From Thalassospira profundimaris (lineage in GTDB: Bacteria; Pseudomonadota; Alphaproteobacteria; Rhodospirillales; Thalassospiraceae): a DNA stretch of 64,000 bases. Shown here piece after piece: positions 1 through 64,000 of the stretch (positions are counted from its first letter, which is position 1; each line of letters starts with the position of its first letter). A program made the translations under genes and the position numbers. Where the stretch lies: assembly GCF_003326675.1 (NCBI RefSeq), contig NZ_JPWF01000002.1:248001-312000 (forward strand), in the 5' to 3' direction. Below the pieces are notes generated by a model, which was not told where the DNA came from, did not search any database, and was given only the letters and a program-made list of their open reading frames with translations.

Positions 1-126
1 GTTGAAAACGAAGGGCAGCTTGCCGTTCTGCGCGATGCCGGATGCGACCTTGTCCAAGGATTTTTGCTGGGCCGTCCAATGACAGCCGAAGACATTTCGC
101 GCATCGCCACCGCATCGGTTGCCTGA
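1..126 (+). CDS. EAL-domain protein, C-terminal fragment
   Basis: The window opens inside a rightward gene and reads 41 codons to a TGA at 124-126. The tail VENEGQLAVLRDAGCDLVQG followed by FLLGRPM is typical of the last helix and strand of EAL phosphodiesterase domains, which hydrolyse cyclic di-GMP. The catalytic residues lie outside the window, so activity and any partner GGDEF domain cannot be judged. A stem-loop terminator follows at 159-179. Confidence 0.8.
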   Translation, partial: VENEGQLAVLRDAGCDLVQGFLLGRPMTAEDISRIATASVA

Positions 127-150
127 ACCTGTCAACGAATCAGTCGCTAA

Positions 151-182
151 AATAAAAAGGGCGGGAAAAATTCCCGCCCTTC
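151..182. terminator. Bidirectional intrinsic terminator between the EAL gene and the symporter
   Basis: The arms GGGCGGGAA (159-167) and TTCCCGCCC (171-179) pair perfectly around an AAA loop. An A-rich stretch precedes the stem and pyrimidines follow it. The site sits between the ends of two convergent genes (stops at 126 and 211) and can serve both, with the better U-tract for the leftward transcript. Confidence 0.8.
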
Positions 183-210
183 TTGTCTCTGCATCTTTTG
201 CCTGACAGGC

Positions 211-1548
211 TTAGAAGATATCGAGCCCTTTTAGCAGGATGAAGGCAATCGCGACCGGGGCCACGAATTTTACAATCAATCCCCATGCGGTGATCCAGCC
301 GGGTACAACACCATTGTGGGCAATGATTTCCTCCTTGGCTTTGCCCCAGACAACCCAGCCGACAAACAGCGAGATGAACAGGCCGCCAATCGGCAACAAC
401 AGGTTGGAACTGATGAAATCCATCAGATCGAAGAAGCTTTTGCCAAAGAAGGTGACATCCGACATCACGCCAAGCGACAGCGACGAAGGGATACCCAGCA
501 AGAAGATGATCAGGCCGATTACCACGGCTGCAGTCTTGCGGCTGACACCACGGTCATCAACAAAATAGGCGACCACCACTTCAAGGATCGACACTGCCGA
601 TGTCAGGGCAGCAATACCCAGCAGCAGGAAGAACATGAAGGCAAACAGCGATCCCATCGGCATATGCGCAAACACCGCCGGAAGGGTAATGAAGGTCAAG
701 CCAGGACCGGCACTCGGATCAAAGCCAAAGGCAAAGACCGCCGGAAGGATCAAAAGACCCGCCATCACCGCAACAGCGGTATCAAGCAACGTCACCCATC
801 CCGCGGCACCCGCGATGTTTTCTTTCTTCGACAGATACGATCCATACGTAATCATCGCGCCCATCCCGAGCGAGAGCGAGAAGAACGCCTGCGACAGTGC
901 ATCTGAAACCGTGTTCCAGGTTACCTTGGAAAAGTCAGGCGACAGCAGGAAGGCGACACCTTCGCTGCCACCCGGCAAAGTCACCGAGCGAATGATCAAA
1001 ATGATCAGAAGCGCGAACAAGGCCGGCATCAGGATTTTTGATGCGCGCTCAATCCCCGCACCAACCCCAGCCAAAACAACAAACACGGTCAGCGCCATAA
1101 AGATCGCATGGAAGATCAGCGGAGATACCGGGTCAGAAATGAAGTCCCCGAAGATGCCGCCAAGGGCAGCCGGATCTTCAATCGACAATGCGCCGGAAAT
1201 CGACTTGATCATGTAGGAAATTGTCCAGCCAGCAACGACGCTGTAGAAAGACAAAATCAGAAAAGCCGCCGCAACGCCGCACAAACCGACAATCGGCCAA
1301 AGACCGCCTTTGAGTTTGACGAATGCGCCAATCGCATTCTTTTCCGACATGCGGCCAATCACAAATTCCGCCAGCATGACGGAAATCCCGATGGTAAAGA
1401 CCAGTGCCAGATAAATAATCAGGAAGGCGCCACCACCATTTTCGCCTGCCATATAGGGGAACTTCCAGATGTTCCCAAGGCCAACAGCCGATCCGGCGGC
1501 CGCCAAAATAAAGCCGAGGCGCGAGCCCCAGTTTTCACGTTTCATCAT
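211..1548 (-). CDS. Sodium:neurotransmitter symporter (SNF/NSS) family transporter
   Basis: A 445-residue inner-membrane protein with about eleven to twelve hydrophobic segments. The N-terminal stretch WGSRLGFILAAAGSAVGLGN followed by IWKFPY is the sodium and substrate-binding first helix of the NSS (LeuT-fold) family. Bacterial members import amino acids or related solutes with sodium; the substrate cannot be read from sequence. I chose the ATG at 1548 because MMKRENWGSRLGF matches the usual N-terminus and an AGGT-type ribosome site lies upstream; the frame stays open to 1653. It is a single gene, convergent with the EAL gene and divergent from the DUF1223 gene. Confidence 0.9.
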   Translation of the reverse strand: MMKRENWGSRLGFILAAAGSAVGLGNIWKFPYMAGENGGGAFLIIYLALVFTIGISVMLAEFVIGRMSEKNAIGAFVKLKGGLWPIVGLCGVAAAFLILSFYSVVAGWTISYMIKSISGALSIEDPAALGGIFGDFISDPVSPLIFHAIFMALTVFVVLAGVGAGIERASKILMPALFALLIILIIRSVTLPGGSEGVAFLLSPDFSKVTWNTVSDALSQAFFSLSLGMGAMITYGSYLSKKENIAGAAGWVTLLDTAVAVMAGLLILPAVFAFGFDPSAGPGLTFITLPAVFAHMPMGSLFAFMFFLLLGIAALTSAVSILEVVVAYFVDDRGVSRKTAAVVIGLIIFLLGIPSSLSLGVMSDVTFFGKSFFDLMDFISSNLLLPIGGLFISLFVGWVVWGKAKEEIIAHNGVVPGWITAWGLIVKFVAPVAIAFILLKGLDIF

Positions 1549-1807
1549 TAACCTGCAAACCTTCTTTATCGACCGGCCTCGTTGGAAATTGCTCCCGCCA
1601 ACGTGCCAGTTCCTCATTTTTGCTTTAACGCAAAGGTTCAAGACGTCCCTCACGTCGGAAACACATTCGCTGGAATGGTTCCGATTGGTCCGCAGCTCTT
1701 AACATCAATCTTTAGAAATCTCATTTCGAAATTCACCCAAAAGCCGCAAAAATCCGCCCTTTTGAAGCAATTATAACTTTCAAGTCCTTGTGATTAGGGG
1801 TTGATGG
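1549..1807. other. Divergent intergenic region (symporter / DUF1223)
   Basis: About 260 bases between two outward-facing genes. It must hold both promoters, but I see no strong -35/-10 pair or inverted repeat. The AGGGG at 1796-1800 is the ribosome site for the GTG start at 1808. Confidence 0.5.
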
Positions 1808-2581
1808 GTGTTTTCAGGCATCATGAAAGGCATGAAACATTCTTGCCCCCTTCTTTTTGCCCTTACAGGCGCAATCATGCTGGTTTCCAGCCTTGCCACT
1901 GCTGCGCAAAGCACCACCCCGCGCGCCGTCGTGGAACTCTATACCTCGCAGGGATGCAATTCCTGCCCGCCGGCAGACCGTGTTCTTTATGAGTTAAATC
2001 AGGAAGATAGCGATCTTCTTGTCCTGTCATACCATGTTGATTACTGGAACTATCTGGGATGGGTCGATCCGTTTTCCGACGCCCGATACAGTGACCGCCA
2101 ACGCGACTATGCCAGCCGGATGCGCGAACGATATGTCTACACGCCGCAAGTCATCATCAATGGCGATGCCGTTGTACGTGCGACCGCAAAACAAAATATC
2201 GAATCGACCAGCAAATCTGTCACACCACTCAGGAACATCTCTGAAATCACGATTACGTCGGGCAATGCAACATCTCCTGCAAGTGGCACAGTTACCCTTC
2301 AGGATGCCGGAACAAGCAACACGACGGCACAGGTCGCCAGCCGATTGTGGCTGATCGGCTTTGATCGCGAACATCAACGTGATGTTCTATCTGGCGAAAA
2401 TGCCGGAAAGCGGCTTGTGCATGCCAATGTTGTCCGCGAAATGACCGATTTGGGCACCTGGGACGGCAAGGCACGTGACATACCCTTTGCCATGAATTCT
2501 GCGTGTGACGGCGGCATTATCCTGATGGTGCAAGATGGCCGTGGCGGTCCGATTACGGCCGCATCTGTTGTCCGGTTTTAA
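1808..2581 (+). CDS. Secreted DUF1223 thioredoxin-like protein
   Basis: A 257-residue protein with a signal peptide (hydrophobic residues about 14-31, cleavage near ATAA-Q). The mature part opens with VVELYTSQGCNSCPPADRVL, the hallmark of the DUF1223 family, with a CxxC pair at C50 and C53. DUF1223 proteins have a thioredoxin-like fold and are exported; their function is not established. The GTG start at 1808 is preferred because AGGGG lies 7 bases upstream; ATGs at 1823 and 1832 are alternatives that keep the signal peptide. It sits just before the cytochrome c maturation operon, where a periplasmic thiol protein would make sense, but the 253-base gap argues for separate transcription. Confidence 0.85.
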   Translation: MFSGIMKGMKHSCPLLFALTGAIMLVSSLATAAQSTTPRAVVELYTSQGCNSCPPADRVLYELNQEDSDLLVLSYHVDYWNYLGWVDPFSDARYSDRQRDYASRMRERYVYTPQVIINGDAVVRATAKQNIESTSKSVTPLRNISEITITSGNATSPASGTVTLQDAGTSNTTAQVASRLWLIGFDREHQRDVLSGENAGKRLVHANVVREMTDLGTWDGKARDIPFAMNSACDGGIILMVQDGRGGPITAASVVRF

Positions 2582-2709
2582 TTCCGCTTTGTGATCCTTG
2601 TTCGTCGACAAGCGTTTCAAAAAGCATGTCCTGATACGATCCCGCCCATTCACCCGTTGGAAACCCTGTCCCTGCTATGCCCGGACATGACCGAGCGAAA
2701 TTACTCGTC

Positions 2710-2736
2710 CCTTGTTTCGATTGATTTGAAACAAGG
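2710..2736. promoter_or_regulatory. Perfect inverted repeat upstream of ccmA
   Basis: CCTTGTTTC (2710-2718) and GAAACAAGG (2728-2736) form a perfect 9-bp repeat separated by 9 bases. It lies about 100 bases before ccmA. No U-tract follows, so a protein-binding site or leader structure is more likely than a terminator for the DUF1223 gene. The regulator is unknown. Confidence 0.4.
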
Positions 2737-2834
2737 CCGCCGCAATCTAGATCGGTTAAAGAATGGATCATCGACCTCAACCCGTTATAGAATATCGCAA
2801 AGACGGTTGAGACCAATATTGTTGAACGGGTTAC

Positions 2835-3536
2835 ATGGCAGATTTTAGCGGTTCTGATTTGACCTGCCTGCGCGGCGAGCGACTGGTATTTGGTGGTCTT
2901 TCCTTTGCCGCCAAGTCCGGTGATGCAGTTATGCTGCGCGGTCGCAACGGGGCCGGTAAATCCAGTTTGCTGCGCGTCATGGCCGGGTTGTTGTCACCGC
3001 GTTCGGGGCAAGTCTGCTGGGATGGCGAAAGCATCGCCGATGACCGGATCGCCCATCATGCCCGCCTGCACTATCTGGGGCATCCGGATGCCGTCAAACC
3101 GGTATTGTCTGTGCGCGACAATTTGCGTCTATGGGGACAATTGCGCGGCGTTCAAAACATCGAACATGAAATTGACGCAGCCCTTGATGTGCTTGATATC
3201 CATCATCTTGCGCGGGTTTCAGGCCGTTATCTTTCAAGCGGGCAGAAACGCCGCACCGCCCTTGCCCGTATTCTGATGGGTCAAAGCGACCTTTGGCTGC
3301 TTGATGAACCAACCGTCGGGCTTGATCGTGAAAGCTGTGGCGAGGTATCGCGCATGATTGCCGATTTCCGGGCACGCGGCGGTATCGTGATTTATTCGAC
3401 CCATATTGATCTCGAGGTCGATAATCCGACCGTACTTGATCTGGATGAGTTCGCCATTCCGATGGTCGAATGGCTGCTTGAACATCCCGAACTTGATGGC
3501 ACGTCCCCTGTTTCAACACAGGAGGCCGCCCAATGA
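2835..3536 (+). CDS. ccmA: Heme exporter ATP-binding protein CcmA
   Basis: A 233-residue ABC ATPase of the CcmABCD complex, which releases heme-loaded CcmE during cytochrome c maturation. Visible motifs are Walker A GRNGAGKS (about 36-43), the signature LSSGQ (about 133-137), Walker B LWLLDE (153-158) and the switch histidine in YSTH (H190). The tail after the switch is somewhat longer than in many CcmA proteins. It is the first gene of ccmABCDEFGHI; its stop overlaps the ccmB start by 4 bases (ATGA), so the two are translationally coupled. Confidence 0.95.
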   Translation: MADFSGSDLTCLRGERLVFGGLSFAAKSGDAVMLRGRNGAGKSSLLRVMAGLLSPRSGQVCWDGESIADDRIAHHARLHYLGHPDAVKPVLSVRDNLRLWGQLRGVQNIEHEIDAALDVLDIHHLARVSGRYLSSGQKRRTALARILMGQSDLWLLDEPTVGLDRESCGEVSRMIADFRARGGIVIYSTHIDLEVDNPTVLDLDEFAIPMVEWLLEHPELDGTSPVSTQEAAQ

Positions 3537-4198
3537 ACGGCTTTTTTGCCATCCTGCGTCGCGATTTGAGTCTTGCCCTTCGTCAAGGCGCTGATTCCGT
3601 GATGGTGGTAGCTTTCTTCATCGTAACGACAACGCTGTTTCCATTCGGTGTCGGACCCGAAGCCAATATTCTTGCGCGTATTGCATCCGGGGTGATCTGG
3701 GTTTCGGCATTGCTTGCCGCGATGCTGTCACTTGAACGGGTCTTCCAGACCGATTACGAAGACGGCACGCTTGAACTTTTGACCCTGTCCCCGGTCTCGC
3801 TTGAATTGCTGGTCCTGGGCAAGGTACTGGCACATTGGTTGACCACCGGGTTGCCGCTGATCATTGCGGCCCCGTTGATGGCCTTGATGCTGAATATGGA
3901 TCAGGACGGGTTTATCACCCTGATGGTGGCAATGTTACTGGGCACACCGGCCCTAAGCCTGATCGGGGCGATTGGAGCGGCCCTTATTCTGGGGGCGCGA
4001 CGAGGCGGCGTTCTGGTCTCGTTGCTGGTCCTGCCTCTTTACATTCCGGTTCTGATTTTCGGGGCCGGTGCGGTTGAAGCAGCCCTTTTGGGCATATCGG
4101 CAACCGCACAGTTACAGATCATGGCGGCCATTTTGCTGATTGCACTGGCAGCTACGCCCTTTGCCACTGCGAACGCAGTGCGTCAGGCAATGGAATAA
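3533..4198 (+). CDS. ccmB: Heme exporter membrane subunit CcmB
   Basis: A 221-residue membrane protein with about six hydrophobic segments, matching the usual CcmB length. It opens MNGFFAILRRDLSLALRQGA and carries the segment QTDYEDGTLELLTLSP typical of the family. It pairs with CcmA as the permease subunit of the CcmABCD complex. It overlaps ccmA by 4 bases; ccmC begins 13 bases after its stop. Confidence 0.95.
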   Translation: MNGFFAILRRDLSLALRQGADSVMVVAFFIVTTTLFPFGVGPEANILARIASGVIWVSALLAAMLSLERVFQTDYEDGTLELLTLSPVSLELLVLGKVLAHWLTTGLPLIIAAPLMALMLNMDQDGFITLMVAMLLGTPALSLIGAIGAALILGARRGGVLVSLLVLPLYIPVLIFGAGAVEAALLGISATAQLQIMAAILLIALAATPFATANAVRQAME

Positions 4199-4211
4199 CG
4201 GACAGAAGAAT

Positions 4212-5000
4212 ATGCATCGTTTTGCCAAACCAAGTGTGTTTCTGAAGCTGACCGACCCGATCCTGCCATGGCTGGCCGGGGCAACGGCGATCCTGATTGC
4301 CGCCGGGCTTTATTTCGCACTTTTTGCGTCCCCGATTGACTATCAGCAGGGCGATACCGTGCGGATCATGTATCTGCATGTGCCAGCAGCCTGGATGGGG
4401 TTGTTCTGTTATGTCGGCATGGCGATTTGTGGTGCCATGAGCCTGATCTGGAAGCATCCGCTTGCCGATATCTGCGCACGTGCCACAGCCCCGATTGGCG
4501 CAACATTTACCGCCCTTTGTCTGATCACCGGATCGCTTTGGGGAGAACCGATGTGGGGCACCTGGTGGGTGTGGGATGCGCGCCTGACCTCGATGCTGAT
4601 TCTGCTGTTCCTGTATCTTGGCTATATCGCGCTGGTGAATGCCTTTGATGATCCCGAACGCGGATCAAAGGCCGGTTCGGCACTGGCACTTGTCGGTGCA
4701 ATCAATGTCCCGATTGTCAAATTCTCGGTCGACTGGTGGAATACGCTTCACCAACCGGCTTCGATTGTCCGTATGGACGGCCCGGCGGTTGATCCCAGCA
4801 TGCAGTTACCGCTCGCGCTGATGATCCTCGGCTTTACCAGTTATTACTTTGTCGTGCTGATCCTGCGCGTCCGTCTTGAATTGAATGAACGCCGCATTCG
4901 TGCCTTGCAACTTTCGGGGATGTTTGACGAACGCCCCGATCACAAGGATGCAGGTTCACGCAACTATGAAGCGGGTCACAATATGGAGGCCAACCAATGA
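4212..5000 (+). CDS. ccmC: Heme-handling protein CcmC
   Basis: A 262-residue membrane protein with six predicted helices that binds heme and delivers it to CcmE. The tryptophan-rich motif WGTWWVWD is at about residues 115-122, and the two conserved heme-ligand histidines appear in YLHVPAAW (H56) and NTLHQPA (H180). I chose ATG 4212 because upstream in-frame codons run into ccmB and the N-terminus from 4212 matches the family. Its stop overlaps the ccmD start (ATGA at 4997). Confidence 0.95.
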   Translation: MHRFAKPSVFLKLTDPILPWLAGATAILIAAGLYFALFASPIDYQQGDTVRIMYLHVPAAWMGLFCYVGMAICGAMSLIWKHPLADICARATAPIGATFTALCLITGSLWGEPMWGTWWVWDARLTSMLILLFLYLGYIALVNAFDDPERGSKAGSALALVGAINVPIVKFSVDWWNTLHQPASIVRMDGPAVDPSMQLPLALMILGFTSYYFVVLILRVRLELNERRIRALQLSGMFDERPDHKDAGSRNYEAGHNMEANQ

Positions 5001-5206
5001 GTGAATTCTTCTCTATGGGCGGCTATGGCAGCTATATCTGGGGCAGCTACGCCATTACGGCATTTGCGATGATTGCCTTGTTGCTGGCCACATTGCGCGG
5101 CCTGCGTAGCAGCAGGATCGAACGCGATCAGCTCGAAGCTGTTCTGCAATCGCGTCGTCCGCGCCGAAACAGAAAAAGCCAGACAGGCACCCCGACCGGA
5201 GAATAA
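4997..5206 (+). CDS. ccmD: Heme exporter small subunit CcmD
   Basis: A 69-residue protein with one transmembrane helix (about 18-35) followed by a basic tail, the usual plan for CcmD. The FSMGGYGSYIWGSYAI opening is typical. CcmD helps release holo-CcmE from CcmABC. It overlaps ccmC by 4 bases, and ccmE starts 2 bases after its stop. Confidence 0.92.
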   Translation: MSEFFSMGGYGSYIWGSYAITAFAMIALLLATLRGLRSSRIERDQLEAVLQSRRPRRNRKSQTGTPTGE

Positions 5207-5208
5207 CT

Positions 5209-5697
5209 GTGTCCCTTTCCCGTGCAAAAGCCCGCAAACGCCAACGCATGTATATTATCGGTGCTGTTCTTCTGGCAGTTGCCGGTGCAGCGGCATTGAT
5301 CCTGACGGCGTTTGAAGATTCGGTTGTGTTCTTTTTCAGCCCGACCGAAATCATTGAAAAGTCCCCCATTGATCCTGATCAACGTTTGCGGATCGGCGGA
5401 CTGGTGGTCGAAGGGTCGGTTCAAAAACTTCAGGACGGCAAAACCATTGCCTTTGCCGTAACCGACATGGCCGAAACTGTTCCGATTTCCTATAGCGGCA
5501 TTTTGCCCGACCTGTTCCGCGAAGGTCAGGGTGTGGTTGCCGAAGGCCACATGAATGCCGAGGGCACCTTTGTCGCGTCCGAAGTTCTGGCCAAGCATGA
5601 TGAAAACTACATGCCGCCCGAGGTCGCTGAATCCCTTAAGAAAAGTGGCTATTGGGAAGAAATCGAAGCCAAGAATGCGGAACAAATGCGCAATTAA
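5209..5697 (+). CDS. ccmE: Heme chaperone CcmE
   Basis: A 162-residue periplasmic heme chaperone anchored by an N-terminal helix (about 15-33). The covalent heme-binding histidine is H130 in LAKHDENYMP, with Y134 as the usual axial ligand (HxxxY). The start is GTG at 5209, followed by the basic segment SRAKARKRQR. After this gene comes a 143-base gap before ccmF, the longest inside the operon, so an internal promoter is possible, though no convincing one is visible. Confidence 0.95.
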   Translation: MSLSRAKARKRQRMYIIGAVLLAVAGAAALILTAFEDSVVFFFSPTEIIEKSPIDPDQRLRIGGLVVEGSVQKLQDGKTIAFAVTDMAETVPISYSGILPDLFREGQGVVAEGHMNAEGTFVASEVLAKHDENYMPPEVAESLKKSGYWEEIEAKNAEQMRN

Positions 5698-5840
5698 GCC
5701 ACATTCTTTCGCCATAAAGCCCAACCAAACGCGTAAGAAAAACCTGACTTTGACGTAACTGTGCCAATCGGTGTCCCGTCACACCACCAGTTCCGCCGCC
5801 AGGTATCATCGGGGATTAATCGGGGAAGCCTTAGACGGAG

Positions 5841-7910
5841 ATGCTTGCAGAATTCGGACATTTTGCCCTGCTGCTGATTGTTGCGACAGGGCTTGGGCAA
5901 GCTGTATTGTGCAGTCCGTTCTGGCTGCGCGTGCCTGTTCATGCATCATTGCAAGGAAATCCGGTCTTATTGACCGATGCCGGAACGATCACAACCAATG
6001 GATCAACAGGTGGCCTGCCCCTGAATTCCCGGGCACATCTGATTATGCCATTTGGCATTCTGGCCATGGCGATCATTGCCCAAGCAGCCCTGTTACATTC
6101 CTTCATTATCAGCGATTTCAGCCTGCCAATCGTGGCAGAGGTCAGCCATTCATCGACCCCGCTTCTGTTCCGTATCGGTGCCGCCTTTACGCCTGATGGC
6201 GGGGCCATGGTTCTTTGGCTTTTGATGCTGTCACTGGTCAATGTGCTTTTGACCTTGCAGCTGTTCGGTCCGGCAAAATCACCTTATGCGCAAGAAGACG
6301 ACGGCACGTTGTTTAAGAACGCGATGTCGATTATGGGCCTTCTGATTGCCGTTCTTGGTGTTGCGACATTGATTGATGCAGACCCGTTCCTGCGCATCCC
6401 TGTTGCCCCGCTAGATGGCCGGGGCATGAACCCGCAAAGCCAGGACATCTTGCGGGTTCTGCGCGAACCGTTTCTTTATGTCGGACTGGCTGGTCTTGCC
6501 GTTATCCATGCCCTGACGCTTTCCGGACTGATCTTTAAGAAATTTGATCGTCGCATTGCCGAAACCTTGCGGTTCTGGACGATTGCATCCTGGCTTTCCC
6601 TTGGTGCGGCTATCGCAATCAATGCCTATCGTTCCTATAGCCAGCAGGCATGGGGGAACTGGTGGTATTGGGACACGGCCGAGAACAGCCTTCTGTTGCC
6701 ATGGCTTTTGACCACCGCCCTTTTGCATTGCCGTGCGGTTCTGGAAAAGACCGAAACGCTTAAAGGCTGGACTGCGTTTCTGGGGCTTTCGGCACTTGCC
6801 GTTGGCTGGTTCGGTGTTTACCTGACCCGGTCCGATCTGTTTGGTTCACTCAGTGAAACCCTGAACAAGCCCCATGACAGTGTGGCGCTTCTGATCGGGT
6901 TCTGTGTGGTATTTGCCGGTTCTTATTATCTGTTCTGGCGACGCGGCGAAGAATTGGGTGAACCAAGATCGTTTGAACTGGTGTCGCGTGAAAGCAGCAT
7001 GTTCATCAACAGCGTCATGCTGGCACTTATTGCCGCAGTCGTCCTGATCGGCACGATCTATCCGCTGGTTCTGCGCTGGTTTGATGGCGAGAATATCACG
7101 GTTGGCGGTCCTTTCTATGTCGAAGTGCTGGTACCGGTCGTTGTCCCCTTGTTGTTCCTGATGGGATTTGCACCAACACTGCGCTGGCGTCAGGATGAAA
7201 TGTGGCTGATCGGACGGCGGATGAAGCTTGCCGCCATCCTTTCCGTGATCATTATTCTGTTTGTTTCAATCCGCTTTATTGAACTGTCACCAGCACCGTT
7301 GATCGGCATCGGTCTGGCCGGATGGATTTTGACCGCATCGCTGAGTGATCTTTGGGCGCGGCTGTGGCGGCAACCAGATCACGGGGAAAGTAAATATCGC
7401 AACCTGCAACTGTTGGGTCCACGGTATCTTAGCATGACGCTGGCCCATATCGGGCTTGCCATCATGTTGGCCGGCGGGGCTGCAAGCAGCATCTGGGAAG
7501 AACAGGTTGTTGTCTCGGCCCGCGCAGGCCAAAGCATTCAGGCAGGCCCCTATAACCTTCAATATGAAGGTGTGGCTTTGCTTGCCGGGGAAAACTATGC
7601 CACCCGTCAGGCAACCTTCATCCTGTATCGTCATGCCCTTCCTGTGACCGAGCTTTTCCCGGAAATTCGTTATTACCCGATCCGCGGCGTTGAAACCCGC
7701 GAAGCCGGTATCTGGCATGGCCGCGATGGTGATCTGCATGTTTCGGTCGGGGATCGGGCCGATGATGGCGGCCGTATCGTTTCGGTACGGTTCCTGCCGA
7801 TGATGACCTGGGTCTGGGCCGGTATGATTATGATGCTGATTGGTGGCACCTTCAGCATCCTTACACGCATAGTTCTGCGCTTTCAGAAGAATGGAGTTTC
7901 CACTTCATGA
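5841..7910 (+). CDS. ccmF: Cytochrome c heme lyase subunit CcmF
   Basis: A 689-residue polytopic protein, somewhat longer than E. coli CcmF. It ligates heme to apocytochrome c together with CcmH and CcmI. The heme-handling motif WGNWWYWD followed by TAENSLLLPW lies around residues 270-290, and AEFGHFALLL at the N-terminus matches the family start. GGAG lies immediately upstream of the ATG, so spacing is unusually short; the earlier GGGGAAG at 5822-5828 may help. It overlaps ccmG by 4 bases. Confidence 0.95.
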   Translation: MLAEFGHFALLLIVATGLGQAVLCSPFWLRVPVHASLQGNPVLLTDAGTITTNGSTGGLPLNSRAHLIMPFGILAMAIIAQAALLHSFIISDFSLPIVAEVSHSSTPLLFRIGAAFTPDGGAMVLWLLMLSLVNVLLTLQLFGPAKSPYAQEDDGTLFKNAMSIMGLLIAVLGVATLIDADPFLRIPVAPLDGRGMNPQSQDILRVLREPFLYVGLAGLAVIHALTLSGLIFKKFDRRIAETLRFWTIASWLSLGAAIAINAYRSYSQQAWGNWWYWDTAENSLLLPWLLTTALLHCRAVLEKTETLKGWTAFLGLSALAVGWFGVYLTRSDLFGSLSETLNKPHDSVALLIGFCVVFAGSYYLFWRRGEELGEPRSFELVSRESSMFINSVMLALIAAVVLIGTIYPLVLRWFDGENITVGGPFYVEVLVPVVVPLLFLMGFAPTLRWRQDEMWLIGRRMKLAAILSVIIILFVSIRFIELSPAPLIGIGLAGWILTASLSDLWARLWRQPDHGESKYRNLQLLGPRYLSMTLAHIGLAIMLAGGAASSIWEEQVVVSARAGQSIQAGPYNLQYEGVALLAGENYATRQATFILYRHALPVTELFPEIRYYPIRGVETREAGIWHGRDGDLHVSVGDRADDGGRIVSVRFLPMMTWVWAGMIMMLIGGTFSILTRIVLRFQKNGVSTS

Positions 7911-8443
7911 GATTTTCGCTCGCCGTAATCCCGCTGGTTCTTTTTGCGGCACTCGCCGGGGTGTTCCTGATGAATATCGACAAGGATTCGTCGGTTGTGC
8001 CGTCGGTTCTGATTGATAAGCCTGCGCCGGAATTCTCATTGCCCCCGCTGCCCGGACGTGACGCCGGATTATCAAAAGCCGATCTGACCAAGGGCGAAGT
8101 ATCGGTCCTGAATGTCTTTGCCAGCTGGTGTATTCCATGTCGTGCGGAACATCCGTTGATCAAGCGCCTGTCGCGTGAAGCCGGTGTGCCGGTCTTTGGC
8201 CTGAACTATAAGGAAAAAGACCCGCAGGATGGTGTTAAATGGCTTGCAGAACTTGGTGATCCCTATGCGGCAGTCGGCATGGATCTTTCGGGTCGTACCG
8301 GAATTGATTTCGGGGTTTACGGAGTTCCGGAAACCTTCATCATCGATGGCACCGGCCAGATCCGCTACAAACACGTTGGTCCGGTGACCGCAGACGTCCT
8401 GGAAAAAGTTCTTCTGCCCAAAATCGCGGAGTTAAAAGGATGA
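7907..8443 (+). CDS. ccmG: Thiol:disulfide interchange protein CcmG/DsbE
   Basis: A 178-residue membrane-anchored periplasmic thioredoxin. An N-terminal helix (about 5-23) is followed by a thioredoxin domain with the active site WCIPC (C75 and C78). In the Ccm system it keeps the apocytochrome CxxCH cysteines reduced, together with CcmH. The acidic DGVKWLAELG region and GVYGVPETFIID cis-proline loop are typical of DsbE. It overlaps both ccmF and ccmH by 4 bases. Confidence 0.95.
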   Translation: MRFSLAVIPLVLFAALAGVFLMNIDKDSSVVPSVLIDKPAPEFSLPPLPGRDAGLSKADLTKGEVSVLNVFASWCIPCRAEHPLIKRLSREAGVPVFGLNYKEKDPQDGVKWLAELGDPYAAVGMDLSGRTGIDFGVYGVPETFIIDGTGQIRYKHVGPVTADVLEKVLLPKIAELKG

Positions 8444-8943
8444 CCAAACGTCTTCTGATGCTGGTCGGGGCTCTTGGAATTGTGTTGCCGTTGCTGGCAT
8501 CCGGTCCGGCCATGGCGGTTAACCCCGACGAGATGCTGTCGAACCCGGCCCTTGAAAAGCGTGCCCGCGATATCAGCCAGGAACTGCGTTGTCTGGTCTG
8601 TCAGAATCAGTCGATTGACGATTCCGATGCCGAACTGGCGCGCGATTTACGCGTCCTTGTCCGTGAACGGCTGATTGCCGGGGACAGCAACGAAGAAGCC
8701 ATCGACTATATCGTTGCGCGTTACGGCGACTATGTTCTTCTGAACCCGCCGCTGAAACCTGAAACATACATTCTTTGGGGCAGCCCGGTTGTTTTGGCGT
8801 TGCTGGCATTGCTGGCCGTATTTGCATTCTATCGCCGCAAACAGCGCGAAGCATCTGCTGGCACCACCGCATCCCTGTCGCGTGAAGAACAGGCACGCCT
8901 TGATGAAATCCTTGGCTCGTCCAAGGGTGACGGAAAAGCCTGA
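8440..8943 (+). CDS. ccmH: Cytochrome c maturation protein CcmH (CcmL-type)
   Basis: A 167-residue protein with a signal sequence, the redox motif LRCLVCQNQSIDDSDAELA (C51 and C54) and one C-terminal transmembrane helix (about 110-128). This is the CcmH/CcmL domain only; the TPR part found fused in E. coli CcmH is the separate ccmI gene downstream. It accepts disulfides from apocytochrome c and is recycled by CcmG. Its TGA overlaps the ATG of a 16-codon ORF at 8943. Confidence 0.95.
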   Translation: MTKRLLMLVGALGIVLPLLASGPAMAVNPDEMLSNPALEKRARDISQELRCLVCQNQSIDDSDAELARDLRVLVRERLIAGDSNEEAIDYIVARYGDYVLLNPPLKPETYILWGSPVVLALLALLAVFAFYRRKQREASAGTTASLSREEQARLDEILGSSKGDGKA

Positions 8944-8993
8944 TGTTTGAGTTGACCCGAAAATCCAGCCAGCCTGTCGGAGGTGCACGTTGA
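8943..8993 (+). CDS. Possible 16-codon coupling ORF between ccmH and ccmI
   Basis: The reading frame MFELTRKSSQPVGGAR begins at an ATG that shares its A with the ccmH stop codon (TGATG). It ends at a TGA (8991-8993) that overlaps the TTG start of ccmI (8990-8992). The GGAGG of ccmI lies inside it. The product resembles nothing known. Its ends fit translational coupling across the otherwise long ccmH-ccmI gap, but chance is possible. Confidence 0.3.
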   Translation: MFELTRKSSQPVGGAR

Positions 8994-9706
8994 TCTGGGT
9001 TGGCCTTTCCGCATTGGCGTTGTTCTGCATGGCTGTCATTTATGTCAGCCTGCCGCACGGCGATGGCAGTGTATTTTCGGTACGCAAAGCGGGATGTGCA
9101 ATTCTCCCGGTTCTGGTGGCATTCGGTATTTATGCCGTCCTTGGCAATCCGACCTTGCCATCCCAACCCTATGCCGAACGCACCGGGGAAAGGAACCTTG
9201 CCGCGGCGGCCGCGGTTGCGGGGAACGTCACCGATCCGAACTATAAAACCGATCAGCAAATCCAAAGATTGCTGAACCAGATCGTTCTGTCGCTTGAAGT
9301 TAATCCACGCAACCTTCAGGGCTGGATCGCACTGGCGCGTGGCTCATTACGGCTGGGCAATATCGAACGTGCGGTTGCCGCCTTTGCCCAGGCCTATGCC
9401 CTTTCGGGACATAACCCGTTACTGGCCATTGAATATGCCGATACCCGGATTACAGCGCAAAACGGCCTGATCGACAGTACATCGCGTGATCTTGTCCTGC
9501 ATGCATTGGGACAAATGCCAAACCATCTTCTGGCGCGGTACTATTACGGCATGATGCTGAAACAAAGTGACAAGCCCGAACAGGCTTTGAACGTCCTGCA
9601 TGATCTGTCTCGGGATTTGCCAAAGGATGACCCGCTTGGCAATGCGACAGACAGCGAAATAAAAGCCCTGCGTGCGCTGCTCGACGCCCGGACAGTCGCA
9701 CAATAG
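8990..9706 (+). CDS. ccmI: Cytochrome c maturation TPR protein CcmI
   Basis: A 238-residue protein with two N-terminal transmembrane helices (about 2-20 and 33-50) and a periplasmic TPR-like region (about 85-220). This is the CcmI plan, in which the TPR part holds the apocytochrome for CcmFH. The loop between the helices is only about a dozen residues, much shorter than in long CcmI proteins, and the total length is well below the usual 300-400. The TTG start at 8990 has GGAGG (8979-8983) six bases upstream. It is the last gene of the operon and converges on the leftward gene ending at 9713. Confidence 0.8.
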   Translation: MIWVGLSALALFCMAVIYVSLPHGDGSVFSVRKAGCAILPVLVAFGIYAVLGNPTLPSQPYAERTGERNLAAAAAVAGNVTDPNYKTDQQIQRLLNQIVLSLEVNPRNLQGWIALARGSLRLGNIERAVAAFAQAYALSGHNPLLAIEYADTRITAQNGLIDSTSRDLVLHALGQMPNHLLARYYYGMMLKQSDKPEQALNVLHDLSRDLPKDDPLGNATDSEIKALRALLDARTVAQ

Positions 9707-9712
9707 TGCGGC

Positions 9713-10009
9713 CTAAGCCCCGAACAGATACAGCACACCAAGAAGTATGGCTGTAATCATCAACAACGTCCCACCAAGTGCGACAAGCTTCATTACCGGA
9801 TGAAGGTTGGCCAGTTCGCTTTGCCCGGACGCGGAATGATGTTTCGAGCTTTCCTGTTCGGGTGCGCTCTGTTCGTTGAACCGGCGCAGGGCTTCTTCGC
9901 CACTCATTGGGGGCATCTTGATACGATCAAGGACCGTTCCCTGTTCCGGGTGACGGTCCCTGTTCTGATGTGCAACCCCATGCGGGTCTTTGGCGTTGTT
10001 ACCGGTCAT
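9713..10009 (-). CDS. Hypothetical small membrane protein
   Basis: A 98-residue protein with a polar, charged N-terminal region and one C-terminal transmembrane segment (VMKLVALGGTLLMITAILLG and onward). I do not recognise a family. The ATG at 10009 lies 14 bases after the stop of the lytic transglycosylase gene, so the two are probably co-transcribed; the frame stays open upstream to 10084 inside that gene, but this would mean a long overlap. A C-terminal tail anchor with the soluble part in the cytoplasm is the simplest topology. Confidence 0.6.
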   Translation of the reverse strand: MTGNNAKDPHGVAHQNRDRHPEQGTVLDRIKMPPMSGEEALRRFNEQSAPEQESSKHHSASGQSELANLHPVMKLVALGGTLLMITAILLGVLYLFGA

Positions 10010-10023
10010 GGAACGTTTTGTGC

Positions 10024-11877
10024 TTAACGTTCTGCCGTCAGACCACTGTCGTCTTCGCCATCCTGCGGCTGATAGGTCGGCCATTGACCGGCCGCCAACA
10101 GGTCAAGAGACGGAGTTTCCTGACCAAAGCGCGAACGATACATCCAAAGATTGGCCATCACGCGTTCAATGAACAAACGGGTTTCACGCGACGGGATGCT
10201 TTCGATGAAGTAAAGCGGATCGACATTGTCCTTAAGCGCCTTTTGCCAGCGACCAAGATTGCCAATCCCGCCATTATATGCCGCCATCAATTGCAGGAAG
10301 CCGTTATCAACACCGTTCTGTTCAAGCAGATGATCAACATATTTCTGCCCAAGCGACAGGTTGATTTCCGGTTCGAAAAGTTCGGCGCGTTTGGCACCGC
10401 GATAGCGGGTATTGCCGATATAGCTTGCCGTTGCCGGCATCAGCTGCATCAAGCCGCGCGCACCTGCATGGCTGCGCGCATCGGTGTTAAAACCGGATTC
10501 CTGACGCATGAATGCATAGATCAGGGCGCGGTCGACTTCATATCCGCCTTCCGGCGTCCATGGTGGCACCGGATAAAGCGCGTTGACAAACACATCCCCG
10601 GTCTTTTGCGCGATATAGCTGCCCAGACGCATGGTCAGGGACGCAAAGTTCGCCGTATCGGTCAGTGCCAGCACTGCACGACGCAGTGCATCGTCGTCCT
10701 TGGCAGCTGCCTTGCGCAATTCGCGTTCCGCCTCGTCGCGTTGCCCAACCTGAAGAAGCGACAATGCACGACGACCATGCGGATCAAGCTTCAACTTGTT
10801 GGCACGGTTTTCATCAAGTTCAAGGCTGTCCCAGTCAAACACGTCATCGCGACCAAGGGCACGCATCGCAAGCTGCCCATAGAAGGAACGCGGATATTCC
10901 GCCGCACGGTTCAGCATCTTGTCGGCATCTTCGAAACGACCAGCGGCCAAATCAATACGCGCAGCCCAGAAGGCACCCGCCGTACGGGTCCAGCTTGATG
11001 CGTATTTATTGGTGCTAAGTGCCGCGAAATGCTTGTGCGCGGTATCCATCTTGCCCAGGCGCCAGGCAGTCAGGCCCGCAGTCCAATGCGCCTGTGGCAG
11101 ATATTTACCCGACCGGTTGGCAGACTCGACCGCCAGTTTCAATGCAAGATCCGGCTTGCCGAAATAATAATATCCCGATGCAATGGATGCGCGTGCCTGA
11201 TCCTGCTCATAGGCGTCAAACAGGCGTTTGGCTTCCTGACTTTCAAGAACTTCCATAGCACCAGTGGGCCAGCCATTGCCAATCCGGTGACGGATACGGC
11301 TTTTAAGTGTGCTCAGTCGCGAACGCTGTGCTGCTGAAAGCTGTTTGGTCGATTTATGGTAATAGGGTTTGATATCTTCGTAATCATACCCGGCACCCGA
11401 CACGTAATTCCCAACCGGCTTTTTCGGATAGTTTGCCGAACCGCGACGGGTCAGCGCCAGTTTGTAAATACGCGGGGCCTGTGGCAGATCGGCATAGCTT
11501 GCCAGCCAGTCACGAAGTTCATTGTAACGCGAACGATAGGCGGTCGGATGCAGGTAACGCTGCGCCAGAACATGCCCCATCAAAACTTTATCAGACAGGC
11601 GCGAAATCAGCCGGTCGGCATCTTTCCAGCGACCTTGTTCCTGAACAGAGAAAATCTGTTCGTAAAGTTCTGCATCACGGTCAGAAAGCGGTTTGGGAAT
11701 AAGGATGGACAGCGCATCGTCAAGTTCGGGATTGCCCAAAGCAGCCTGTTCCTGCGTGTCAGCAACAGCAGGTGACGGCACGGCCATGAATGTCATAGCC
11801 CCGAATATCGCGACTAAGAGCCCCTGCCTCAGTGTGGTTTTCACACCCGGCAGGCTTGTTCTTATTGCTTCGATCAA
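10024..11877 (-). CDS. slt: Soluble lytic murein transglycosylase
   Basis: A 617-residue exported enzyme that cleaves the MurNAc-GlcNAc bond of peptidoglycan to give 1,6-anhydro products. A signal peptide (hydrophobic about 18-38) is followed by a long alpha-helical superhelix and a C-terminal SLT domain. The catalytic glutamate is in FMRQESGFNTDARSHAGARG (near residue 458), followed by LMQLMPATA and the AAYNGG motif. The likely start is TTG at 11877 with GGGGA about 8 bases upstream; a GTG at 11844 is an alternative. The small membrane protein follows in the same direction. Confidence 0.93.
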   Translation of the reverse strand: MIEAIRTSLPGVKTTLRQGLLVAIFGAMTFMAVPSPAVADTQEQAALGNPELDDALSILIPKPLSDRDAELYEQIFSVQEQGRWKDADRLISRLSDKVLMGHVLAQRYLHPTAYRSRYNELRDWLASYADLPQAPRIYKLALTRRGSANYPKKPVGNYVSGAGYDYEDIKPYYHKSTKQLSAAQRSRLSTLKSRIRHRIGNGWPTGAMEVLESQEAKRLFDAYEQDQARASIASGYYYFGKPDLALKLAVESANRSGKYLPQAHWTAGLTAWRLGKMDTAHKHFAALSTNKYASSWTRTAGAFWAARIDLAAGRFEDADKMLNRAAEYPRSFYGQLAMRALGRDDVFDWDSLELDENRANKLKLDPHGRRALSLLQVGQRDEAERELRKAAAKDDDALRRAVLALTDTANFASLTMRLGSYIAQKTGDVFVNALYPVPPWTPEGGYEVDRALIYAFMRQESGFNTDARSHAGARGLMQLMPATASYIGNTRYRGAKRAELFEPEINLSLGQKYVDHLLEQNGVDNGFLQLMAAYNGGIGNLGRWQKALKDNVDPLYFIESIPSRETRLFIERVMANLWMYRSRFGQETPSLDLLAAGQWPTYQPQDGEDDSGLTAER

Positions 11878-12108
11878 GTTCTAGTTCCCCAACGAGGCTT
11901 TATTCCAGCCGCGTGTTTATCCCGAAGCAGTTTGGTCTCGCAACCCGTTGTCTGCGGTGTTCCCCCCGGTACAACGGCGCCTTTTATAGCAGCAATCACC
12001 CAAACCGCGAAATCATTTATCTGGAATCAATCACTTGGCGTGGACCTATTTTACGGCACCGACCCTGTGCATATCTCCCATGCGTATGGCAAATTTATCG
12101 CCATTTCC

Positions 12109-12996
12109 TTAAAGTTTTTGTGCAACCGCCCGCAAATCACGCCATGCAAGGCGCTTTTGTTCCGGTGTCCGCAGCAAATAGGCAGGATGGAACATCGCCG
12201 TTAAATCGGCCTTGGCGCCATCGGCAAAGATCAGTTCTTTCCAGGTCCCGCGCAGGCGCGTGATCCCGCGGTCTTCTTCCATCAGGGTCTTGGCAGAACT
12301 GCCCCCCAGACAGACAACGACCTTTGGCCCGATCAATTCAAGATGACGGCGGACGAACGGTTCACATACCGCAACTTCGGCCGTGGTTGGCTGGCGATTC
12401 CCCGGCGGACGCCAGGGCAGAATATTGGTGATATAGACCTCTTCACGCGCCAATCCGATAGACCGCAACATCGCATCAAGCAACTTGCCGCTTGGCCCAA
12501 CAAATGGCAGCCCCTGCCGGTCCTCTTCTGCACCCGGTGCTTCGCCGACCAGAACCAGTTTGGCCTCGACATTGCCCGTCCCAAAGACCGTGTTGCTTGC
12601 CGATTTCTTCAGCGCACAGCCCTCGAACTTTTCAATCGCTTCTTTAAGCTCGTCAAGATTGGTGGCCGCCGCCGCCGCATCACGGGCCGACTGACGGGCT
12701 TCATGCGGGGTATCGGAAAGAAGGAAACCGCCATCAGCCCCCGCAGGCACCGGTGCCGGTCCGCCGGCAAGTCCGGCTGGTCTTGCAGCCTGCGCTGGAC
12801 TACGGTTGCCGCCCGCCTGTGCTTGCGGGGCAAATCCCGGGCGGTTTGCAGCATTGCGGCTCAGACTTTCGGATGCTTTGAAACGGTCAAGTGGTTCGTC
12901 AGCAATTGCTTCGTCCACACCCATTTCAAATTGCCAAACCAATGCCTGAAACGGATCGAGATTATTTACATCAAAATCTGTAATTGGATTGCTCAT
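12109..12996 (-). CDS. Uracil-DNA glycosylase, family 4
   Basis: A 295-residue enzyme that removes uracil from DNA and carries a 4Fe-4S cluster in this family. The conserved blocks are LVGEAPGAEEDRQGLPFVGP, the cluster-region segment GCALKKSASNTVFG, TNILPWRPPGNRQPT, and the C-terminal FHPAYLLR. The first 100 residues are a proline/alanine-rich, poorly conserved extension, common in alphaproteobacterial members. It reads left, divergent from the ETF-QO gene across a 243-base gap that holds a perfect palindrome. Confidence 0.92.
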   Translation of the reverse strand: MSNPITDFDVNNLDPFQALVWQFEMGVDEAIADEPLDRFKASESLSRNAANRPGFAPQAQAGGNRSPAQAARPAGLAGGPAPVPAGADGGFLLSDTPHEARQSARDAAAAATNLDELKEAIEKFEGCALKKSASNTVFGTGNVEAKLVLVGEAPGAEEDRQGLPFVGPSGKLLDAMLRSIGLAREEVYITNILPWRPPGNRQPTTAEVAVCEPFVRRHLELIGPKVVVCLGGSSAKTLMEEDRGITRLRGTWKELIFADGAKADLTAMFHPAYLLRTPEQKRLAWRDLRAVAQKL

Positions 12997-13101
12997 CTAC
13001 ACAAAGGCGGTGTATGTTGCGGCGCACGCGTGATTGGTGCAGTGGATTTTGACCGACTTTAACGATTTTGATCCATATGTACCATATACAAACGCGCGTT
13101 A

Positions 13102-13123
13102 AATCGGTATAGCTATACCGATT
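13102..13123. promoter_or_regulatory. Perfect 22-bp palindrome upstream of ETF-QO
   Basis: The half-site AATCGGTATAG (13102-13112) is followed directly by its exact reverse complement (13113-13123). It lies about 115 bases before the ETF-QO start and just over 100 bases before the divergent glycosylase gene. Length and symmetry suit a dimeric repressor such as a TetR- or GntR-type protein. No regulator gene adjoins it, so the factor must act in trans. Confidence 0.5.
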
Positions 13124-13239
13124 AAGCAACAAATGTGAGAAATCAGGGCTTGGGCGAGACCCTGATCGGTGAATACCGGCTTGCTGTCAAACGAACGAAA
13201 ACAGTTCGACAAGACCGGCAGCCAAAGGAGAGAGGCCAT

Positions 13240-14877
13240 ATGGAACGCGAATCCATGGAATTTGACGTGGTTGTCGTCGGGGCTGGTGTATCCGGTCTGT
13301 CGGCTGCCATCAAACTGATGCAACTCGCCCAGGAACATGAAAAAGAAATCACCGTCTGCGTGGTTGAAAAAGGTTCCGAAGTCGGCGCACACACCCTGTC
13401 GGGTGCGGTGATGGAGCCCCGCTCCATGAATGAACTTTTCCCGGACTGGAAAGAACGCGGCGCACCGCTGAACGTTCCGGCTGGCGAAGACCAGTTCCTG
13501 ATGCTGAGCGAAACCGGTGCCAAAAAGCTGCCAACGCCGCCGCAGATGCACAACAAGGGCAACTATATCGTCAGCCTTGGCAATGTTTGCCGCTGGCTTG
13601 GCGAACAGGCAGAGGCCCTTGGCGTTGAAGTTTACCCGGGTTTTGCCGCCGCCGAAGTTCTGTTTAACGAAGACGGTTCGGTCAAGGGTATCGCCACCGG
13701 CGATATGGGCTTGCAGCGTGATGGCACGCCGGGCCCGAACCATGAACCGGGCATGGAACTTCATGCGAAATATACCTTCTTTGCCGAAGGTTGCCGCGGC
13801 TCCCTGTCTGAACAACTGATCAAGAAATTTGATCTGCGCAAGAATTCCGATCCGCAAACTTACGGCATCGGCATCAAGGAACTTTGGGAAGTTGCCCCGG
13901 AAGTCCATAAAGAAGGTCTGATCCAGCACACCATTGGCTGGCCGCTGACCAAGGACACCTATGGCGGGTCGTTCCTGTATCATCTTGATAACAATCAGGT
14001 GGTTGTTGGTTTCGTAATCGGCCTTGATTACGAAAACCCGCATCTGAGCCCGTTTGACGAATTCCAGCGCTTCAAGACCCATCCGAAAATTCGCAAGATT
14101 TTCGAAAATGGCCGTCGCATTTCTTACGGCGCACGTGCGCTGAACGAAGGCGGGTTCCAGTCGATCCCTGATCTTGTTTTCCCGGGCGGTTGCCTGATCG
14201 GTTGTTCGGCCGGTTTCATGAACGTGCCGAAGATCAAAGGGTCGCACACTGCGATGAAGACCGGAATGCTGGCCGCCGAGGCCGCGTTCGAGGCCCTGAC
14301 CGCCGACGATGTCCCGGCACAGATGGACAGCTATCCGTCGCGTCTTGAAAACAGCTGGGTCTATCCGGAATTGCACAAGGTGCGTAACATCCGTCCGAGC
14401 TTTGCCAAATGGGGCTTCTGGGGCGGGATGGCCTATAGTGCGGTTGATACCTATCTGTTTGGTGGTAAGGCACCTTGGACCTTCAAAAACCACGAAGACC
14501 ATTCTTGCCTGAAACCGGCAAGCCAGATGCCCAAGATCGACTATCCGAAACCGGATGGCAAAATCAGCTTTGACAAATTGTCTTCGGTCTTCCTGTCAAA
14601 CACCAACCATGGCGAGGATCAGCCGGTTCACCTGACGCTGAAAGATGACAGCGTTCCGGTCAACACCAACCTTGCCATCTATGACGGCCCCGAGGCACGT
14701 TTCTGCCCGGCCGGTGTTTACGAGTTCGTCGAGGACGAAGATAACGGCGGCAAACGCTTGCAGATCAACTCGCAGAACTGTGTTCATTGCAAAACCTGCG
14801 ACATCAAGGACCCGACCCAGAACATCGTCTGGGTGGTGCCCGAAGGTGGCGGCGGTCCGAACTATCCGAACATGTAA
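13240..14877 (+). CDS. Electron transfer flavoprotein-ubiquinone oxidoreductase
   Basis: A 545-residue membrane-associated enzyme that passes electrons from reduced ETF (fatty-acid, branched-chain and amine oxidation) to ubiquinone. The N-terminal FAD motif is [14 protein letters not shown] (10-23). The C-terminal 4Fe-4S ligands are C489 (FCPAGVYE) and C514, C517, C520 ([13 protein letters not shown]). Length matches the family. ATG 13240 is chosen because AAAGGAG lies just upstream and the protein start matches; the frame is open further to 13135. It is monocistronic, ending in a strong terminator, and may be controlled through the palindrome at 13102. Confidence 0.96.
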
Positions 14878-14901
14878 GCTGCTTACAGCTTATCCTCATA
14901 C

Positions 14902-14930
14902 AAAAGGGCCGCTTGATGCGGCCCTTTTTC
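14902..14930 (+). terminator. Intrinsic terminator after ETF-QO
   Basis: The stem AAGGGCCGC (14904-14912) and GCGGCCCTT (14918-14926) closes a TTGAT loop and is followed by TTTTC. An A-run on the other side lets it also work for the leftward aldehyde dehydrogenase gene ending at 14953. Confidence 0.85.
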
Positions 14931-14952
14931 GTTATTGTCTGATGATTGGTTT

Positions 14953-16488
14953 TCAGTCCGGGGCATAACCAAAAGCGGCTGGCGGATTTGCTGCTGTTTC
15001 GGTCCAGACGCTTTTGGGCTGCATATATTCCATCAAACCTTCCTTGCCACTGGACCGGGCATAGCCACTGGCACCGAAACCGCCAAATGGTGACATGACA
15101 TTGATCGTCTTGTAGCTGTTGATCCAGAACGTCCCGGCCCGAACATTGGCCGCCACACGATGCGCGCGGTCAACGGACTGGGTCCAAACTGCACCTGCCA
15201 GACCGAACTTGCTGTCATTAGCGATTGCGACTGCCTCGGCTTCGTCATCAAACGGGATCACCGACAGAACCGGGCCAAAGATTTCTTCGCGTGCGATATT
15301 CATATCATTCCGCACATTGCCCAAAACGGTCGGACGCAGGAAATAGCCATCCTGATAGGCATCGCCATCCGGGCGCACCCCGCCAGCAAGCAATTGCGCA
15401 CCCTCGTCCTGGCCACTTGCAACCAGTCGACGCACAGTCTGATACTGGGCCGCGTTATTGATCGGGCCAATCTGGGTTGCCGTGTCCATCGGATCGCCGA
15501 CCGGAATGGTGTTTGCACCGGTCACCAGCATATCAAGGAAGCGATCCACCACATTGCGCTGAACCAGAAGACGCGAACCGGCAACACAGCTTTGTCCTGC
15601 ACCACTGAATATCGCAGCCTGCGCGCCGATCACCGCACGTTTCAGATCCGCATCACCAAACACGATATTGGCCGACTTCCCGCCCAGTTCGAGAACACAG
15701 GGCACGATATTCTGTGCGGCCTGGGCGGCGATAATCGCCCCGGTACGCGGTGATCCGACAAAGACAACCTTGCGCGTGGCATCATGCGTGGTTGCCGCAA
15801 CACCGGTCGTCGCACCAAGCCCGGCCAAAACCGTAATCACACCATCGGGCAGACCGGCCTTTTTCGAAAGGACACCAAGAGCAAGTGATGTAAGCGGCGT
15901 CATCTCCGACGGTTTAAGAACCGCGGCATTGCCCGTGCAAAGTGCCGGGGCAAGCTGCCAGCCCGCCGTGAAGATTGGCGCGTTCCAAGGTGTAATTTGT
16001 GTGACCACGCCATAGGGTTCGGGACGCGTATAGTTCAAATGACTGGTCGGGACCGGAATAACGTCGCCGTGCAGTTTGTCAGCCCAGCCGGCATAATATT
16101 CAAACATCTCGGCAACTTTAAGAACCTCGACCCGGGTATCGCGGATCGGCTTGCCTGCCGTGACGGTTTCAAGAAGTGCAAGTTCTTCAAGGTGATCGCG
16201 AACCTGCTGGCCGATGCGCCACATGATCCGGCCACGTTCGGCCCCCGTCATACCCCACCAGACTTTCTGTCCTGCGACGGCGGCATCCATTGCCTGATCG
16301 ACAACATCAGCCCCGGCATCCTTGAGCGCAAGAAACGCCTTACCAGTAGCCGGATCGATCAGTTCAAACGTATCGCCATTGCCTGGCACCATCGCCCCGT
16401 TGACCCAGCTTCCGACTTCCGCGGTCCCAAAAAACGGCACCATTGCCTTGTGATAGTCACGGGCAATCAATTTGGTTTCGCTGGTCAT
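14953..16488 (-). CDS. NAD(P)-dependent aldehyde dehydrogenase
   Basis: A 511-residue ALDH-superfamily enzyme oxidising an aldehyde to an acid. The general-base glutamate is E267 in LELGGKSAN and the catalytic cysteine is C301 in GAGQSCVAGSR. NAD-binding motifs TPWNAP and KPSEMTPL are present. It resembles betaine/gamma-aminobutyraldehyde-type dehydrogenases, but the substrate is not readable. AGGAG lies 8 bases before the ATG. The ATG overlaps the stop of the upstream dehydrogenase (ATGA), so the two form an operon, read away from the LysR gene. Confidence 0.92.
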   Translation of the reverse strand: MTSETKLIARDYHKAMVPFFGTAEVGSWVNGAMVPGNGDTFELIDPATGKAFLALKDAGADVVDQAMDAAVAGQKVWWGMTGAERGRIMWRIGQQVRDHLEELALLETVTAGKPIRDTRVEVLKVAEMFEYYAGWADKLHGDVIPVPTSHLNYTRPEPYGVVTQITPWNAPIFTAGWQLAPALCTGNAAVLKPSEMTPLTSLALGVLSKKAGLPDGVITVLAGLGATTGVAATTHDATRKVVFVGSPRTGAIIAAQAAQNIVPCVLELGGKSANIVFGDADLKRAVIGAQAAIFSGAGQSCVAGSRLLVQRNVVDRFLDMLVTGANTIPVGDPMDTATQIGPINNAAQYQTVRRLVASGQDEGAQLLAGGVRPDGDAYQDGYFLRPTVLGNVRNDMNIAREEIFGPVLSVIPFDDEAEAVAIANDSKFGLAGAVWTQSVDRAHRVAANVRAGTFWINSYKTINVMSPFGGFGASGYARSSGKEGLMEYMQPKSVWTETAANPPAAFGYAPD

Positions 16489-17384
16489 GACTTGGCTCCT
16501 GCATGGGTGGGATCACATTCGGTAATTCGGTTAAAGTCGGCATCATCTGCAAGAAGATCAGAACTTTTGCCCCAAATCTGTCCGGCCAGTGCCGAAACAG
16601 GCAATGCAACGTCCTTGTCTTTTGCCAGTGCCATGGCAAGGCGCATGTCCTTGCGCATCAGGCCCATGGTAAAGCCGCTGTCAAAGGCACCATTCATCAC
16701 CCATTTGGGATAATTGACTTCGCTGATCGCACTTCGACCGGAACCGGCATTCAATGCCGAAATCAGGTTTTCGGTGGTGACGCCCGCGGCATTACCAAGC
16801 CTGACGGCCTCGCTCATTGTCAAAAGATGGGATGCGACCAGCATATTATTGACGATCTTGACCGCATGTCCGGCCCCGACCGGACCGACATGAGTGATCT
16901 TGCCGCCAAGTGACGCAAGAACCGGCATGGCACGCGCGACGTCGGCATCATCACCGCCAACCATCATGGTCAGTTGACCACTATTGGCCCCTGCCGGACC
17001 ACCGCTGACCGGTGCATCAATCAGGATATGCCCCAAACGGCGCAGGGTCGCGTCAATATCCCGGGTCACATCGGGTTCTGATGTCGTGGTGTCGATCACC
17101 AGTCGCGCATCCAGATCGCGGGCAACAAGCCCGTCATCCCCGGTCAGGACCGTTCGGACATGGTTTGCCGTTGGCAGGGACAGGATAATGGTTTTGCAAG
17201 CTTCAAACAGCTCGGGCAGGCTGGCGACAATGGTTGCACCGGCGGTTGCGGCTTCTGTTTGACGGTCAGCAGAAAGGTCGAACCCGACAACGGAAAAACC
17301 GTCCCGCAACAGGGTCCGGACCATGCCCATCCCCATATTGCCAAGACCGATGACACCAATGGTGCCGGTTTCTGGATTATTCAC
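16485..17384 (-). CDS. 3-hydroxyisobutyrate dehydrogenase-like NAD(P) oxidoreductase
   Basis: A 299-residue beta-hydroxyacid dehydrogenase. The Rossmann motif GLGNMGMG (13-20), the substrate loop DAPVSGGPAGA (123-133) and the catalytic lysine K176 in GHAVKIVNN are all present. Family members oxidise 3-hydroxyisobutyrate, tartronate semialdehyde and related acids; the exact substrate is uncertain. GTG 17384 has AGAGG 8 bases upstream and gives the normal family length; the frame is open to 17588 but the extra sequence is unlike the family. It overlaps the ALDH gene by 4 bases and faces away from the LysR gene. Confidence 0.9.
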   Translation of the reverse strand: MNNPETGTIGVIGLGNMGMGMVRTLLRDGFSVVGFDLSADRQTEAATAGATIVASLPELFEACKTIILSLPTANHVRTVLTGDDGLVARDLDARLVIDTTTSEPDVTRDIDATLRRLGHILIDAPVSGGPAGANSGQLTMMVGGDDADVARAMPVLASLGGKITHVGPVGAGHAVKIVNNMLVASHLLTMSEAVRLGNAAGVTTENLISALNAGSGRSAISEVNYPKWVMNGAFDSGFTMGLMRKDMRLAMALAKDKDVALPVSALAGQIWGKSSDLLADDADFNRITECDPTHAGAKS

Positions 17385-17541
17385 GAAAATTGCCTCTTTG
17401 GTTTCAGACAGCCGGGCGTAATCGGTGAAGACACACTTCTTCCCGTCACAGCACCAAGGCGGTCTGATGTGATTTTTTGATTTTACCATCCGACTTTCCG
17501 GTGGATATCGGGCGAACTCAAGATCAATTGGCGGAACATCT

Positions 17542-17560
17542 TGTTGCCGAAACAGCAACA
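17542..17560. promoter_or_regulatory. Probable LysR operator, copy 1 (TGTTGC-N7-GCAACA)
   Basis: TGTTGC (17542-17547) and GCAACA (17555-17560) form a 6-7-6 inverted repeat in the region between the divergent dehydrogenase operon and the LysR gene, where LysR regulators usually bind. The same arms with the same spacing recur at 18573-18591 before the DUF3100 gene. The shared motif is seen; binding by this LysR protein is inferred. Confidence 0.6.
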
Positions 17561-17630
17561 CATATGCTCTGATTAGGTGATCACCCACATACCAAGCCGG
17601 TAAGGGTCAACTTTTTGCGCAGCAGCCATC

Positions 17631-18560
17631 ATGAAGATCGACGATAAACCGCTTCGCTATTTCCTTGCCGTGTTTGAAGCCGGATCTATTCGCACGGCTG
17701 CCGAAAACCTGCGCATTGCGCCATCGGCCATCAGTCGCCAGATCGCAGCCCTTGAAGCGCATCTTGAAACTCTTCTGATGGAACGTACCAAACGCGGCAT
17801 CATCTTTACCGAAGCCGGTCATATGGTTGCCGCCCATGCCAGACGCCGGTTCGAGATGGACGAAGCATTTTCAGTCGATCTGGCCGCTGCACGCGGGGCG
17901 ATTGCCGGGAAGGTCCGCATAGCCACCGGCGAAGGGTTCGTTGTTGATCTGGTCAATCATGTTGTGCGCCCTCTGCGCGACGAGTTTCCCGATATCCGTC
18001 TTGAAATCGATGTCGCGGGAACCGAAAAGATCACCCACGGAATCCTGCGCGATGACTACGATATGGGGCTTGTTTTCAATCCGCCGCGCAATCCCGATCT
18101 TGAACTTCTGGCCGAGGATCATGCACCGCTTTGCGCCCTTGTCCCGCCGGGATTTGATCTTGCCGACAAGGAAAGCTGTACGCTTTCAGATACACTGAAT
18201 TATCCGGCTGCCTTGCTGAACCCGCCTTTTGGTGTGGCCAAACTTCTGGCCAATGTCGATCAGGGAAATCGTGTTGCCCATGATGCCTTTCTGACCGCCG
18301 ATTCGATCAATGTTGCCATCCATTTCGTTCTTTCGGGGGGCGGGATCACGTACCTTCCGGCTTTTGCTGTATCGCGGCAATTGCGCCGTGGCGAGGTCGT
18401 TGCAGTCCCAATGACCGACCCGTTCCTTGCCCGGGTTCCATCGCATCTTCTGGTGCGTAAGGGCCGACCAAAAACCGCCGCCGTTCGGGCGGTTACCGGC
18501 ATGATCCGCGACCGGATGGAGGCATTCGGTTCCGCCTGGTATCCCGAAGAACATTCCTAG
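17631..18560 (+). CDS. LysR-family transcriptional regulator
   Basis: A 309-residue regulator with an N-terminal winged helix-turn-helix (LRYFLAVFEAGSIRTAAENL then RIAPSAISRQIAALE, about 6-40) and a C-terminal substrate-binding domain (about 90-300). It is divergent from the dehydrogenase/ALDH operon and in line with the DUF3100-M20-DJ-1 genes, so it sits in the middle of what looks like its own regulon. Two identical-arm inverted repeats support this. The co-inducer is unknown. The ATG has only a weak ribosome site, as is common for self-repressed LysR genes. Confidence 0.93.
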   Translation: MKIDDKPLRYFLAVFEAGSIRTAAENLRIAPSAISRQIAALEAHLETLLMERTKRGIIFTEAGHMVAAHARRRFEMDEAFSVDLAAARGAIAGKVRIATGEGFVVDLVNHVVRPLRDEFPDIRLEIDVAGTEKITHGILRDDYDMGLVFNPPRNPDLELLAEDHAPLCALVPPGFDLADKESCTLSDTLNYPAALLNPPFGVAKLLANVDQGNRVAHDAFLTADSINVAIHFVLSGGGITYLPAFAVSRQLRRGEVVAVPMTDPFLARVPSHLLVRKGRPKTAAVRAVTGMIRDRMEAFGSAWYPEEHS

Positions 18561-18572
18561 CATCCTTCAACC

Positions 18573-18591
18573 TGTTGCCGTTCCGGCAACA
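18573..18591. promoter_or_regulatory. Probable LysR operator, copy 2 (TGTTGC-N7-GCAACA)
   Basis: TGTTGC (18573-18578) and GCAACA (18586-18591) repeat the arms and 7-base spacing of the site at 17542. Here the spacer CGTTCCG extends the symmetry to a 9-bp stem (18572-18580 with 18584-18592) around TTC, so it could also act as a hairpin just after the LysR stop. There is no U-tract. It lies about 190 bases before the DUF3100 start. Confidence 0.55.
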
Positions 18592-18783
18592 GAAGCATCC
18601 CAAAATGGCACTTGCCCAGCCCCCTTCGAGTTTTCATTGTCGGACAAAATTCCGGGTTCAGAAAATGGCAAAAATGTGAAATTTGCCGGCATCCGGATAC
18701 CACAGGGATGACGCAACCTGTCTGGCTTCTTCGGGACTCCGGACGAGATTGTGTCGAACACGCCACGTCGAGGAGACTTGAAA

Positions 18784-19614
18784 ATGAATGCGCTTCGGGG
18801 ACAGTTGGAGCTTTGGCGGCTTCATCTTGCCGTGATCATTCTCGGTGCTATTGCCGAATTGATCGGTATCCAGAAAATTTCATTTGGCATCGGCGCCATT
18901 TTGCTGCTGCCGTTGCTTTATGCCTTTGTTATGGCCGCACTGATGAACCCGAATGTTATGCCGAAACTCGGCAAATTCATTCGCGAAAAAGAAGTCAAAG
19001 CTGCCTCCCCGCTGATCGTTATCGCGATCATGCCCTTCATCGCAAAGTTCGGCACCACCATCGGCCCGGCAATTGAAACCATTATCGAAGCCGGTCCGGC
19101 CCTGTTGCTTCAGGAACTGGGTAACCTTGGCACCATCGTTCTGGCCTTCCCGCTTGCGGTTTGGGGCCTGAAAATGGGCCGCGAGGCAATTGGCGCGACC
19201 TTCTCGATTGCGCGTGAACCCAACCTTGCGATCATTGCAGACCGCTATACGCTTAAAAGCCCGGAAGGCACAGGTGTTATGGGCGTTTATGTGATCGGCA
19301 CCCTGTTTGGTACCTTCATCTTTGCCATTCTGGCATCCCTGTTTGCCAGCAGCGGCCTTTTTGACCCGCGTGCCCTTGCCATGGCTTGTGGTATCGGCAG
19401 TGGCTCGATGATGGCGGCTTGCACCGGTGCATTGACCGAAGTTGTTCCGAACATGAAGGACGAAATCCTTGCACTGGCCGGGGCCAGCAATCTTCTGACC
19501 TATGCGACCGGCCTTTATGCGGGCCTGTTCATCGCACTTCCGATTGTCGAAAAACTTTATAACGCGACCGCTGGCAAAAATGATCTCGCCACCGCGAACA
19601 AGAAGGAGGCTTGA
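18784..19614 (+). CDS. DUF3100 integral membrane protein, putative transporter subunit
   Basis: A 276-residue membrane protein with about eight hydrophobic segments, recognised as DUF3100 by its repeated glycine-rich helices and the stretch ACGIGSGSMMAACTGALTEV. No transport function is established for the family; the fold and context suggest solute transport. ATG 18784 has AGGAG 8 bases upstream. The next gene, another membrane protein, begins 3 bases after its stop with its own AGGAGG, and an amidohydrolase follows. Together these look like an uptake and hydrolysis cassette controlled by the upstream LysR gene. Confidence 0.75.
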   Translation: MNALRGQLELWRLHLAVIILGAIAELIGIQKISFGIGAILLLPLLYAFVMAALMNPNVMPKLGKFIREKEVKAASPLIVIAIMPFIAKFGTTIGPAIETIIEAGPALLLQELGNLGTIVLAFPLAVWGLKMGREAIGATFSIAREPNLAIIADRYTLKSPEGTGVMGVYVIGTLFGTFIFAILASLFASSGLFDPRALAMACGIGSGSMMAACTGALTEVVPNMKDEILALAGASNLLTYATGLYAGLFIALPIVEKLYNATAGKNDLATANKKEA

Positions 19615-19616
19615 TC

Positions 19617-20105
19617 ATGTCTGATAGCGCAGTTGCAATGGAACGTACCCGTCCGAACATCAATCTGACTGATCACGCCGTCACCCTGATCATTGTGTGC
19701 CTTGTCGGTCTGGTCATGAACACTGTTGGTCCGGCCATTCCGCTGGCAGATGGTTTTGTCGGCATGGTCGTGATTTATCTGATCTCGATGGTCGGTTTAA
19801 TCCTGACCCGTTTTGCGCCTTTCTATCTTCCGAGTGTGGCCTGGATTTCGCTGGTCGGGATCGTTGCGACCCTGCCCTGGACACCGGGCTCGGAATGGAT
19901 CGTTGCACAGGCCAAATCGGTTAACTTCCTGGCGCTTGCAACCCCGGCCCTTGCCTATGCCGGTTTTGCCATCGCCAAGAAAGAAATCGAAGTCGCCAAG
20001 CATTCCGGCTGGAAACTGGCACTGGTTGCCTGCCTTGTATTCCTTGGCACCTATGCCGGTTCTGTTCTGGTTGCCGAATTGATCCTGCGTCTTCAGGGTT
20101 CTTGA
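19617..20105 (+). CDS. Small membrane protein, putative partner of DUF3100
   Basis: A 162-residue protein with about five hydrophobic segments (near 22-40, 46-66, 70-88, 100-120 and 130-155). I do not recognise a family. It begins 3 bases after the DUF3100 stop with AGGAGG at 19604-19609, so the two are certainly co-translated, and a two-subunit membrane complex is the natural reading. A TTG at 19611 is an alternative start. A strong stem-loop follows the stop. Confidence 0.65.
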   Translation: MSDSAVAMERTRPNINLTDHAVTLIIVCLVGLVMNTVGPAIPLADGFVGMVVIYLISMVGLILTRFAPFYLPSVAWISLVGIVATLPWTPGSEWIVAQAKSVNFLALATPALAYAGFAIAKKEIEVAKHSGWKLALVACLVFLGTYAGSVLVAELILRLQGS

Positions 20106-20116
20106 TCATCTACCCC

Positions 20117-20146
20117 ATAAACGGGGACAATTGCGTCCCCGTTTAT
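20117..20146 (+). other. 12-bp perfect stem-loop after the membrane gene pair
   Basis: ATAAACGGGGAC (20117-20128) and GTCCCCGTTTAT (20135-20146) pair perfectly around AATTGC. No clean U-tract follows. It may be an attenuating or RNA-stabilising hairpin that lowers expression of the downstream amidohydrolase relative to the membrane genes, or a weak terminator. Confidence 0.6.
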
Positions 20147-20203
20147 CCTGCGGGTTCTTGTTTGCAAACTGACAAACCCGCCCTTTCTGACACGCTACAG
20201 AGT

Positions 20204-21397
20204 ATGCAGATGACTGTCTCCAATTGCTCCCCTCATCCTCGTGCCACCGAACTTGCTGATGAGTTTAAATCCTGGCGTCATCATTTGCATACTCATCCCG
20301 AAACCGCGTTTGAGGAAAAGCTGACCAGTGCTTTTCTTGCGGAAAAGCTTGCATCCTTTGGCCTTGAAGTTTCAACCGGCATGGCCAAAACCGGGGTGAT
20401 CGCAACCCTGAAAGGCAACAAGGGCAACGGCAAGCGGATCGGGCTGCGCGCCGATATGGACGCGCTTGATATCCATGAACTGACCAATCTGCCCTATGCA
20501 TCCAAGCATCCGGGCAAGATGCATGCCTGTGGCCATGACGGCCATATGACGATGCTGCTTGGTGCTGCAAAAATCCTGTCCGAAGCCCCCGATTTTGCCG
20601 GAACCGTTGAATTCATTTTCCAGCCTGCCGAAGAAAACGAAGGCGGCGGTCGTGAAATGGTCAATGAGGGGCTGTTTGAGAGCCATCCGGTCGATGCCAT
20701 TTTTGGCATGCATAACTGGCCCGGACGTGATGTTGGCACCATGGCGATGAAAGCCGGTCCGATGATGGCCAGCTATGACATCTTTGAAATCAATATTGAC
20801 GGCAAAGGCTGTCACGCAGCCATGCCCCACCTCGGCCGCGATCCGATCACAGCCACCGGGCAGGTCTTGCTTGCCCTTCAGACCATTGCCGCACGCAACG
20901 TCAATCCGCTTGAAAGTGCGGTAATTTCGCCGACCCAGATTTTCGGCGGTGACACCTGGAACGTCATTCCTGACACCGCAACCATTCGCGGCACAGTTCG
21001 GACATTCTCCCCCGCTGTTCAGGATCTGGTCGAAGAACGCCTGAAGGCCGTTGCCAAATCAACCGCAGAGGCTTTTGGCTGCTCGGCCCGTGTGATGTAT
21101 CAGCGCCGCTATCCGGCAACAATCAACAGCGAAGCCGAAACCGCCATTGCACGGGCTGCTGCCATCCGGGTCGTTGGCACCGACAAGGTTGATCCCAATC
21201 CGGAATCATCGATGGCCAGCGAAGATTTCGCCTTCATGCTGAATGAAAAGCCGGGAAGCTATGTACTGCTTGGCAATGGTCCGACCGATGGCAACTGTTT
21301 GCTGCATAACGCGGCCTATGACTTTAACGATGAAGCCATCCCCTATGGCGTGACCTATTGGATCACGCTGGTAGATGAATATCTTGGTGCACGTTAA
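20204..21397 (+). CDS. M20-family amidohydrolase (hippurate hydrolase-like)
   Basis: A 397-residue metal-dependent hydrolase of the M20D group, which cleaves N-acyl amino acids, hippurate, IAA-amino acids and similar amides. Metal-binding blocks are RADMDALDI, ACGHDGHMTM (C109, H111, H114), PAEENEGGG and MHNWPG, with SMASEDF near the C-terminus. A dimerisation/lid domain lies between. Start choice between ATG 20204 and ATG 20210 is uncertain as neither has a strong ribosome site. Placed after a membrane gene pair, it probably hydrolyses the imported compound; the acyl or amino part may then feed the dehydrogenases of the divergent operon. Confidence 0.9.
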   Translation: MQMTVSNCSPHPRATELADEFKSWRHHLHTHPETAFEEKLTSAFLAEKLASFGLEVSTGMAKTGVIATLKGNKGNGKRIGLRADMDALDIHELTNLPYASKHPGKMHACGHDGHMTMLLGAAKILSEAPDFAGTVEFIFQPAEENEGGGREMVNEGLFESHPVDAIFGMHNWPGRDVGTMAMKAGPMMASYDIFEINIDGKGCHAAMPHLGRDPITATGQVLLALQTIAARNVNPLESAVISPTQIFGGDTWNVIPDTATIRGTVRTFSPAVQDLVEERLKAVAKSTAEAFGCSARVMYQRRYPATINSEAETAIARAAAIRVVGTDKVDPNPESSMASEDFAFMLNEKPGSYVLLGNGPTDGNCLLHNAAYDFNDEAIPYGVTYWITLVDEYLGAR

Positions 21398-21485
21398 GCA
21401 AATCAGCCATATACAAGTTTTTCCTTGTGCAGGTTTCAATCTGCGCGTTCAATAGCCGCCCTTTTTCAACGGCGGTTAGACGGAC

Positions 21486-22109
21486 ATGAAGATTGCAATC
21501 GTGACACTCGACGGTTTCAACGAGATCGACAGCTTTGTTGCCCTGTCGATCCTGAACCGTGCCAAGGCCGATGGCGTGACCGCTGCGATCACAGCACCCG
21601 GTGAAACCGTAACATCGATGAATGGTGTCACCGTTTCGGTGCAAAAGCCGATGTCCTTTGTCCGCGAAGCTGATGCCGTATTGCTGGGAAGTGGCATCCA
21701 TACCCGTACTCATATTGATGACACGGCAATCATGCGCGAACTTGCCCTTGATCCGTCACGCCAGTTGATTGGCGCGCAATGTTCCGGGGTTTTGTTCCTG
21801 TATCGTTTGGGTCTTTTGCCAGCAACCATCACGACCGACACCAAAACCCGCCCGCTGCTTGCGCGGACCGATACCGTGGTTGAAGATCGCCCGCTTGTTG
21901 CGCAGGGCAATATCGTCACCAGTGGCGGCTGCCTGTCTTCAAGCTATCTGGCCGGATGGTTTCTGACCAAGGCGGTTGGTATCGACAAGGCAATGTCGGT
22001 TCTTGAAACCGTTGCCCCGGTCGGTCAGCGATCACAATTTGGTAAACAGGCGCGCGAAATCATTGGCAAACAGCTTGATGTTCCGGCCAAACGGCCACTT
22101 TATTGCTAG
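21486..22109 (+). CDS. DJ-1/PfpI family protein
   Basis: A 207-residue protein with the class I glutamine amidotransferase-like fold. The nucleophile elbow is GAQCSGVLFL (C99), and the conserved glutamate is probably E13 in FNEIDSF. Family members include isonitrile hydratases, glyoxalases and regulator domains; here the domain stands alone without a helix-turn-helix. It lies 88 bases after the M20 gene and may belong to the same transcript, but a function in the pathway is inference only. Confidence 0.85.
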   Translation: MKIAIVTLDGFNEIDSFVALSILNRAKADGVTAAITAPGETVTSMNGVTVSVQKPMSFVREADAVLLGSGIHTRTHIDDTAIMRELALDPSRQLIGAQCSGVLFLYRLGLLPATITTDTKTRPLLARTDTVVEDRPLVAQGNIVTSGGCLSSSYLAGWFLTKAVGIDKAMSVLETVAPVGQRSQFGKQAREIIGKQLDVPAKRPLYC

Positions 22110-22304
22110 GCCGACACCCTCATAATCCGCAGTTTTCCACACTTTTACCGTAACAGCACGTCGGCAATCGGATTTGCCGCTGGGGACTTGTTGCAAATGC
22201 TTTGCCTTATAATTGCCGACTGAGTAGGCTAAACCCGAAATTCAGCATGGTGTTGATCAGATCATGACAGCACCGACCCGGAATTGCGGACGCAGGACAA
22301 GCCT

Positions 22305-24023
22305 TTGAAACGTCAACTGTTACACATCATCATTCCGATGACGGCACTTGCTCTTTCGGCCTGTGGCACGATGCCCCGGCAAACCGAAAAGGTCGAGTTC
22401 CAGTATCCACAATCCGATGGTTTTTCGGGCAATTTCCTTGCGGGCAAGGCAGCCCAGCTTGAAAACCGGTCGAACTATGCCGCACAGTATCTTCTGCGCG
22501 CCCATGAACTTGAACCCGATAATGCCGAACTGCGCCGCCGGGCGTTTCTTGCACTGATCAGTGATGGTCGCATTTCCGATGCCAGTGCCATCGCAAGCCA
22601 GCTGCAACGCGAAAATTCCGAAGATTTGTTTGCCGCCTTGACTGTCATGGATACCGCAATCCACGAGGACCGGTATCAGGATGCGATTGATGTAGTCTCG
22701 GCCTTGCCGCAACGTGGCATTAATGCACTGATTGCGCCGCTGGCAAAGGCTTGGCTTTACGCCGGTTTGAACAAGAAAACCGAGGCACTGACATCCCTTG
22801 ATGAGATGCAGGGCAACGGTGCACTTAGCCCGCTTTCGGAATATCACCGTGGTTTAATTCTGGCCTATTTCGATGATCTGAACGGGGCAGAACGCGCCCT
22901 TGCCAGTGCCTATGGCGATCCCGCCGATGCGCCGCTTCGCGCCGCCGAGGCGCTGGGTGCGGTTTATGAACGCAAAGGTCAGGTCCAGAAAGCCGCCCTT
23001 CTTTATCAAAGCTATATGGATCGCCATCCGCAATCCCTTGCCATGCCATACCACCTTACCCGTCTGGACCGTGGTGAACCGCCATTGGCGACCATGCAGA
23101 CACCGGCAAGCGGCCTTGCAGAAGCCTATCTTGATATCGCGACCCTGCTTAGTCAGGAAAATGCGGTTGATCCGGCACTTTTGATGGCGCGCTATTCCCT
23201 TGCGCTGCGTCCCTATGATGACATTACCCGCCTTCTGGTCGGTGAAGTCATGGAAGTTCAGGAACGCTATGACGCGGCCATCACGGTTTATAGTGCCATT
23301 CCCCATGATTCCCCGCACAGCTGGAATGCGCGTCTTCGCACAGCATCCAGCCTTGAACAGGTCGGGCAGGCAGACAAAGCCATCGCCATCCTCAAAGACA
23401 TGGTTGCCGAACGCAAAGACCGCCCGGATGCCTTGATCCAGCTTGGTGATATCCTGCGCATTCAAGGTGACTATGCCGGTGCGGCAGATGCCTATGACAA
23501 GGCGATTACACGTCTTGGCGGCGACACCGTTGTTGGCTGGCGATTGCTGTATCGTCGCGGCATTGCCCATGAACGGGCTGGCGACTGGAAAAAGGCCGAG
23601 TCCGATTTCCTGCTTGCACTCGAAATGGAACCTGAACAGCCCTATGTCCTGAACTATCTCGGATATAGCTGGGTCGATATGGGCCTGAATATCAAACAGG
23701 CAGAAGACATGCTTAAACGGGCTGTCGAATTACAGCCTGATGACGGCTATATCGTCGACAGTCTTGGCTGGGTTTATTACAAACTCGGCCGGTTTGAAGA
23801 TGCCGTCGAACAGCTTGAAAAAGCGGTTGAGCTTAAACCCGATGATCCGACCATCAATGATCATCTTGGGGATGCCTATTGGCAGATCGGGCGCTATCAC
23901 GAGGCACGTTTCCAGTGGCACCGCGCCCTTTCATTCAATCCGACAGAAGAATTACGGACCACCGTCGAAGCCAAACTTAATGGCCAGGTCCCAAATGTTG
24001 CGCCGATTGTCGTAAACAACTGA
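22305..24023 (+). CDS. TPR-repeat lipoprotein
   Basis: A 572-residue protein. A signal peptide ends in the lipobox LSAC followed by GT, so the product is probably a lipid-anchored periplasmic or outer-membrane protein. The rest is built from tetratricopeptide repeats, clearest from about residue 380 to 550 (for example GDWKKAESDFLLALEMEPEQ, then GRFEDAVEQLEKAVELKPDD). TTG 22305 is preferred because AGGA lies 7 bases upstream and it gives a compact signal peptide; TTG 22284 is an alternative. ispE begins 21 bases downstream. The partner is not predictable. Confidence 0.85.
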   Translation: MKRQLLHIIIPMTALALSACGTMPRQTEKVEFQYPQSDGFSGNFLAGKAAQLENRSNYAAQYLLRAHELEPDNAELRRRAFLALISDGRISDASAIASQLQRENSEDLFAALTVMDTAIHEDRYQDAIDVVSALPQRGINALIAPLAKAWLYAGLNKKTEALTSLDEMQGNGALSPLSEYHRGLILAYFDDLNGAERALASAYGDPADAPLRAAEALGAVYERKGQVQKAALLYQSYMDRHPQSLAMPYHLTRLDRGEPPLATMQTPASGLAEAYLDIATLLSQENAVDPALLMARYSLALRPYDDITRLLVGEVMEVQERYDAAITVYSAIPHDSPHSWNARLRTASSLEQVGQADKAIAILKDMVAERKDRPDALIQLGDILRIQGDYAGAADAYDKAITRLGGDTVVGWRLLYRRGIAHERAGDWKKAESDFLLALEMEPEQPYVLNYLGYSWVDMGLNIKQAEDMLKRAVELQPDDGYIVDSLGWVYYKLGRFEDAVEQLEKAVELKPDDPTINDHLGDAYWQIGRYHEARFQWHRALSFNPTEELRTTVEAKLNGQVPNVAPIVVNN

Positions 24024-24044
24024 GCTACTCGGGAAGAAACATCC

Positions 24045-24974
24045 ATGTCTGCGACCTATAGCGAACAGGCACCGGCAAAGATCAACCTGTTCTTGCATGT
24101 TACCGGCAAACGTGACGATGGCTATCACCTGCTTGAAAGCCTTGTCTGCTTTACCGCTACGGGTGACGTTCTAAGTGGTGAGTGCCGCGATGATGGTGCA
24201 ATCAATCTGACCATTACCGGCCCGATGTCGGCAAGCCTTGTACTTGATGACACCCGTGACAACCTTGTCGTGCGCGCAGCCCGCCTGCTTCAGGATGAAA
24301 GCGGTACGGCGCTTGGTGCTGATCTTGTTCTTGACAAGCGCCTGCCGGTCGCATCGGGCATTGGGGGTGGTTCTGCCGATGCGGCGGCGGCAATCCGTCT
24401 TCTTTGCGATATGTGGCAGCTTGATCTGGACCAGAAGGCCCTTGCACGCATTTCCCTGACACTTGGTGCCGATGTGCCGGTTTGCCTGCATGGCAAGACA
24501 TGCCTGATGTCAGGCATCGGCGAAGAATTGACCGACTTGCCTGATCTTCCGGAAATCCCGATGGTCTTGATCAATCCGGGCAAGGCAGTTTCCACACCGG
24601 AAATTTTCAAGACCCGCGAGGATGAAGGCTTTTCGATTTCCGGTCTTTGGGACATTGAACGCGAATTTTCCAGTGGCGCGTCACTGGCCGACGCATTATC
24701 CGACTGCGGCAATGACCTGACACTGGCTGCGACCAGTATCCTTCCCGAAATTTGCGATGTGCTTAATGCGCTGGCCCGTGAAGAAGGCTGTTTGCTTGCC
24801 AGAATGTCGGGCAGTGGTGCCACCTGCTTTGGGATTTACGACACCAAAGAGCAGGCAGAAAAGGCCGCAAATGCCATTGCTTCACAGCATGTTGACTGGT
24901 GGATTTCTCCGACGCAAACCCTGTGCGAACAGACCCGCGAGCTGTCAAATATCGGGGCATCTTTCCCGGACTGA
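24045..24974 (+). CDS. ispE: 4-diphosphocytidyl-2-C-methyl-D-erythritol kinase
   Basis: A 309-residue GHMP kinase of the non-mevalonate isoprenoid pathway, phosphorylating CDP-methylerythritol. The N-terminal PAKINLFLHVTGKRDDGYH and the ATP-binding loop LPVASGIGGGSADAAAA are diagnostic, with MSGSGATCFGIY near the C-terminus. It follows the TPR lipoprotein gene by 21 bases with GGAAG as ribosome site. A second enzyme of the pathway, ispH, is at 54.5 kb in this window. Confidence 0.97.
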   Translation: MSATYSEQAPAKINLFLHVTGKRDDGYHLLESLVCFTATGDVLSGECRDDGAINLTITGPMSASLVLDDTRDNLVVRAARLLQDESGTALGADLVLDKRLPVASGIGGGSADAAAAIRLLCDMWQLDLDQKALARISLTLGADVPVCLHGKTCLMSGIGEELTDLPDLPEIPMVLINPGKAVSTPEIFKTREDEGFSISGLWDIEREFSSGASLADALSDCGNDLTLAATSILPEICDVLNALAREEGCLLARMSGSGATCFGIYDTKEQAEKAANAIASQHVDWWISPTQTLCEQTRELSNIGASFPD

Positions 24975-25005
24975 GGCCGGGATAAAAAAACCTTGAAATA
25001 GAGGG

Positions 25006-25034
25006 TTGCACTCTTGTCGCGGGGACGCTATTTT
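25006..25034 (+). promoter_or_regulatory. Promoter of tRNA-Gln
   Basis: TTGCAC (25006-25011) and TATTTT (25029-25034) are separated by exactly 17 bases. The -10 box ends 18 bases before the tRNA, leaving a leader of roughly a dozen bases. It looks like a sigma-70-type stable-RNA promoter. Confidence 0.65.
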
Positions 25035-25052
25035 CCGCGCCACACACGCTGA

Positions 25053-25127
25053 TGGGGCGTGGCCAAGTGGTAAGGCATCGGTTTTTGGTATCGTGTACCG
25101 TAGGTTCGAATCCTACCGCCCCAGCCA
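25053..25127 (+). tRNA. tRNA-Gln (anticodon TTG)
   Basis: A 75-base cloverleaf with encoded CCA. The acceptor arms TGGGGCG (25053-25059) and CGCCCCA (25117-25123) pair fully, the D arm is GCC/GGC, and the T arm GTAGG-TTCGAAT-CCTAC is perfect. The anticodon TTG is at 25085-25087 in the loop TTTTGGT. The anticodon stem TCGGT/ATCGT contains a T-T mismatch at its base and a G-T pair. Confidence 0.96.
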
Positions 25128-25131
25128 AGAC

Positions 25132-25170
25132 AAACCGCTTTGAGGTTCTCCTCAAAGCGGTTTTCTTTTT
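25132..25170 (+). terminator. Intrinsic terminator after tRNA-Gln
   Basis: A 14-bp perfect stem, AAACCGCTTTGAGG (25132-25145) with CCTCAAAGCGGTTT (25150-25163), closes a TTCT tetraloop and is followed by TCTTTTT. Confidence 0.92.
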
Positions 25171-25337
25171 ACCTGATGGCTGCCTTTTCTCAACCTTTGG
25201 AAAACTGATCGTTGCACGCTGCTCGAATTGCGCGTGACAGTCCCCATATTCACACTGTAGCGTTCAACTGTCTGGCAATGGACCAAGGTCCTGACGACAG
25301 AAGTCCTTGGGGCAGAATGTTATTTCAGGGGGATCAA

Positions 25338-27248
25338 ATGACGACAGGGGACACAGAAAATCGTGATAGTACGCAGACTTTACTGCGGCCGCGCGATGTT
25401 GTGATCCCTTTCCGCAAGCGTATCCTGATTGCTACCGCACTGATCCTATGCCTTATTCTGACGGACGGGGTTGTTGATTACGTTACCGAACATGCCCGTC
25501 AGGAAACCGCCCTTCAGATCAATATGAGTGGCCGTCAAAGGATGCTGAGCCAACGTATCAACGGCTTTAGCCAGATACTGGCCAGAAACGATCAAACGAC
25601 GGCCGTAGAAGACAGCGAAATCCGTCTTGCCCTTCGCGATGCCATCGACTTGATGGAAAGTTCGCACCGGGCACTGGTGAATGGCAGTCAAAAACTTGGT
25701 TTGCCACCCTCGGATGGTGCCATTCGCGATTATTACCTTGAAGGCACCCCCTCCCTTGATCGCGAAGTGCGATCCTTCCTTGCCGCGGCCAAGCGGGTTC
25801 TGGAAAGCAACACTCCCAATTACAGCAGCATCCTTTCCCTTGATGCGGAATATATCCGACGGGCCGCCTTCAGGCCGTTACTTGAGATGCTTGATCGTGC
25901 TGTAACACTTTATCAGCGCGATGCCGAACGCCAGCTTATGATCAGCACCCAAGTATCGTTTGCGATGCGTGGCGCCATGATCCTAAGCATTTTCGGGGTG
26001 ATGTTTGGCATTGTCTGGCCGATGATTGCGATCATACGCAGCAGCCTTCATCAGTTTGCCGAAGAACGAAATCGCGCCAATGCCGCCAGTCAGGCCAAGT
26101 CGGAATTTCTGGCCACCGTCAGTCACGAAATCAGAACCCCGATGAACAGTATTCTCGGACTTTCCGGATTACTGGCCAAGGGCGAGATGGCAGCAAACCT
26201 GCAACGCTATGCCATTTTGATCAATGAGTCGGCCAAGGCCCTTATGGTTATCGTCAATGACGTCCTTGATCTGAGCAAGATCGAGGCGGGCAAACTTGAA
26301 ATCGAACATATTACCTTCTCGCCACAAGATGTTGTCCGCAACACCATCAGCAGCTTTGGCAGTGTGGCTGCCGAAAAGAAACTGGAGCTGCGCACCATCA
26401 TCGCCGACGACACCCCGGCCCTTGTCGAAGGCGACCCGACCAGATTACGCCAGATATTGTCGAACTTTGTCGCAAATGCCCTGAAATTCACCGAGGCCGG
26501 GAATGTCACCGTCAATATGTATCGCAGCGATCGCCTGTCCGAACATTGGGCCGATGTTGTCGTGTTGCGACTGGAAGTAAGTGATACAGGGATCGGTTTT
26601 GATGAGGTAACGAAGAAAGGCCTGTTTGAGGCCTTTAGCCAGGCGGATCAGTCAACCACGCGCAAATACGGGGGCACCGGACTTGGACTTGCCATTGCCA
26701 AACGCCTGACCGAAGCAATGGGTGGCAAGATCGATGCATCCGCCGTCCCCGGCGAAGGTGCGACATTTTGGGTCGACATTCCCTTCACACCGGTGCATCC
26801 GGCCCTGACTGATCCGGACAGGGGATCAACGCGCTTCCTTCATGACCTTTCTGGCAACGAAGAAAAGGAAGAGCCGTCGGGTGATATCCGGAAAATACTT
26901 GTCGTTGATGACAAGGAACTCAACAGGATTGTCATAGGGGCGTTTCTTGAAAAAGGCCCCTATGAGGTCAGCTATGCCTGTGATGGCCGGGAAGCTGTCG
27001 AAATGGCGGTAGAAACCGGATTTGACCTGATCCTGATGGATGCGCAAATGCCGGTCATGGATGGATCAGAGGCCCTTCATGCCATCCGCAAGACACCCGG
27101 CCCATCACGCAATGCACGCATTATCGTTGTAACAGCCGACGCCCTTGAACAGGCCGAAAACCGGTATCTTGCCATTGGGTTTGACGGCTATCTGTCCAAA
27201 CCCCTGACACAGGAAATTCTGGCCCGCGTTCTGCGGACCATGAATTGA
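25338..27248 (+). CDS. Hybrid sensor histidine kinase with PilJ-type sensor and receiver domain
   Basis: A 636-residue inner-membrane kinase. A first helix (about 30-48) is followed by a periplasmic PilJ/NIT-like helical sensor with the typical INMSGRQRMLSQRINGF, then a second helix (about 210-235). The HisKA domain carries H263 in VSHEIRTPMNS, the ATPase domain has TGLGLAIAKRL, and the C-terminal receiver has VVDD and the phosphoacceptor D568 in LILMDAQMPVMDG. ATG 25338 has AGGGGG 5 bases upstream; the open frame extends to 25212 without support. No response regulator adjoins, but a GGDEF protein is next door. Confidence 0.92.
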   Translation: MTTGDTENRDSTQTLLRPRDVVIPFRKRILIATALILCLILTDGVVDYVTEHARQETALQINMSGRQRMLSQRINGFSQILARNDQTTAVEDSEIRLALRDAIDLMESSHRALVNGSQKLGLPPSDGAIRDYYLEGTPSLDREVRSFLAAAKRVLESNTPNYSSILSLDAEYIRRAAFRPLLEMLDRAVTLYQRDAERQLMISTQVSFAMRGAMILSIFGVMFGIVWPMIAIIRSSLHQFAEERNRANAASQAKSEFLATVSHEIRTPMNSILGLSGLLAKGEMAANLQRYAILINESAKALMVIVNDVLDLSKIEAGKLEIEHITFSPQDVVRNTISSFGSVAAEKKLELRTIIADDTPALVEGDPTRLRQILSNFVANALKFTEAGNVTVNMYRSDRLSEHWADVVVLRLEVSDTGIGFDEVTKKGLFEAFSQADQSTTRKYGGTGLGLAIAKRLTEAMGGKIDASAVPGEGATFWVDIPFTPVHPALTDPDRGSTRFLHDLSGNEEKEEPSGDIRKILVVDDKELNRIVIGAFLEKGPYEVSYACDGREAVEMAVETGFDLILMDAQMPVMDGSEALHAIRKTPGPSRNARIIVVTADALEQAENRYLAIGFDGYLSKPLTQEILARVLRTMN

Positions 27249-27261
27249 GCCAATCACGCGG

Positions 27262-28320
27262 TTAGAAACAATCACCCTGACGCGATCCTTCGCGGCCAAC
27301 CTGTTTGGATTCATGCATTGCGATGTCGGCACGCGACACCAGTGTCTCGACCGTGTCGCCCGGTTCCGCAATCCCGAGACCAATGCTGAGATTAAGGTGC
27401 AATTCATCATCTCCGGCGCGGAAATCGGCTTCGCGGACACGATCACTGAGACGTTGCAGATATTTAAGCGCCCCGGCGGCACCGGTTTCCGGCATCAGGA
27501 TCAGAAATTCTTCGTTGCCCCACCGCGCAATCACATCGGTTTCCCGCATCAGCTCCGACGAAACCTTGGCAAACAGTTCAAGCGCCTTGTCACCGGTATC
27601 ATGACCATATTCGTCATTCAGCTGCTTGAAGTTGTCGTAATCCAGCAAACCGACAATCAACTGCTTCTCATAACGTTTGGCGCGTTCGAGTTCGGCTTTG
27701 AGGCATTTCTGCATATAGCGACGGTTATAAAGCCCGGTTAACGGATCATGGGTCGCCAGACGTTCGACTTCCTTGCGGCTGGCCTCAAGCGCATAGGAAT
27801 CGCTCATACGACCGATCGTTTGACCAAGCCACGATGCAAACAGTCGAACCAGTTCTATATCGGTTGCTGAAAACGCGCGGGTCGGTTCCGGGCTTGAGAA
27901 ATTGAGCGTACCATAACAGACACCGTCAACCATGACCGGCGCACCCAGATAGGCCTCCAGCCCGAAATTCTGGTAGCAGGGATGGGTACGGACTTCACTG
28001 TCCCCGACATGATGGAAGCCACACACGTCATCAGCATTGATCACGTGTACGCAATAGGTATTGCCAAGTTCGAACGCCATACCCGGTGTCAGAGCGTTTT
28101 CAGGATGTCGCGCCTGTTGGATTTCGTATTTGTTATCGACAATTTTGCTGAAAATACCGATTGGTAGTCCGAAATGCTCGGTTCCCAATTTCAGAATGGC
28201 ATCAACACGTTGTTCAAAACTCAGATCCTGCGAGGCGGTAATCTGATGCAACTGGCTCAGTGCATGTTCGGTTGGCTGCCTGCTTGCAGAAGTCGCGCCA
28301 CCATTCTGTTCTGTATTCAT
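27262..28320 (-). CDS. GAF-GGDEF protein, probable diguanylate cyclase
   Basis: A 352-residue cytoplasmic protein with an N-terminal GAF domain (about 30-175) and a C-terminal GGDEF domain (about 190-345). The signature is WGNEEF instead of GGDEF/GGEEF, so the second glycine is asparagine. The inhibitory-site pattern RETD lies five residues before it. Cyclic di-GMP synthesis is likely for the family, but the changed residue makes activity uncertain. ATG 28320 is chosen on the GGTGAGAGA ribosome site. It converges on the hybrid kinase gene, with stops 13 bases apart. Confidence 0.88.
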   Translation of the reverse strand: MNTEQNGGATSASRQPTEHALSQLHQITASQDLSFEQRVDAILKLGTEHFGLPIGIFSKIVDNKYEIQQARHPENALTPGMAFELGNTYCVHVINADDVCGFHHVGDSEVRTHPCYQNFGLEAYLGAPVMVDGVCYGTLNFSSPEPTRAFSATDIELVRLFASWLGQTIGRMSDSYALEASRKEVERLATHDPLTGLYNRRYMQKCLKAELERAKRYEKQLIVGLLDYDNFKQLNDEYGHDTGDKALELFAKVSSELMRETDVIARWGNEEFLILMPETGAAGALKYLQRLSDRVREADFRAGDDELHLNLSIGLGIAEPGDTVETLVSRADIAMHESKQVGREGSRQGDCF

Positions 28321-28520
28321 TCTCTCACCAACCGTTGCATCATTAACAGCCACAGGGAACCGCCCAATGGCATATGTCAAAACGTAGATTTATGCGAGGC
28401 TGCTTAACGAACAATTACCGCCCCTAACCTATTAAGATTAGACTGGTTCCATACGTTTGCATAAGGCTTTCCGCTGCGCGGATCGCAAGTTTCGAAGTCC
28501 TGTGCCAAATAGCATTCGCA

Positions 28521-29246
28521 TCACCGTTTCATGGCCGCCTTCAACGCCCGCACCCGATCCGTATCAACCGATACCCGCCCGGCATCATAGCCCGATCCCG
28601 CCGCATCGCGCTTGCAGGACGCATGAAGTTCATCTGCCCCGGTGACATCAAGGATATCGCTGGCATTTGCCGCAGTCACCCCCGCGCCGGGCAGGATGAC
28701 GATCCGGTTCCTTGCCTCCGTGATCAGGTGCGCAATGACATTGCGCCCTGTCATCGCATCAGGCGCACCACCACTGGTCAGAACCCGGTCAAATCCAAGC
28801 TCAATTGCCTGTTCAAGTCCAGCCAACGGATCAGAAAGTTGATCAAAGGCACGATGCAAAGTCGTTTGCAGACCTTCGCAAGCGGTAATCAGATCCTTTA
28901 GGGTCGGCTTATCAAGGACCCCCGCATCATTAAGCACCCCAAACACCACTCCGGCGGCACCATGTTCACGGGCCAGGGAAATTTCGCGTTTCATGATCGC
29001 AATTTCGGACGCGTCATAGCGGAAGTTCCCCGGACGCGGACGGATCATCACCATACAGGGTGCGGGAATATCGGATATCCGTTCCATCGCACCCGGACTT
29101 GGCGTCAATCCGCCAACTGCCAGCGCAGAACAATATTCAATACGGTCGGCACCGGCATCAACCGCGCTTAGGGCATCCTGAAAACTTTCAACACAGATTT
29201 CCAGCATTGGGTGATACTGCTGACCTGATCCCTGCTTGTCAGTCAT
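28521..29246 (-). CDS. cutC: CutC family protein
   Basis: A 241-residue TIM-barrel protein of the CutC family, once linked to copper homeostasis. The N-terminal block LEICVESFQDALSAVDAGAD and the following RIEYCSAL, GGLTPS and RPRPGNF motifs are diagnostic. The biochemical role of the family remains unclear. Its ATG overlaps the ROK kinase gene by 8 bases, with no clear ribosome site of its own, so translation probably depends on the kinase gene. Pairing of CutC with a sugar kinase hints at a role in sugar metabolism rather than copper. Confidence 0.9.
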   Translation of the reverse strand: MTDKQGSGQQYHPMLEICVESFQDALSAVDAGADRIEYCSALAVGGLTPSPGAMERISDIPAPCMVMIRPRPGNFRYDASEIAIMKREISLAREHGAAGVVFGVLNDAGVLDKPTLKDLITACEGLQTTLHRAFDQLSDPLAGLEQAIELGFDRVLTSGGAPDAMTGRNVIAHLITEARNRIVILPGAGVTAANASDILDVTGADELHASCKRDAAGSGYDAGRVSVDTDRVRALKAAMKR

Positions 29247-30165
29247 TGGTCGTTACAGTCCGCTGACCAAGATGCAGCATTGCCGCCCCGCGAAGTCCCC
29301 CGTCCTTTGCAAAGGTGCCCGGCACAACGAGTGGGGCGTCGTAACGCCCCAGAACACGATCACGCACCAATCCATCAATTGTGGAAATGATGACTTTCTC
29401 CGATGCCATTCCACCGCCCACGGGCACGCAATCGGGATCAAGAACATTAACCATCAGGGCAAGTTCGCGTGCCACCAGTTCGCAATAAATTTCGACCGCA
29501 CGTGTGGCATGGGCATCCCCGGCACGCCAGGCATCGGTGATTTCAAAACTGGTGACCGGATTACCGCTTATCTGGGAATGGATATGTTCAAGACCGCGCG
29601 CACCACCCCATGCATCAAGGCATCCTGTCTGGCCACAGCCACATTGAACCGGGGCAAGGCCGTTACGGATCAAAGTACCGGTGACGTCGTTGCCATGGCC
29701 CCATTCGCCGCGAATGCCGCTTTTCCCACCGATGAAATGTCCATCAACAACAATCCCGCCGCCAACACCGGTCCCAAGAATAATGGCAAAGACAGTTCGG
29801 GAATCTTTGGCAGCCCCGCTGATTGCCTCGGCCAGGGCAAAACAATCGGCGTCATTTTCCACCAGAACTTTGCGGTTCAGGATGGTTGAAAGTTCCGCAG
29901 CCAACCGCCATCCCTTGATCGCCGGAACATTGGCCGAAATGACGGCACCCGTTTGCGGATCAAGCCCGCCAGCATAACTGATACCGATATCAGGACGTTC
30001 ACCAAACTCGGTATCGGCATCGCCGATCAGATCTTGAATGGCTGCGACAAATGCATCCAGATCGTCCTTGGGTGTTGGCATCTTGCTGTGAAGCATGACG
30101 TCACCGGCATCACTAAACACCCCGAACTCGATCTTTGATCCGCCTATATCAAAGGCATATTGCAT
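29239..30165 (-). CDS. ROK-family sugar kinase
   Basis: A 308-residue kinase of the ROK family, resembling N-acetylglucosamine kinase and fructokinase. The N-terminal phosphate motif is FDIGGSKIEFGV, the catalytic block is VENDADCFALAEA, and the zinc-binding motif is CGCGQTGCLDAWGG, followed by GARGLEHI. The substrate is not readable, though the zinc motif fits NagK-like members. It overlaps cutC by 8 bases and forms a two-gene operon with it. Confidence 0.9.
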   Translation of the reverse strand: MQYAFDIGGSKIEFGVFSDAGDVMLHSKMPTPKDDLDAFVAAIQDLIGDADTEFGERPDIGISYAGGLDPQTGAVISANVPAIKGWRLAAELSTILNRKVLVENDADCFALAEAISGAAKDSRTVFAIILGTGVGGGIVVDGHFIGGKSGIRGEWGHGNDVTGTLIRNGLAPVQCGCGQTGCLDAWGGARGLEHIHSQISGNPVTSFEITDAWRAGDAHATRAVEIYCELVARELALMVNVLDPDCVPVGGGMASEKVIISTIDGLVRDRVLGRYDAPLVVPGTFAKDGGLRGAAMLHLGQRTVTTND

Positions 30166-30249
30166 CGCGCCTACCCCGCCTTATCGTTAAAGCATATTGC
30201 CTTAAATCTGCTTTGGATATGGGGATACACCAACATGTTTGCCCCAGCA

Positions 30250-30286
30250 AAAGGAAACGGCACCTGCCCGTCTGGACAAGTGCCGT
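30250..30286 (-). terminator. Intrinsic terminator of the M16 peptidase gene
   Basis: Read leftward, the 13-base arms ACGGCACTTGTCC and GGGCAGGTGCCGT pair, with two G-T pairs, around AGAC and are followed by TTCCTTTT. It lies 27 bases past the M16 stop and ahead of the ROK gene. Confidence 0.75.
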
Positions 30287-30312
30287 CATTAGTCATGCAA
30301 GATCGTGTGTGA

Positions 30313-31572
30313 TCAGCCGCGCAAACGCGCTGCCAGATCATCATATCCGGGCATCTGGTCAACCGGGCCGAGGGCCGTGATGGTTGGTTTACCATCCAAA
30401 AGCGCCTTGCCGGACCGCCGTACACTTTCGATATCGACCGCATCAATCTTGGCGACGATTTCTTCCATGGTTTGCGGGCGGCCGAAAATCTGGATTTGAC
30501 GAGCAAGGGTTTCACAGCGACCGGAATTGCTTTCCATCGCCATCACCACCGACGCCTTAAGCTGTGCACGGGCACGGGTGACTTCTTCCTCGGTCAGATC
30601 ATTGGTGGCACGCACCAGTTCATCACACATGACCGGCATCAGTTCGGCAATGTCATTTGCCCCGGTCCCGGCATAGATCGAGAACAGGCCACCATCAACA
30701 TAATGCGACGAGAAGCTGTAGACCGAATAAACCAGCCCGCGCTTTTCGCGGATTTCCTGGAACAGACGCGATGACATGCCACCACCCAACAGGGTGTTGA
30801 ACACCTGAAGGTCATAGAAACTGTCATCAGTGTAGGACACAGTCGGAAGACCGAAAATCACATGAACCTGTTCCAGTTTGCGGTTTTCGATCCGGCTGCC
30901 ACCTTCGTATTTAAGGGGCTCCATATCATGTTCTTCATGGACCGGCAGGCCGTCGAATTTCGACGCGACCATATCGACGACGCGGTTATGTTCGACCTTG
31001 CCCGATGCCGAAAACACCATGCGTTTCGGGCTGTAACGGCGCGACATGTAATCAAACAGATGATCACGCGTCAGCGACGATACGTTTTCCGGACTTCCAA
31101 GGATCGAGCGCCCCAATGCCTGATCAGGAAGGGCTGTTTCCTGGAAATAATCGAAAATGATGTCGTCGGGCGTATCATTGGCCTGACCGATTTCCTGCAA
31201 GATCACCTGACGTTCGCGTTCAAGTTCCTTGGCATCCAGCGTGGAATGCTGAAGGATATCGGCGATAACGTCGATGGCGAGTTCCTGATCTTCGTGCAGG
31301 ACCTTGCAGTAATAGGCCGTGTTTTCACGCGACGTATAGGCATTCATCTGCCCGCCGACAGCTTCGATTTCCTCGGAAATCTGAAGCGCAGAACGACGAC
31401 GCGTGCCCTTGAAGGCCATATGTTCAAGCATATGGGAAATGCCGTTGATATCGGGCGTCTCGTTACGAGCACCAACATCAACCCAAGTACCAAGGGCCAC
31501 TGACTGCACATGGTCAAGGCGGTCGGTCGCGACAATCATCCCATTGTCAAGCTGGGTAAGCTCGACTGTCAT
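30313..31572 (-). CDS. M16-family zinc peptidase
   Basis: A 419-residue peptidase related to the mitochondrial processing peptidase beta subunit. The inverted zinc motif HxxEH is H47-MLE-H51 in GISHMLEHMAFKG, and the third ligand is E127 in VILQEIGQ, 76 residues later as in the family. The C-terminal half is the usual second domain. It follows thrC by 47 bases in the same direction, an arrangement common in alphaproteobacteria. The natural substrate is not known. Confidence 0.94.
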   Translation of the reverse strand: MTVELTQLDNGMIVATDRLDHVQSVALGTWVDVGARNETPDINGISHMLEHMAFKGTRRRSALQISEEIEAVGGQMNAYTSRENTAYYCKVLHEDQELAIDVIADILQHSTLDAKELERERQVILQEIGQANDTPDDIIFDYFQETALPDQALGRSILGSPENVSSLTRDHLFDYMSRRYSPKRMVFSASGKVEHNRVVDMVASKFDGLPVHEEHDMEPLKYEGGSRIENRKLEQVHVIFGLPTVSYTDDSFYDLQVFNTLLGGGMSSRLFQEIREKRGLVYSVYSFSSHYVDGGLFSIYAGTGANDIAELMPVMCDELVRATNDLTEEEVTRARAQLKASVVMAMESNSGRCETLARQIQIFGRPQTMEEIVAKIDAVDIESVRRSGKALLDGKPTITALGPVDQMPGYDDLAARLRG

Positions 31573-31619
31573 ATAGCATTACTCCTGTTTTTCACATCAC
31601 ACCCAATCATAACCGATCT

Positions 31620-33017
31620 TCAGGCCGCACGCCGGTTTTTACGGACATGCGCCATCAAGGTCGCGACATCATTGGACATGGCTTCGACCTTTTCCGGTCG
31701 GTCATATAGATCAGAAAGACGCGGCGGCAAGTCCGGATAGATACCGGAGGCCTGCTTGACCGCATCGGGGAATTTCGCCGGATGTGCGGTTGCCAGTGCC
31801 ACCATCGGCACCGACTTGTCACGGTTGCATTCGCGGCCCGAAACAATGCCGATCACGGAATGCGGATCAACCAGTTCACCACTGGTTTCCAGAATATCCT
31901 TGATCGCAGCTTTGGTCGCGTCGTCATCAAGACGATAACCGTCAAAATGTTCACGGGCACGGGCGAACTGCCCTTGCGACATTTCCATCACCCCGGTTTC
32001 ACGGAACTTGGTCAGCATCTCGGCAATCGCCAGACCATCGCGGTCATAAAGATCAAACATCAAACGTTCAAAGTTCGAGCTGACCTGAATATCCATCGAC
32101 GGGCTAAGGGACGGTTCGACACCTTCCATCTTCATCACGCCAGTTTCAAAGAAGCGCGCCAGAATGTCGTTGCGGTTTGCCCCAACGACAAACTGCTTGA
32201 TCGGAAGGCCCATCTGCATCGCTGCATAACCGGCATAGACATTGCCAAAGTTACCCGACGGGACAGAGAAGGAAATTTCGCGTTCCGGCGAACCAAGCTG
32301 CACACCAGCCCAGAAATAATAGGCGATCTGGCACATGATGCGCGCCCAGTTGATCGAGTTGACCGCAGACAGGCCAACTTCATCCCGGAAGCCATGATCA
32401 TTGAACAGGGCCTTGACCAGATCCTGACAATCATCAAACGATCCTTCGACCGCGATGTTATGAACGTTGTCAGAAAGGATCGTCGTCATCTGACGGCGCT
32501 GAACTTCCGAAACGCGACCTTTGGGATGCAGAATGAAAATGTCGATATTTTCACGATCACGGCACGCCTCGATCGCGGCAGATCCGGTATCACCGGATGT
32601 TGCACCGACAATCGTGATGCGCTCACCACGCTTGGCCAGAACATGGTCAAACAGACGGCCAACCACCTGAAGCGCATAATCCTTGAAGGCCAGGGTCGGA
32701 CCATGGAAAAGTTCCATCACCCAGTCATTGGCACCAAGCTGTTTCAGCGGGGCGACGGCTTCGTGATCAAAACCGTTATAGGTATCTTCCAGAATGGCCT
32801 TAAGGGCCCCGTCATCAACAGTGCCGGCAACAAATGGCTGGATCACTTTGAAGGCGACTTCGGCATATGTCAGAGTTCGCAGCGCACGAATGTCATCCTT
32901 GGAAAAAGTCGGCCAGGTTTCGGGGACATACAGACCACCATCACGGGCCAAACCGGCAAGAAGAACTTCATCGAACTGCAATACGGGGGCGCTTCCCCGC
33001 GTGCTGACATAACGCAC
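31620..33017 (-). CDS. thrC: Threonine synthase
   Basis: A 465-residue PLP enzyme converting O-phosphohomoserine to threonine. The PLP lysine is in HGPTLAFKDYALQ, the phosphate-binding loop is SGDTGSAA, and the N-terminal YVSTRG opening is typical of the long bacterial/yeast type. GTG 33017 has AGGAG 8 bases upstream; the frame is open to 33083 without family similarity. Homoserine kinase (thrB), the preceding enzyme, lies at 55.5 kb in this window. thrC is followed by the M16 peptidase gene. Confidence 0.96.
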   Translation of the reverse strand: MRYVSTRGSAPVLQFDEVLLAGLARDGGLYVPETWPTFSKDDIRALRTLTYAEVAFKVIQPFVAGTVDDGALKAILEDTYNGFDHEAVAPLKQLGANDWVMELFHGPTLAFKDYALQVVGRLFDHVLAKRGERITIVGATSGDTGSAAIEACRDRENIDIFILHPKGRVSEVQRRQMTTILSDNVHNIAVEGSFDDCQDLVKALFNDHGFRDEVGLSAVNSINWARIMCQIAYYFWAGVQLGSPEREISFSVPSGNFGNVYAGYAAMQMGLPIKQFVVGANRNDILARFFETGVMKMEGVEPSLSPSMDIQVSSNFERLMFDLYDRDGLAIAEMLTKFRETGVMEMSQGQFARAREHFDGYRLDDDATKAAIKDILETSGELVDPHSVIGIVSGRECNRDKSVPMVALATAHPAKFPDAVKQASGIYPDLPPRLSDLYDRPEKVEAMSNDVATLMAHVRKNRRAA

Positions 33018-33213
33018 TAGACCTGCTCCTGCATAAGGCGAATACCAGTTCCGTGCATTCGGGCAAAAATCGCACCAAAACACACTCCAACGCCTGAGTT
33101 AGTGAGGGGTTGGGCCGATATAGTCAAGGGACAATCAAGCAGAGCAGCCGTGTCATACGCATTATCGCGCAAGCACTTGCTAAATGACGGACAAACAGCG
33201 GAAATACCGCTAC

Positions 33214-33633
33214 TTAATCGTGAAGGGATATGCCATGTTCCTTAAGCTTGGCCTCGGCAAGGGCGGCACGTCGTACCACCGTTCGATAGTTACCAAGCAG
33301 GATTCGCAAAATCGCGCGGATGAAACGATCTGAACCCGACATCTTCTTTTCAAATGTCTGGCGATTGATCGCAATCAGAACGGTGCGCTCGGTCGCACGT
33401 GCTGACGCCATCCGGGGCTGATTATCGACCAGGGCAAGTTCACCGAACAAACCACCGGCTTCAATCGTGCCAAGAATGACTTCCTCGTCCCCGTTCATGG
33501 TTTTGAAGACTTCAACTTTGCCTTCTTGTACCACATAGGCCGCGTTTCCCGGTTTGCCTTCCCGGAAAATAACCTGATCCGTGGCAAAGACCTGTCGATC
33601 CATGACCTTCTTGTTGCCGTCGGTTATTCCCAT
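33214..33633 (-). CDS. Cyclic nucleotide-binding domain protein
   Basis: A 139-residue protein consisting mainly of one cNMP-binding domain (about 15-110), with the phosphate cassette FGELALVDNQPRMASARATE. There is no helix-turn-helix, so it is not a Crp-type regulator; it could sense cAMP or cGMP as part of a larger complex or serve as a lone domain. ATG 33633 is chosen because MGITDGNKKVMDRQVF begins the domain; the frame runs to 33702. It is a single gene between thrC and the carboxypeptidase. Confidence 0.82.
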   Translation of the reverse strand: MGITDGNKKVMDRQVFATDQVIFREGKPGNAAYVVQEGKVEVFKTMNGDEEVILGTIEAGGLFGELALVDNQPRMASARATERTVLIAINRQTFEKKMSGSDRFIRAILRILLGNYRTVVRRAALAEAKLKEHGISLHD

Positions 33634-33758
33634 ATAACAGAAACGCCTGTGAAGATTAAAACGGGCTAGACCAATGTATAAGCGATTGGTATTACTGAAC
33701 AATCCAGTACATTCGCGCCGATTAATACTAGCATATTACTGCGGGCATTCAATCGGTT

Positions 33759-35246
33759 TTACGCACCGTACCTGTTGATCATATGGGCCTTGAAGGCGTC
33801 AACACCAAGAACCGAACCTGTTGCCGATTTCAAAATCTCGTCCGTCGAGCGGCTCGATGCCTGACGATGGATATTTTCACCGAGCCAGGTCATCAACGGC
33901 GCGAAATCGCCACGTGACAAGGCTGCCGGAATTTCCGGGTTCGCGGTCTTCGCTGCGGCAAAAATCTGCGCCGCAGACATCGCGCCAAGGGTGTAAGTCG
34001 GGAAATAGCCCCATGCCCCGGATGGCCAATGGATATCTTGCAGGCATCCGTCGCGGTCATCTGGTGGCGTGATGCCCAAAAGCTTTTGCATCATGTCGTT
34101 CCATGCGCCGGGAAGGTCGGCAAGCTTCATATCGCCTTCGATCAGGGCACGTTCAATGCGATAGCGCATGATCACATGGGCCGGATAGGTAACCTCGTCG
34201 GCATCAACACGGATTAGGCCCGGCTCAACCCGGGTGTAAAGCCGATGCAGGTTCTGCGCATTCCAAGCCGCGTCATCACCACCAAAGGCCTGTTTGAAAA
34301 CAGGGCCCGCATAGGTCAGGAATTCCTCGGACCGGCACGCCTGCATCTCAATCAGAAGCGACTGGCTTTCATGCATGGTCATACCGCGTGCCTTGCCAAC
34401 CGGCTGGTTCCGCCAGTCTTTAGGCAGGCCGCGTTCATACATCGCATGGCCGGTTTCGTGCAAAACCCCCATGATCGCCGAGGTAAAATCATTCTCGTCG
34501 TAGCGCGTGGTGATACGCACATCATCAGGAATGCCACCGCAGAACGGATGATGCGAAATATCAAGACGCCCATGGGCGAAATCAAACCCGACCGCCTTCA
34601 TCAAATCCAGACCAACCCGGTTTTGCGTTTCAATCGGGAACGGCCTGGTTGGCAGAACCGGTTTGTCTTCACTTTTTTGACGTTCGATGACATCGGATGT
34701 GAAATCCGGCAGGAACGCCTCAAGCTCGGCAAACAGCGTATCTATGCGGTCCGAGCGCATCATCGGATCATACTGATCAAGCAGCGCATCATAGACCGAC
34801 GTTCCAAGGGCATCGGCCTTTGCCTTGCCCGCTTCGATCGACAGATCGAGAACTTCCTGCAATTTCGGCAGAAGCCCCTTGAAGTCATTGTCCGCACGTG
34901 CGGTCCGCCAGGCAACTTCACACCGGGTTTCGGCACGCGACATTTTTTCCACCAGATCAGATGGAACCGCAGTGCCATGAACCCATTTGCGTTTCATCTC
35001 GCCCAGGTTGGCTTTTTGCCAGTCATCAAGCGCCTCGCCCTCGGCCTGGGTAATCAGATCACCGAGTTCCGGCGCCTTCATCATTTCGTTTTCCAGAACG
35101 CTCAACGTTGCCAGCTGTTCCGAACGCGCCTCTGCCCCGCCATCCGGCATGATCGCCGCCATATCCCAATGCAACATCTGACTGACATCAGACAAAACAT
35201 CCATGCGATGGAAGCGGGCTTCGAGCTTTTTATATGCGTCGGTCAT
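33759..35246 (-). CDS. Thermostable carboxypeptidase 1 (M32 family)
   Basis: A 495-residue metallocarboxypeptidase of the Taq type. The zinc motif HETGH is in GVLHETGHAMYERGLP, with the downstream glutamate in MHESQSLLIEMQ. DVRITTRY and IRVDADEVTYPAHVIMRY are family blocks. Length matches the family. It removes C-terminal residues from peptides in the cytoplasm. It lies downstream of SURF1 in the same direction after a 110-base gap with a short GCCCC/GGGGC stem. Confidence 0.95.
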   Translation of the reverse strand: MTDAYKKLEARFHRMDVLSDVSQMLHWDMAAIMPDGGAEARSEQLATLSVLENEMMKAPELGDLITQAEGEALDDWQKANLGEMKRKWVHGTAVPSDLVEKMSRAETRCEVAWRTARADNDFKGLLPKLQEVLDLSIEAGKAKADALGTSVYDALLDQYDPMMRSDRIDTLFAELEAFLPDFTSDVIERQKSEDKPVLPTRPFPIETQNRVGLDLMKAVGFDFAHGRLDISHHPFCGGIPDDVRITTRYDENDFTSAIMGVLHETGHAMYERGLPKDWRNQPVGKARGMTMHESQSLLIEMQACRSEEFLTYAGPVFKQAFGGDDAAWNAQNLHRLYTRVEPGLIRVDADEVTYPAHVIMRYRIERALIEGDMKLADLPGAWNDMMQKLLGITPPDDRDGCLQDIHWPSGAWGYFPTYTLGAMSAAQIFAAAKTANPEIPAALSRGDFAPLMTWLGENIHRQASSRSTDEILKSATGSVLGVDAFKAHMINRYGA

Positions 35247-35356
35247 CGGGGCTCCTTGGCGTTGCTGATATCAGGTCAACGCCGCGTTCTGGTCATTCGG
35301 CTAGACGGATCAAGACAGGAAAACTACGCCCCATCGGGGCAGCAGGGCCACACGGG

Positions 35357-36100
35357 TTATGCGGCCTTGCTGTTTGTGTCTGCGTCTTTTTTGTCATCAT
35401 TCGGGCGACGATGATACAGGACGAAAATCACAATCAACGACAAGGCAAGGCTGTACCAGGTGATCGCATATTCAAGGTGGTTATTTGGCAACTCAACCTT
35501 TGCCTGCCCGCCCATCGGCAACCCGCCCGCAACCGGTGTGTCATCAAGTTCCAGATAATACCGGCTTGCCAGATCGGCACCCGTATCTTCGGCCATGTGA
35601 TCGACATCGACATAGAACCACTGATTTGCCAGAGGATCATTTTCCGGCTGCGCCCAATGTTTGGTTTTGGGCAAACGCAGAACGCCGGTCACGTGGACCT
35701 GTCCATCGATCTGGCTTTGCGGGCGCGTTTTCGGATCACGGTTTTCTGCCGGAACCCAGCCACGATTGATCAGAATGATCCGGCCATCTTTTTGTTCAAG
35801 CGGGGTGATCAGCTGGAAACCGATATTGCCGCGCTGGGTGCGCGCCATCAGGTATTTTTCCTGATCGTTCAGGTAACGCCCCTCGGCAAAGGCGGCGCGA
35901 AATGCCATTTCGGGTTCGACAACCGTATCAATCGGAACCGCAATCGGCGGCATATGCGACTGTGCCTGACGCTGTTCAATCAGGCCCTGTTTCCAGAACA
36001 GTCTGTCGACCTGCCAGGATCCAAGCCCCAGCAGGATGATCAAAGACAACCCGACGCAAATTTTCATCGCCAGACTAGGGCGCGTTTTAAGTAAAGACAT
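35357..36100 (-). CDS. SURF1-family oxidase assembly protein
   Basis: A 247-residue inner-membrane protein with one helix near each end (about 11-28 and 208-228) and a periplasmic domain between. The opening LGLGSWQVDRLFWKQGLI and the block RGWVPAE are SURF1 hallmarks. SURF1 helps insert heme a into subunit I of cytochrome oxidase. It follows the DUF983 gene by 9 bases and closes the cta operon. Confidence 0.93.
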   Translation of the reverse strand: MSLLKTRPSLAMKICVGLSLIILLGLGSWQVDRLFWKQGLIEQRQAQSHMPPIAVPIDTVVEPEMAFRAAFAEGRYLNDQEKYLMARTQRGNIGFQLITPLEQKDGRIILINRGWVPAENRDPKTRPQSQIDGQVHVTGVLRLPKTKHWAQPENDPLANQWFYVDVDHMAEDTGADLASRYYLELDDTPVAGGLPMGGQAKVELPNNHLEYAITWYSLALSLIVIFVLYHRRPNDDKKDADTNSKAA

Positions 36101-36109
36101 TAACTGAAA

Positions 36110-36475
36110 TCAGTCCTGTTGGGATGTCGATCTATGACGATATTGCAGCGCCACCATGAGACCTTTTAACGGCCTAAGCAAGGCCAGTGTCACACCAACA
36201 ATCACCGGGCCCCACAAAAGCGCATGCAACCACAAAGGCGGCATATAGCGCATTTCGACCCAAAGCGCCACGGGAACGACCAGAAACCCGAGGATAAAGA
36301 TAATGAAAACAGCAGGCCCGTCACCGGCATCGTGACCGCGCATATCCAAACCACACACGTCACATTTCTCGCGCACGGTCAAATAGCCGGAAAACAGCTT
36401 TCCCCCACCGCAGCGGGGGCATTTGCATGCCAGCCCGGTACGAATGGGGGAAATGTTTGGATAATAATCATCCAT
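36110..36475 (-). CDS. DUF983 family membrane protein
   Basis: A 121-residue protein with an N-terminal zinc-ribbon-like cluster (CKCPRCGGGKLF, then CDVCGLD) and two transmembrane helices (about 55-75 and 82-102). DUF983 proteins regularly lie in alphaproteobacterial cytochrome oxidase operons; a metal-handling or assembly role is plausible but not proven. It lies between ctaE and SURF1. Confidence 0.9.
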   Translation of the reverse strand: MDDYYPNISPIRTGLACKCPRCGGGKLFSGYLTVREKCDVCGLDMRGHDAGDGPAVFIIFILGFLVVPVALWVEMRYMPPLWLHALLWGPVIVGVTLALLRPLKGLMVALQYRHRSTSQQD

Positions 36476-36508
36476 GATCTTGGACCCGGCCTTTCGGGTC
36501 AGAGCGGC

Positions 36509-37309
36509 TTATTCGCCGCCCCAGATATAGACTGCAAAGAACAGGAACAGCCAGACCACGTCAACGAAGTGCCAGTACCAGGCTGCTGCTTCCAGACCGA
36601 AGTGGTGATCAGGTTTGAAGCCACCCTTGATCGCGCGCATAAGGCAGACGGCCAGGAACACCGTTCCGACAAATACGTGGAAGCCGTGGAAACCGGTCGC
36701 CATGTAGAAGGTCGAAGAATAGATGTTGTCAGCAAAGCCAAACGCAGCGTGGCTATATTCATATGCCTGCAGGCACAGGAAGATCACGCCAAGCGCCACG
36801 GTGATTGCCAGCCCCTGGACCATGTCCTTTTTCTTGCCTTCGATGCAGCCATGATGCGCCCAGGTAAGGGTGCAGCCCGACAGCAGCAAGATAAGAGTGT
36901 TCAGGAACGGCAAATCCCACGGATCAAGAACTTCGACACCTGCTGGCGGCCATTCGGTTACGCCCGGGCTGAAGATCACAAAGGCATTGTGGAAGAATGC
37001 CCAGAAGAAGGCGACAAAGAACATCACTTCGGATGCGATGAACAGTGACATGCCATAGCGCAGGCCGATCTGAACGACCTTGTTATGGTAAATCTTTGAC
37101 TCGCTGATTACGTTGCTCCACCAACGGAACATCACAAACAGGATGCCTGCAATCCCGATCGCCGCCAGCCAGAAATCTGCCGGTGCGCGATCCGAATGCA
37201 TGAACATGACCATGCCACCAGTAAACAGACCAGCCGATGCTGCCGCGACAAGCGGCCACGGGCTTGGGTCTACCAGGTGGAACGGATGTTTCTGAGCATG
37301 ATCACTCAT
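36509..37309 (-). CDS. ctaE: Cytochrome c oxidase subunit III
   Basis: A 266-residue membrane protein with seven hydrophobic segments, the standard length for subunit III of aa3-type oxidases. Diagnostic stretches are HPFHLVDPSPWP, FFVAFFWAFFHNAF and ATGFHGFHVFVGTVFL. It stabilises the oxidase and proton uptake. AAGGA stands just before the ATG. It follows ctaG by about 82 bases. Confidence 0.97.
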   Translation of the reverse strand: MSDHAQKHPFHLVDPSPWPLVAAASAGLFTGGMVMFMHSDRAPADFWLAAIGIAGILFVMFRWWSNVISESKIYHNKVVQIGLRYGMSLFIASEVMFFVAFFWAFFHNAFVIFSPGVTEWPPAGVEVLDPWDLPFLNTLILLLSGCTLTWAHHGCIEGKKKDMVQGLAITVALGVIFLCLQAYEYSHAAFGFADNIYSSTFYMATGFHGFHVFVGTVFLAVCLMRAIKGGFKPDHHFGLEAAAWYWHFVDVVWLFLFFAVYIWGGE

Positions 37310-37391
37310 TCCTTGCCCCCCTCAATCCTTACAAAAGAAATTCAAGTCGCTTTGTTAAACTGAGACATACAGTCCGCCGATAAGCGTTCCG

Positions 37392-37982
37392 TCAGCCTCC
37401 CTGATCTTCTTCCCCGCCTGGTGCTTCAACCGTGGCATCTGCCTTGAAGAAGGTATAGGACAGGGTAATTGTCTTCACGTCTTGGGTATTGATGTCTTCT
37501 GCAATGGCAGGATCAACATAGAAACTGACCGGCATGTCGACGCGCTGTCCCGGTTCAAGGGTTTGCTCGTCAAAACAGAAACACGCGATCTTGTTGAAAT
37601 ATTGCCCTGCCTTAAGTGGTGTAACATTGTAAACCGCCTGCCCCGTGACCGGTTTGACAGACATGTTTTCGGCCACGTAATAGGCCAGATTGTCTTCGCC
37701 AAGATGAACGGTGATTTCGCGCTGTTCGGGTTTAAATTGCCATTGCAGGCCCGAGTTTACATCCGCGTTGAACCGGACCTTGATGGTTCTTTCGGAAACC
37801 GCAACAGGTGCCTCGGTCGCGACCTGGGTTGTTCCACCAAACCCGGTCACCTGACAAAACAGCTTGTAAAGCGGCACCGACGCATAAGCCAGACCGACCA
37901 TCGCGCCGACAACAAACACGCAGCTAAACAGGATCTTCCTGTTCTGCGCCTTTGTTTTATCAATCGGCTTCTGATCGGTCAT
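37392..37982 (-). CDS. ctaG: Cytochrome c oxidase copper chaperone CtaG/Cox11
   Basis: A 196-residue protein with one N-terminal helix (about 17-37) and a periplasmic immunoglobulin-like domain. The copper-binding motif is KIACFCFDEQTLEPGQ (CxC), and the conserved cysteine FCQVTGFGG is after the helix. It delivers copper to the CuB site of subunit I. It lies 13 bases after a 46-residue ORF at 37996 in the same direction. Confidence 0.96.
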   Translation of the reverse strand: MTDQKPIDKTKAQNRKILFSCVFVVGAMVGLAYASVPLYKLFCQVTGFGGTTQVATEAPVAVSERTIKVRFNADVNSGLQWQFKPEQREITVHLGEDNLAYYVAENMSVKPVTGQAVYNVTPLKAGQYFNKIACFCFDEQTLEPGQRVDMPVSFYVDPAIAEDINTQDVKTITLSYTFFKADATVEAPGGEEDQGG

Positions 37983-37995
37983 CGTGCCCGGTTTC

Positions 37996-38136
37996 CTAGC
38001 TCATCTTCAAAATCGTAATCGCAAAGAACAGTGTCGCCAGACCACCAAGGATGATCAGGAACACCAGATTCTTCTTTTTGCGCTTGGCAAGATACGCCTC
38101 AAGCTCGGCCTTGTTGTCCTGTGCCTGTTCGCTCAT
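37996..38136 (-). CDS. Small CoxF-like oxidase assembly protein
   Basis: A 46-residue protein, MSEQAQDNKAELEAYLAKRK, then KKNLVFLIILGG, LATLFFAITILKMS. It has a charged, alanine/glutamate-rich head, a cluster of lysines and one transmembrane helix ending ILKMS. Alphaproteobacterial cox operons carry a comparable small protein (CoxF type) between ctaB and ctaG. Its ATG overlaps the ctaB stop (ATGA), and ctaG follows 13 bases later, so it is a genuine operon member rather than a chance frame. Confidence 0.8.
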   Translation of the reverse strand: MSEQAQDNKAELEAYLAKRKKKNLVFLIILGGLATLFFAITILKMS

Positions 38137-39059
38137 GCCATAAATCCAACCAGCCAAACATCCGCAACCATCGCCCCGAACAGGACAAACAGATACAGGA
38201 TGGAATATCCAAACATCTTGTGCGGCGCGCGTTCTTCAGCATCGCGCAACACGCGGATCGCATGGCGCAAGAACAGAAGCCCGGTCAGGCCTGCCGTCAC
38301 ACCATAAAAAACTCCCAGCAACCCGGTCGCGACCGGCACAAAGGTTACCGGCAAAAGCAGAATGGTATAGATCAGCATCTGCTTTTTGGTTGCCGCTTCA
38401 CCGGCCACTACCGGCATCATCGGCACCCCGACCTTGGCGTAGTCACCGCAGCGGAACAGGGCCAAAGCCCAGAAATGCGGCGGTGTCCACATAAAGATAA
38501 TCATAAACAGCGCAATCGAATTAAGGTCGATCCCGCCGGTCACCGACGCCCAGCCGATCATCGGGGGGAAGGCCCCGGCGGCACCGCCAATGACGATATT
38601 TTGTGGTGTGCTGCGTTTAAGCCACATGGTGTAAACGAAAACGTAGAACGCAATCGACACCGCCAGCAAAGCCGCAGCCGCAAAATTGATGGCAACCGCC
38701 ATAACGGTCACCGAAACGATCGACAAAGCAATGCCCAGTGAAAGGGCTTCGTCTGCCGGTACGCGCCCCGCCGGGATGGGCCGGTTCTGGGTGCGTTTCA
38801 TGTGGATATCGATATCGCGATCATACCACATGTTAATTGACGCAGCCGCGCCACTGGCGACAGCGATACAGGCGATTGCCACGAGTCCCAGAAACGGATG
38901 GATCGATCCCGGGGCAATCAACAGACCAACAGCACCGGTGAAAACCACAAGGGTCATCACACCGGGTTTGAGCAACGCGATATAGTCGCGCACCTCGGAA
39001 ATCGGCAGCTGAGCTGCGTTTTCAAGCGCAATGGTCTGGTTAGCAACCTGCTTGGTCAT
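38133..39059 (-). CDS. ctaB: Protoheme IX farnesyltransferase
   Basis: A 308-residue UbiA-family membrane enzyme that converts heme b to heme o. The prenyl-diphosphate motif NMWYDRDIDIHMKRTQNRP and the second block YTMWLKRSTPQNIVIGGAAG are diagnostic, with about eight or nine helices. It overlaps the small CoxF-like gene by 4 bases. A GC-rich stem-loop separates it from ctaD. Confidence 0.97.
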   Translation of the reverse strand: MTKQVANQTIALENAAQLPISEVRDYIALLKPGVMTLVVFTGAVGLLIAPGSIHPFLGLVAIACIAVASGAAASINMWYDRDIDIHMKRTQNRPIPAGRVPADEALSLGIALSIVSVTVMAVAINFAAAALLAVSIAFYVFVYTMWLKRSTPQNIVIGGAAGAFPPMIGWASVTGGIDLNSIALFMIIFMWTPPHFWALALFRCGDYAKVGVPMMPVVAGEAATKKQMLIYTILLLPVTFVPVATGLLGVFYGVTAGLTGLLFLRHAIRVLRDAEERAPHKMFGYSILYLFVLFGAMVADVWLVGFMA

Positions 39060-39094
39060 GGAACTCTGGTCTTCTCTTCTTGGGGCGGAAAGGC

Positions 39095-39123
39095 GTCCCC
39101 CGCAAATAGGGTATGCGGGGGAC
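39095..39123 (-). other. 10-bp GC-rich stem-loop between ctaD and ctaB
   Basis: GTCCCCCGCA (39095-39104) and TGCGGGGGAC (39114-39123) pair perfectly around a 9-base loop, just past the ctaD stop. No U-tract follows on the leftward strand, so it is more likely an RNA-stabilising or processing hairpin protecting the ctaCD message than a full terminator. Confidence 0.6.
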
Positions 39124-39138
39124 TTAAACCAGTGTCAC

Positions 39139-41585
<2,447 letters not shown>

Positions 41586-42378
41586 GCGAATCTGCCCCCT
41601 CGCATTACATCTCAAGGCGATATGCCTCAATTTTCTCCGCCCCGATCCCGATGATTGATCCGATGACGGCCCCTCTCAAGGACATTATCACGTCTCAACC
41701 AAAGATTAAGCACAGAACGGGCCAGAGCATTTCCTCTGACATATCTTATTCTTAATAAGCCTGCACCCGAAAGTACATCTGTAAGGCAGGCAAATAGCGT
41801 ATCTTCGGCACCTATTCCAGAAAAAACCTCGCTGCAATGCACAAAAAATGTATTTGATAAAGTTTCAAATTATCGCTGTGGTTTCACTGAAAACATTCGA
41901 AAATACCCACCCTTAGATAGAAAAACAGCCATTCCCGGAGCGAGATTTCGACGCATTCCAGATTTATTGCTTTGCAATATAATCGGAAAGAGACTTTGGA
42001 ATCTCTTCAACCAATGGATAAATTGCGTGCCCGATTTTCGCACCGTGTCACGACACGTTTCGGCACCTCGTACCGCTACGTCTTATTGGCGTTTTGCCAA
42101 AAGGCTCTTTCGAAGGGCGAATATTCGGTAAGCATTTGTTTACGAACGCGATTCGCACGCGTGCAAGAAGTACGGACAATTACGGATATCGCGCTGAAAC
42201 TATGCTCTGACACCTTGAAATACAGGCAATTTGTCGCATATCAGTAAAATGAAATTGGTTGGCTAGATTGACTTGGGGGACTATTCTACCCAAACGTATG
42301 CATCCAGACATCCACGTGGGGTGGCCGCCATGCAACATTTTGGCCCGGATGCCGACTGACAATAACAGAGGTTCGCGA
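41586..42378. other. Long AT-rich intergenic region between ctaC and cheZ
   Basis: About 790 bases with no convincing gene and visibly lower GC than its surroundings. It must hold the ctaC promoter and the cheZ promoter. Small inverted repeats are present: CTTATT-CTT-AATAAG at 41745-41759, and TTGGC-GTTTT-GCCAA near 42087. A 91-codon open frame at 41972-42247 has an unlikely amino-acid composition and no good ribosome site. A small RNA cannot be excluded. Confidence 0.5.
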
Positions 42379-43194
42379 ATGGCTCGTCAAGGTAGCAAAA
42401 GACTCTTTACCGCCGAGATGCGGCTCCTCAATAAACTTGAAAATATGACCGATATGGTCGCCTTTCCGACGGAAATGCCAACCGAAGGACAGGGCGCTGG
42501 CGGGGCAGATTTGTCCAAGCTTCATACTGCGATCGAGGACCTCAAGCTTGAGCTTTTGTCCGACATCCGCATCATGATTGAAGAACAGAAAAAGCTGAAC
42601 AATCAGTCCAATGATGATGAGCAGGAAGATGCCCGCAAGGAACTGCGCCTTCTGAAAACCGAAATTCGTGCACTGGCACATTCGATTCAGGAAACCAAAC
42701 GCGAAATCGCAGCCCTTTACACGGCACCGGAAGACAATAGCGGCACCCGCATCAATATCGTCAAAGGCGAACTTGATTCTGTCGTGGCCGCAACCGAAGA
42801 CGCCACAGCAAACATCCTCGAAACCGTTGAAAAGATTGATTCGGTTGCCCACAATATCCGCTCTGCCGCACCCGATGAATACACACAGGGCCTGGCCGAC
42901 GATATCGTTGAACTTGTGGTGAAGGTCTTTGAGTCCTGTAACTTCCAGGACCTGACAGGTCAGCGCATCACCAAGGTTGTCAACACCATGAAATATATCG
43001 AGGAACGCGTGAACCGCGTGATCGAAATCTGGGGTGATGATGACTTTGCCGACTTTGATCTGCCGCCTGATCCCAAAGGGCTCGACAACCTAGATAAAAC
43101 TGTCACCAAGGCACCACAGAACGCACAGCGCGTCAGTCAGGACGAAGTGGACCAGATCTTCTCGCAAGCCGAGATTGATGCTCTGTTTGATTGA
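42379..43194 (+). CDS. cheZ: CheZ-like chemotaxis phosphatase, copy 1
   Basis: A 271-residue, largely helical protein. The catalytic block ESCNFQDLTGQRITKVV matches the CheZ motif whose aspartate and glutamine speed dephosphorylation of CheY-P. A long coiled region (about 40-160) precedes it. The last residues, IFSQAEIDALFD, strongly resemble the FliM N-terminal CheY-P-binding peptide (LSQAEIDALL). ATG 42379 has AGAGG 7 bases upstream. A second copy lies at 47.8 kb and shares the MSRR/MARQ-FTAE start. A terminator follows. Confidence 0.88.
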   Translation: MARQGSKRLFTAEMRLLNKLENMTDMVAFPTEMPTEGQGAGGADLSKLHTAIEDLKLELLSDIRIMIEEQKKLNNQSNDDEQEDARKELRLLKTEIRALAHSIQETKREIAALYTAPEDNSGTRINIVKGELDSVVAATEDATANILETVEKIDSVAHNIRSAAPDEYTQGLADDIVELVVKVFESCNFQDLTGQRITKVVNTMKYIEERVNRVIEIWGDDDFADFDLPPDPKGLDNLDKTVTKAPQNAQRVSQDEVDQIFSQAEIDALFD

Positions 43195-43220
43195 TGTGAC
43201 GCCCTGTCACGTCAAACGAC

Positions 43221-43250
43221 AAAAGCCTGCCACATCGGCAGGCTTTTTCT
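43221..43250. terminator. Bidirectional terminator between cheZ and yqgE
   Basis: GCCTGCC (43225-43231) and GGCAGGC (43237-43243) pair around ACATC, with AAAA before and TTTTT after. It lies between the convergent stops at 43194 and 43277 and can serve both. Confidence 0.85.
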
Positions 43251-43276
43251 TTGGCATTCACGTGGATAACCCGGCC

Positions 43277-43858
43277 TCAAGCGTGACCAGCTTCGCCCGA
43301 CAGCAATTCAGGAGCAAAGCCCAGTTTGGAAAACGCCTGTTCCCATTTATCTTCGCAATCAACATCAAACAGAAGATCCGGGTCCGCATCGACATGCAGC
43401 CAGCCATTGGCAAGAATTTCACTTTCAAGCTGGCCACTACGCCATCCGGCATAACCCAGTGCGAGGATGCGGCTTTTTGGTCCCTCGCCCAAGGCAATCT
43501 GTTCAAGGATATCAACCGTCGCCGTCACCGAAACACCCGGATCGACATGCAGGGTCGCCTCGTTTGAGAAATCGGTGGAATGCAGGACAAATCCACGGCT
43601 GCTTTCGACCGGGCCGCCAAAATGAACCTGAATATCTTCGATGGTTGGTGCCGGACGCGCGATGCCAAGCTGCTCTAGCAATTCCGGGAAGGTGATGCTG
43701 TCGATCACGCGATTGATGACCAACCCCATCGCCCCGTCCTGATTGTGGGCGCAGATATAGACAACACTTTGCGAAAAGCGCGGATCACGCATGCCCGGCA
43801 TTGCCACCAGTAACTTGCCGCCCAGATATTCGCCTGTGTCTTTACTACGCTCAGCCAT
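43277..43858 (-). CDS. YqgE/AlgH family protein
   Basis: A 193-residue protein of the YqgE/AlgH family (UPF0301). The opening YLGGKLLVAMPGMRDPRFSQ and SVVYICAHNQDGAMGLVINR are the family signature, with RILALGYAGWRSGQLESEI near the C-terminus. Function is poorly defined; AlgH was linked to alginate control in Pseudomonas. ATG 43858 is preferred over a GTG at 43885, although the ribosome site is weak. Confidence 0.92.
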   Translation of the reverse strand: MAERSKDTGEYLGGKLLVAMPGMRDPRFSQSVVYICAHNQDGAMGLVINRVIDSITFPELLEQLGIARPAPTIEDIQVHFGGPVESSRGFVLHSTDFSNEATLHVDPGVSVTATVDILEQIALGEGPKSRILALGYAGWRSGQLESEILANGWLHVDADPDLLFDVDCEDKWEQAFSKLGFAPELLSGEAGHA

Positions 43859-44219
43859 CTCGCAACTCTTTCTATCCTGTTTCACAAAGCCTAGCGCGAT
43901 TATCGGTTGATTACCATCAAGAACCCCGGAAACAGTGACAAAACATCCACCGTTTGCACCACTTCTCTCTATTCCAGATGTGGGGATTAGGTTCCACCAC
44001 CGCCAACATTTAGCCGAACTTTTCTACCATCCAAAGATGTCGACAAACCGCGAAATTGAGCCAAAGCAATGACGCCAACTGATAAACCGGTCACATAGTC
44101 GTGGCTTGATTTGATCAGCAGACCGGACTACGCCTTCTTCTATGGTCATTTGCCCAGATTGCGCCACATGCATGACCCAGAATTCGTCTGTCAAATATCG
44201 GCTATTCAAGGACCAAGAC
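43859..44219. other. Divergent intergenic region (yqgE / DsbD-like)
   Basis: About 360 bases between outward-facing genes. I see the AAGGA ribosome site for the rightward gene (44208-44212) and no repeat or convincing promoter pair. An open frame from ATG 44142 joins the downstream gene but adds an atypical cysteine-rich leader. Confidence 0.45.
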
Positions 44220-46448
44220 GTGCTACGCCACCTGATCATTCGTTTTTCATTATTGATAATCTTTCTGGCCCTGTCCCTTGGCGCAACAGGCGTGGCCAAT
44301 GCCGCCTCGGACATGGTGTCGAAATGGGTTGATGAAGACTTCGCGTCAGTACGTCTGATCGGTGCCCAGACACATATCAACGGTTCAGATACCCTGCGCC
44401 TTGGTCTTGAATTTGAATTGCAGCCCGACTGGAAAATTTACTGGCGCAGTGCCGGGGATGCCGGTTTCCCGCCGCAGCTTGACTGGGCCGGATCACAAAA
44501 TGTCGGCGATGCAGAAATTCTTTGGCCTGCTCCGCACCGTTTTTCGATCTTTGGTCTCGAAACATTCGGCTACAAGAATCATATCATTCTGCCGATTGAT
44601 GTCGCCATTCCCGATCCCGACAAGCCAGTCTTTGTTGATCTGAATGTTGACTATCTGGTGTGCAGTGACATTTGCATCCCTTCAAGCGCCAGCTTCACAC
44701 TTGATATCCCGACATCGGCAACCGGAACTGATGGCGCAAGCACCTCGATCATCAGTAATCAGGCCCACCAGATTGAAAAGTTCGTCTCGCGGGTTCCTCT
44801 GACGGGCGATGATCTTCCGGTATCTATGACCAGCCTTGTACTTGATGAAAGCGGCGGCCAGCCGATCTTGCATCTGGGTATCAAAGGTCTGGCAAGTGCC
44901 GGTGTCAGCATTGACGACATCCTGATCGAAAGTACCCTGCGTGCCGGCTTTGGCAGTCCGAAGCCCGGCACGGCAGCGGGAAATAGTGCGGAAGACATAC
45001 AGTATTTTGACCTTGCTGTTTTCGGACTGGCGAACGACCAAACCCTTGATCAGCAACCGCTTACCATCACGGTAATAGCCGGGGCTTTGTCCGTCGAACA
45101 ACCTGTTGTTGTCGGCGCAACCTTCCCCCAAAGCGGGACCACAACAGCGCCCCCCGCGTCACCATCGCAGGCCAGCACCAGTATTTGGTTGATCGCGGTC
45201 TTTGCCTTGCTTGGCGGGCTGATCCTGAATGTGATGCCCTGCGTATTGCCGGTGCTGTCGATCAAGGTCATGTCCGTGATCAATGTCCGCGAACAGGATA
45301 TCATGCAGGTCAGATACGGCTTCCTTGCCAGTGCAGCAGGCATTATCACGTCCTTCTGGCTGATCGCCGCCGTACTGGTTGGCATCAAGCTGGCGGGCGG
45401 ATCTATCGGCTGGGGCATTCAGTTCCAGCAACCATTGTTCCTGACCGTCATGACCATCATTCTGGCGCTGTTTGCCCTGAATATGTGGGGACTGTTTGAA
45501 ATCACAGGTCCGAACGAACTGGGTAATGCGGCCAATGACGCGATTACGGATCAGGAAAACCGTGGTCACCACCTGAGCAGTCATTTCCTGACCGGCATGT
45601 TTGCCACCTTGCTTGCCACTCCGTGTTCTGCACCGTTCCTTGGCACCGCCATCGGGTTTGCACTGGCCGGGAGTATCGCGGATATCTTCCTGATCTTTAC
45701 CTTGCTTGGTATTGGTCTTGCCCTGCCCTATCTGGCGATTGCCATTCAGCCCCGCGTCGCACATCTGCTGCCTAAGCCGGGACGCTGGATGAATGTGGTG
45801 AAGGTCATTCTTGGGCTGGCACTGATTGCAACGGCGATCTGGCTGTTGGGTATCCTGTCGGTTCAGGTTGGCCTTAACGGTGCCATTGCGGTTGGCCTTG
45901 GCCTTGTTATCGGGTGCATCTTTGTCTGGGCCCGGTCCCGTAGCACCAACCTGCGTCCGCGCTTTACCTTTACCGCCCTTGCGCTGACCGGCTTCATGGT
46001 CGCGCTGTTTGCACCGGGCTTTACCAAGCCGCCAGCATCGGCAGGCATGGCAAAAGGGTCAGGACAGCTTGAATGGCAGGCTTTCGCCCCGGAAACCATC
46101 CCGGCCCTTGTCGCAAGCGGCAAAACGGTTCTGGTTGATGTCACAGCCGAATGGTGCGTCACCTGCCAGGTCAACAAGAAGCTGGTTCTTGAAACAGCGG
46201 ACGTTATTGATGTGCTTGGCGGTGATGACATTGTCCTGATGCAGGCCGACTGGACCCGCCCTGACCAGAAGATCGCCGATTATCTGGCGTCCTATGGGCG
46301 ATTTGGCATCCCGTTCAATGCAGTGTTTGGTCCAAGCGCACCTGAAGGCATCCTGCTTTCGGAGCTTTTGCGCAAAGACATGGTGCTTGATGCCCTGCAA
46401 TCAGCCAGCGGCAACAAGATCAGAAGCCTTGCCGATCGCAATCCGTAA
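44220..46448 (+). CDS. DsbD/ScsB-like thiol:disulfide reductase
   Basis: A 742-residue exporter of reducing power. A signal peptide ends near VANA-AS. The N-terminal periplasmic domain has the cysteine pair VCSDIC. The central membrane domain, about eight helices, carries the redox cysteines in LNVMPCVLPVLSIKVMS and LATPCSAPFLGTA. The C-terminal periplasmic thioredoxin has EWCVTC. This three-part plan is that of DsbD; the long N-terminal domain fits the ScsB branch. GTG 44220, with AAGGA 7 bases upstream, gives a proper signal peptide; ATG 44142 is the alternative. A peroxiredoxin gene follows. Confidence 0.9.
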   Translation: MLRHLIIRFSLLIIFLALSLGATGVANAASDMVSKWVDEDFASVRLIGAQTHINGSDTLRLGLEFELQPDWKIYWRSAGDAGFPPQLDWAGSQNVGDAEILWPAPHRFSIFGLETFGYKNHIILPIDVAIPDPDKPVFVDLNVDYLVCSDICIPSSASFTLDIPTSATGTDGASTSIISNQAHQIEKFVSRVPLTGDDLPVSMTSLVLDESGGQPILHLGIKGLASAGVSIDDILIESTLRAGFGSPKPGTAAGNSAEDIQYFDLAVFGLANDQTLDQQPLTITVIAGALSVEQPVVVGATFPQSGTTTAPPASPSQASTSIWLIAVFALLGGLILNVMPCVLPVLSIKVMSVINVREQDIMQVRYGFLASAAGIITSFWLIAAVLVGIKLAGGSIGWGIQFQQPLFLTVMTIILALFALNMWGLFEITGPNELGNAANDAITDQENRGHHLSSHFLTGMFATLLATPCSAPFLGTAIGFALAGSIADIFLIFTLLGIGLALPYLAIAIQPRVAHLLPKPGRWMNVVKVILGLALIATAIWLLGILSVQVGLNGAIAVGLGLVIGCIFVWARSRSTNLRPRFTFTALALTGFMVALFAPGFTKPPASAGMAKGSGQLEWQAFAPETIPALVASGKTVLVDVTAEWCVTCQVNKKLVLETADVIDVLGGDDIVLMQADWTRPDQKIADYLASYGRFGIPFNAVFGPSAPEGILLSELLRKDMVLDALQSASGNKIRSLADRNP

Positions 46449-46614
46449 CCACACATCAATGAGCAGCAATTTGAACAGCCTCAAACGGCCCAGAATTCAA
46501 GTTCTTAAAAACTCTGCTTCATAGCATTGAATGTCTGGTGAATTTGTAGTTTGATTCACCACCAAGTCATCCTTCGCGCAATCAACGGGATTGCGCATTC
46601 ACACGGAGATACCC

Positions 46615-47094
46615 ATGACCATCACAGTCGGCAATGAGATCCCGGACGTTACCCTGTTCCGCGCGACCAGCGACGGCCCGGAAGCCGTCAATGCCAAAGA
46701 ATTTTTCGCAGGCCGCAAAGTTGTTCTGTTTGCTGTTCCGGGTGCCTATACCCCGACCTGCTCTGCCAAGCATTTGCCGGGTTTTGTTGCCAAAGCTGAT
46801 GAAATCAAGGCCAAAGGCGTTGATGAAATTGCCTGCCTGGCATCCAACGATGCCTTCGTGCTTCAGGCATGGTCGGTAAGTGAAAAAGCCGACAACATCA
46901 CCATGCTTTCGGATGGCGATCTTTCATTCGTTGACGCAACCGGTTTGGAACTGGATCTGACCGGTCGTGGTCTTGGCAAACGCGCCAATCGCTTTGCCAT
47001 GATTGTTGATGACGGCAAAGTCACCCATCTTGCTGTTGAAGAACCGGGCGTATTTGAAGTTTCCAGCGCCGAAGCGGTACTTGCGAAACTCTGA
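46615..47094 (+). CDS. Peroxiredoxin (Prx5-like)
   Basis: A 159-residue thiol peroxidase with the active-site block VPGAYTPTCSAKHLPGF, whose cysteine attacks the peroxide, and the arginine in the C-terminal GKRANRFAMIVDDG. Length and motifs match the Prx5/redoxin group. There is no signal peptide, so it acts in the cytoplasm. GGAGA lies upstream of the ATG, and a strong terminator follows. Adjacent to a DsbD-like gene, it may share oxidative stress control. Confidence 0.93.
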   Translation: MTITVGNEIPDVTLFRATSDGPEAVNAKEFFAGRKVVLFAVPGAYTPTCSAKHLPGFVAKADEIKAKGVDEIACLASNDAFVLQAWSVSEKADNITMLSDGDLSFVDATGLELDLTGRGLGKRANRFAMIVDDGKVTHLAVEEPGVFEVSSAEAVLAKL

Positions 47095-47125
47095 TCCGGC
47101 TTGGGGAACAGACCTACAAGCACAG

Positions 47126-47157
47126 AAAGCTCCGCAGGCACCTGCGGAGCTTTTCTT
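47126..47157 (+). terminator. Intrinsic terminator after the peroxiredoxin gene
   Basis: AAAGCTCCGCAGG (47126-47138) and CCTGCGGAGCTTT (47141-47153) form a long stem with a minimal loop (GCAC), followed by TCTTGTT. The leading A-run lets it also serve the convergent gene ending at 47179. Confidence 0.85.
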
Positions 47158-47178
47158 GTTTAGGCCATCACTTAATTC

Positions 47179-47583
47179 TTAGCGCGGCAGCAGGACCGGA
47201 ATCGGTTCTTCATTGCTGTCATAATCGCATTCGAATGTCGGATTGGTGTGTTTTGCAATGAAATGCACAACACCTTCACGGAAGGTCCCTTTGATCGGTG
47301 ACCAGCTCATGAAAACACCGCCGCGGCCGTCATATTCGCGAATGTCCGGGTCACGTGCGAGTTCCTGGAAACTGTGTCCAAGATCCTCGGTTGCGCCTGC
47401 AACCAACCAGGACGGTTTCAAACCGCCATGCCAAAGCAGATAAACACCACCGACACCGTTCAAGCCGAGATCTCTGATATCATCAAGCATGAACAGACGA
47501 TAGTAATCCCCACGCGGACTCTTACGCCATTTGATATCCTGCGCCTTGGGCTGACGGATACCACCAAGAGACCAAAATCCCAT
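47179..47583 (-). CDS. Conserved hypothetical protein
   Basis: A 134-residue soluble protein without signal or membrane segment. It reads MGFWSLGGIRQPKAQDIKWR, then RLFMLDDIRDLGLNGVGGVY, then LLWHGGLKPSWLVAGATEDL, and ends with acidic residues and PVLLPR. The style resembles alphaproteobacterial proteins of unknown function; I know no activity. GGAGG lies 6 bases before the ATG, which supports real expression. Confidence 0.7.
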   Translation of the reverse strand: MGFWSLGGIRQPKAQDIKWRKSPRGDYYRLFMLDDIRDLGLNGVGGVYLLWHGGLKPSWLVAGATEDLGHSFQELARDPDIREYDGRGGVFMSWSPIKGTFREGVVHFIAKHTNPTFECDYDSNEEPIPVLLPR

Positions 47584-47791
47584 TGCAACCTCCAAGCACG
47601 CTAAAACGCGTGCAACCGTATGTTACACGCATCCCAACAACGCTTATTATTCTTATAGGTAAAAAACTACCCCAACATATGTAAACGATTAGTTGACATC
47701 AAAAGTCAGTAAATCGCCAATTCCTCCTTCTTCGGAAGGATAGGGTTAGTCTGTTACCTTAAATATGGGAGGAAAAACAAGGTTTTCATCC

Positions 47792-48709
47792 TTAATCGAA
47801 CAATTTGTCGATGTCGTCCTGGCTGATACCCTCGCCTTCGAGTTGCGGACCATTCAATAGATCAGCATCCTCAATGACTTCTTTATCTGCACCTTCGGGC
47901 ATCGGAAGATCGGCAAATGCGTCTTCGCCCCAGATCAGGATCATGTTGTGAACGCGCTCTTCAACGAATTCGAGTGTGCGGACAACCTTGTTAATGCGCT
48001 GCCCGGTAATGTCCTGGAAGTTACAGGATTCAAAGATTTTCGTTACGATAAACGCAATCTGTTCAACGTGATCGGCAACAAAATCACTCGGCGCCGAGTT
48101 TTTAAGCGTCATCGCCAGATCGTCAATCTGCTCGGCTGATTCCAGAATGGTATGTGTTGCCATCTCGGTATCCTTGACGATGGCGTCAAGCTCGGAAGCA
48201 GCACTGACCAACCGGTCGTCCCGCGCCTTTGGGTGGCGCAGCGATGCGATCTGGATTTTGGCCTTGTGGATGTGCTCGTTCATTTCTTCGATCTGGGTAC
48301 GAATCAGTTCCAGATCGTCACGGTCGGGTTCGGATGCACCGGGCCGGTTGCTATGTGTAAAGGTGCTTGAAACCGGCTCAGGTAATTCATCAATCGGTGC
48401 ATCGTTCGAGGCAACCGGTGCCGCCATAACGGCGTCGCTATTGATTGTTGCACCGGATGCCACTGCTTCGCGCAATTGCGAAACTTCACCGCGCAAGGCG
48501 CGAATTTCATCGAGTACAGCCTGCGTCAAACCCGATGGCTCGGCCACCGCACCTGGGGATGGCAAAGAAGAAGGCATGGCTGCACCTGCACCCATTCCAC
48601 TTTCCAGCGACGGATCAAAGAATGAATCCGACCAATCTTCTACGACCCCACCTGTCCGCTCTTTTAACCGACGTTCGGCAGTAAACACCTTCTGAACACG
48701 ACGAGACAT
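47792..48709 (-). CDS. CheZ-like chemotaxis phosphatase, copy 2
   Basis: A 305-residue paralogue of the protein at 42379. It shares the start (MSRRVQKVFTAERRL against MARQGSKRLFTAEMRL), the catalytic block ESCNFQDITGQRINKVVRTL and the VEERVHNMILIWGEDAFADL region. The N-terminal third is longer and rich in proline and serine. It ends GISQDDIDKLFD, again like the FliM CheY-binding motif. ATG 48709 is chosen by alignment to the other copy; GGAGG lies 13 bases upstream, so a TTG at 48721 is possible. Confidence 0.85.
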   Translation of the reverse strand: MSRRVQKVFTAERRLKERTGGVVEDWSDSFFDPSLESGMGAGAAMPSSLPSPGAVAEPSGLTQAVLDEIRALRGEVSQLREAVASGATINSDAVMAAPVASNDAPIDELPEPVSSTFTHSNRPGASEPDRDDLELIRTQIEEMNEHIHKAKIQIASLRHPKARDDRLVSAASELDAIVKDTEMATHTILESAEQIDDLAMTLKNSAPSDFVADHVEQIAFIVTKIFESCNFQDITGQRINKVVRTLEFVEERVHNMILIWGEDAFADLPMPEGADKEVIEDADLLNGPQLEGEGISQDDIDKLFD

Positions 48710-48850
48710 GATTGACTTCAAACCTCCAGAACGGGCAAGGCCCGTTCACCAAATCCCCAAACGCACCGTTTAACGGTGTCGTTCATTACCTTTCGAACAA
48801 GTATAAAGGTGCAGATTGCAACAAGTCCAATGGGTTTCAAGTACAAGTCC

Positions 48851-48886
48851 TTGAAAAAGAACACCCCGGCCATGGACCGGGGTGTT
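48851..48886 (-). terminator. Intrinsic terminator of the glycine cleavage operon
   Basis: AACACCCCGG (48860-48869) and CCGGGGTGTT (48877-48886) pair around CCATGGA. Read leftward the stem is followed by CTTTTTC. It lies 26 bases past the gcvPB stop. Confidence 0.85.
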
Positions 48887-48911
48887 TTCAAACATGTAGT
48901 AGCGTTGCGTA

Positions 48912-50408
48912 TCAAGCCGTTTCCGGCTGCCAGCGCAAAACAGGCTTACGTGCCGCTGCCGTTTCATCAAGACGACGACGCGGCGTCAGGTATGGTGCGT
49001 TCTTGAAGAACTCCGCATCGCCCGACTCGGCCTTTGCCACAAGTGACAAAACAGCGTCACAGAACTGATCGATCGATTCCTTGGTTTCGGTCTCGGTCGG
49101 TTCGATCAGCAATGCCCCATGAACGACCAGCGGGAAATACATGGTCATCGGATGGAAACCTTCGTCGATGATCGCCTTGGCAAGATCAAGTGTCGAAACA
49201 CCGGTATCTTTCAGGAAGCTGTCATCAAACAGGGCTTCGTGCATGCAATAGCCAGGGAAAGCCACGCTGAGCTTTTCCTTGAGACGTGCGAGAAGATAGT
49301 TCGCATTCAGAACCGCATCACCGGATGCCTGACGCAGACCATCAGCACCGTGACTCTTCATATAGGTCAAAGCACGGATGAACATGCCCATCTGACCGTG
49401 GAAACCTTTCAGACGGCCAAACGGCTTCATGCCGTCATTTTCGTCTGCGGTTTCAACCAGATGGAAGCCGTTTTCGTTACGTACGACATATGGGATCGGC
49501 GCATAGGGTGCCAATGCCTCGGAGAACACAACCGGCCCGGAACCCGGTCCACCGCCGCCATGCGGGGTAGAGAAGGTCTTGTGCAGGTTGATATGCATCG
49601 CATCAATGCCAAGATCGGCCGGGCGAACACGACCAACAATGGCGTTGAAGTTTGCACCATCGCAATAGAAGTAACCGCCTGCGGCATGCACCAGATCGGC
49701 AATCTTGCGAACATCACGTTCAAACAGACCACAGGTATTCGGGTTGGTCAGCATGATACCCGCGACATCGTCGCCAAGCTTGGCTTCGAATGCGGCCAGA
49801 TCAACACGGCCATCCTCGGTTGCCGGGATCGAATCCACAGTAAAGCCGCAAGCAGCAGCCGTTGCCGGGTTGGTGCCGTGTGCAGATTCCGGCACCAGAA
49901 CACGACGGCGATTTTCACCACGTGCATCAAGTGCCGCACGGATCGCCATCATGCCGCACAGTTCACCCTGTGCACCGGCCGCCGGTGACATGGAAACGGC
50001 AGGCATACCGGTCAAAACCAGCAGCCAGTGCGCACAGGTGTCGATCAGTTCCAGGGCACCCTGAACAGTGCTTTCCGGCTGCATCGGGTGCAAATCGGCA
50101 AGACCGGGCAAACGCGCGACTTTTTCGTTCAGACGCGGGTTATGCTTCATGGTGCAGGAACCCAGCGGGAAGAAGCCGGAATCAATGCCGAAGTTCTTCT
50201 GCGAAAGGCGTGTGAAGTGGCGAACCACCTGTGGCTCGGACAGGCCCGGAAGACCGACGTCACTTTCGCGGTCAAGACCACCAAGACGCGACTTGGTTCC
50301 TTTGGGTTCCGGAAGGTCGACACCGGTACGGTCCGGCTGACCTTGTTCAAAGATCAGCTTTTCTTCCAGAACAAGTCCACGGTTGCCGGTATGGGTTGCG
50401 AACGTCAT
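48912..50408 (-). CDS. gcvPB: Glycine dehydrogenase (decarboxylating) subunit 2
   Basis: A 498-residue C-terminal half of the glycine cleavage P protein, which in this operon is split into two genes. The PLP lysine is in [19 protein letters not shown], and [15 protein letters not shown] and [15 protein letters not shown] are family blocks. With subunit 1 it decarboxylates glycine and loads the aminomethyl group onto GcvH. It overlaps gcvPA by 4 bases and is the last gene of the riboswitch-controlled operon. Confidence 0.97.
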
Positions 50409-51760
50409 GCCAGCGCCTCCTTCAATGCGGCCGCAAGGGCTGCGATATCTTCGTCGGTGTTGGTTTCGGTAACCGCGACCAAAAGGTAGTTGTCCAGATC
50501 CGAACGGTTCGGATACAGACGCGACAGCGGCACACCACCCAGAACACCCTCGGCAACCAGCGCCTCGACCACTTCGGCGGCCGGTTTGGTCAGCTTGACA
50601 GTGAACTCGTTAAAGAAGCTGTCATTGACTACCGAAGCACCCGGAACCGCATCAATTGCGTCTGCTGCCTTGCAGGCATTTTCATGGTTCAGCGTTGCCA
50701 GACGACGATAACCATCTTCGCCAAGCAGGCTCATATGCACTGTAAAGGCCAGCGAACACAGACCAGAGTTGGTGCAGATGTTCGAGGTCGCCTTTTCACG
50801 GCGGATGTGCTGTTCACGGGTCGAAAGGGTCAGAACAAAGCCACGCTTGCCGTCCTGGTCAACCGTTTCACCGCAAAGACGACCCGGCATCTGACGAACC
50901 AGTTTCTGCGTGGTGGCGAACAGACCGACATAAGGTCCGCCATAGTTCAGCGCATTACCAATCGACTGACCTTCGCCGCAAACGATGTCTGCACCAAAGC
51001 TGCCCGGCGACTTGATCGCACCGAATGCAACCGCCTCGGTAAAGACAACGACAAGAAGTGCGCCCTTGGCATGGCAAAGATCTGCCAGACGGGTGTGGTC
51101 CTGAATACGGCCAAAGACGTCCGGATACTGAACAACCACGCAGGCGGTCTGATCATCAATCAGTTCGCCAAGTTCTTCGACGGTTGCCTGCTGTTCCGGA
51201 TTGCCATCGCGACCGGCAACTTCGGTATCGCTGTACTGGCAATAGGTTTCCGTAACTTCGCGGTAATGCGGATGCAGACCACCCGACAGAACGGCCTTTT
51301 TACGACGGGTCGCACGGCAGGCCATCAGAACAGCCTCGGCACAGGAAGTCGCGCCATCCCACATCGATGCGTTTGCCACATCCATGCCGGTGATCGATGC
51401 CACCTGGGTCTGGAATTCGAACAGATACTGCAAGGTACCCTGTGCGATTTCCGGCTGATAAGGCGTATAGGCGGTCAGGAATTCACCGCGCTGGATGACA
51501 TAATCAACCGTTGCAGGAACATGGTGACGATAGGCACCTGCACCCAGGAAGCTCGGCACACTTGATGCGCCGATGTTTTTGGCCGCAAGCGCCTGCATGT
51601 CGCGTTCAACCTGCATTTCGCCAAGGTGGCTTGGCAGATCGACCGGCGCATCAAGCAACGCACCATCGGGCACATCGCAATAAAGTTCTTCGACCGATGA
51701 CGCCCCGATGGTTTCAAGCATCGCGGCGCGATCAGCGCGGGTTAGGGGAAGATAACGCAT
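50405..51760 (-). CDS. gcvPA: Glycine dehydrogenase (decarboxylating) subunit 1
   Basis: A 451-residue N-terminal half of the split P protein. It begins [19 protein letters not shown] and has the blocks [26 protein letters not shown] and [14 protein letters not shown]. It forms a heterotetramer with subunit 2. ATG 51760 lies one base after the gcvH stop with AAGGT upstream; the frame is open further into gcvH. It overlaps gcvPB by 4 bases. Confidence 0.97.
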
Positions 51761-51761
51761 A

Positions 51762-52133
51762 TTACAGACCTTCGACGAAGTCTTTATAGGCTGCTTCATC
51801 CATCAGCTCGTCGAGCTGGGATTCATCAGTCAGCGACATTTTGAAGAACCAGCCATCGGTTTCCGGTGCTTCGTTCACCAGTGCCGGATTTGCATCAAGT
51901 TCTTCGTTCACTTCAACGATTTCACCATCAAGCGGGGCATAGACATCGCTTGCGGCCTTGACCGATTCAACAACGGCTGCATCGCCGTCCTTGGTCAGTT
52001 TTTTGCCAACTTCAGGAAGCTCGACATAAACGATATCGCCCAGCGACTGCTGTGCGTAATCGGTGATGCCAACAGTTGCGATACCGTCTTCGAGTTCGAT
52101 CCATTCATGTTCCTGCGAGAATTTCTTAGCCAT
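51762..52133 (-). CDS. gcvH: Glycine cleavage system H protein
   Basis: A 123-residue lipoyl carrier. The lipoylation lysine is in [15 protein letters not shown], and the N-terminal [20 protein letters not shown] is typical. It shuttles the aminomethyl group between P, T and L proteins. ATG 52133 gives the standard length, with AGGGA upstream; the longer frame to 52181 is not supported. It lies between gcvT and gcvPA. Confidence 0.97.
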
Positions 52134-52201
52134 TTTATTTGTCCCTGTTGATCGTATGTCTACCGGGCGGCAATGCCGCACATTCTCAAGAATTGCGGCG
52201 A

Positions 52202-53314
52202 TTAACCGCGGAAATAACGATGCGGTGCGAACGGAAGCGCAACCACCTCTGCCGGGCGGGCTTTGCCACGCACCATAAGATCGACCTTGGTGCCCGGTTC
52301 GGAAAATTCAATTGCCACATAGCCCATTGCAATCGGACCATCGACCGTCGGGCCGAAACCACCACTGGTAATTTCGCCGATTTCTTCGCCGTCGCTGTTC
52401 AGAATCTGGGTGTGTTCGCGGGCAGGTGCCTTGCCTTCGGGCTGGATGCCAACGCGTTTGCGATCCGCACCATTTGCAAGCTGATCAAGGATCACATCCG
52501 CGCCCTTGAAACCGCCCTCTTCACGACGGCGCTTGTTGATGATCCAGTTCAGATCGCCTTCAACCGGGGTCGTGGTGGTGCCGATATCATTGCCATAAAG
52601 GCAAAGACCGGCTTCCAGACGCAGCGAGTCACGGGCACCAAGGCCAATGGCCTCGACCTCTTCCTCCGCCAGCAATTTGCGCGCAAGTTCTTCGGCACGG
52701 TCATTGGGCACAGAAATTTCATAGCCGTCTTCGCCGGTATAGCCCGAACGGGTGACAAAGCAGGCGATGCCGGCAATATCAATCTCGGCAAAGCTCATGA
52801 ATTTCAGATCGGCAACAGCCGGGGCAAAGCGGGCCAGAACATTGGCAGCCTCGGGTCCCTGAAGCGCCATAAGCGCGCGGTCATCGATTTCTTCAAGGGA
52901 AACGCCGTCGCCAAGATTGGCGCGCATATGGACGATATCATCATCCTTGCAGGCCGCATTGATCACCAGAAACAGGCTGTCACCGGCATTGGTGATCATC
53001 AGATCGTCAAGGATCGTGCCATCGTCCTGGGTGAAGGTGGAATAACGGGTGCGGCCCTGTTTCAGGATCGCGATATCGCCTGGCACAAGCTTTTCCAGCT
53101 CGGCGACACGGTTTTCACCGGTCAGGCGGACCTGCCCCATATGGGACACATCAAACAAACCCGCTTTGGCACGGGTGTGAAGGTGCTCGCCCTTGACACC
53201 AAGGGGGTATTGCACCGGCATATCATATCCGGCAAACGGCACCATTTTTGCGCCAAGCTCGATATGGAGGTCATAAAGGGCTGTTTTAAGCAGTTCGGTC
53301 TGATGATCGGCCAT
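52202..53314 (-). CDS. gcvT: Glycine cleavage system T protein (aminomethyltransferase)
   Basis: A 370-residue folate-dependent enzyme that releases ammonia and transfers the methylene group to tetrahydrofolate. Diagnostic blocks are [41 protein letters not shown] and the C-terminal [18 protein letters not shown] 53314 has GGGAGAG just upstream. It is the first gene of gcvT-H-PA-PB and sits about 55 bases downstream of a tandem glycine riboswitch. Confidence 0.97.
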
Positions 53315-53367
53315 CAAGCTCTCCCGGACAGTCGTTGCGAAACATAGCCGACCAATGGCCAACCACA

Positions 53368-53582
53368 TTCCCCCTCTGTCTTGGAGCCTGAAAGAATCAC
53401 AGCCGACTTGTCGTGACGGTCTGCTTACATCTTCGGCGAGGCGGTCACCGGCAAATCAAATTGATGCCGCCTGCTTTCCAGAGTCCCATCTCCCCGCGGT
53501 CCGTTTGCCTGAGAGTTTCCGGGGTGGTTGCTCCTTCGGCGTCCGCGCAATCCGATATGGACCGTGGCACTCTCCCACGGGG
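53368..53582 (-). ncRNA. Tandem glycine riboswitch controlling the gcv operon
   Basis: Read leftward, aptamer 1 (about 53580-53494) has GGGAGAGTGCC, the conserved internal loop GCCGAAGGAGCAA and GGAAACTCTCAGGCAAA. Aptamer 2 (about 53492-53370) has GGGACTCTGGAAAGC, the loop GCCGAAGATGTAAGC and TTTCAGGCTCCAAGACAGAG. Both match the glycine aptamer plan, with aptamer 2 more divergent in its loop. Glycine binding in such leaders normally switches on glycine cleavage genes. A weak promoter, TTGAAA and TACCCA 16 bases apart, is at 53616-53589. Confidence 0.92.
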
Positions 53583-53677
53583 ATCACTTGGGTATGCGTC
53601 CTTATACGTATTTCAATCCCGGTCGACCAGCCCCAAAATTCAGGCATTCGTCATACCGGGATTTTCAACCGGTGGCG

Positions 53678-54232
53678 TTATTTCACGCCGGTACGACGAT
53701 TATATTCCAGCTGATCCGCATTCAACTGGAAACCAAGGTAAATCTCGTAATCCGGGCCGGTCCAGACGTCATCAAGCGGCACCGAAAGCGTGACCTGCTC
53801 GTCACGAAAACGCGCCATATTAAGGTTGTCTGCGAACGGAAGCGTCACATCAAACACCGATTTCTGAACAAACTTTCCGGACGGATCGCGCAGTGCGACA
53901 AAATACTGGAAGGCCGTCGTGCGGCTTTGTGCCGCCGGGCCAAGTTCGGCCTTGATGATCGGGCTGATGATGACATCAAGCGTCTTGTCATCAAGATCAT
54001 ATCCGCAATCGCCAAGATAACCTTCAAACTCGGCTTCGACGATTACATCGGTCAGATCTTTGCCAGCACCGCTGAACTGAACAAGGGTTGCGGTGTCTTT
54101 TGGCAGATAGGCCGCCGGGCAGGTCGGAACAGCCGGTTCTTCAAACATGTTGCCACCACATGCACTCAGCAATCCACCAACCGAGACCATACCCAATGCA
54201 CAAACGCGCCGCAGTCCGTTACCGATCGTCAT
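53678..54232 (-). CDS. Hypothetical lipoprotein
   Basis: A 184-residue protein with a signal peptide ending in the lipobox LLSACGG (cysteine near 25). Two further cysteines, in VPTCPAAYLP and LGDCGYDLDD, may form a disulfide. The body looks like a beta-rich fold of about 150 residues. No named family is evident to me; similar small lipoproteins occur in Rhodospirillales. ATG 54232 has AGAGG 7 bases upstream. It lies directly upstream of the glycine riboswitch, in the same direction. Confidence 0.75.
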   Translation of the reverse strand: MTIGNGLRRVCALGMVSVGGLLSACGGNMFEEPAVPTCPAAYLPKDTATLVQFSGAGKDLTDVIVEAEFEGYLGDCGYDLDDKTLDVIISPIIKAELGPAAQSRTTAFQYFVALRDPSGKFVQKSVFDVTLPFADNLNMARFRDEQVTLSVPLDDVWTGPDYEIYLGFQLNADQLEYNRRTGVK

Positions 54233-54491
54233 CCAAGCCTCTATCAAACCATCTGTTTTATGACCTGTGCGTGTGTCGCACGGCCCGCGCGCAGTCTATG
54301 CTGTCACTGCCCTGCATACAACCCGCTTCGGCGATCATCGCCAAATCAGAACCGCAAAATCATCGCGTATCAGCCCTAGTCAATCCATGCAGAGTCATTG
54401 CGCCGCAAGATCAGGCAGGTTATGTAACGAGAACGCTTGAATAACTGCGCTGGGCGATGCCCTGGCTCATTTTGGAAACCGGACCTGTATC

Positions 54492-55439
54492 ATGTCAGAC
54501 AAAGCCAATCTTCGGATCGTTCTTGCCAACCCGCGCGGCTTTTGCGCCGGGGTCGACCGTGCGATTGAGATCGTCGAAAAGGCGCTCGAAAAATATGGTG
54601 CGCCGGTTTATGTCCGCCACGAAATCGTCCACAACAAATTTGTGGTCGACCGTCTGCGCGACATGGGTGCGGTATTTGTCGACGAACTTGATGCGGTTCC
54701 AGATGGTGTGCCGGTGATCTTTTCGGCCCATGGCGTTCCGAAATCCGTGCCGGAAGCCGCCGAAACCCGCAAGCTTGAATATCTTGATGCGACCTGCCCG
54801 CTGGTTTCCAAGGTGCATCGCGGTGCCGAACGCCACTTTGCCGATGGCAAGCATATCCTGTTGATCGGTCATGCCGGTCACCCGGAAGTCATCGGCACAA
54901 TGGGCCAGTTGCCACCGGGCAGCATGACCCTGATCGAGACCGAGGAAGACGCCGAAAAGCTTGAGGTTACCAATCCGGAAAACCTCGCCTTCGTGACACA
55001 AACCACGCTTTCGCTGGATGACACGGCCAAAATCATCGAAATCCTTCAGCGCCGTTTCCCGTCCATTTCGGTGCCGAAGAAAGAAGACATTTGCTATGCG
55101 ACCACCAATCGCCAGCATGCGGTCAAAATGATCGCCGAGAAGGCTGATGCGATTCTGGTACTCGGTGCGCCGAACTCGTCAAACTCCAACCGTCTGGTCG
55201 AAGTTGCCAAACGCGAAGGATGCACACGTTCGGTTCTAGTTGAACGCGCCCGTGACATTGACTGGACCAAGCTTGAAGGGATCGAAACCCTTGGCATCAC
55301 TGCTGGTGCGTCAGCCCCGGAAGTTCTGGTCGAAGAAGTCATTGATGCCTGCCGCGAACGTTACGACGTTACGGTAGAGACCATCACACTGACCGAAGAA
55401 AATGTGACCTTCAAACTGCCGCGTCAGCTTGCAAGCTAA
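54492..55439 (+). CDS. ispH: 4-hydroxy-3-methylbut-2-enyl diphosphate reductase
   Basis: A 315-residue iron-sulfur enzyme, the last step of the non-mevalonate pathway, giving IPP and DMAPP. The cluster ligands are in [24 protein letters not shown] and the C-terminal LGAPNSSNS region (with ICYATTNRQ supplying the third cysteine). Length matches the family. It starts the ispH-thrB-rnhA cluster, common in alphaproteobacteria, and ispE is also in this window. Confidence 0.97.
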
Positions 55440-55485
55440 GACCTTTTAAATCTTTACCTTTCAGATCAGGACCACGATAGATCCA

Positions 55486-56454
55486 ATGGCCGTCTATACC
55501 GACGTTTCAGACGAAGACATCGCCCGTTTTGTTGCCGAATATGATATTGGCGATGTGGTGTCGTTCAAAGGCATTGCAGAGGGTGTCGAAAACACCAACT
55601 TCCTGCTTCAAACGACCGAGGCGCCATTTATCCTTACCCTGTATGAAAAGCGCGTGAACCCGGATGACCTGCCCTTTTATCTGGGTCTGATGGATCATCT
55701 TTCGGCCAAGGGGCTTAATTGCCCGACCCCGATCCACGGAACCGATGGGGTTGCATTGCGTCGCCTGTGCGGTCGCCCGGCGGCGATCACATCCTTCCTG
55801 CAAGGCATGTCACCACGCCGCATCCTGCCCCATCATTGCGCAGGCCTGGGTATCGCCTTGGCCAAGCTGCACACTGCTGGTCTTGATTTCGAAATGTATC
55901 TTCCCAACGCACTGAGCGTTAAGGGATGGCGCGGACTGGTCGAAAGTTGCCGGGAACATGCCGATGATGTTGAACCGGGTCTTGGCAAAATGATTGGCGA
56001 CGAGATCGCCTATCTTGAAGCGCACTGGCCCCATGATCTGCCCAAGGGCGTCATTCACGCCGACCTGTTCCCGGACAATGTATTTTTCTTCCCGGGCAAG
56101 GAAGACGTATCTGGACTGATTGACTTCTATTTCGCGTGCAATGATCTGCTTTGCTATGACATCGCGATCTGCATGAATGCATGGTGTTTTGAACCTGATA
56201 ACAGCTTTAACGTTACCAAGGCCAAGCACCTGTTATCGCAATATGGCAAGGTGCGGTCATTGACCGATGCCGAAATTGCCGCATTGCCGATTTTGGCCCG
56301 CGGGGCCAGCCTGCGCTTCTTGCTGACCCGCCTTTATGATTGGGTAAACACTCCCAAGGACGCCTTGGTAACGCCGAAGAACCCGCGCGAGTATATCAAT
56401 AAACTGCGCTTCCATCAGCGGGTCGAAAGTGCTGCTGCTTACGGACTTGATTAA
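55486..56454 (+). CDS. thrB: Homoserine kinase (ThrB, choline-kinase-like type)
   Basis: A 322-residue kinase of the aminoglycoside phosphotransferase fold, the ThrB type of alphaproteobacteria rather than the GHMP type. The catalytic loop is GVIHADLFPDNVFFF, followed by GLIDFYFACND (metal-binding aspartate). The opening MAVYTDVSDEDIARFVAEYD is family-specific. It makes O-phosphohomoserine for ThrC (31.6 kb). It lies 46 bases after ispH and 12 bases before rnhA. Confidence 0.95.
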   Translation: MAVYTDVSDEDIARFVAEYDIGDVVSFKGIAEGVENTNFLLQTTEAPFILTLYEKRVNPDDLPFYLGLMDHLSAKGLNCPTPIHGTDGVALRRLCGRPAAITSFLQGMSPRRILPHHCAGLGIALAKLHTAGLDFEMYLPNALSVKGWRGLVESCREHADDVEPGLGKMIGDEIAYLEAHWPHDLPKGVIHADLFPDNVFFFPGKEDVSGLIDFYFACNDLLCYDIAICMNAWCFEPDNSFNVTKAKHLLSQYGKVRSLTDAEIAALPILARGASLRFLLTRLYDWVNTPKDALVTPKNPREYINKLRFHQRVESAAAYGLD

Positions 56455-56466
56455 GGATACCCATCG

Positions 56467-56916
56467 ATGACTTCACAAGGCAGCGGCGATAACCACGTCG
56501 AGATTTACACCGACGGCGCATGCAGCGGCAATCCCGGACCCGGTGGCTGGGGCGCAATCCTGCGCTTTAAGGGTGTCGAAAAGGAATTGTCGGGTGGTGA
56601 TCCTGAAACCACCAACAACCGTATGGAAATGATGGCCGCCATCAGTGCGCTGGAGGCCCTTAAACGGCCGTGCGTCGTCGATATCTATACCGATAGCAGC
56701 TATGTCCGTGACGGCATTACGAAATGGATTTTCGGCTGGCAGAAACGTGGCTGGAAAACCGCGGACAAGAAGCCGGTGAAGAATGTCGAACTGTGGCAAA
56801 GAATGCTTGATGCATTACGCCCGCATAAAGTCGAATGGCATTGGGTCAAAGGCCATGCTGGCCACCCTGAAAACGAACGTTGTGATGAACTGGCCCGAAT
56901 GGCTGTTCCAAAATAG
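56467..56916 (+). CDS. rnhA: Ribonuclease HI
   Basis: A 149-residue enzyme that cuts the RNA strand of RNA-DNA hybrids. The catalytic acids are in [19 protein letters not shown] (Asp), [16 protein letters not shown] (Glu), IYTDSSYV (Asp) and the C-terminal ENERCDELA (Asp). [10 protein letters not shown] is the conserved basic/His loop. It closes the ispH-thrB-rnhA cluster. Confidence 0.97.
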
Positions 56917-57144
56917 TGAAATTTTCGGCCAATTGCCGACAACTGCTTGAAGCTTAAATACTTCGCTCCAAAATAGATGGGGTAGCTGGTCACAACTAAA
57001 TATTTATCAGGAAAACAAAATCAAACTTGCGTTTCGAACAACTTCCGGGTTGATTCGACTCAGATATAGGAGTGTTGGCTCCCATACAAACGTCGAGTAA
57101 AGTATATTTGACTAGCCTAAAGTGGGTGCCCCAGGAGAGAACGC

Positions 57145-59544
57145 TTGTCGCGCGGATCGTACGGCTTTTTACAACGCAAGTCCTTAAGCAGCCGGCTGCT
57201 ATTCATAGCATTGCCGCTGGTTTCCCTGTTCTCGCTCGCCCTTTTCATTGTCTTTGGCTACGTCAGCTACAAGGTGTTGCGCGATGACCTGAACGGCAAG
57301 GTTGAACAGACCGCCGATATCAATGCCCGCGTTCTTGCGACACCTTTCTGGTATCTTGATGTCGACAATATCGAATCCGCGCTGAACGCGATGGCACGGG
57401 ATCGTGACATCGTCGCGGTGCAGGCACTTGGTGCGGATGGCACCGAATTTGCCCATACAGGTGTTTCCCAATCCGAACTGGCCGACACATTGCGCTTGTC
57501 GCGCCGGGTCTATTTCGAACGTAACAATGTGCGCCACGATGTCGGCGAACTTGTCATCTACTTTACCGATGCCCGCGTTCAGGACCTTCTGTTCCGCCGT
57601 ATCGCCATTGATATGATCCTGTTTGGATTGCTGATCGCAGTGGTTGCCGCAAGCCTGCTGATCGCAAACAAACGGTCGATCAAGGAACCGCTGAACCGTC
57701 TTTTGCATTCCATTCGAATGACCAAGCATGGCCGTTTGCGCCGCCCGGTGGAATGGAACAGCTCGGACGAGCTTGGCCTTCTGATCCGCGAATATAACGA
57801 AATGGTCGCCCTTCAGGGACAAGCACAGGAAGAAGCCCAGCGCAAGCAGGCCTTGCTTGAAGCCACCCTTCACAATATCGGTCAGGGCATATGTCTGTTC
57901 GATCAGGACCTTAATCTGATGGTCTGGAACGAACGTTATATCGAGCTGCTTAATCTGCCACGTGATCTGGTCAAGGAAGGCACGCCGCTTTCCGATATCC
58001 TGCGCTATAACGGCGAGCGCGGCGAATATGGCGATGTCAGCATTCAGGCCCTGATTTCTGATCGTGTTGCTATTGCGCGCCGGCGTGAACCCTATCGGAT
58101 GGAACGCACCCGCCCGAACGGTCGCGTCATTCAGGTTGATCACAACCCGATGCCCGGCGGCGGTTATGTTGCGACCTATACCGACATTACCGAACGTAAA
58201 CAGACCGAAGCACGGATGCGCCATCTTGCCGTTCATGATGTGCTGACCAGTCTTCCGAACCGGACACTGTTCCTTGACCGTCTGCGTCAGGCATTGCTGT
58301 CGGCCCGCCGGTTCCAGCGCGGTGTCACGGTTCTGTTTGTTGACCTTGACCGGTTCAAGGACATCAACGACCACTTTGGTCATGACGTTGGCGACCTGAT
58401 GATTCAGGAAATGGGTCAGCGTCTTTCGCGGATCATCCGGGATTCGGATACTGCCGCCCGTCTTGGCGGTGACGAGTTCGCGATCATTCAGACCGACGTC
58501 CAGAACATCGAAGACACCATCGCCCTTGCCCAGCGCATCATTGACGAGCTTTCCCAGCCGTTTGATTGCCGTGGCATCCGCCTGCATTCAACGGCCAGTG
58601 TCGGCATCACCCTGTTCCCGGAAGACGGCGAGAACCCAGAACAGCTTGTCAAAAACGCCGATATGGCGATGTATGCCGCCAAGGCCGAAGGGCGTAACAA
58701 TTACCGCTTCTTCCTGCCGTCGATGCATGAACGGGTCAAAGAACGCAAAACCATCGAGGAAGATCTGCGCAACGCGCTCGAACAGGATCAGCTCGAACTT
58801 TATTATCAGCCGAAAATTGATTGCCGGACCGAAAAGGTCGTCGGTGCCGAGGCGCTGGTGCGCTGGCATCACCCGGAACGCGGTCTTATCCTGCCGGGCG
58901 AGTTTATCTCGGTCGCCGAGGAATGTGGTCTGATCAACCGGCTTGGTGCCTGGGTTCTTGAAAAGGCCTGCAAACAGACACAAGCATGGCGTGATTCGAC
59001 CCTTCCGGGTCTGCGGATTGCGGTCAACCTGTCACCGGCACAGTTCCAGGATGCCGAACTGGTCGATAGCGTGACCAAGATCGTTCGCGACACGGCTCTG
59101 CCCGAAGGCACGCTTGAACTTGAAATCACCGAATCCATTCTGATGAACAACCCGGAAAAAGCAGTTTCGACCCTTAAGGAACTGAAAGAGCTGGGTGTTA
59201 CAATCGCAATTGACGATTTCGGGACCGGCTATTCATCGCTGAACTATCTGAAACGGTTCCCGGTCGGATCAATCAAGATTGACCGCTCCTTCGTCAACGA
59301 TATTCATGTTGATCTTGATGACAAGGCAATCGTCGATGCGGTTATCGGCCTTGGTCACAGCCTTAATCTTGAAGTGGTTGCCGAAGGTGTGGAAGAAGTC
59401 GAACAGCTTGAATATCTGCGTGAAAAAGGCTGCGATTTCATTCAGGGCTTCCTGTTCTCCAAACCGCTTCCGGCGACCACGTTTGAAAGCTGGGTCAGCG
59501 AACGCCACAGCCGTGTTCCCGAACGGGTTGCCGCCAAGTCCTGA
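57145..59544 (+). CDS. PAS-GGDEF-EAL cyclic di-GMP protein
   Basis: A 799-residue membrane protein. Two helices (about 14-38 and 152-172) bracket a periplasmic sensor, followed by a HAMP-like linker, a PAS domain (about 235-350), GGDEF with RLGGDEFAII and an inhibitory site RDSD five residues before it, then EAL with GAEALVRWHH, AIDDFGTGYSSLNYL and KIDRSFVNDI. Both catalytic domains look intact, so it could make or break cyclic di-GMP. TTG 57145 has AGGAGA 6 bases upstream. A terminator follows. Confidence 0.93.
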   Translation: MSRGSYGFLQRKSLSSRLLFIALPLVSLFSLALFIVFGYVSYKVLRDDLNGKVEQTADINARVLATPFWYLDVDNIESALNAMARDRDIVAVQALGADGTEFAHTGVSQSELADTLRLSRRVYFERNNVRHDVGELVIYFTDARVQDLLFRRIAIDMILFGLLIAVVAASLLIANKRSIKEPLNRLLHSIRMTKHGRLRRPVEWNSSDELGLLIREYNEMVALQGQAQEEAQRKQALLEATLHNIGQGICLFDQDLNLMVWNERYIELLNLPRDLVKEGTPLSDILRYNGERGEYGDVSIQALISDRVAIARRREPYRMERTRPNGRVIQVDHNPMPGGGYVATYTDITERKQTEARMRHLAVHDVLTSLPNRTLFLDRLRQALLSARRFQRGVTVLFVDLDRFKDINDHFGHDVGDLMIQEMGQRLSRIIRDSDTAARLGGDEFAIIQTDVQNIEDTIALAQRIIDELSQPFDCRGIRLHSTASVGITLFPEDGENPEQLVKNADMAMYAAKAEGRNNYRFFLPSMHERVKERKTIEEDLRNALEQDQLELYYQPKIDCRTEKVVGAEALVRWHHPERGLILPGEFISVAEECGLINRLGAWVLEKACKQTQAWRDSTLPGLRIAVNLSPAQFQDAELVDSVTKIVRDTALPEGTLELEITESILMNNPEKAVSTLKELKELGVTIAIDDFGTGYSSLNYLKRFPVGSIKIDRSFVNDIHVDLDDKAIVDAVIGLGHSLNLEVVAEGVEEVEQLEYLREKGCDFIQGFLFSKPLPATTFESWVSERHSRVPERVAAKS

Positions 59545-59562
59545 TCCGTATCGATTTTCCTG

Positions 59563-59595
59563 AAAACAGCCTTGGCTTCGCTTTGGCTGTTTTTC
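59563..59595 (+). terminator. Intrinsic terminator after the GGDEF-EAL gene
   Basis: AAAACAGCC (59563-59571) and GGCTGTTTT (59585-59593) pair, with a 13-base inner loop that may fold further, and the stem runs into a T-stretch. Confidence 0.75.
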
Positions 59596-59614
59596 GTTGA
59601 AGGGACCAGCCCCG

Positions 59615-60283
59615 ATGCGCCCATTTCATGAAATCGAACAGGCCGCCATTGCCCGCAAAGGCAGTGAAGCAGCCCTTGCCGCGGTCCTGATCACACCAAA
59701 ATCACCCGATGAAATCGCGGCCATTCCGGCAGATCGCTGATTATCGGAATTCAGCAAATCGGTCTTTCAGGCCGGGTTTAGCTGGAAGGTGATTGAAACC
59801 AAATGGCCACGGTTTGAAGAAGTCTTTGACGGGTTTGATGTCGGCCGCCTGTCGATGATGCATGACGAGGACGTCGAACGGCTTTTAAAGGCCGACGGTA
59901 TCGTTGCCCATGGCCCCAAGATCAAGTCCGTTGGCGACAATGCCCGTTTCCTGCAATCACTTGGTGATGCGTATGGGTCGGTCGGCGCATTCTTTGCCGA
60001 ATGGAAAAGCGGGGATTACTGCGACAATTTGCGCATCGTGCAGAAAGGCGGATCACGCCTTGGTGGTAAAACCGGCCAGGTTGCCCTGCGCCGTATTGGC
60101 ATGGATACGCCGATTTTTTCCAACGACGTAATCGCGGCCCTGCAGAACGAAGGCGTGATTGCCAAAATGCCTTCCTCGAACAAGGATTTCGCATCCGTCC
60201 AATCCGCCCTTGATCAATGGCACAAAGGATCTGGCCGACCCCTTACCCAGATCAGCCAGATCCTTGCATTTTCGGTTGGGTAA
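59615..60283 (+). pseudogene. DNA-3-methyladenine glycosylase I-like gene broken by an in-frame TGA
   Basis: The frame from ATG 59615 (AGGGA 9 bases upstream) reads MRPFHEIEQAAIARKGSEAA and onward, then a TGA at codon 42 (59738-59740), then LSEFSKSVFQAGFSWKVIET without any frame change to a stop at 60281. Joined, this is a 222-codon protein of the methyladenine glycosylase I-like family. Relatives I recall have a tryptophan at the stop position (DRWL), so a single TGG-to-TGA change explains the break. GTG 59789 could restart a 164-residue product lacking the N-terminus. Confidence 0.82.
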
Positions 60284-60289
60284 AGAACC

Positions 60290-62344
60290 TCAATAAACGG
60301 CAGCTCCGCGGTTTTTATCTTCGATAGAAGCCGGTTTCACAACGAGTTCTGACGATTTGCGATCAACAAGATCGACGATTTCGGATATCACCCGCACCAG
60401 CTGGTAATCCTTGGGCGTATAGACGGCCGCCACCCCCATCTGACGCAGAACCAGCATGTCTGCCTCGGGAATGATTCCGCCAACAACAACCGGGATATGA
60501 CCTGCGCCTTGCGCACGCAGACCATTCACCACCTCGCGCACCAGCGGCACATGCGATCCTGACAGGATCGACAGACCGATAACATGGGCGCCTTCATCAA
60601 TCGCGTTGCGCACCAAGGCATCCGGCGTCCAGCGAATGCCATCATAAAGAACTTCAATACCGGCCTCGCCCGCCTTGACGGCGATCTGTTCCGCCCCGTT
60701 TGAATGCCCGTCCAGACCGGGTTTGCCGACCAGCATTTTCATGCGTTCGCCAAGTTTTTCGGAAACCTCGTCCACACGATAACGCAGGTTCTGAATATTT
60801 TCTTCGTCGCCTGTCACAATCATCGATGTAATCCCGGTTGGCGCACGATATTCGCCAAACACCTCGCGCAGGGTTTCTGACCATTCACCGGTGGTCACAC
60901 CGGCATGGGCACAGGCAATGGAACTTTCCATGATGTTGCGCCCCTCGCCCGCCGCCGACTTCAGGGCATTAAGGCTTTTGGCCACCTCTGCCGCATCACG
61001 ATCTGAACGCCAGGCTTTCAGCTTTTCGATCTGTTCCTGTTCGGCCATATCATCGACCGTCAGGATCGATTTTTCACCCGATGTCAGGGGTGATGGTTCA
61101 GTTTCGGTAAAGGCATTCACACCAATCACCCGGGTCAGACCGCATTCAATATCGGCAAGCCTGCGTGCATTTGACCGCACCAGTTCCTGTTTCATATACC
61201 CGCGATCAACAGCGGCAATCGCCCCGCCCATGGCATCGATCTTTGCCAGTTCCGCGCGTGCCCCTTCCTTGAGGGCACCAACCTTGCGTTCAATCGCCGG
61301 ATTGCCGTCAAACAGGTCCTCATATTCCAGAAGATCGGTTTCATAGGCCATGATCTGTTGCAGGCGGAGCGACCATTGCTGATCCCAAGGACGCGGAAGA
61401 CCAAGCGCCTCGTTCCATGCAGGAAGCTGAACCGCACGTGCACGTGCATTTTTGGAAAGCACCACGGCCAACATCTCGATCAGGATGCGATAGACGTTGT
61501 TTTCGGGTTGCTGTTCGGTCAGGCCAAGCGAATTGACCTGCACGCCATAGCGGAACCGACGATATTTCTCTTCCTCGATGCCATAACGATCCCGGGTGAT
61601 TTCATCCCAAAGTTCGCAAAATGCCCTCATCTTGCAAATCTCGGTCACAAAGCGAATCCCGGCATTCACAAAGAATGAAATGCGCCCCACCACCTTGGCA
61701 AAATCTTCTTCGGGCACCTGACCCGAATCGCGAACCGCGTCCAGAACCGCAATCGCCGTTGCCAGTGCATAGGCCAGTTCCTGCTCCGCCGTCGCCCCGG
61801 CTTCTTGCAGGTGATACGAGCACACATTCATCGGGTTCCATTTCGGGACTTCGCGATAGGTAAATGCCGCAACGTCGGTAATCAGCTTCAGGCTGGGTGC
61901 AGGCGGGAAGATATATGTCCCGCGCGACAGATATTCCTTGATGATGTCATTTTGCGTCGTGCCCTGCAGACTGTCGCGTGGCGTGCCCTGCTTTTCGGCA
62001 ACCGCAATATAAAGCGACAAAAGCCAAGCCGCCGGGGCGTTGATTGTCATGGATGTATTCATCTGATCAAGCGGGATGCCGTCAAACAGCGTCATCATAT
62101 CGCCCAGATGCGAGACCGGGACACCGACCTTGCCGACCTCGCCGCGTGCCAGAATATGGTCCGAATCGTAACCGGTCTGGGTTGGCAGGTCGAACGCGAC
62201 GGAAAGCCCCGTCTGCCCCTTGGCCAGGTTTTGACGATACAGGGCATTGGATGCCGCAGCCGAGCTATGACCCGCATATGTCCGGATCAGCCACGGGCGA
62301 TCACGTTCCGGCTTTGCTGCGCTGCGTTTGTTTTCCATCGACAT
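60290..62344 (-). CDS. ecm: Ethylmalonyl-CoA mutase (MeaA-type)
   Basis: A 684-residue adenosylcobalamin enzyme. The N-terminal TIM-barrel region has LSVAFDLPTQTGYDSDH and TMTINAPAAWLLSLY, and the C-terminal B12 domain has the cobalamin-binding KPGLDGHSNGAEQIA (DxHxxG) and GGIIPE. The single-chain length and sequence fit ethylmalonyl-CoA mutase, which converts ethylmalonyl-CoA to methylsuccinyl-CoA, rather than the longer methylmalonyl-CoA mutase. It is divergent from ccr, the step that makes ethylmalonyl-CoA, so the two sit in one regulatory unit. Confidence 0.93.
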   Translation of the reverse strand: MSMENKRSAAKPERDRPWLIRTYAGHSSAAASNALYRQNLAKGQTGLSVAFDLPTQTGYDSDHILARGEVGKVGVPVSHLGDMMTLFDGIPLDQMNTSMTINAPAAWLLSLYIAVAEKQGTPRDSLQGTTQNDIIKEYLSRGTYIFPPAPSLKLITDVAAFTYREVPKWNPMNVCSYHLQEAGATAEQELAYALATAIAVLDAVRDSGQVPEEDFAKVVGRISFFVNAGIRFVTEICKMRAFCELWDEITRDRYGIEEEKYRRFRYGVQVNSLGLTEQQPENNVYRILIEMLAVVLSKNARARAVQLPAWNEALGLPRPWDQQWSLRLQQIMAYETDLLEYEDLFDGNPAIERKVGALKEGARAELAKIDAMGGAIAAVDRGYMKQELVRSNARRLADIECGLTRVIGVNAFTETEPSPLTSGEKSILTVDDMAEQEQIEKLKAWRSDRDAAEVAKSLNALKSAAGEGRNIMESSIACAHAGVTTGEWSETLREVFGEYRAPTGITSMIVTGDEENIQNLRYRVDEVSEKLGERMKMLVGKPGLDGHSNGAEQIAVKAGEAGIEVLYDGIRWTPDALVRNAIDEGAHVIGLSILSGSHVPLVREVVNGLRAQGAGHIPVVVGGIIPEADMLVLRQMGVAAVYTPKDYQLVRVISEIVDLVDRKSSELVVKPASIEDKNRGAAVY

Positions 62345-62634
62345 CGCGACCTCTTGTATTTTTATTACCTCATGTCTTTTCGATAATTTCGCATTTACGT
62401 TATTAAATTATCTACTGGACATCACATGGGTAATTATATAACAATTTGTGCAACGCGATAAAAGCGAAAACAAATATCGCCCCGGTTTTATCGGAATGAA
62501 ATCCGCAGAAAACAGGGAAACGCCCAGGGAAAATAAAACAAATTCTGTGGCTTGGAGGTTTCGTCGACCGCAACGCAGCATCGGTAATTTAATTACCCTG
62601 CCATCCGGATCGACCCGAACAAGGAGTGAAGGCC
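62345..62634. promoter_or_regulatory. Divergent ecm/ccr control region with GGTAATT repeats
   Basis: A 290-base AT-rich region carrying both promoters. A 15-bp palindrome GGTAATTTAATTACC is at 62583-62597, about 38 bases before the ccr start. A related half-site GGTAATTA is at 62429-62436, and an ATTACC half-site at 62364-62369, close to the ecm start. Shared arms at both promoters suggest one dimeric regulator. In Methylobacterium a TetR-type protein, CcrR, controls ccr; whether these sites bind a homologue is inference. Confidence 0.5.
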
Positions 62635-63915
62635 ATGAACACCACTGCTGAAGTGCTGCCTTTCCGTGGCGGTCAGGAAGAAAAAGATCTGTATGAAATT
62701 GGCGAAATCCCGCCGCTGGGTCACGTGCCCAAGAATATGTACGCATGGGCCATTCGCGAGGAACGCCACGGCGAACCCGATACCGCCATGCAATGCGAAG
62801 TCTTGCCGGTCACCCAGCCCGACAGCCACGAGGTACTTGTCCTTGTGATGGCAGCCGGTGTGAATTACAACGGCATCTGGGCGTCGCTTGGCAAACCGAT
62901 CTCGGTTTTCAATTCCCATGACTGCCCGTTCCATATTGCCGGATCGGATGCATCGGGCATCGTCTGGGCGGTTGGATCAAAAGTCACCCGCTGGAAAGTC
63001 GGTGATGAAGTCGTCATTCACTGCAATCAGGATGATGGTGATGATGAGGAATGCAATGGCGGCGATCCGATGCTGTCTCCGACCCAGCGCATCTGGGGCT
63101 ACGAGACCCCGGACGGGTCATTTGCACAGTTCACATGCGTTCAGGCACAACAATTGATGCCGCGCCCCAAACATCTGACCTGGGAAGAAAGCGCGTGCTA
63201 CACCCTGACCCTTGCGACCGCGTATCGCATGTTGTTCGGGCATCGCCCGCATATCCTGCGTCCGGGCCACAATGTTCTGGTGTGGGGCGCGTCTGGCGGG
63301 CTTGGCTCCATGGCGATCCAGTTGATCACCACAGCCGGGGCCAATGCCATCGGGGTGATTTCTGACGAGTCAAAACGTGACTTCGTTCTGGGGTTGGGCG
63401 CCAAAGCGGTCATTAATCGCAAGGATTTCAATTGCTGGGGTCAGCTTCCTACGGTCAATGGTCCGGAATTTGGCGACTATATGAAAGAAGTCCGCAAATT
63501 CGGCAAAGCGATCTGGGACATCACCGGCAAGGGCAACGACGTTGATATTGTCTTTGAACATCCGGGAGAACAAACCTTCCCGGTATCATGCAATGTCGTA
63601 AAGCGTGGCGGCATGGTTGTGTTCTGCGCGGGAACAACCGGCTTTAACCTGACCTTTGATGCGCGTTTTGTCTGGATGCGTCAGAAACGCATTCAGGGCA
63701 GCCACTTTGCCAACCTGAAACAGGCCGCACAGGCCAACAAACTGGTGATCGAACGCCGCCTTGATCCAAGCATGTCCGAAGTATTCAGCTGGGAAGACAT
63801 TCCGCGCGCCCACATGAAGATGATGCGCAATGAACACAAACCCGGCAACATGGCTGTTCTGGTTCAGGCCAAACGCCCGGGCATGCGCACCCTTGAAGAA
63901 GCAGTCGAAGGCTAG
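62635..63915 (+). CDS. ccr: Crotonyl-CoA carboxylase/reductase
   Basis: A 426-residue zinc-less MDR-family enzyme that carboxylates and reduces crotonyl-CoA to ethylmalonyl-CoA with NADPH, the key step of the ethylmalonyl-CoA pathway for growth on acetate and other C2 units. Family-specific blocks are GVNYNGIWASLGKPISVF, HCNQDDGDDEECNGGDPM and SQRIWGYETPDGSFAQF-like text (TQRIWGYETPDGSFAQF), and the nucleotide-binding WGASGGLGSMAIQL. ATG 62635 has AAGGAG 8 bases upstream. It is divergent from ecm. Confidence 0.97.
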   Translation: MNTTAEVLPFRGGQEEKDLYEIGEIPPLGHVPKNMYAWAIREERHGEPDTAMQCEVLPVTQPDSHEVLVLVMAAGVNYNGIWASLGKPISVFNSHDCPFHIAGSDASGIVWAVGSKVTRWKVGDEVVIHCNQDDGDDEECNGGDPMLSPTQRIWGYETPDGSFAQFTCVQAQQLMPRPKHLTWEESACYTLTLATAYRMLFGHRPHILRPGHNVLVWGASGGLGSMAIQLITTAGANAIGVISDESKRDFVLGLGAKAVINRKDFNCWGQLPTVNGPEFGDYMKEVRKFGKAIWDITGKGNDVDIVFEHPGEQTFPVSCNVVKRGGMVVFCAGTTGFNLTFDARFVWMRQKRIQGSHFANLKQAAQANKLVIERRLDPSMSEVFSWEDIPRAHMKMMRNEHKPGNMAVLVQAKRPGMRTLEEAVEG

Positions 63916-63941
63916 TCCCACATTAATCTTCGACTGATTGC

Positions 63942-63986
63942 TGGCACCCCAAACGCGTTCTCGCCCGATCCGCGTGCGGGGTGCCA
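63942..63986 (+). other. Stem-loop after ccr, possible terminator
   Basis: TGGCACCCC (63942-63950) pairs with GGGGTGCCA (63978-63986), and inside it ACGCG (63953-63957) pairs with CGCGT (63971-63975). The structure lies 27 bases past the ccr stop. No U-tract follows, so it is a weak terminator at best or an RNA-stabilising hairpin. Confidence 0.5.
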
Positions 63987-64000
63987 CCACCCTTCTTACA

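Follow-up and report, generated by a model that had tools for sequence, protein, structure and literature searches.

The DUF3100 locus described here lies in a 64,000-nucleotide stretch of DNA from the marine bacterium Thalassospira profundimaris (the window, taken at its full length). It may encode a LysR-controlled uptake and breakdown system for an N-acyl beta-hydroxy amino acid, likeliest N-acyl-L-serine, with a two-subunit elevator-type importer, a reading to which we give about an even chance. Across the loci compared, the gene arrangement is beyond chance; the gene set is probably switched on together, and DUF3100 looks like one half of a two-part importer.

Gene content and organization of the locus

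The sequence-only reading had listed seven genes, and all of them were recovered in the same order and orientation by Pfam and NCBIfam profile searches of the window (Table 1). Gene starts were refined from the window sequence and homologue lengths. The leftward arm consists of an aldehyde dehydrogenase (ALDH) and a HIBADH-family dehydrogenase, whose genes overlap by 4 bases, while the rightward arm carries LysR, DUF3100, a small membrane protein (MP), an M20 amidohydrolase and a DJ-1 protein. DUF3100 belongs to PF11299 (327 bits, cut-off 27) and the M20 protein to subfamily TIGR01891 (376 bits, cut-off 153.75). Both dehydrogenases score below equivalog cut-offs: ALDH scored 498 bits with its nearest NCBIfam model, betaine-aldehyde dehydrogenase TIGR01804 (cut-off 668.6), and HIBADH scored 209 bits with 3-hydroxyisobutyrate dehydrogenase TIGR01692 (cut-off 291.6). 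No Pfam or NCBIfam model matched MP at E 0.01. A hairpin with a stem of at least 9 pairs is found between MP and M20 in 18 of the 19 genus members, with differing sequence.

Table 1. Features of the DUF3100 locus in the window.
Feature	Position	Strand	Basis	Start
ALDH (aldehyde dehydrogenase)	14953..16488	-	Pfam Aldedh, 549 bits	
HIBADH-family dehydrogenase	16485..17384	-	PF03446 (NAD_binding_2) and PF14833 (NAD_binding_11), HIBADH type	GTG at 17384, from homologue length and ribosome site; open frame continues to 17588
Palindrome TGTTGCCGAAACAGCAACA, candidate LysR operator of HIBADH-ALDH operon and LysR gene	17542..17560	.	genus conservation	
LysR-type regulator	17631..18560	+	PF00126 and PF03466	
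Palindrome TGTTGCCGTTCCGGCAACA, candidate LysR operator of DUF3100 operon	18573..18591	.	genus conservation	
DUF3100 membrane protein, proposed core subunit	18784..19614	+	PF11299	ATG at 18784, GAGGAG ahead
MP, small membrane protein, proposed auxiliary subunit	19617..20105	+	adjoins or is fused to DUF3100 elsewhere	ATG at 19617, AAGGAGG ahead, 2 bases past the DUF3100 stop
G+C-rich hairpin, stem 12, loop 6	20117..20146	+	z -4.6 and -5.4	
M20 amidohydrolase (aminoacylase type)	20204..21397	+	Peptidase_M20; TIGR01891	ATG at 20204
DJ-1/PfpI protein	21486..22109	+	DJ-1_PfpI; linkage confined to some genus members	

Conservation of the gene neighbourhood

Neighbours were counted within 8 kb of DUF3100 at 123 non-redundant loci outside the genus. 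The counts leave out 18 same-genus loci (L033-L035 and L049-L063), a further same-genus set (L070-L077), and L108 and L146, whose DUF3100 DNA is identical to that of L044 and L041, respectively. MP was found near DUF3100 in 120 loci, M20 in 98, LysR in 85, and HIBADH together with ALDH in 76. Random variation of the neighbours, which would have told against the original proposal, was therefore not what this survey found. The proposed partners M20, LysR and the dehydrogenase pair recur, and DJ-1, present near 12 of the 18 other genus loci and none of the 123 outside, was rejected as a member of the system. At 11 of the 123 loci M20, the HIBADH+ALDH pair and L-serine ammonia-lyase (SdaA) are all absent. 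The M20 proteins of archaeal, Bartonella and Leuconostoc loci are more distant, so the substrate may vary among them. Two weak DUF3100 matches (E about 6e-4 each) were G480, which overlaps an amino-acid-permease-like frame and was taken as chance, and G1388 (L193).

The membrane pair and its predicted fold

MP is the most constant neighbour of DUF3100. The three loci where it is missing comprise two contig ends and one place where a protein is annotated at that position. Among 122 loci the two proteins are split in 79 and fused into a single protein in about 43, the core with small partner expected of the re-entrant-helix-reentrant type and seen there in LrgAB and Lys_export members. In alignment, the window MP corresponds to the C-terminal portion of naturally fused proteins, with 42% identity to L118. 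The two-gene membrane system suspected from the window alone is thus real.

Sequence searches of the PDB gave no relative for DUF3100 and only two chance-level matches for MP (E 0.13-0.14), and DUF3100 is not named in any paper of the literature searched. The fold is accordingly described here from predicted models. The AlphaFold model of a natural fusion has pLDDT 87 and pTM 0.86, and that of DUF3100 alone has pLDDT 76.5. In both, helix pairs 132-152 and 193-218 flank one long helix, 158-188 (L118 numbering), the first pair reaching pLDDT of only 70-80 in the fusion model. This predicted layout would match that published for LrgAB-/LysAB-type two-part transporters, in which, as outlined in PMC8396727, one transmembrane helix lies between two re-entrant helices; by the same outline, the fold-type, which belongs to the CPA/AT transporters, had no crystal structure when it was described in 2021.

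The top structural match of the fusion model, over residues 4-431, was CitS, with Z 15.8, only slightly higher than the 14 quoted by the tool for unrelated helical models. DUF3100 alone gave OadB at Z 9.6 and CitS at Z 9.4, the next group standing at 5.7. A Foldseek search with the fusion model had no hit reaching E 0.001. At the level of profiles, LrgB (PF04172) and LrgA (PF03788) did not match the window pair at E 0.01, or the L118 fusion and the L078 MP at E 1, and the pair had no Pfam match to Lys_export. Direct comparison of the DUF3100 and LrgB profiles was weak, with P 0.0012 and probability 19% for the widest DUF3100 alignment and P 0.14-0.16 for two narrower ones; comparison pairs in the same test gave P 0.16 and 0.064.

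A shared palindrome before both operons

All 19 genus members carry the palindrome TGTTGC-N7-GCAACA ahead of each of the two operons, and the longer form TGTTGCC-N5-RGCAACA occurs exactly in the window's own genome only at the two sites of Table 1. LysR-type sites follow a T-N11-A spacing rule, to which this shared palindrome conforms. The candidate LysR regulon, in which one regulator would act on both arms, is supported to this extent. Outside the genus, 39 of 123 loci have the palindrome (at most 1 mismatch) ahead of DUF3100 or HIBADH; upstream of DUF3100 it was found in 30 of 122, against a control mean of 0.25 and maximum of 4. The remaining 84 of the 123 loci have no such site, and 47 of these 84 carry LysR.

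Exact TGTTGC-N7-GCAACA sites were present in 8 of 14 related genomes and in none of the other 6. Four regions with further exact sites in related genomes held no homologue of the gene set. Other extra sites were seen in G247, G419, G158 and G982.

Link with serine and other hydroxy-amino acids

SdaA lies near 9 of the 123 loci, and in 8 of these nine the HIBADH+ALDH pair is absent; L181 has both. Three of the nine come from one genus, and the link was noticed after the loci had been seen. At L160 SdaA is transcribed divergently, with a further gene separating it from M20; at L157 SdaA and DUF3100 have a transposase between them. Both SdaA proteins tested score above the TIGR00720 cut-off. Among 32 genomes (all DUF3100 genomes found outside the genus, minus the weak matches G480 and G1388), SdaA was found at DUF3100 in 6, against about 0.12 expected, and was the sole SdaA copy in 5 of the 6. 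The palindrome precedes DUF3100 in several SdaA-type loci as well as in HIBADH-type loci. Other hydroxy-amino-acid enzymes occur at L065 (threonine dehydrogenase and glycine C-acetyltransferase) and L150 (a dehydratase with RidA). The KBL-like neighbour at L192 was dropped as evidence, the surrounding genes reading like biotin genes; KBL-like genes at L158 and L161 fell below all cut-offs, and Rid-like matches 5-9 kb from DUF3100 were not taken as evidence.

The swap between SdaA and the dehydrogenase pair suggests that HIBADH and ALDH act on the released hydroxy-amino acid; action on the acyl half is not required. A HIBADH-family enzyme oxidising D-phenylserine is described in PMC2963168. No N-acyl-serine breakdown pathway was found in the literature searched.

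Proposed function and its alternatives

In the proposed mechanism, DUF3100 as core and MP as auxiliary subunit would make up a single transporter, elevator-type and with the re-entrant-helix-reentrant fold, importing an N-acylated beta-hydroxy amino acid, most probably N-acyl-L-serine. M20 would take off the acyl group, and the HIBADH-family enzyme would oxidise the 3-hydroxyl of the liberated serine, or of a near analogue, to an unstable amino-semialdehyde. ALDH would then oxidise this product, or aminoacetaldehyde formed from it by CO2 loss, towards aminomalonate or glycine. In place of the pair, related loci have L-serine ammonia-lyase; LysR would act on both operons through TGTTGC-N7-GCAACA. 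The order of import, amide hydrolysis and oxidation put forward earlier fits this scheme and is sharpened towards an N-acyl-serine-like substrate.

The same transporter and aminoacylase might instead release an amino acid that is not serine-like, with HIBADH and ALDH serving some other product and genes for serine and threonine enzymes adjoining by coincidence in some lineages. The breadth of TIGR01891, the varied N-acyl amino acids taken by the nearest solved M20 enzymes, and the 28 of 123 loci that have M20 with neither HIBADH+ALDH nor SdaA are in keeping with such a substrate. We nevertheless consider it unlikely, given the excess of SdaA at DUF3100, the palindrome common to loci of both types, and the further loci with other hydroxy-amino-acid enzymes. 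The substrate could also be a hydroxyacyl amide of an amino acid, such as pantothenate, which M20 would split; HIBADH and ALDH would then oxidise the hydroxyacyl half, the amino half being used separately. Pantothenase is described with an acyl-enzyme mechanism, which is unsuited to a metal-dependent M20 enzyme, and the near-exclusion of SdaA and the dehydrogenase pair is more readily reconciled with alternative routes for a single product than with two halves. Against these points, HIBADH relatives act on hydroxy acids, the pair stands without SdaA in 75 of the 123 loci, L181 combines the two, and the gene of bacterial pantothenase was still given as unknown in 2023 (PMC10393543). Altogether this explanation appears quite improbable, and pantothenate, demoted as main substrate, is retained only within it.

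DUF3100-MP might, finally, carry serine or threonine in free form, or a related hydroxy-amino acid, into or out of the cell, with M20 optional. The 14 of 123 loci with HIBADH+ALDH and no detected M20, of which L078 and L083 also have the palindrome, would be explained in this way. PftAB, a relative by layout, is presented as a facilitator of both import and export (PMC5626966), and LysO-type families are named lysine exporters in the classification of PMC8396727. The frequency of M20 near DUF3100 speaks against a free amino acid, as does the dehydrogenase-free form DUF3100-MP-M20 of Fusobacterium, Leuconostoc, Bartonella, Haladaptatus pallidirubidus and several enterobacterial plasmids. Two genomes of a single Kushneria-like genus, moreover, carry an M20 gene with 52-53% identity at distances of 20 and 34 kb from the locus, and one of these genes has an internal stop. 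Transport of the free amino acid is hence a slim prospect.

If import and cleavage of N-acyl-serine are right, DUF3100, a membrane family of bacteria and archaea, would gain its first function, as would MP, a partner matching no family model here; the re-entrant-helix-reentrant fold-type would gain one more family, and N-acyl amino acids would be nutrients with a dedicated uptake system. More broadly, and with somewhat less than even confidence, DUF3100 and MP could be a further two-subunit family of this type for N-acyl beta-hydroxy amino acids, forming with M20 an unrecognised N-acyl-serine or -threonine route in bacteria and archaea. Many proteobacteria would then not deaminate the freed serine but take it towards glycine, using an NAD-linked 3-dehydrogenase together with an aldehyde dehydrogenase. 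With an operator candidate and the swap of enzymes to work from, the proposed DUF3100 function can be tested directly.

Comparison with known systems

The AbgT-AbgA-AbgB system takes up and cleaves p-aminobenzoyl-glutamate. It resembles the DUF3100 locus in having, next to the transporter, an M20 enzyme that hydrolyses an N-acyl amino acid, and differs in its unrelated transporter family and lack of dehydrogenases. The ong pathway for GlcNAc1A, as summarised in PMC9537276, likewise imports an N-acetyl hydroxy-amino acid, removes its acetyl group and then deaminates the product with a RidA protein, whereas its transporter is of the SSS family, its deacetylase is of D-aminoacylase type and its regulator is another one. 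As predicted from the models, the DUF3100 pair would share with LrgAB/PftAB and LysAB a core with two re-entrant hairpins around a single helix; as in those systems, the core comes with a small helical partner, split or fused. The DUF3100 pair differs from LrgAB and LysAB in standing next to genes for an aminoacylase and dehydrogenases. CitS, of the 2-hydroxycarboxylate transporters, and OadB are the nearest solved structures by fold to the predicted models. The likeness is one of fold only, the pair having no Pfam match to the CitS family PF03390; CitS has five helices between its re-entrant helices according to PMC8396727, against one in the DUF3100 models, and the substrate of CitS and OadB differs from that proposed for the DUF3100 pair.

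Distribution and gene content of the DUF3100 loci

All seven genes named by the sequence-only reading were found in the window, with gene starts adjusted by ribosome sites and the lengths of homologues, and the gene set is real and conserved. Of 29 Thalassospira genomes, 19 carry DUF3100. The wider genome draws, which overlap in part, gave 17 of 398 genomes (phylum draw, four from the genus), 7 of 385 (class draw, two from the genus and one weak match below the cut-off), and 12 of 399 and 15 of 341 in two further draws (one weak match among the 15). M20 of at least 75% identity was limited to exactly the same 19 genus genomes; among the ten without DUF3100, five lacked any M20 match and five had none above 50% identity. 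The DUF3100-M20 unit was gained or lost jointly within the genus.

Outside the genus 125 loci were surveyed, or 123 once two duplicates were removed. They were drawn from genome draws, plasmid records and, for named genomes, the best 80 of at least 580 confirmed stretches, which skews the sample towards close relatives. Within 8 kb of DUF3100, the small membrane protein (MP) was found in 120 of the 123 loci, M20 in 98, LysR in 85, HIBADH in 78, ALDH in 76 (always together with HIBADH), and a VOC-type protein and L-serine ammonia-lyase in nine each. DJ-1, proposed earlier as a member of the set, occurred in none of the 123 and does not belong to it. Two of the three loci without detected MP stop at a contig edge (L101, L125), and the third (L159) has a right-sized protein annotated directly downstream. 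A script scored DUF3100 and MP as fused in a single open frame in 44 loci; the number is 43, as L096 has two frames. HIBADH without ALDH was seen only in L160 and L174, in the latter 8 kb away and on the opposite strand.

Enzyme combinations in the 123 loci outside the genus
Combination	Loci
M20 + HIBADH + ALDH	61
M20 alone	28
HIBADH + ALDH alone	14
M20 + serine lyase	8
M20, HIBADH + ALDH and serine lyase	1
None of these enzymes	11

DUF3100, MP and M20 without dehydrogenases were found in Fusobacterium, Leuconostoc, Bartonella, Haladaptatus pallidirubidus and four enterobacterial plasmids. Of these four plasmids (L067, L156, L162, L163), some are conjugative, and a TdcA-annotated regulator is divergent or nearby in three of the four sets. 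On the Salmonella plasmid L162 the DUF3100 operon has, at a distance of about 3 kb, a gene that the annotation alone assigns to the enterotoxin A family. The VOC proteins near the dehydrogenase operon are of Glyoxalase_3 type in nine loci, among them L118, L123, L128, L130, L152 and L181. Beside DUF3100-MP, L158 and L161 have a pair of M20 genes together with a BioF/Kbl-like acyltransferase that stays under every cut-off, to which L161 adds a cupin and an acetyltransferase; these two loci may represent another branch of the system.

Features and their coordinates
Feature	Sequence	Coordinates	Context	z
Open frame of 68 codons	window	17385-17588	5' of likely HIBADH start
Exact TGTTGCC-N5-RGCAACA	window	17542-17560
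Exact TGTTGCC-N5-RGCAACA	window	18573-18591
G+C-rich hairpin	window	20117-20146	between membrane pair and M20	-4.6
Glyoxalase_3-type VOC protein	L118	15207-16079	near dehydrogenase operon
Enterotoxin A family protein	L162	4011-4775	near DUF3100 operon

Shared palindrome and candidate joint control

Alignment across the genus revealed the same palindrome in both intergenic regions. Allowing one mismatch, TGTTGCC-N5-RGCAACA gave four strand matches in the window against 0.05 expected. The two exact window copies are the only exact places in the own genome, which has three further places with one mismatch; the reversed-pattern control gave three strand matches. Each of the 18 other loci of the genus has exact TGTTGC-N7-GCAACA copies at the two positions. 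The HIBADH frame remains open upstream of its likely start, over the conserved stretch containing the palindrome; this longer frame is unbroken in some genus members and interrupted in others.

Outside the genus, up to one mismatch was allowed within 300 bases upstream of each gene, with 59 permuted-arm palindromes as control. The counts come from related loci and do not represent independent events: 30 of 122 before DUF3100 (control mean 0.25, maximum 4), 16 of 78 before HIBADH (mean 0.02, maximum 1), 1 of 90 before M20, and none before ALDH (75) or SdaA (nine). Of the 123 loci, 39 have a site before DUF3100 or HIBADH, and LysR is found in 38 of these 39; the other 84 had neither site, and 47 of the 84 have LysR. 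Upstream of DUF3100, TGTTGC-N7-GCAACA was the commonest exact palindrome with six-base arms and gaps of 3 to 13. No exact copy was found in six of 14 related genomes, and some of the 14 had additional sites; four additional-site regions examined held no homologue of the gene set. At the level of sequence, the evidence for joint control of both operons is strong. The palindrome also occurs in the Actinobacteria L078 and L083 and in the serine-lyase loci L045, L047, L145, L157 and L174-L176, and by this motif the dehydrogenase and serine-lyase forms appear linked to one type of regulator.

Across the genus the gap between the membrane pair and M20 has a stem of at least nine pairs (G-T allowed) in 18 of 19 members, although its sequence varies, and z is -2.9 or lower in 16 of 19. 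The hairpin may set the transporter-to-enzyme ratio. With no run of T behind the hairpin in the window, termination and RNA processing or unequal stability are equally likely explanations.

Predicted fold of the membrane pair

For the natural fusion L118, which has 431 residues, a model was built on an alignment of 56 sequences (pLDDT 87.1, pTM 0.86). Foldseek gave no match at E ≤0.001. On structural realignment of its list CitS came top (Z 15.8, 293 residues, rmsd 3.8, residues 4 to 431). The tool warns of values near 14 for mostly helical models that are unrelated, which makes this Z modest by itself. NapA, NHA2, SbtA and ASBT followed at about 12 to 13, and that the leading rows share one fold class is a stronger argument than the Z value. 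Window DUF3100 alone, modelled from a separate 29-sequence alignment, was less certain (pLDDT 76.5) and matched OadB (Z 9.6) and CitS (9.4), the next group being at 5.7. Both models contain one long helix flanked by two helix pairs, each broken by a short loop, which may be read as re-entrant hairpins; in the fusion model, pLDDT is 70-80 for the first of these pairs.

The predicted models resemble the re-entrant-helix-reentrant fold-type of CPA/AT transporters, for which PMC8396727 describes three families, PSE, LrgAB and Lys_export, two of them with a core and a small partner, or fused. DUF3100 and MP did not fall within LrgAB at the Pfam level. Profile comparison of the widest DUF3100 alignment with LrgB gave P 0.0012 and a probability of 19%, the two profiles being collinear over most of their length, and two narrower alignments gave nothing. 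A literature library search found no paper naming DUF3100, PF11299, IPR021450 or 'DUF 3100'. DUF3100 and MP are very probably one two-subunit transporter.

Serine lyase and the probable substrate

The HIBADH/ALDH pair is missing from eight of the nine loci with L-serine ammonia-lyase. Marinomonas has both forms, the pair in L137 and the lyase in L145. The Tistrella loci (L174-L176) have the order LysR, DUF3100, MP, serine lyase, M20, as seen in L174 and L176, and the best plasmid match was a Tistrella plasmid record (79% identity). The set is interrupted by a transposase in L157 and by another gene in L160. Serine lyase is present in 29 of 32 genomes outside the genus (33 copies). It lies beside DUF3100 in six of the 32, from four genera, against about 0.12 expected (copies times 16.7 kb over genome size), for a family picked after the loci had been seen; five of the six have no other copy.

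Neighbour enzymes were threonine dehydrogenase and glycine C-acetyltransferase in L065, both above cut-offs, and in L150 a RidA-family protein with a threonine/serine-type dehydratase and a DoeB-like acylase, the last two below cut-offs. The substrates of these enzymes are hydroxy-amino acids or their products. The nearest solved relatives of M20 are YxeP, ILR1-like and N-acyl-glutamine aminoacylase, and M20 enzymes close to that of the window act on N-acyl amino acids. From the alternation of lyase and pair, these enzymes and two published precedents, we infer that the substrate is most likely N-acyl-L-serine or a close analogue; the substrate class is moderately supported. D-phenylserine dehydrogenase, described in PMC2963168 as oxidising a beta-hydroxy amino acid, with loss of CO2 from the product, is a distant relative of HIBADH. 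In the ong pathway, as described in PMC9537276, import is followed by deacetylation and then by deamination with a RidA protein alongside, a published precedent for this order of steps.
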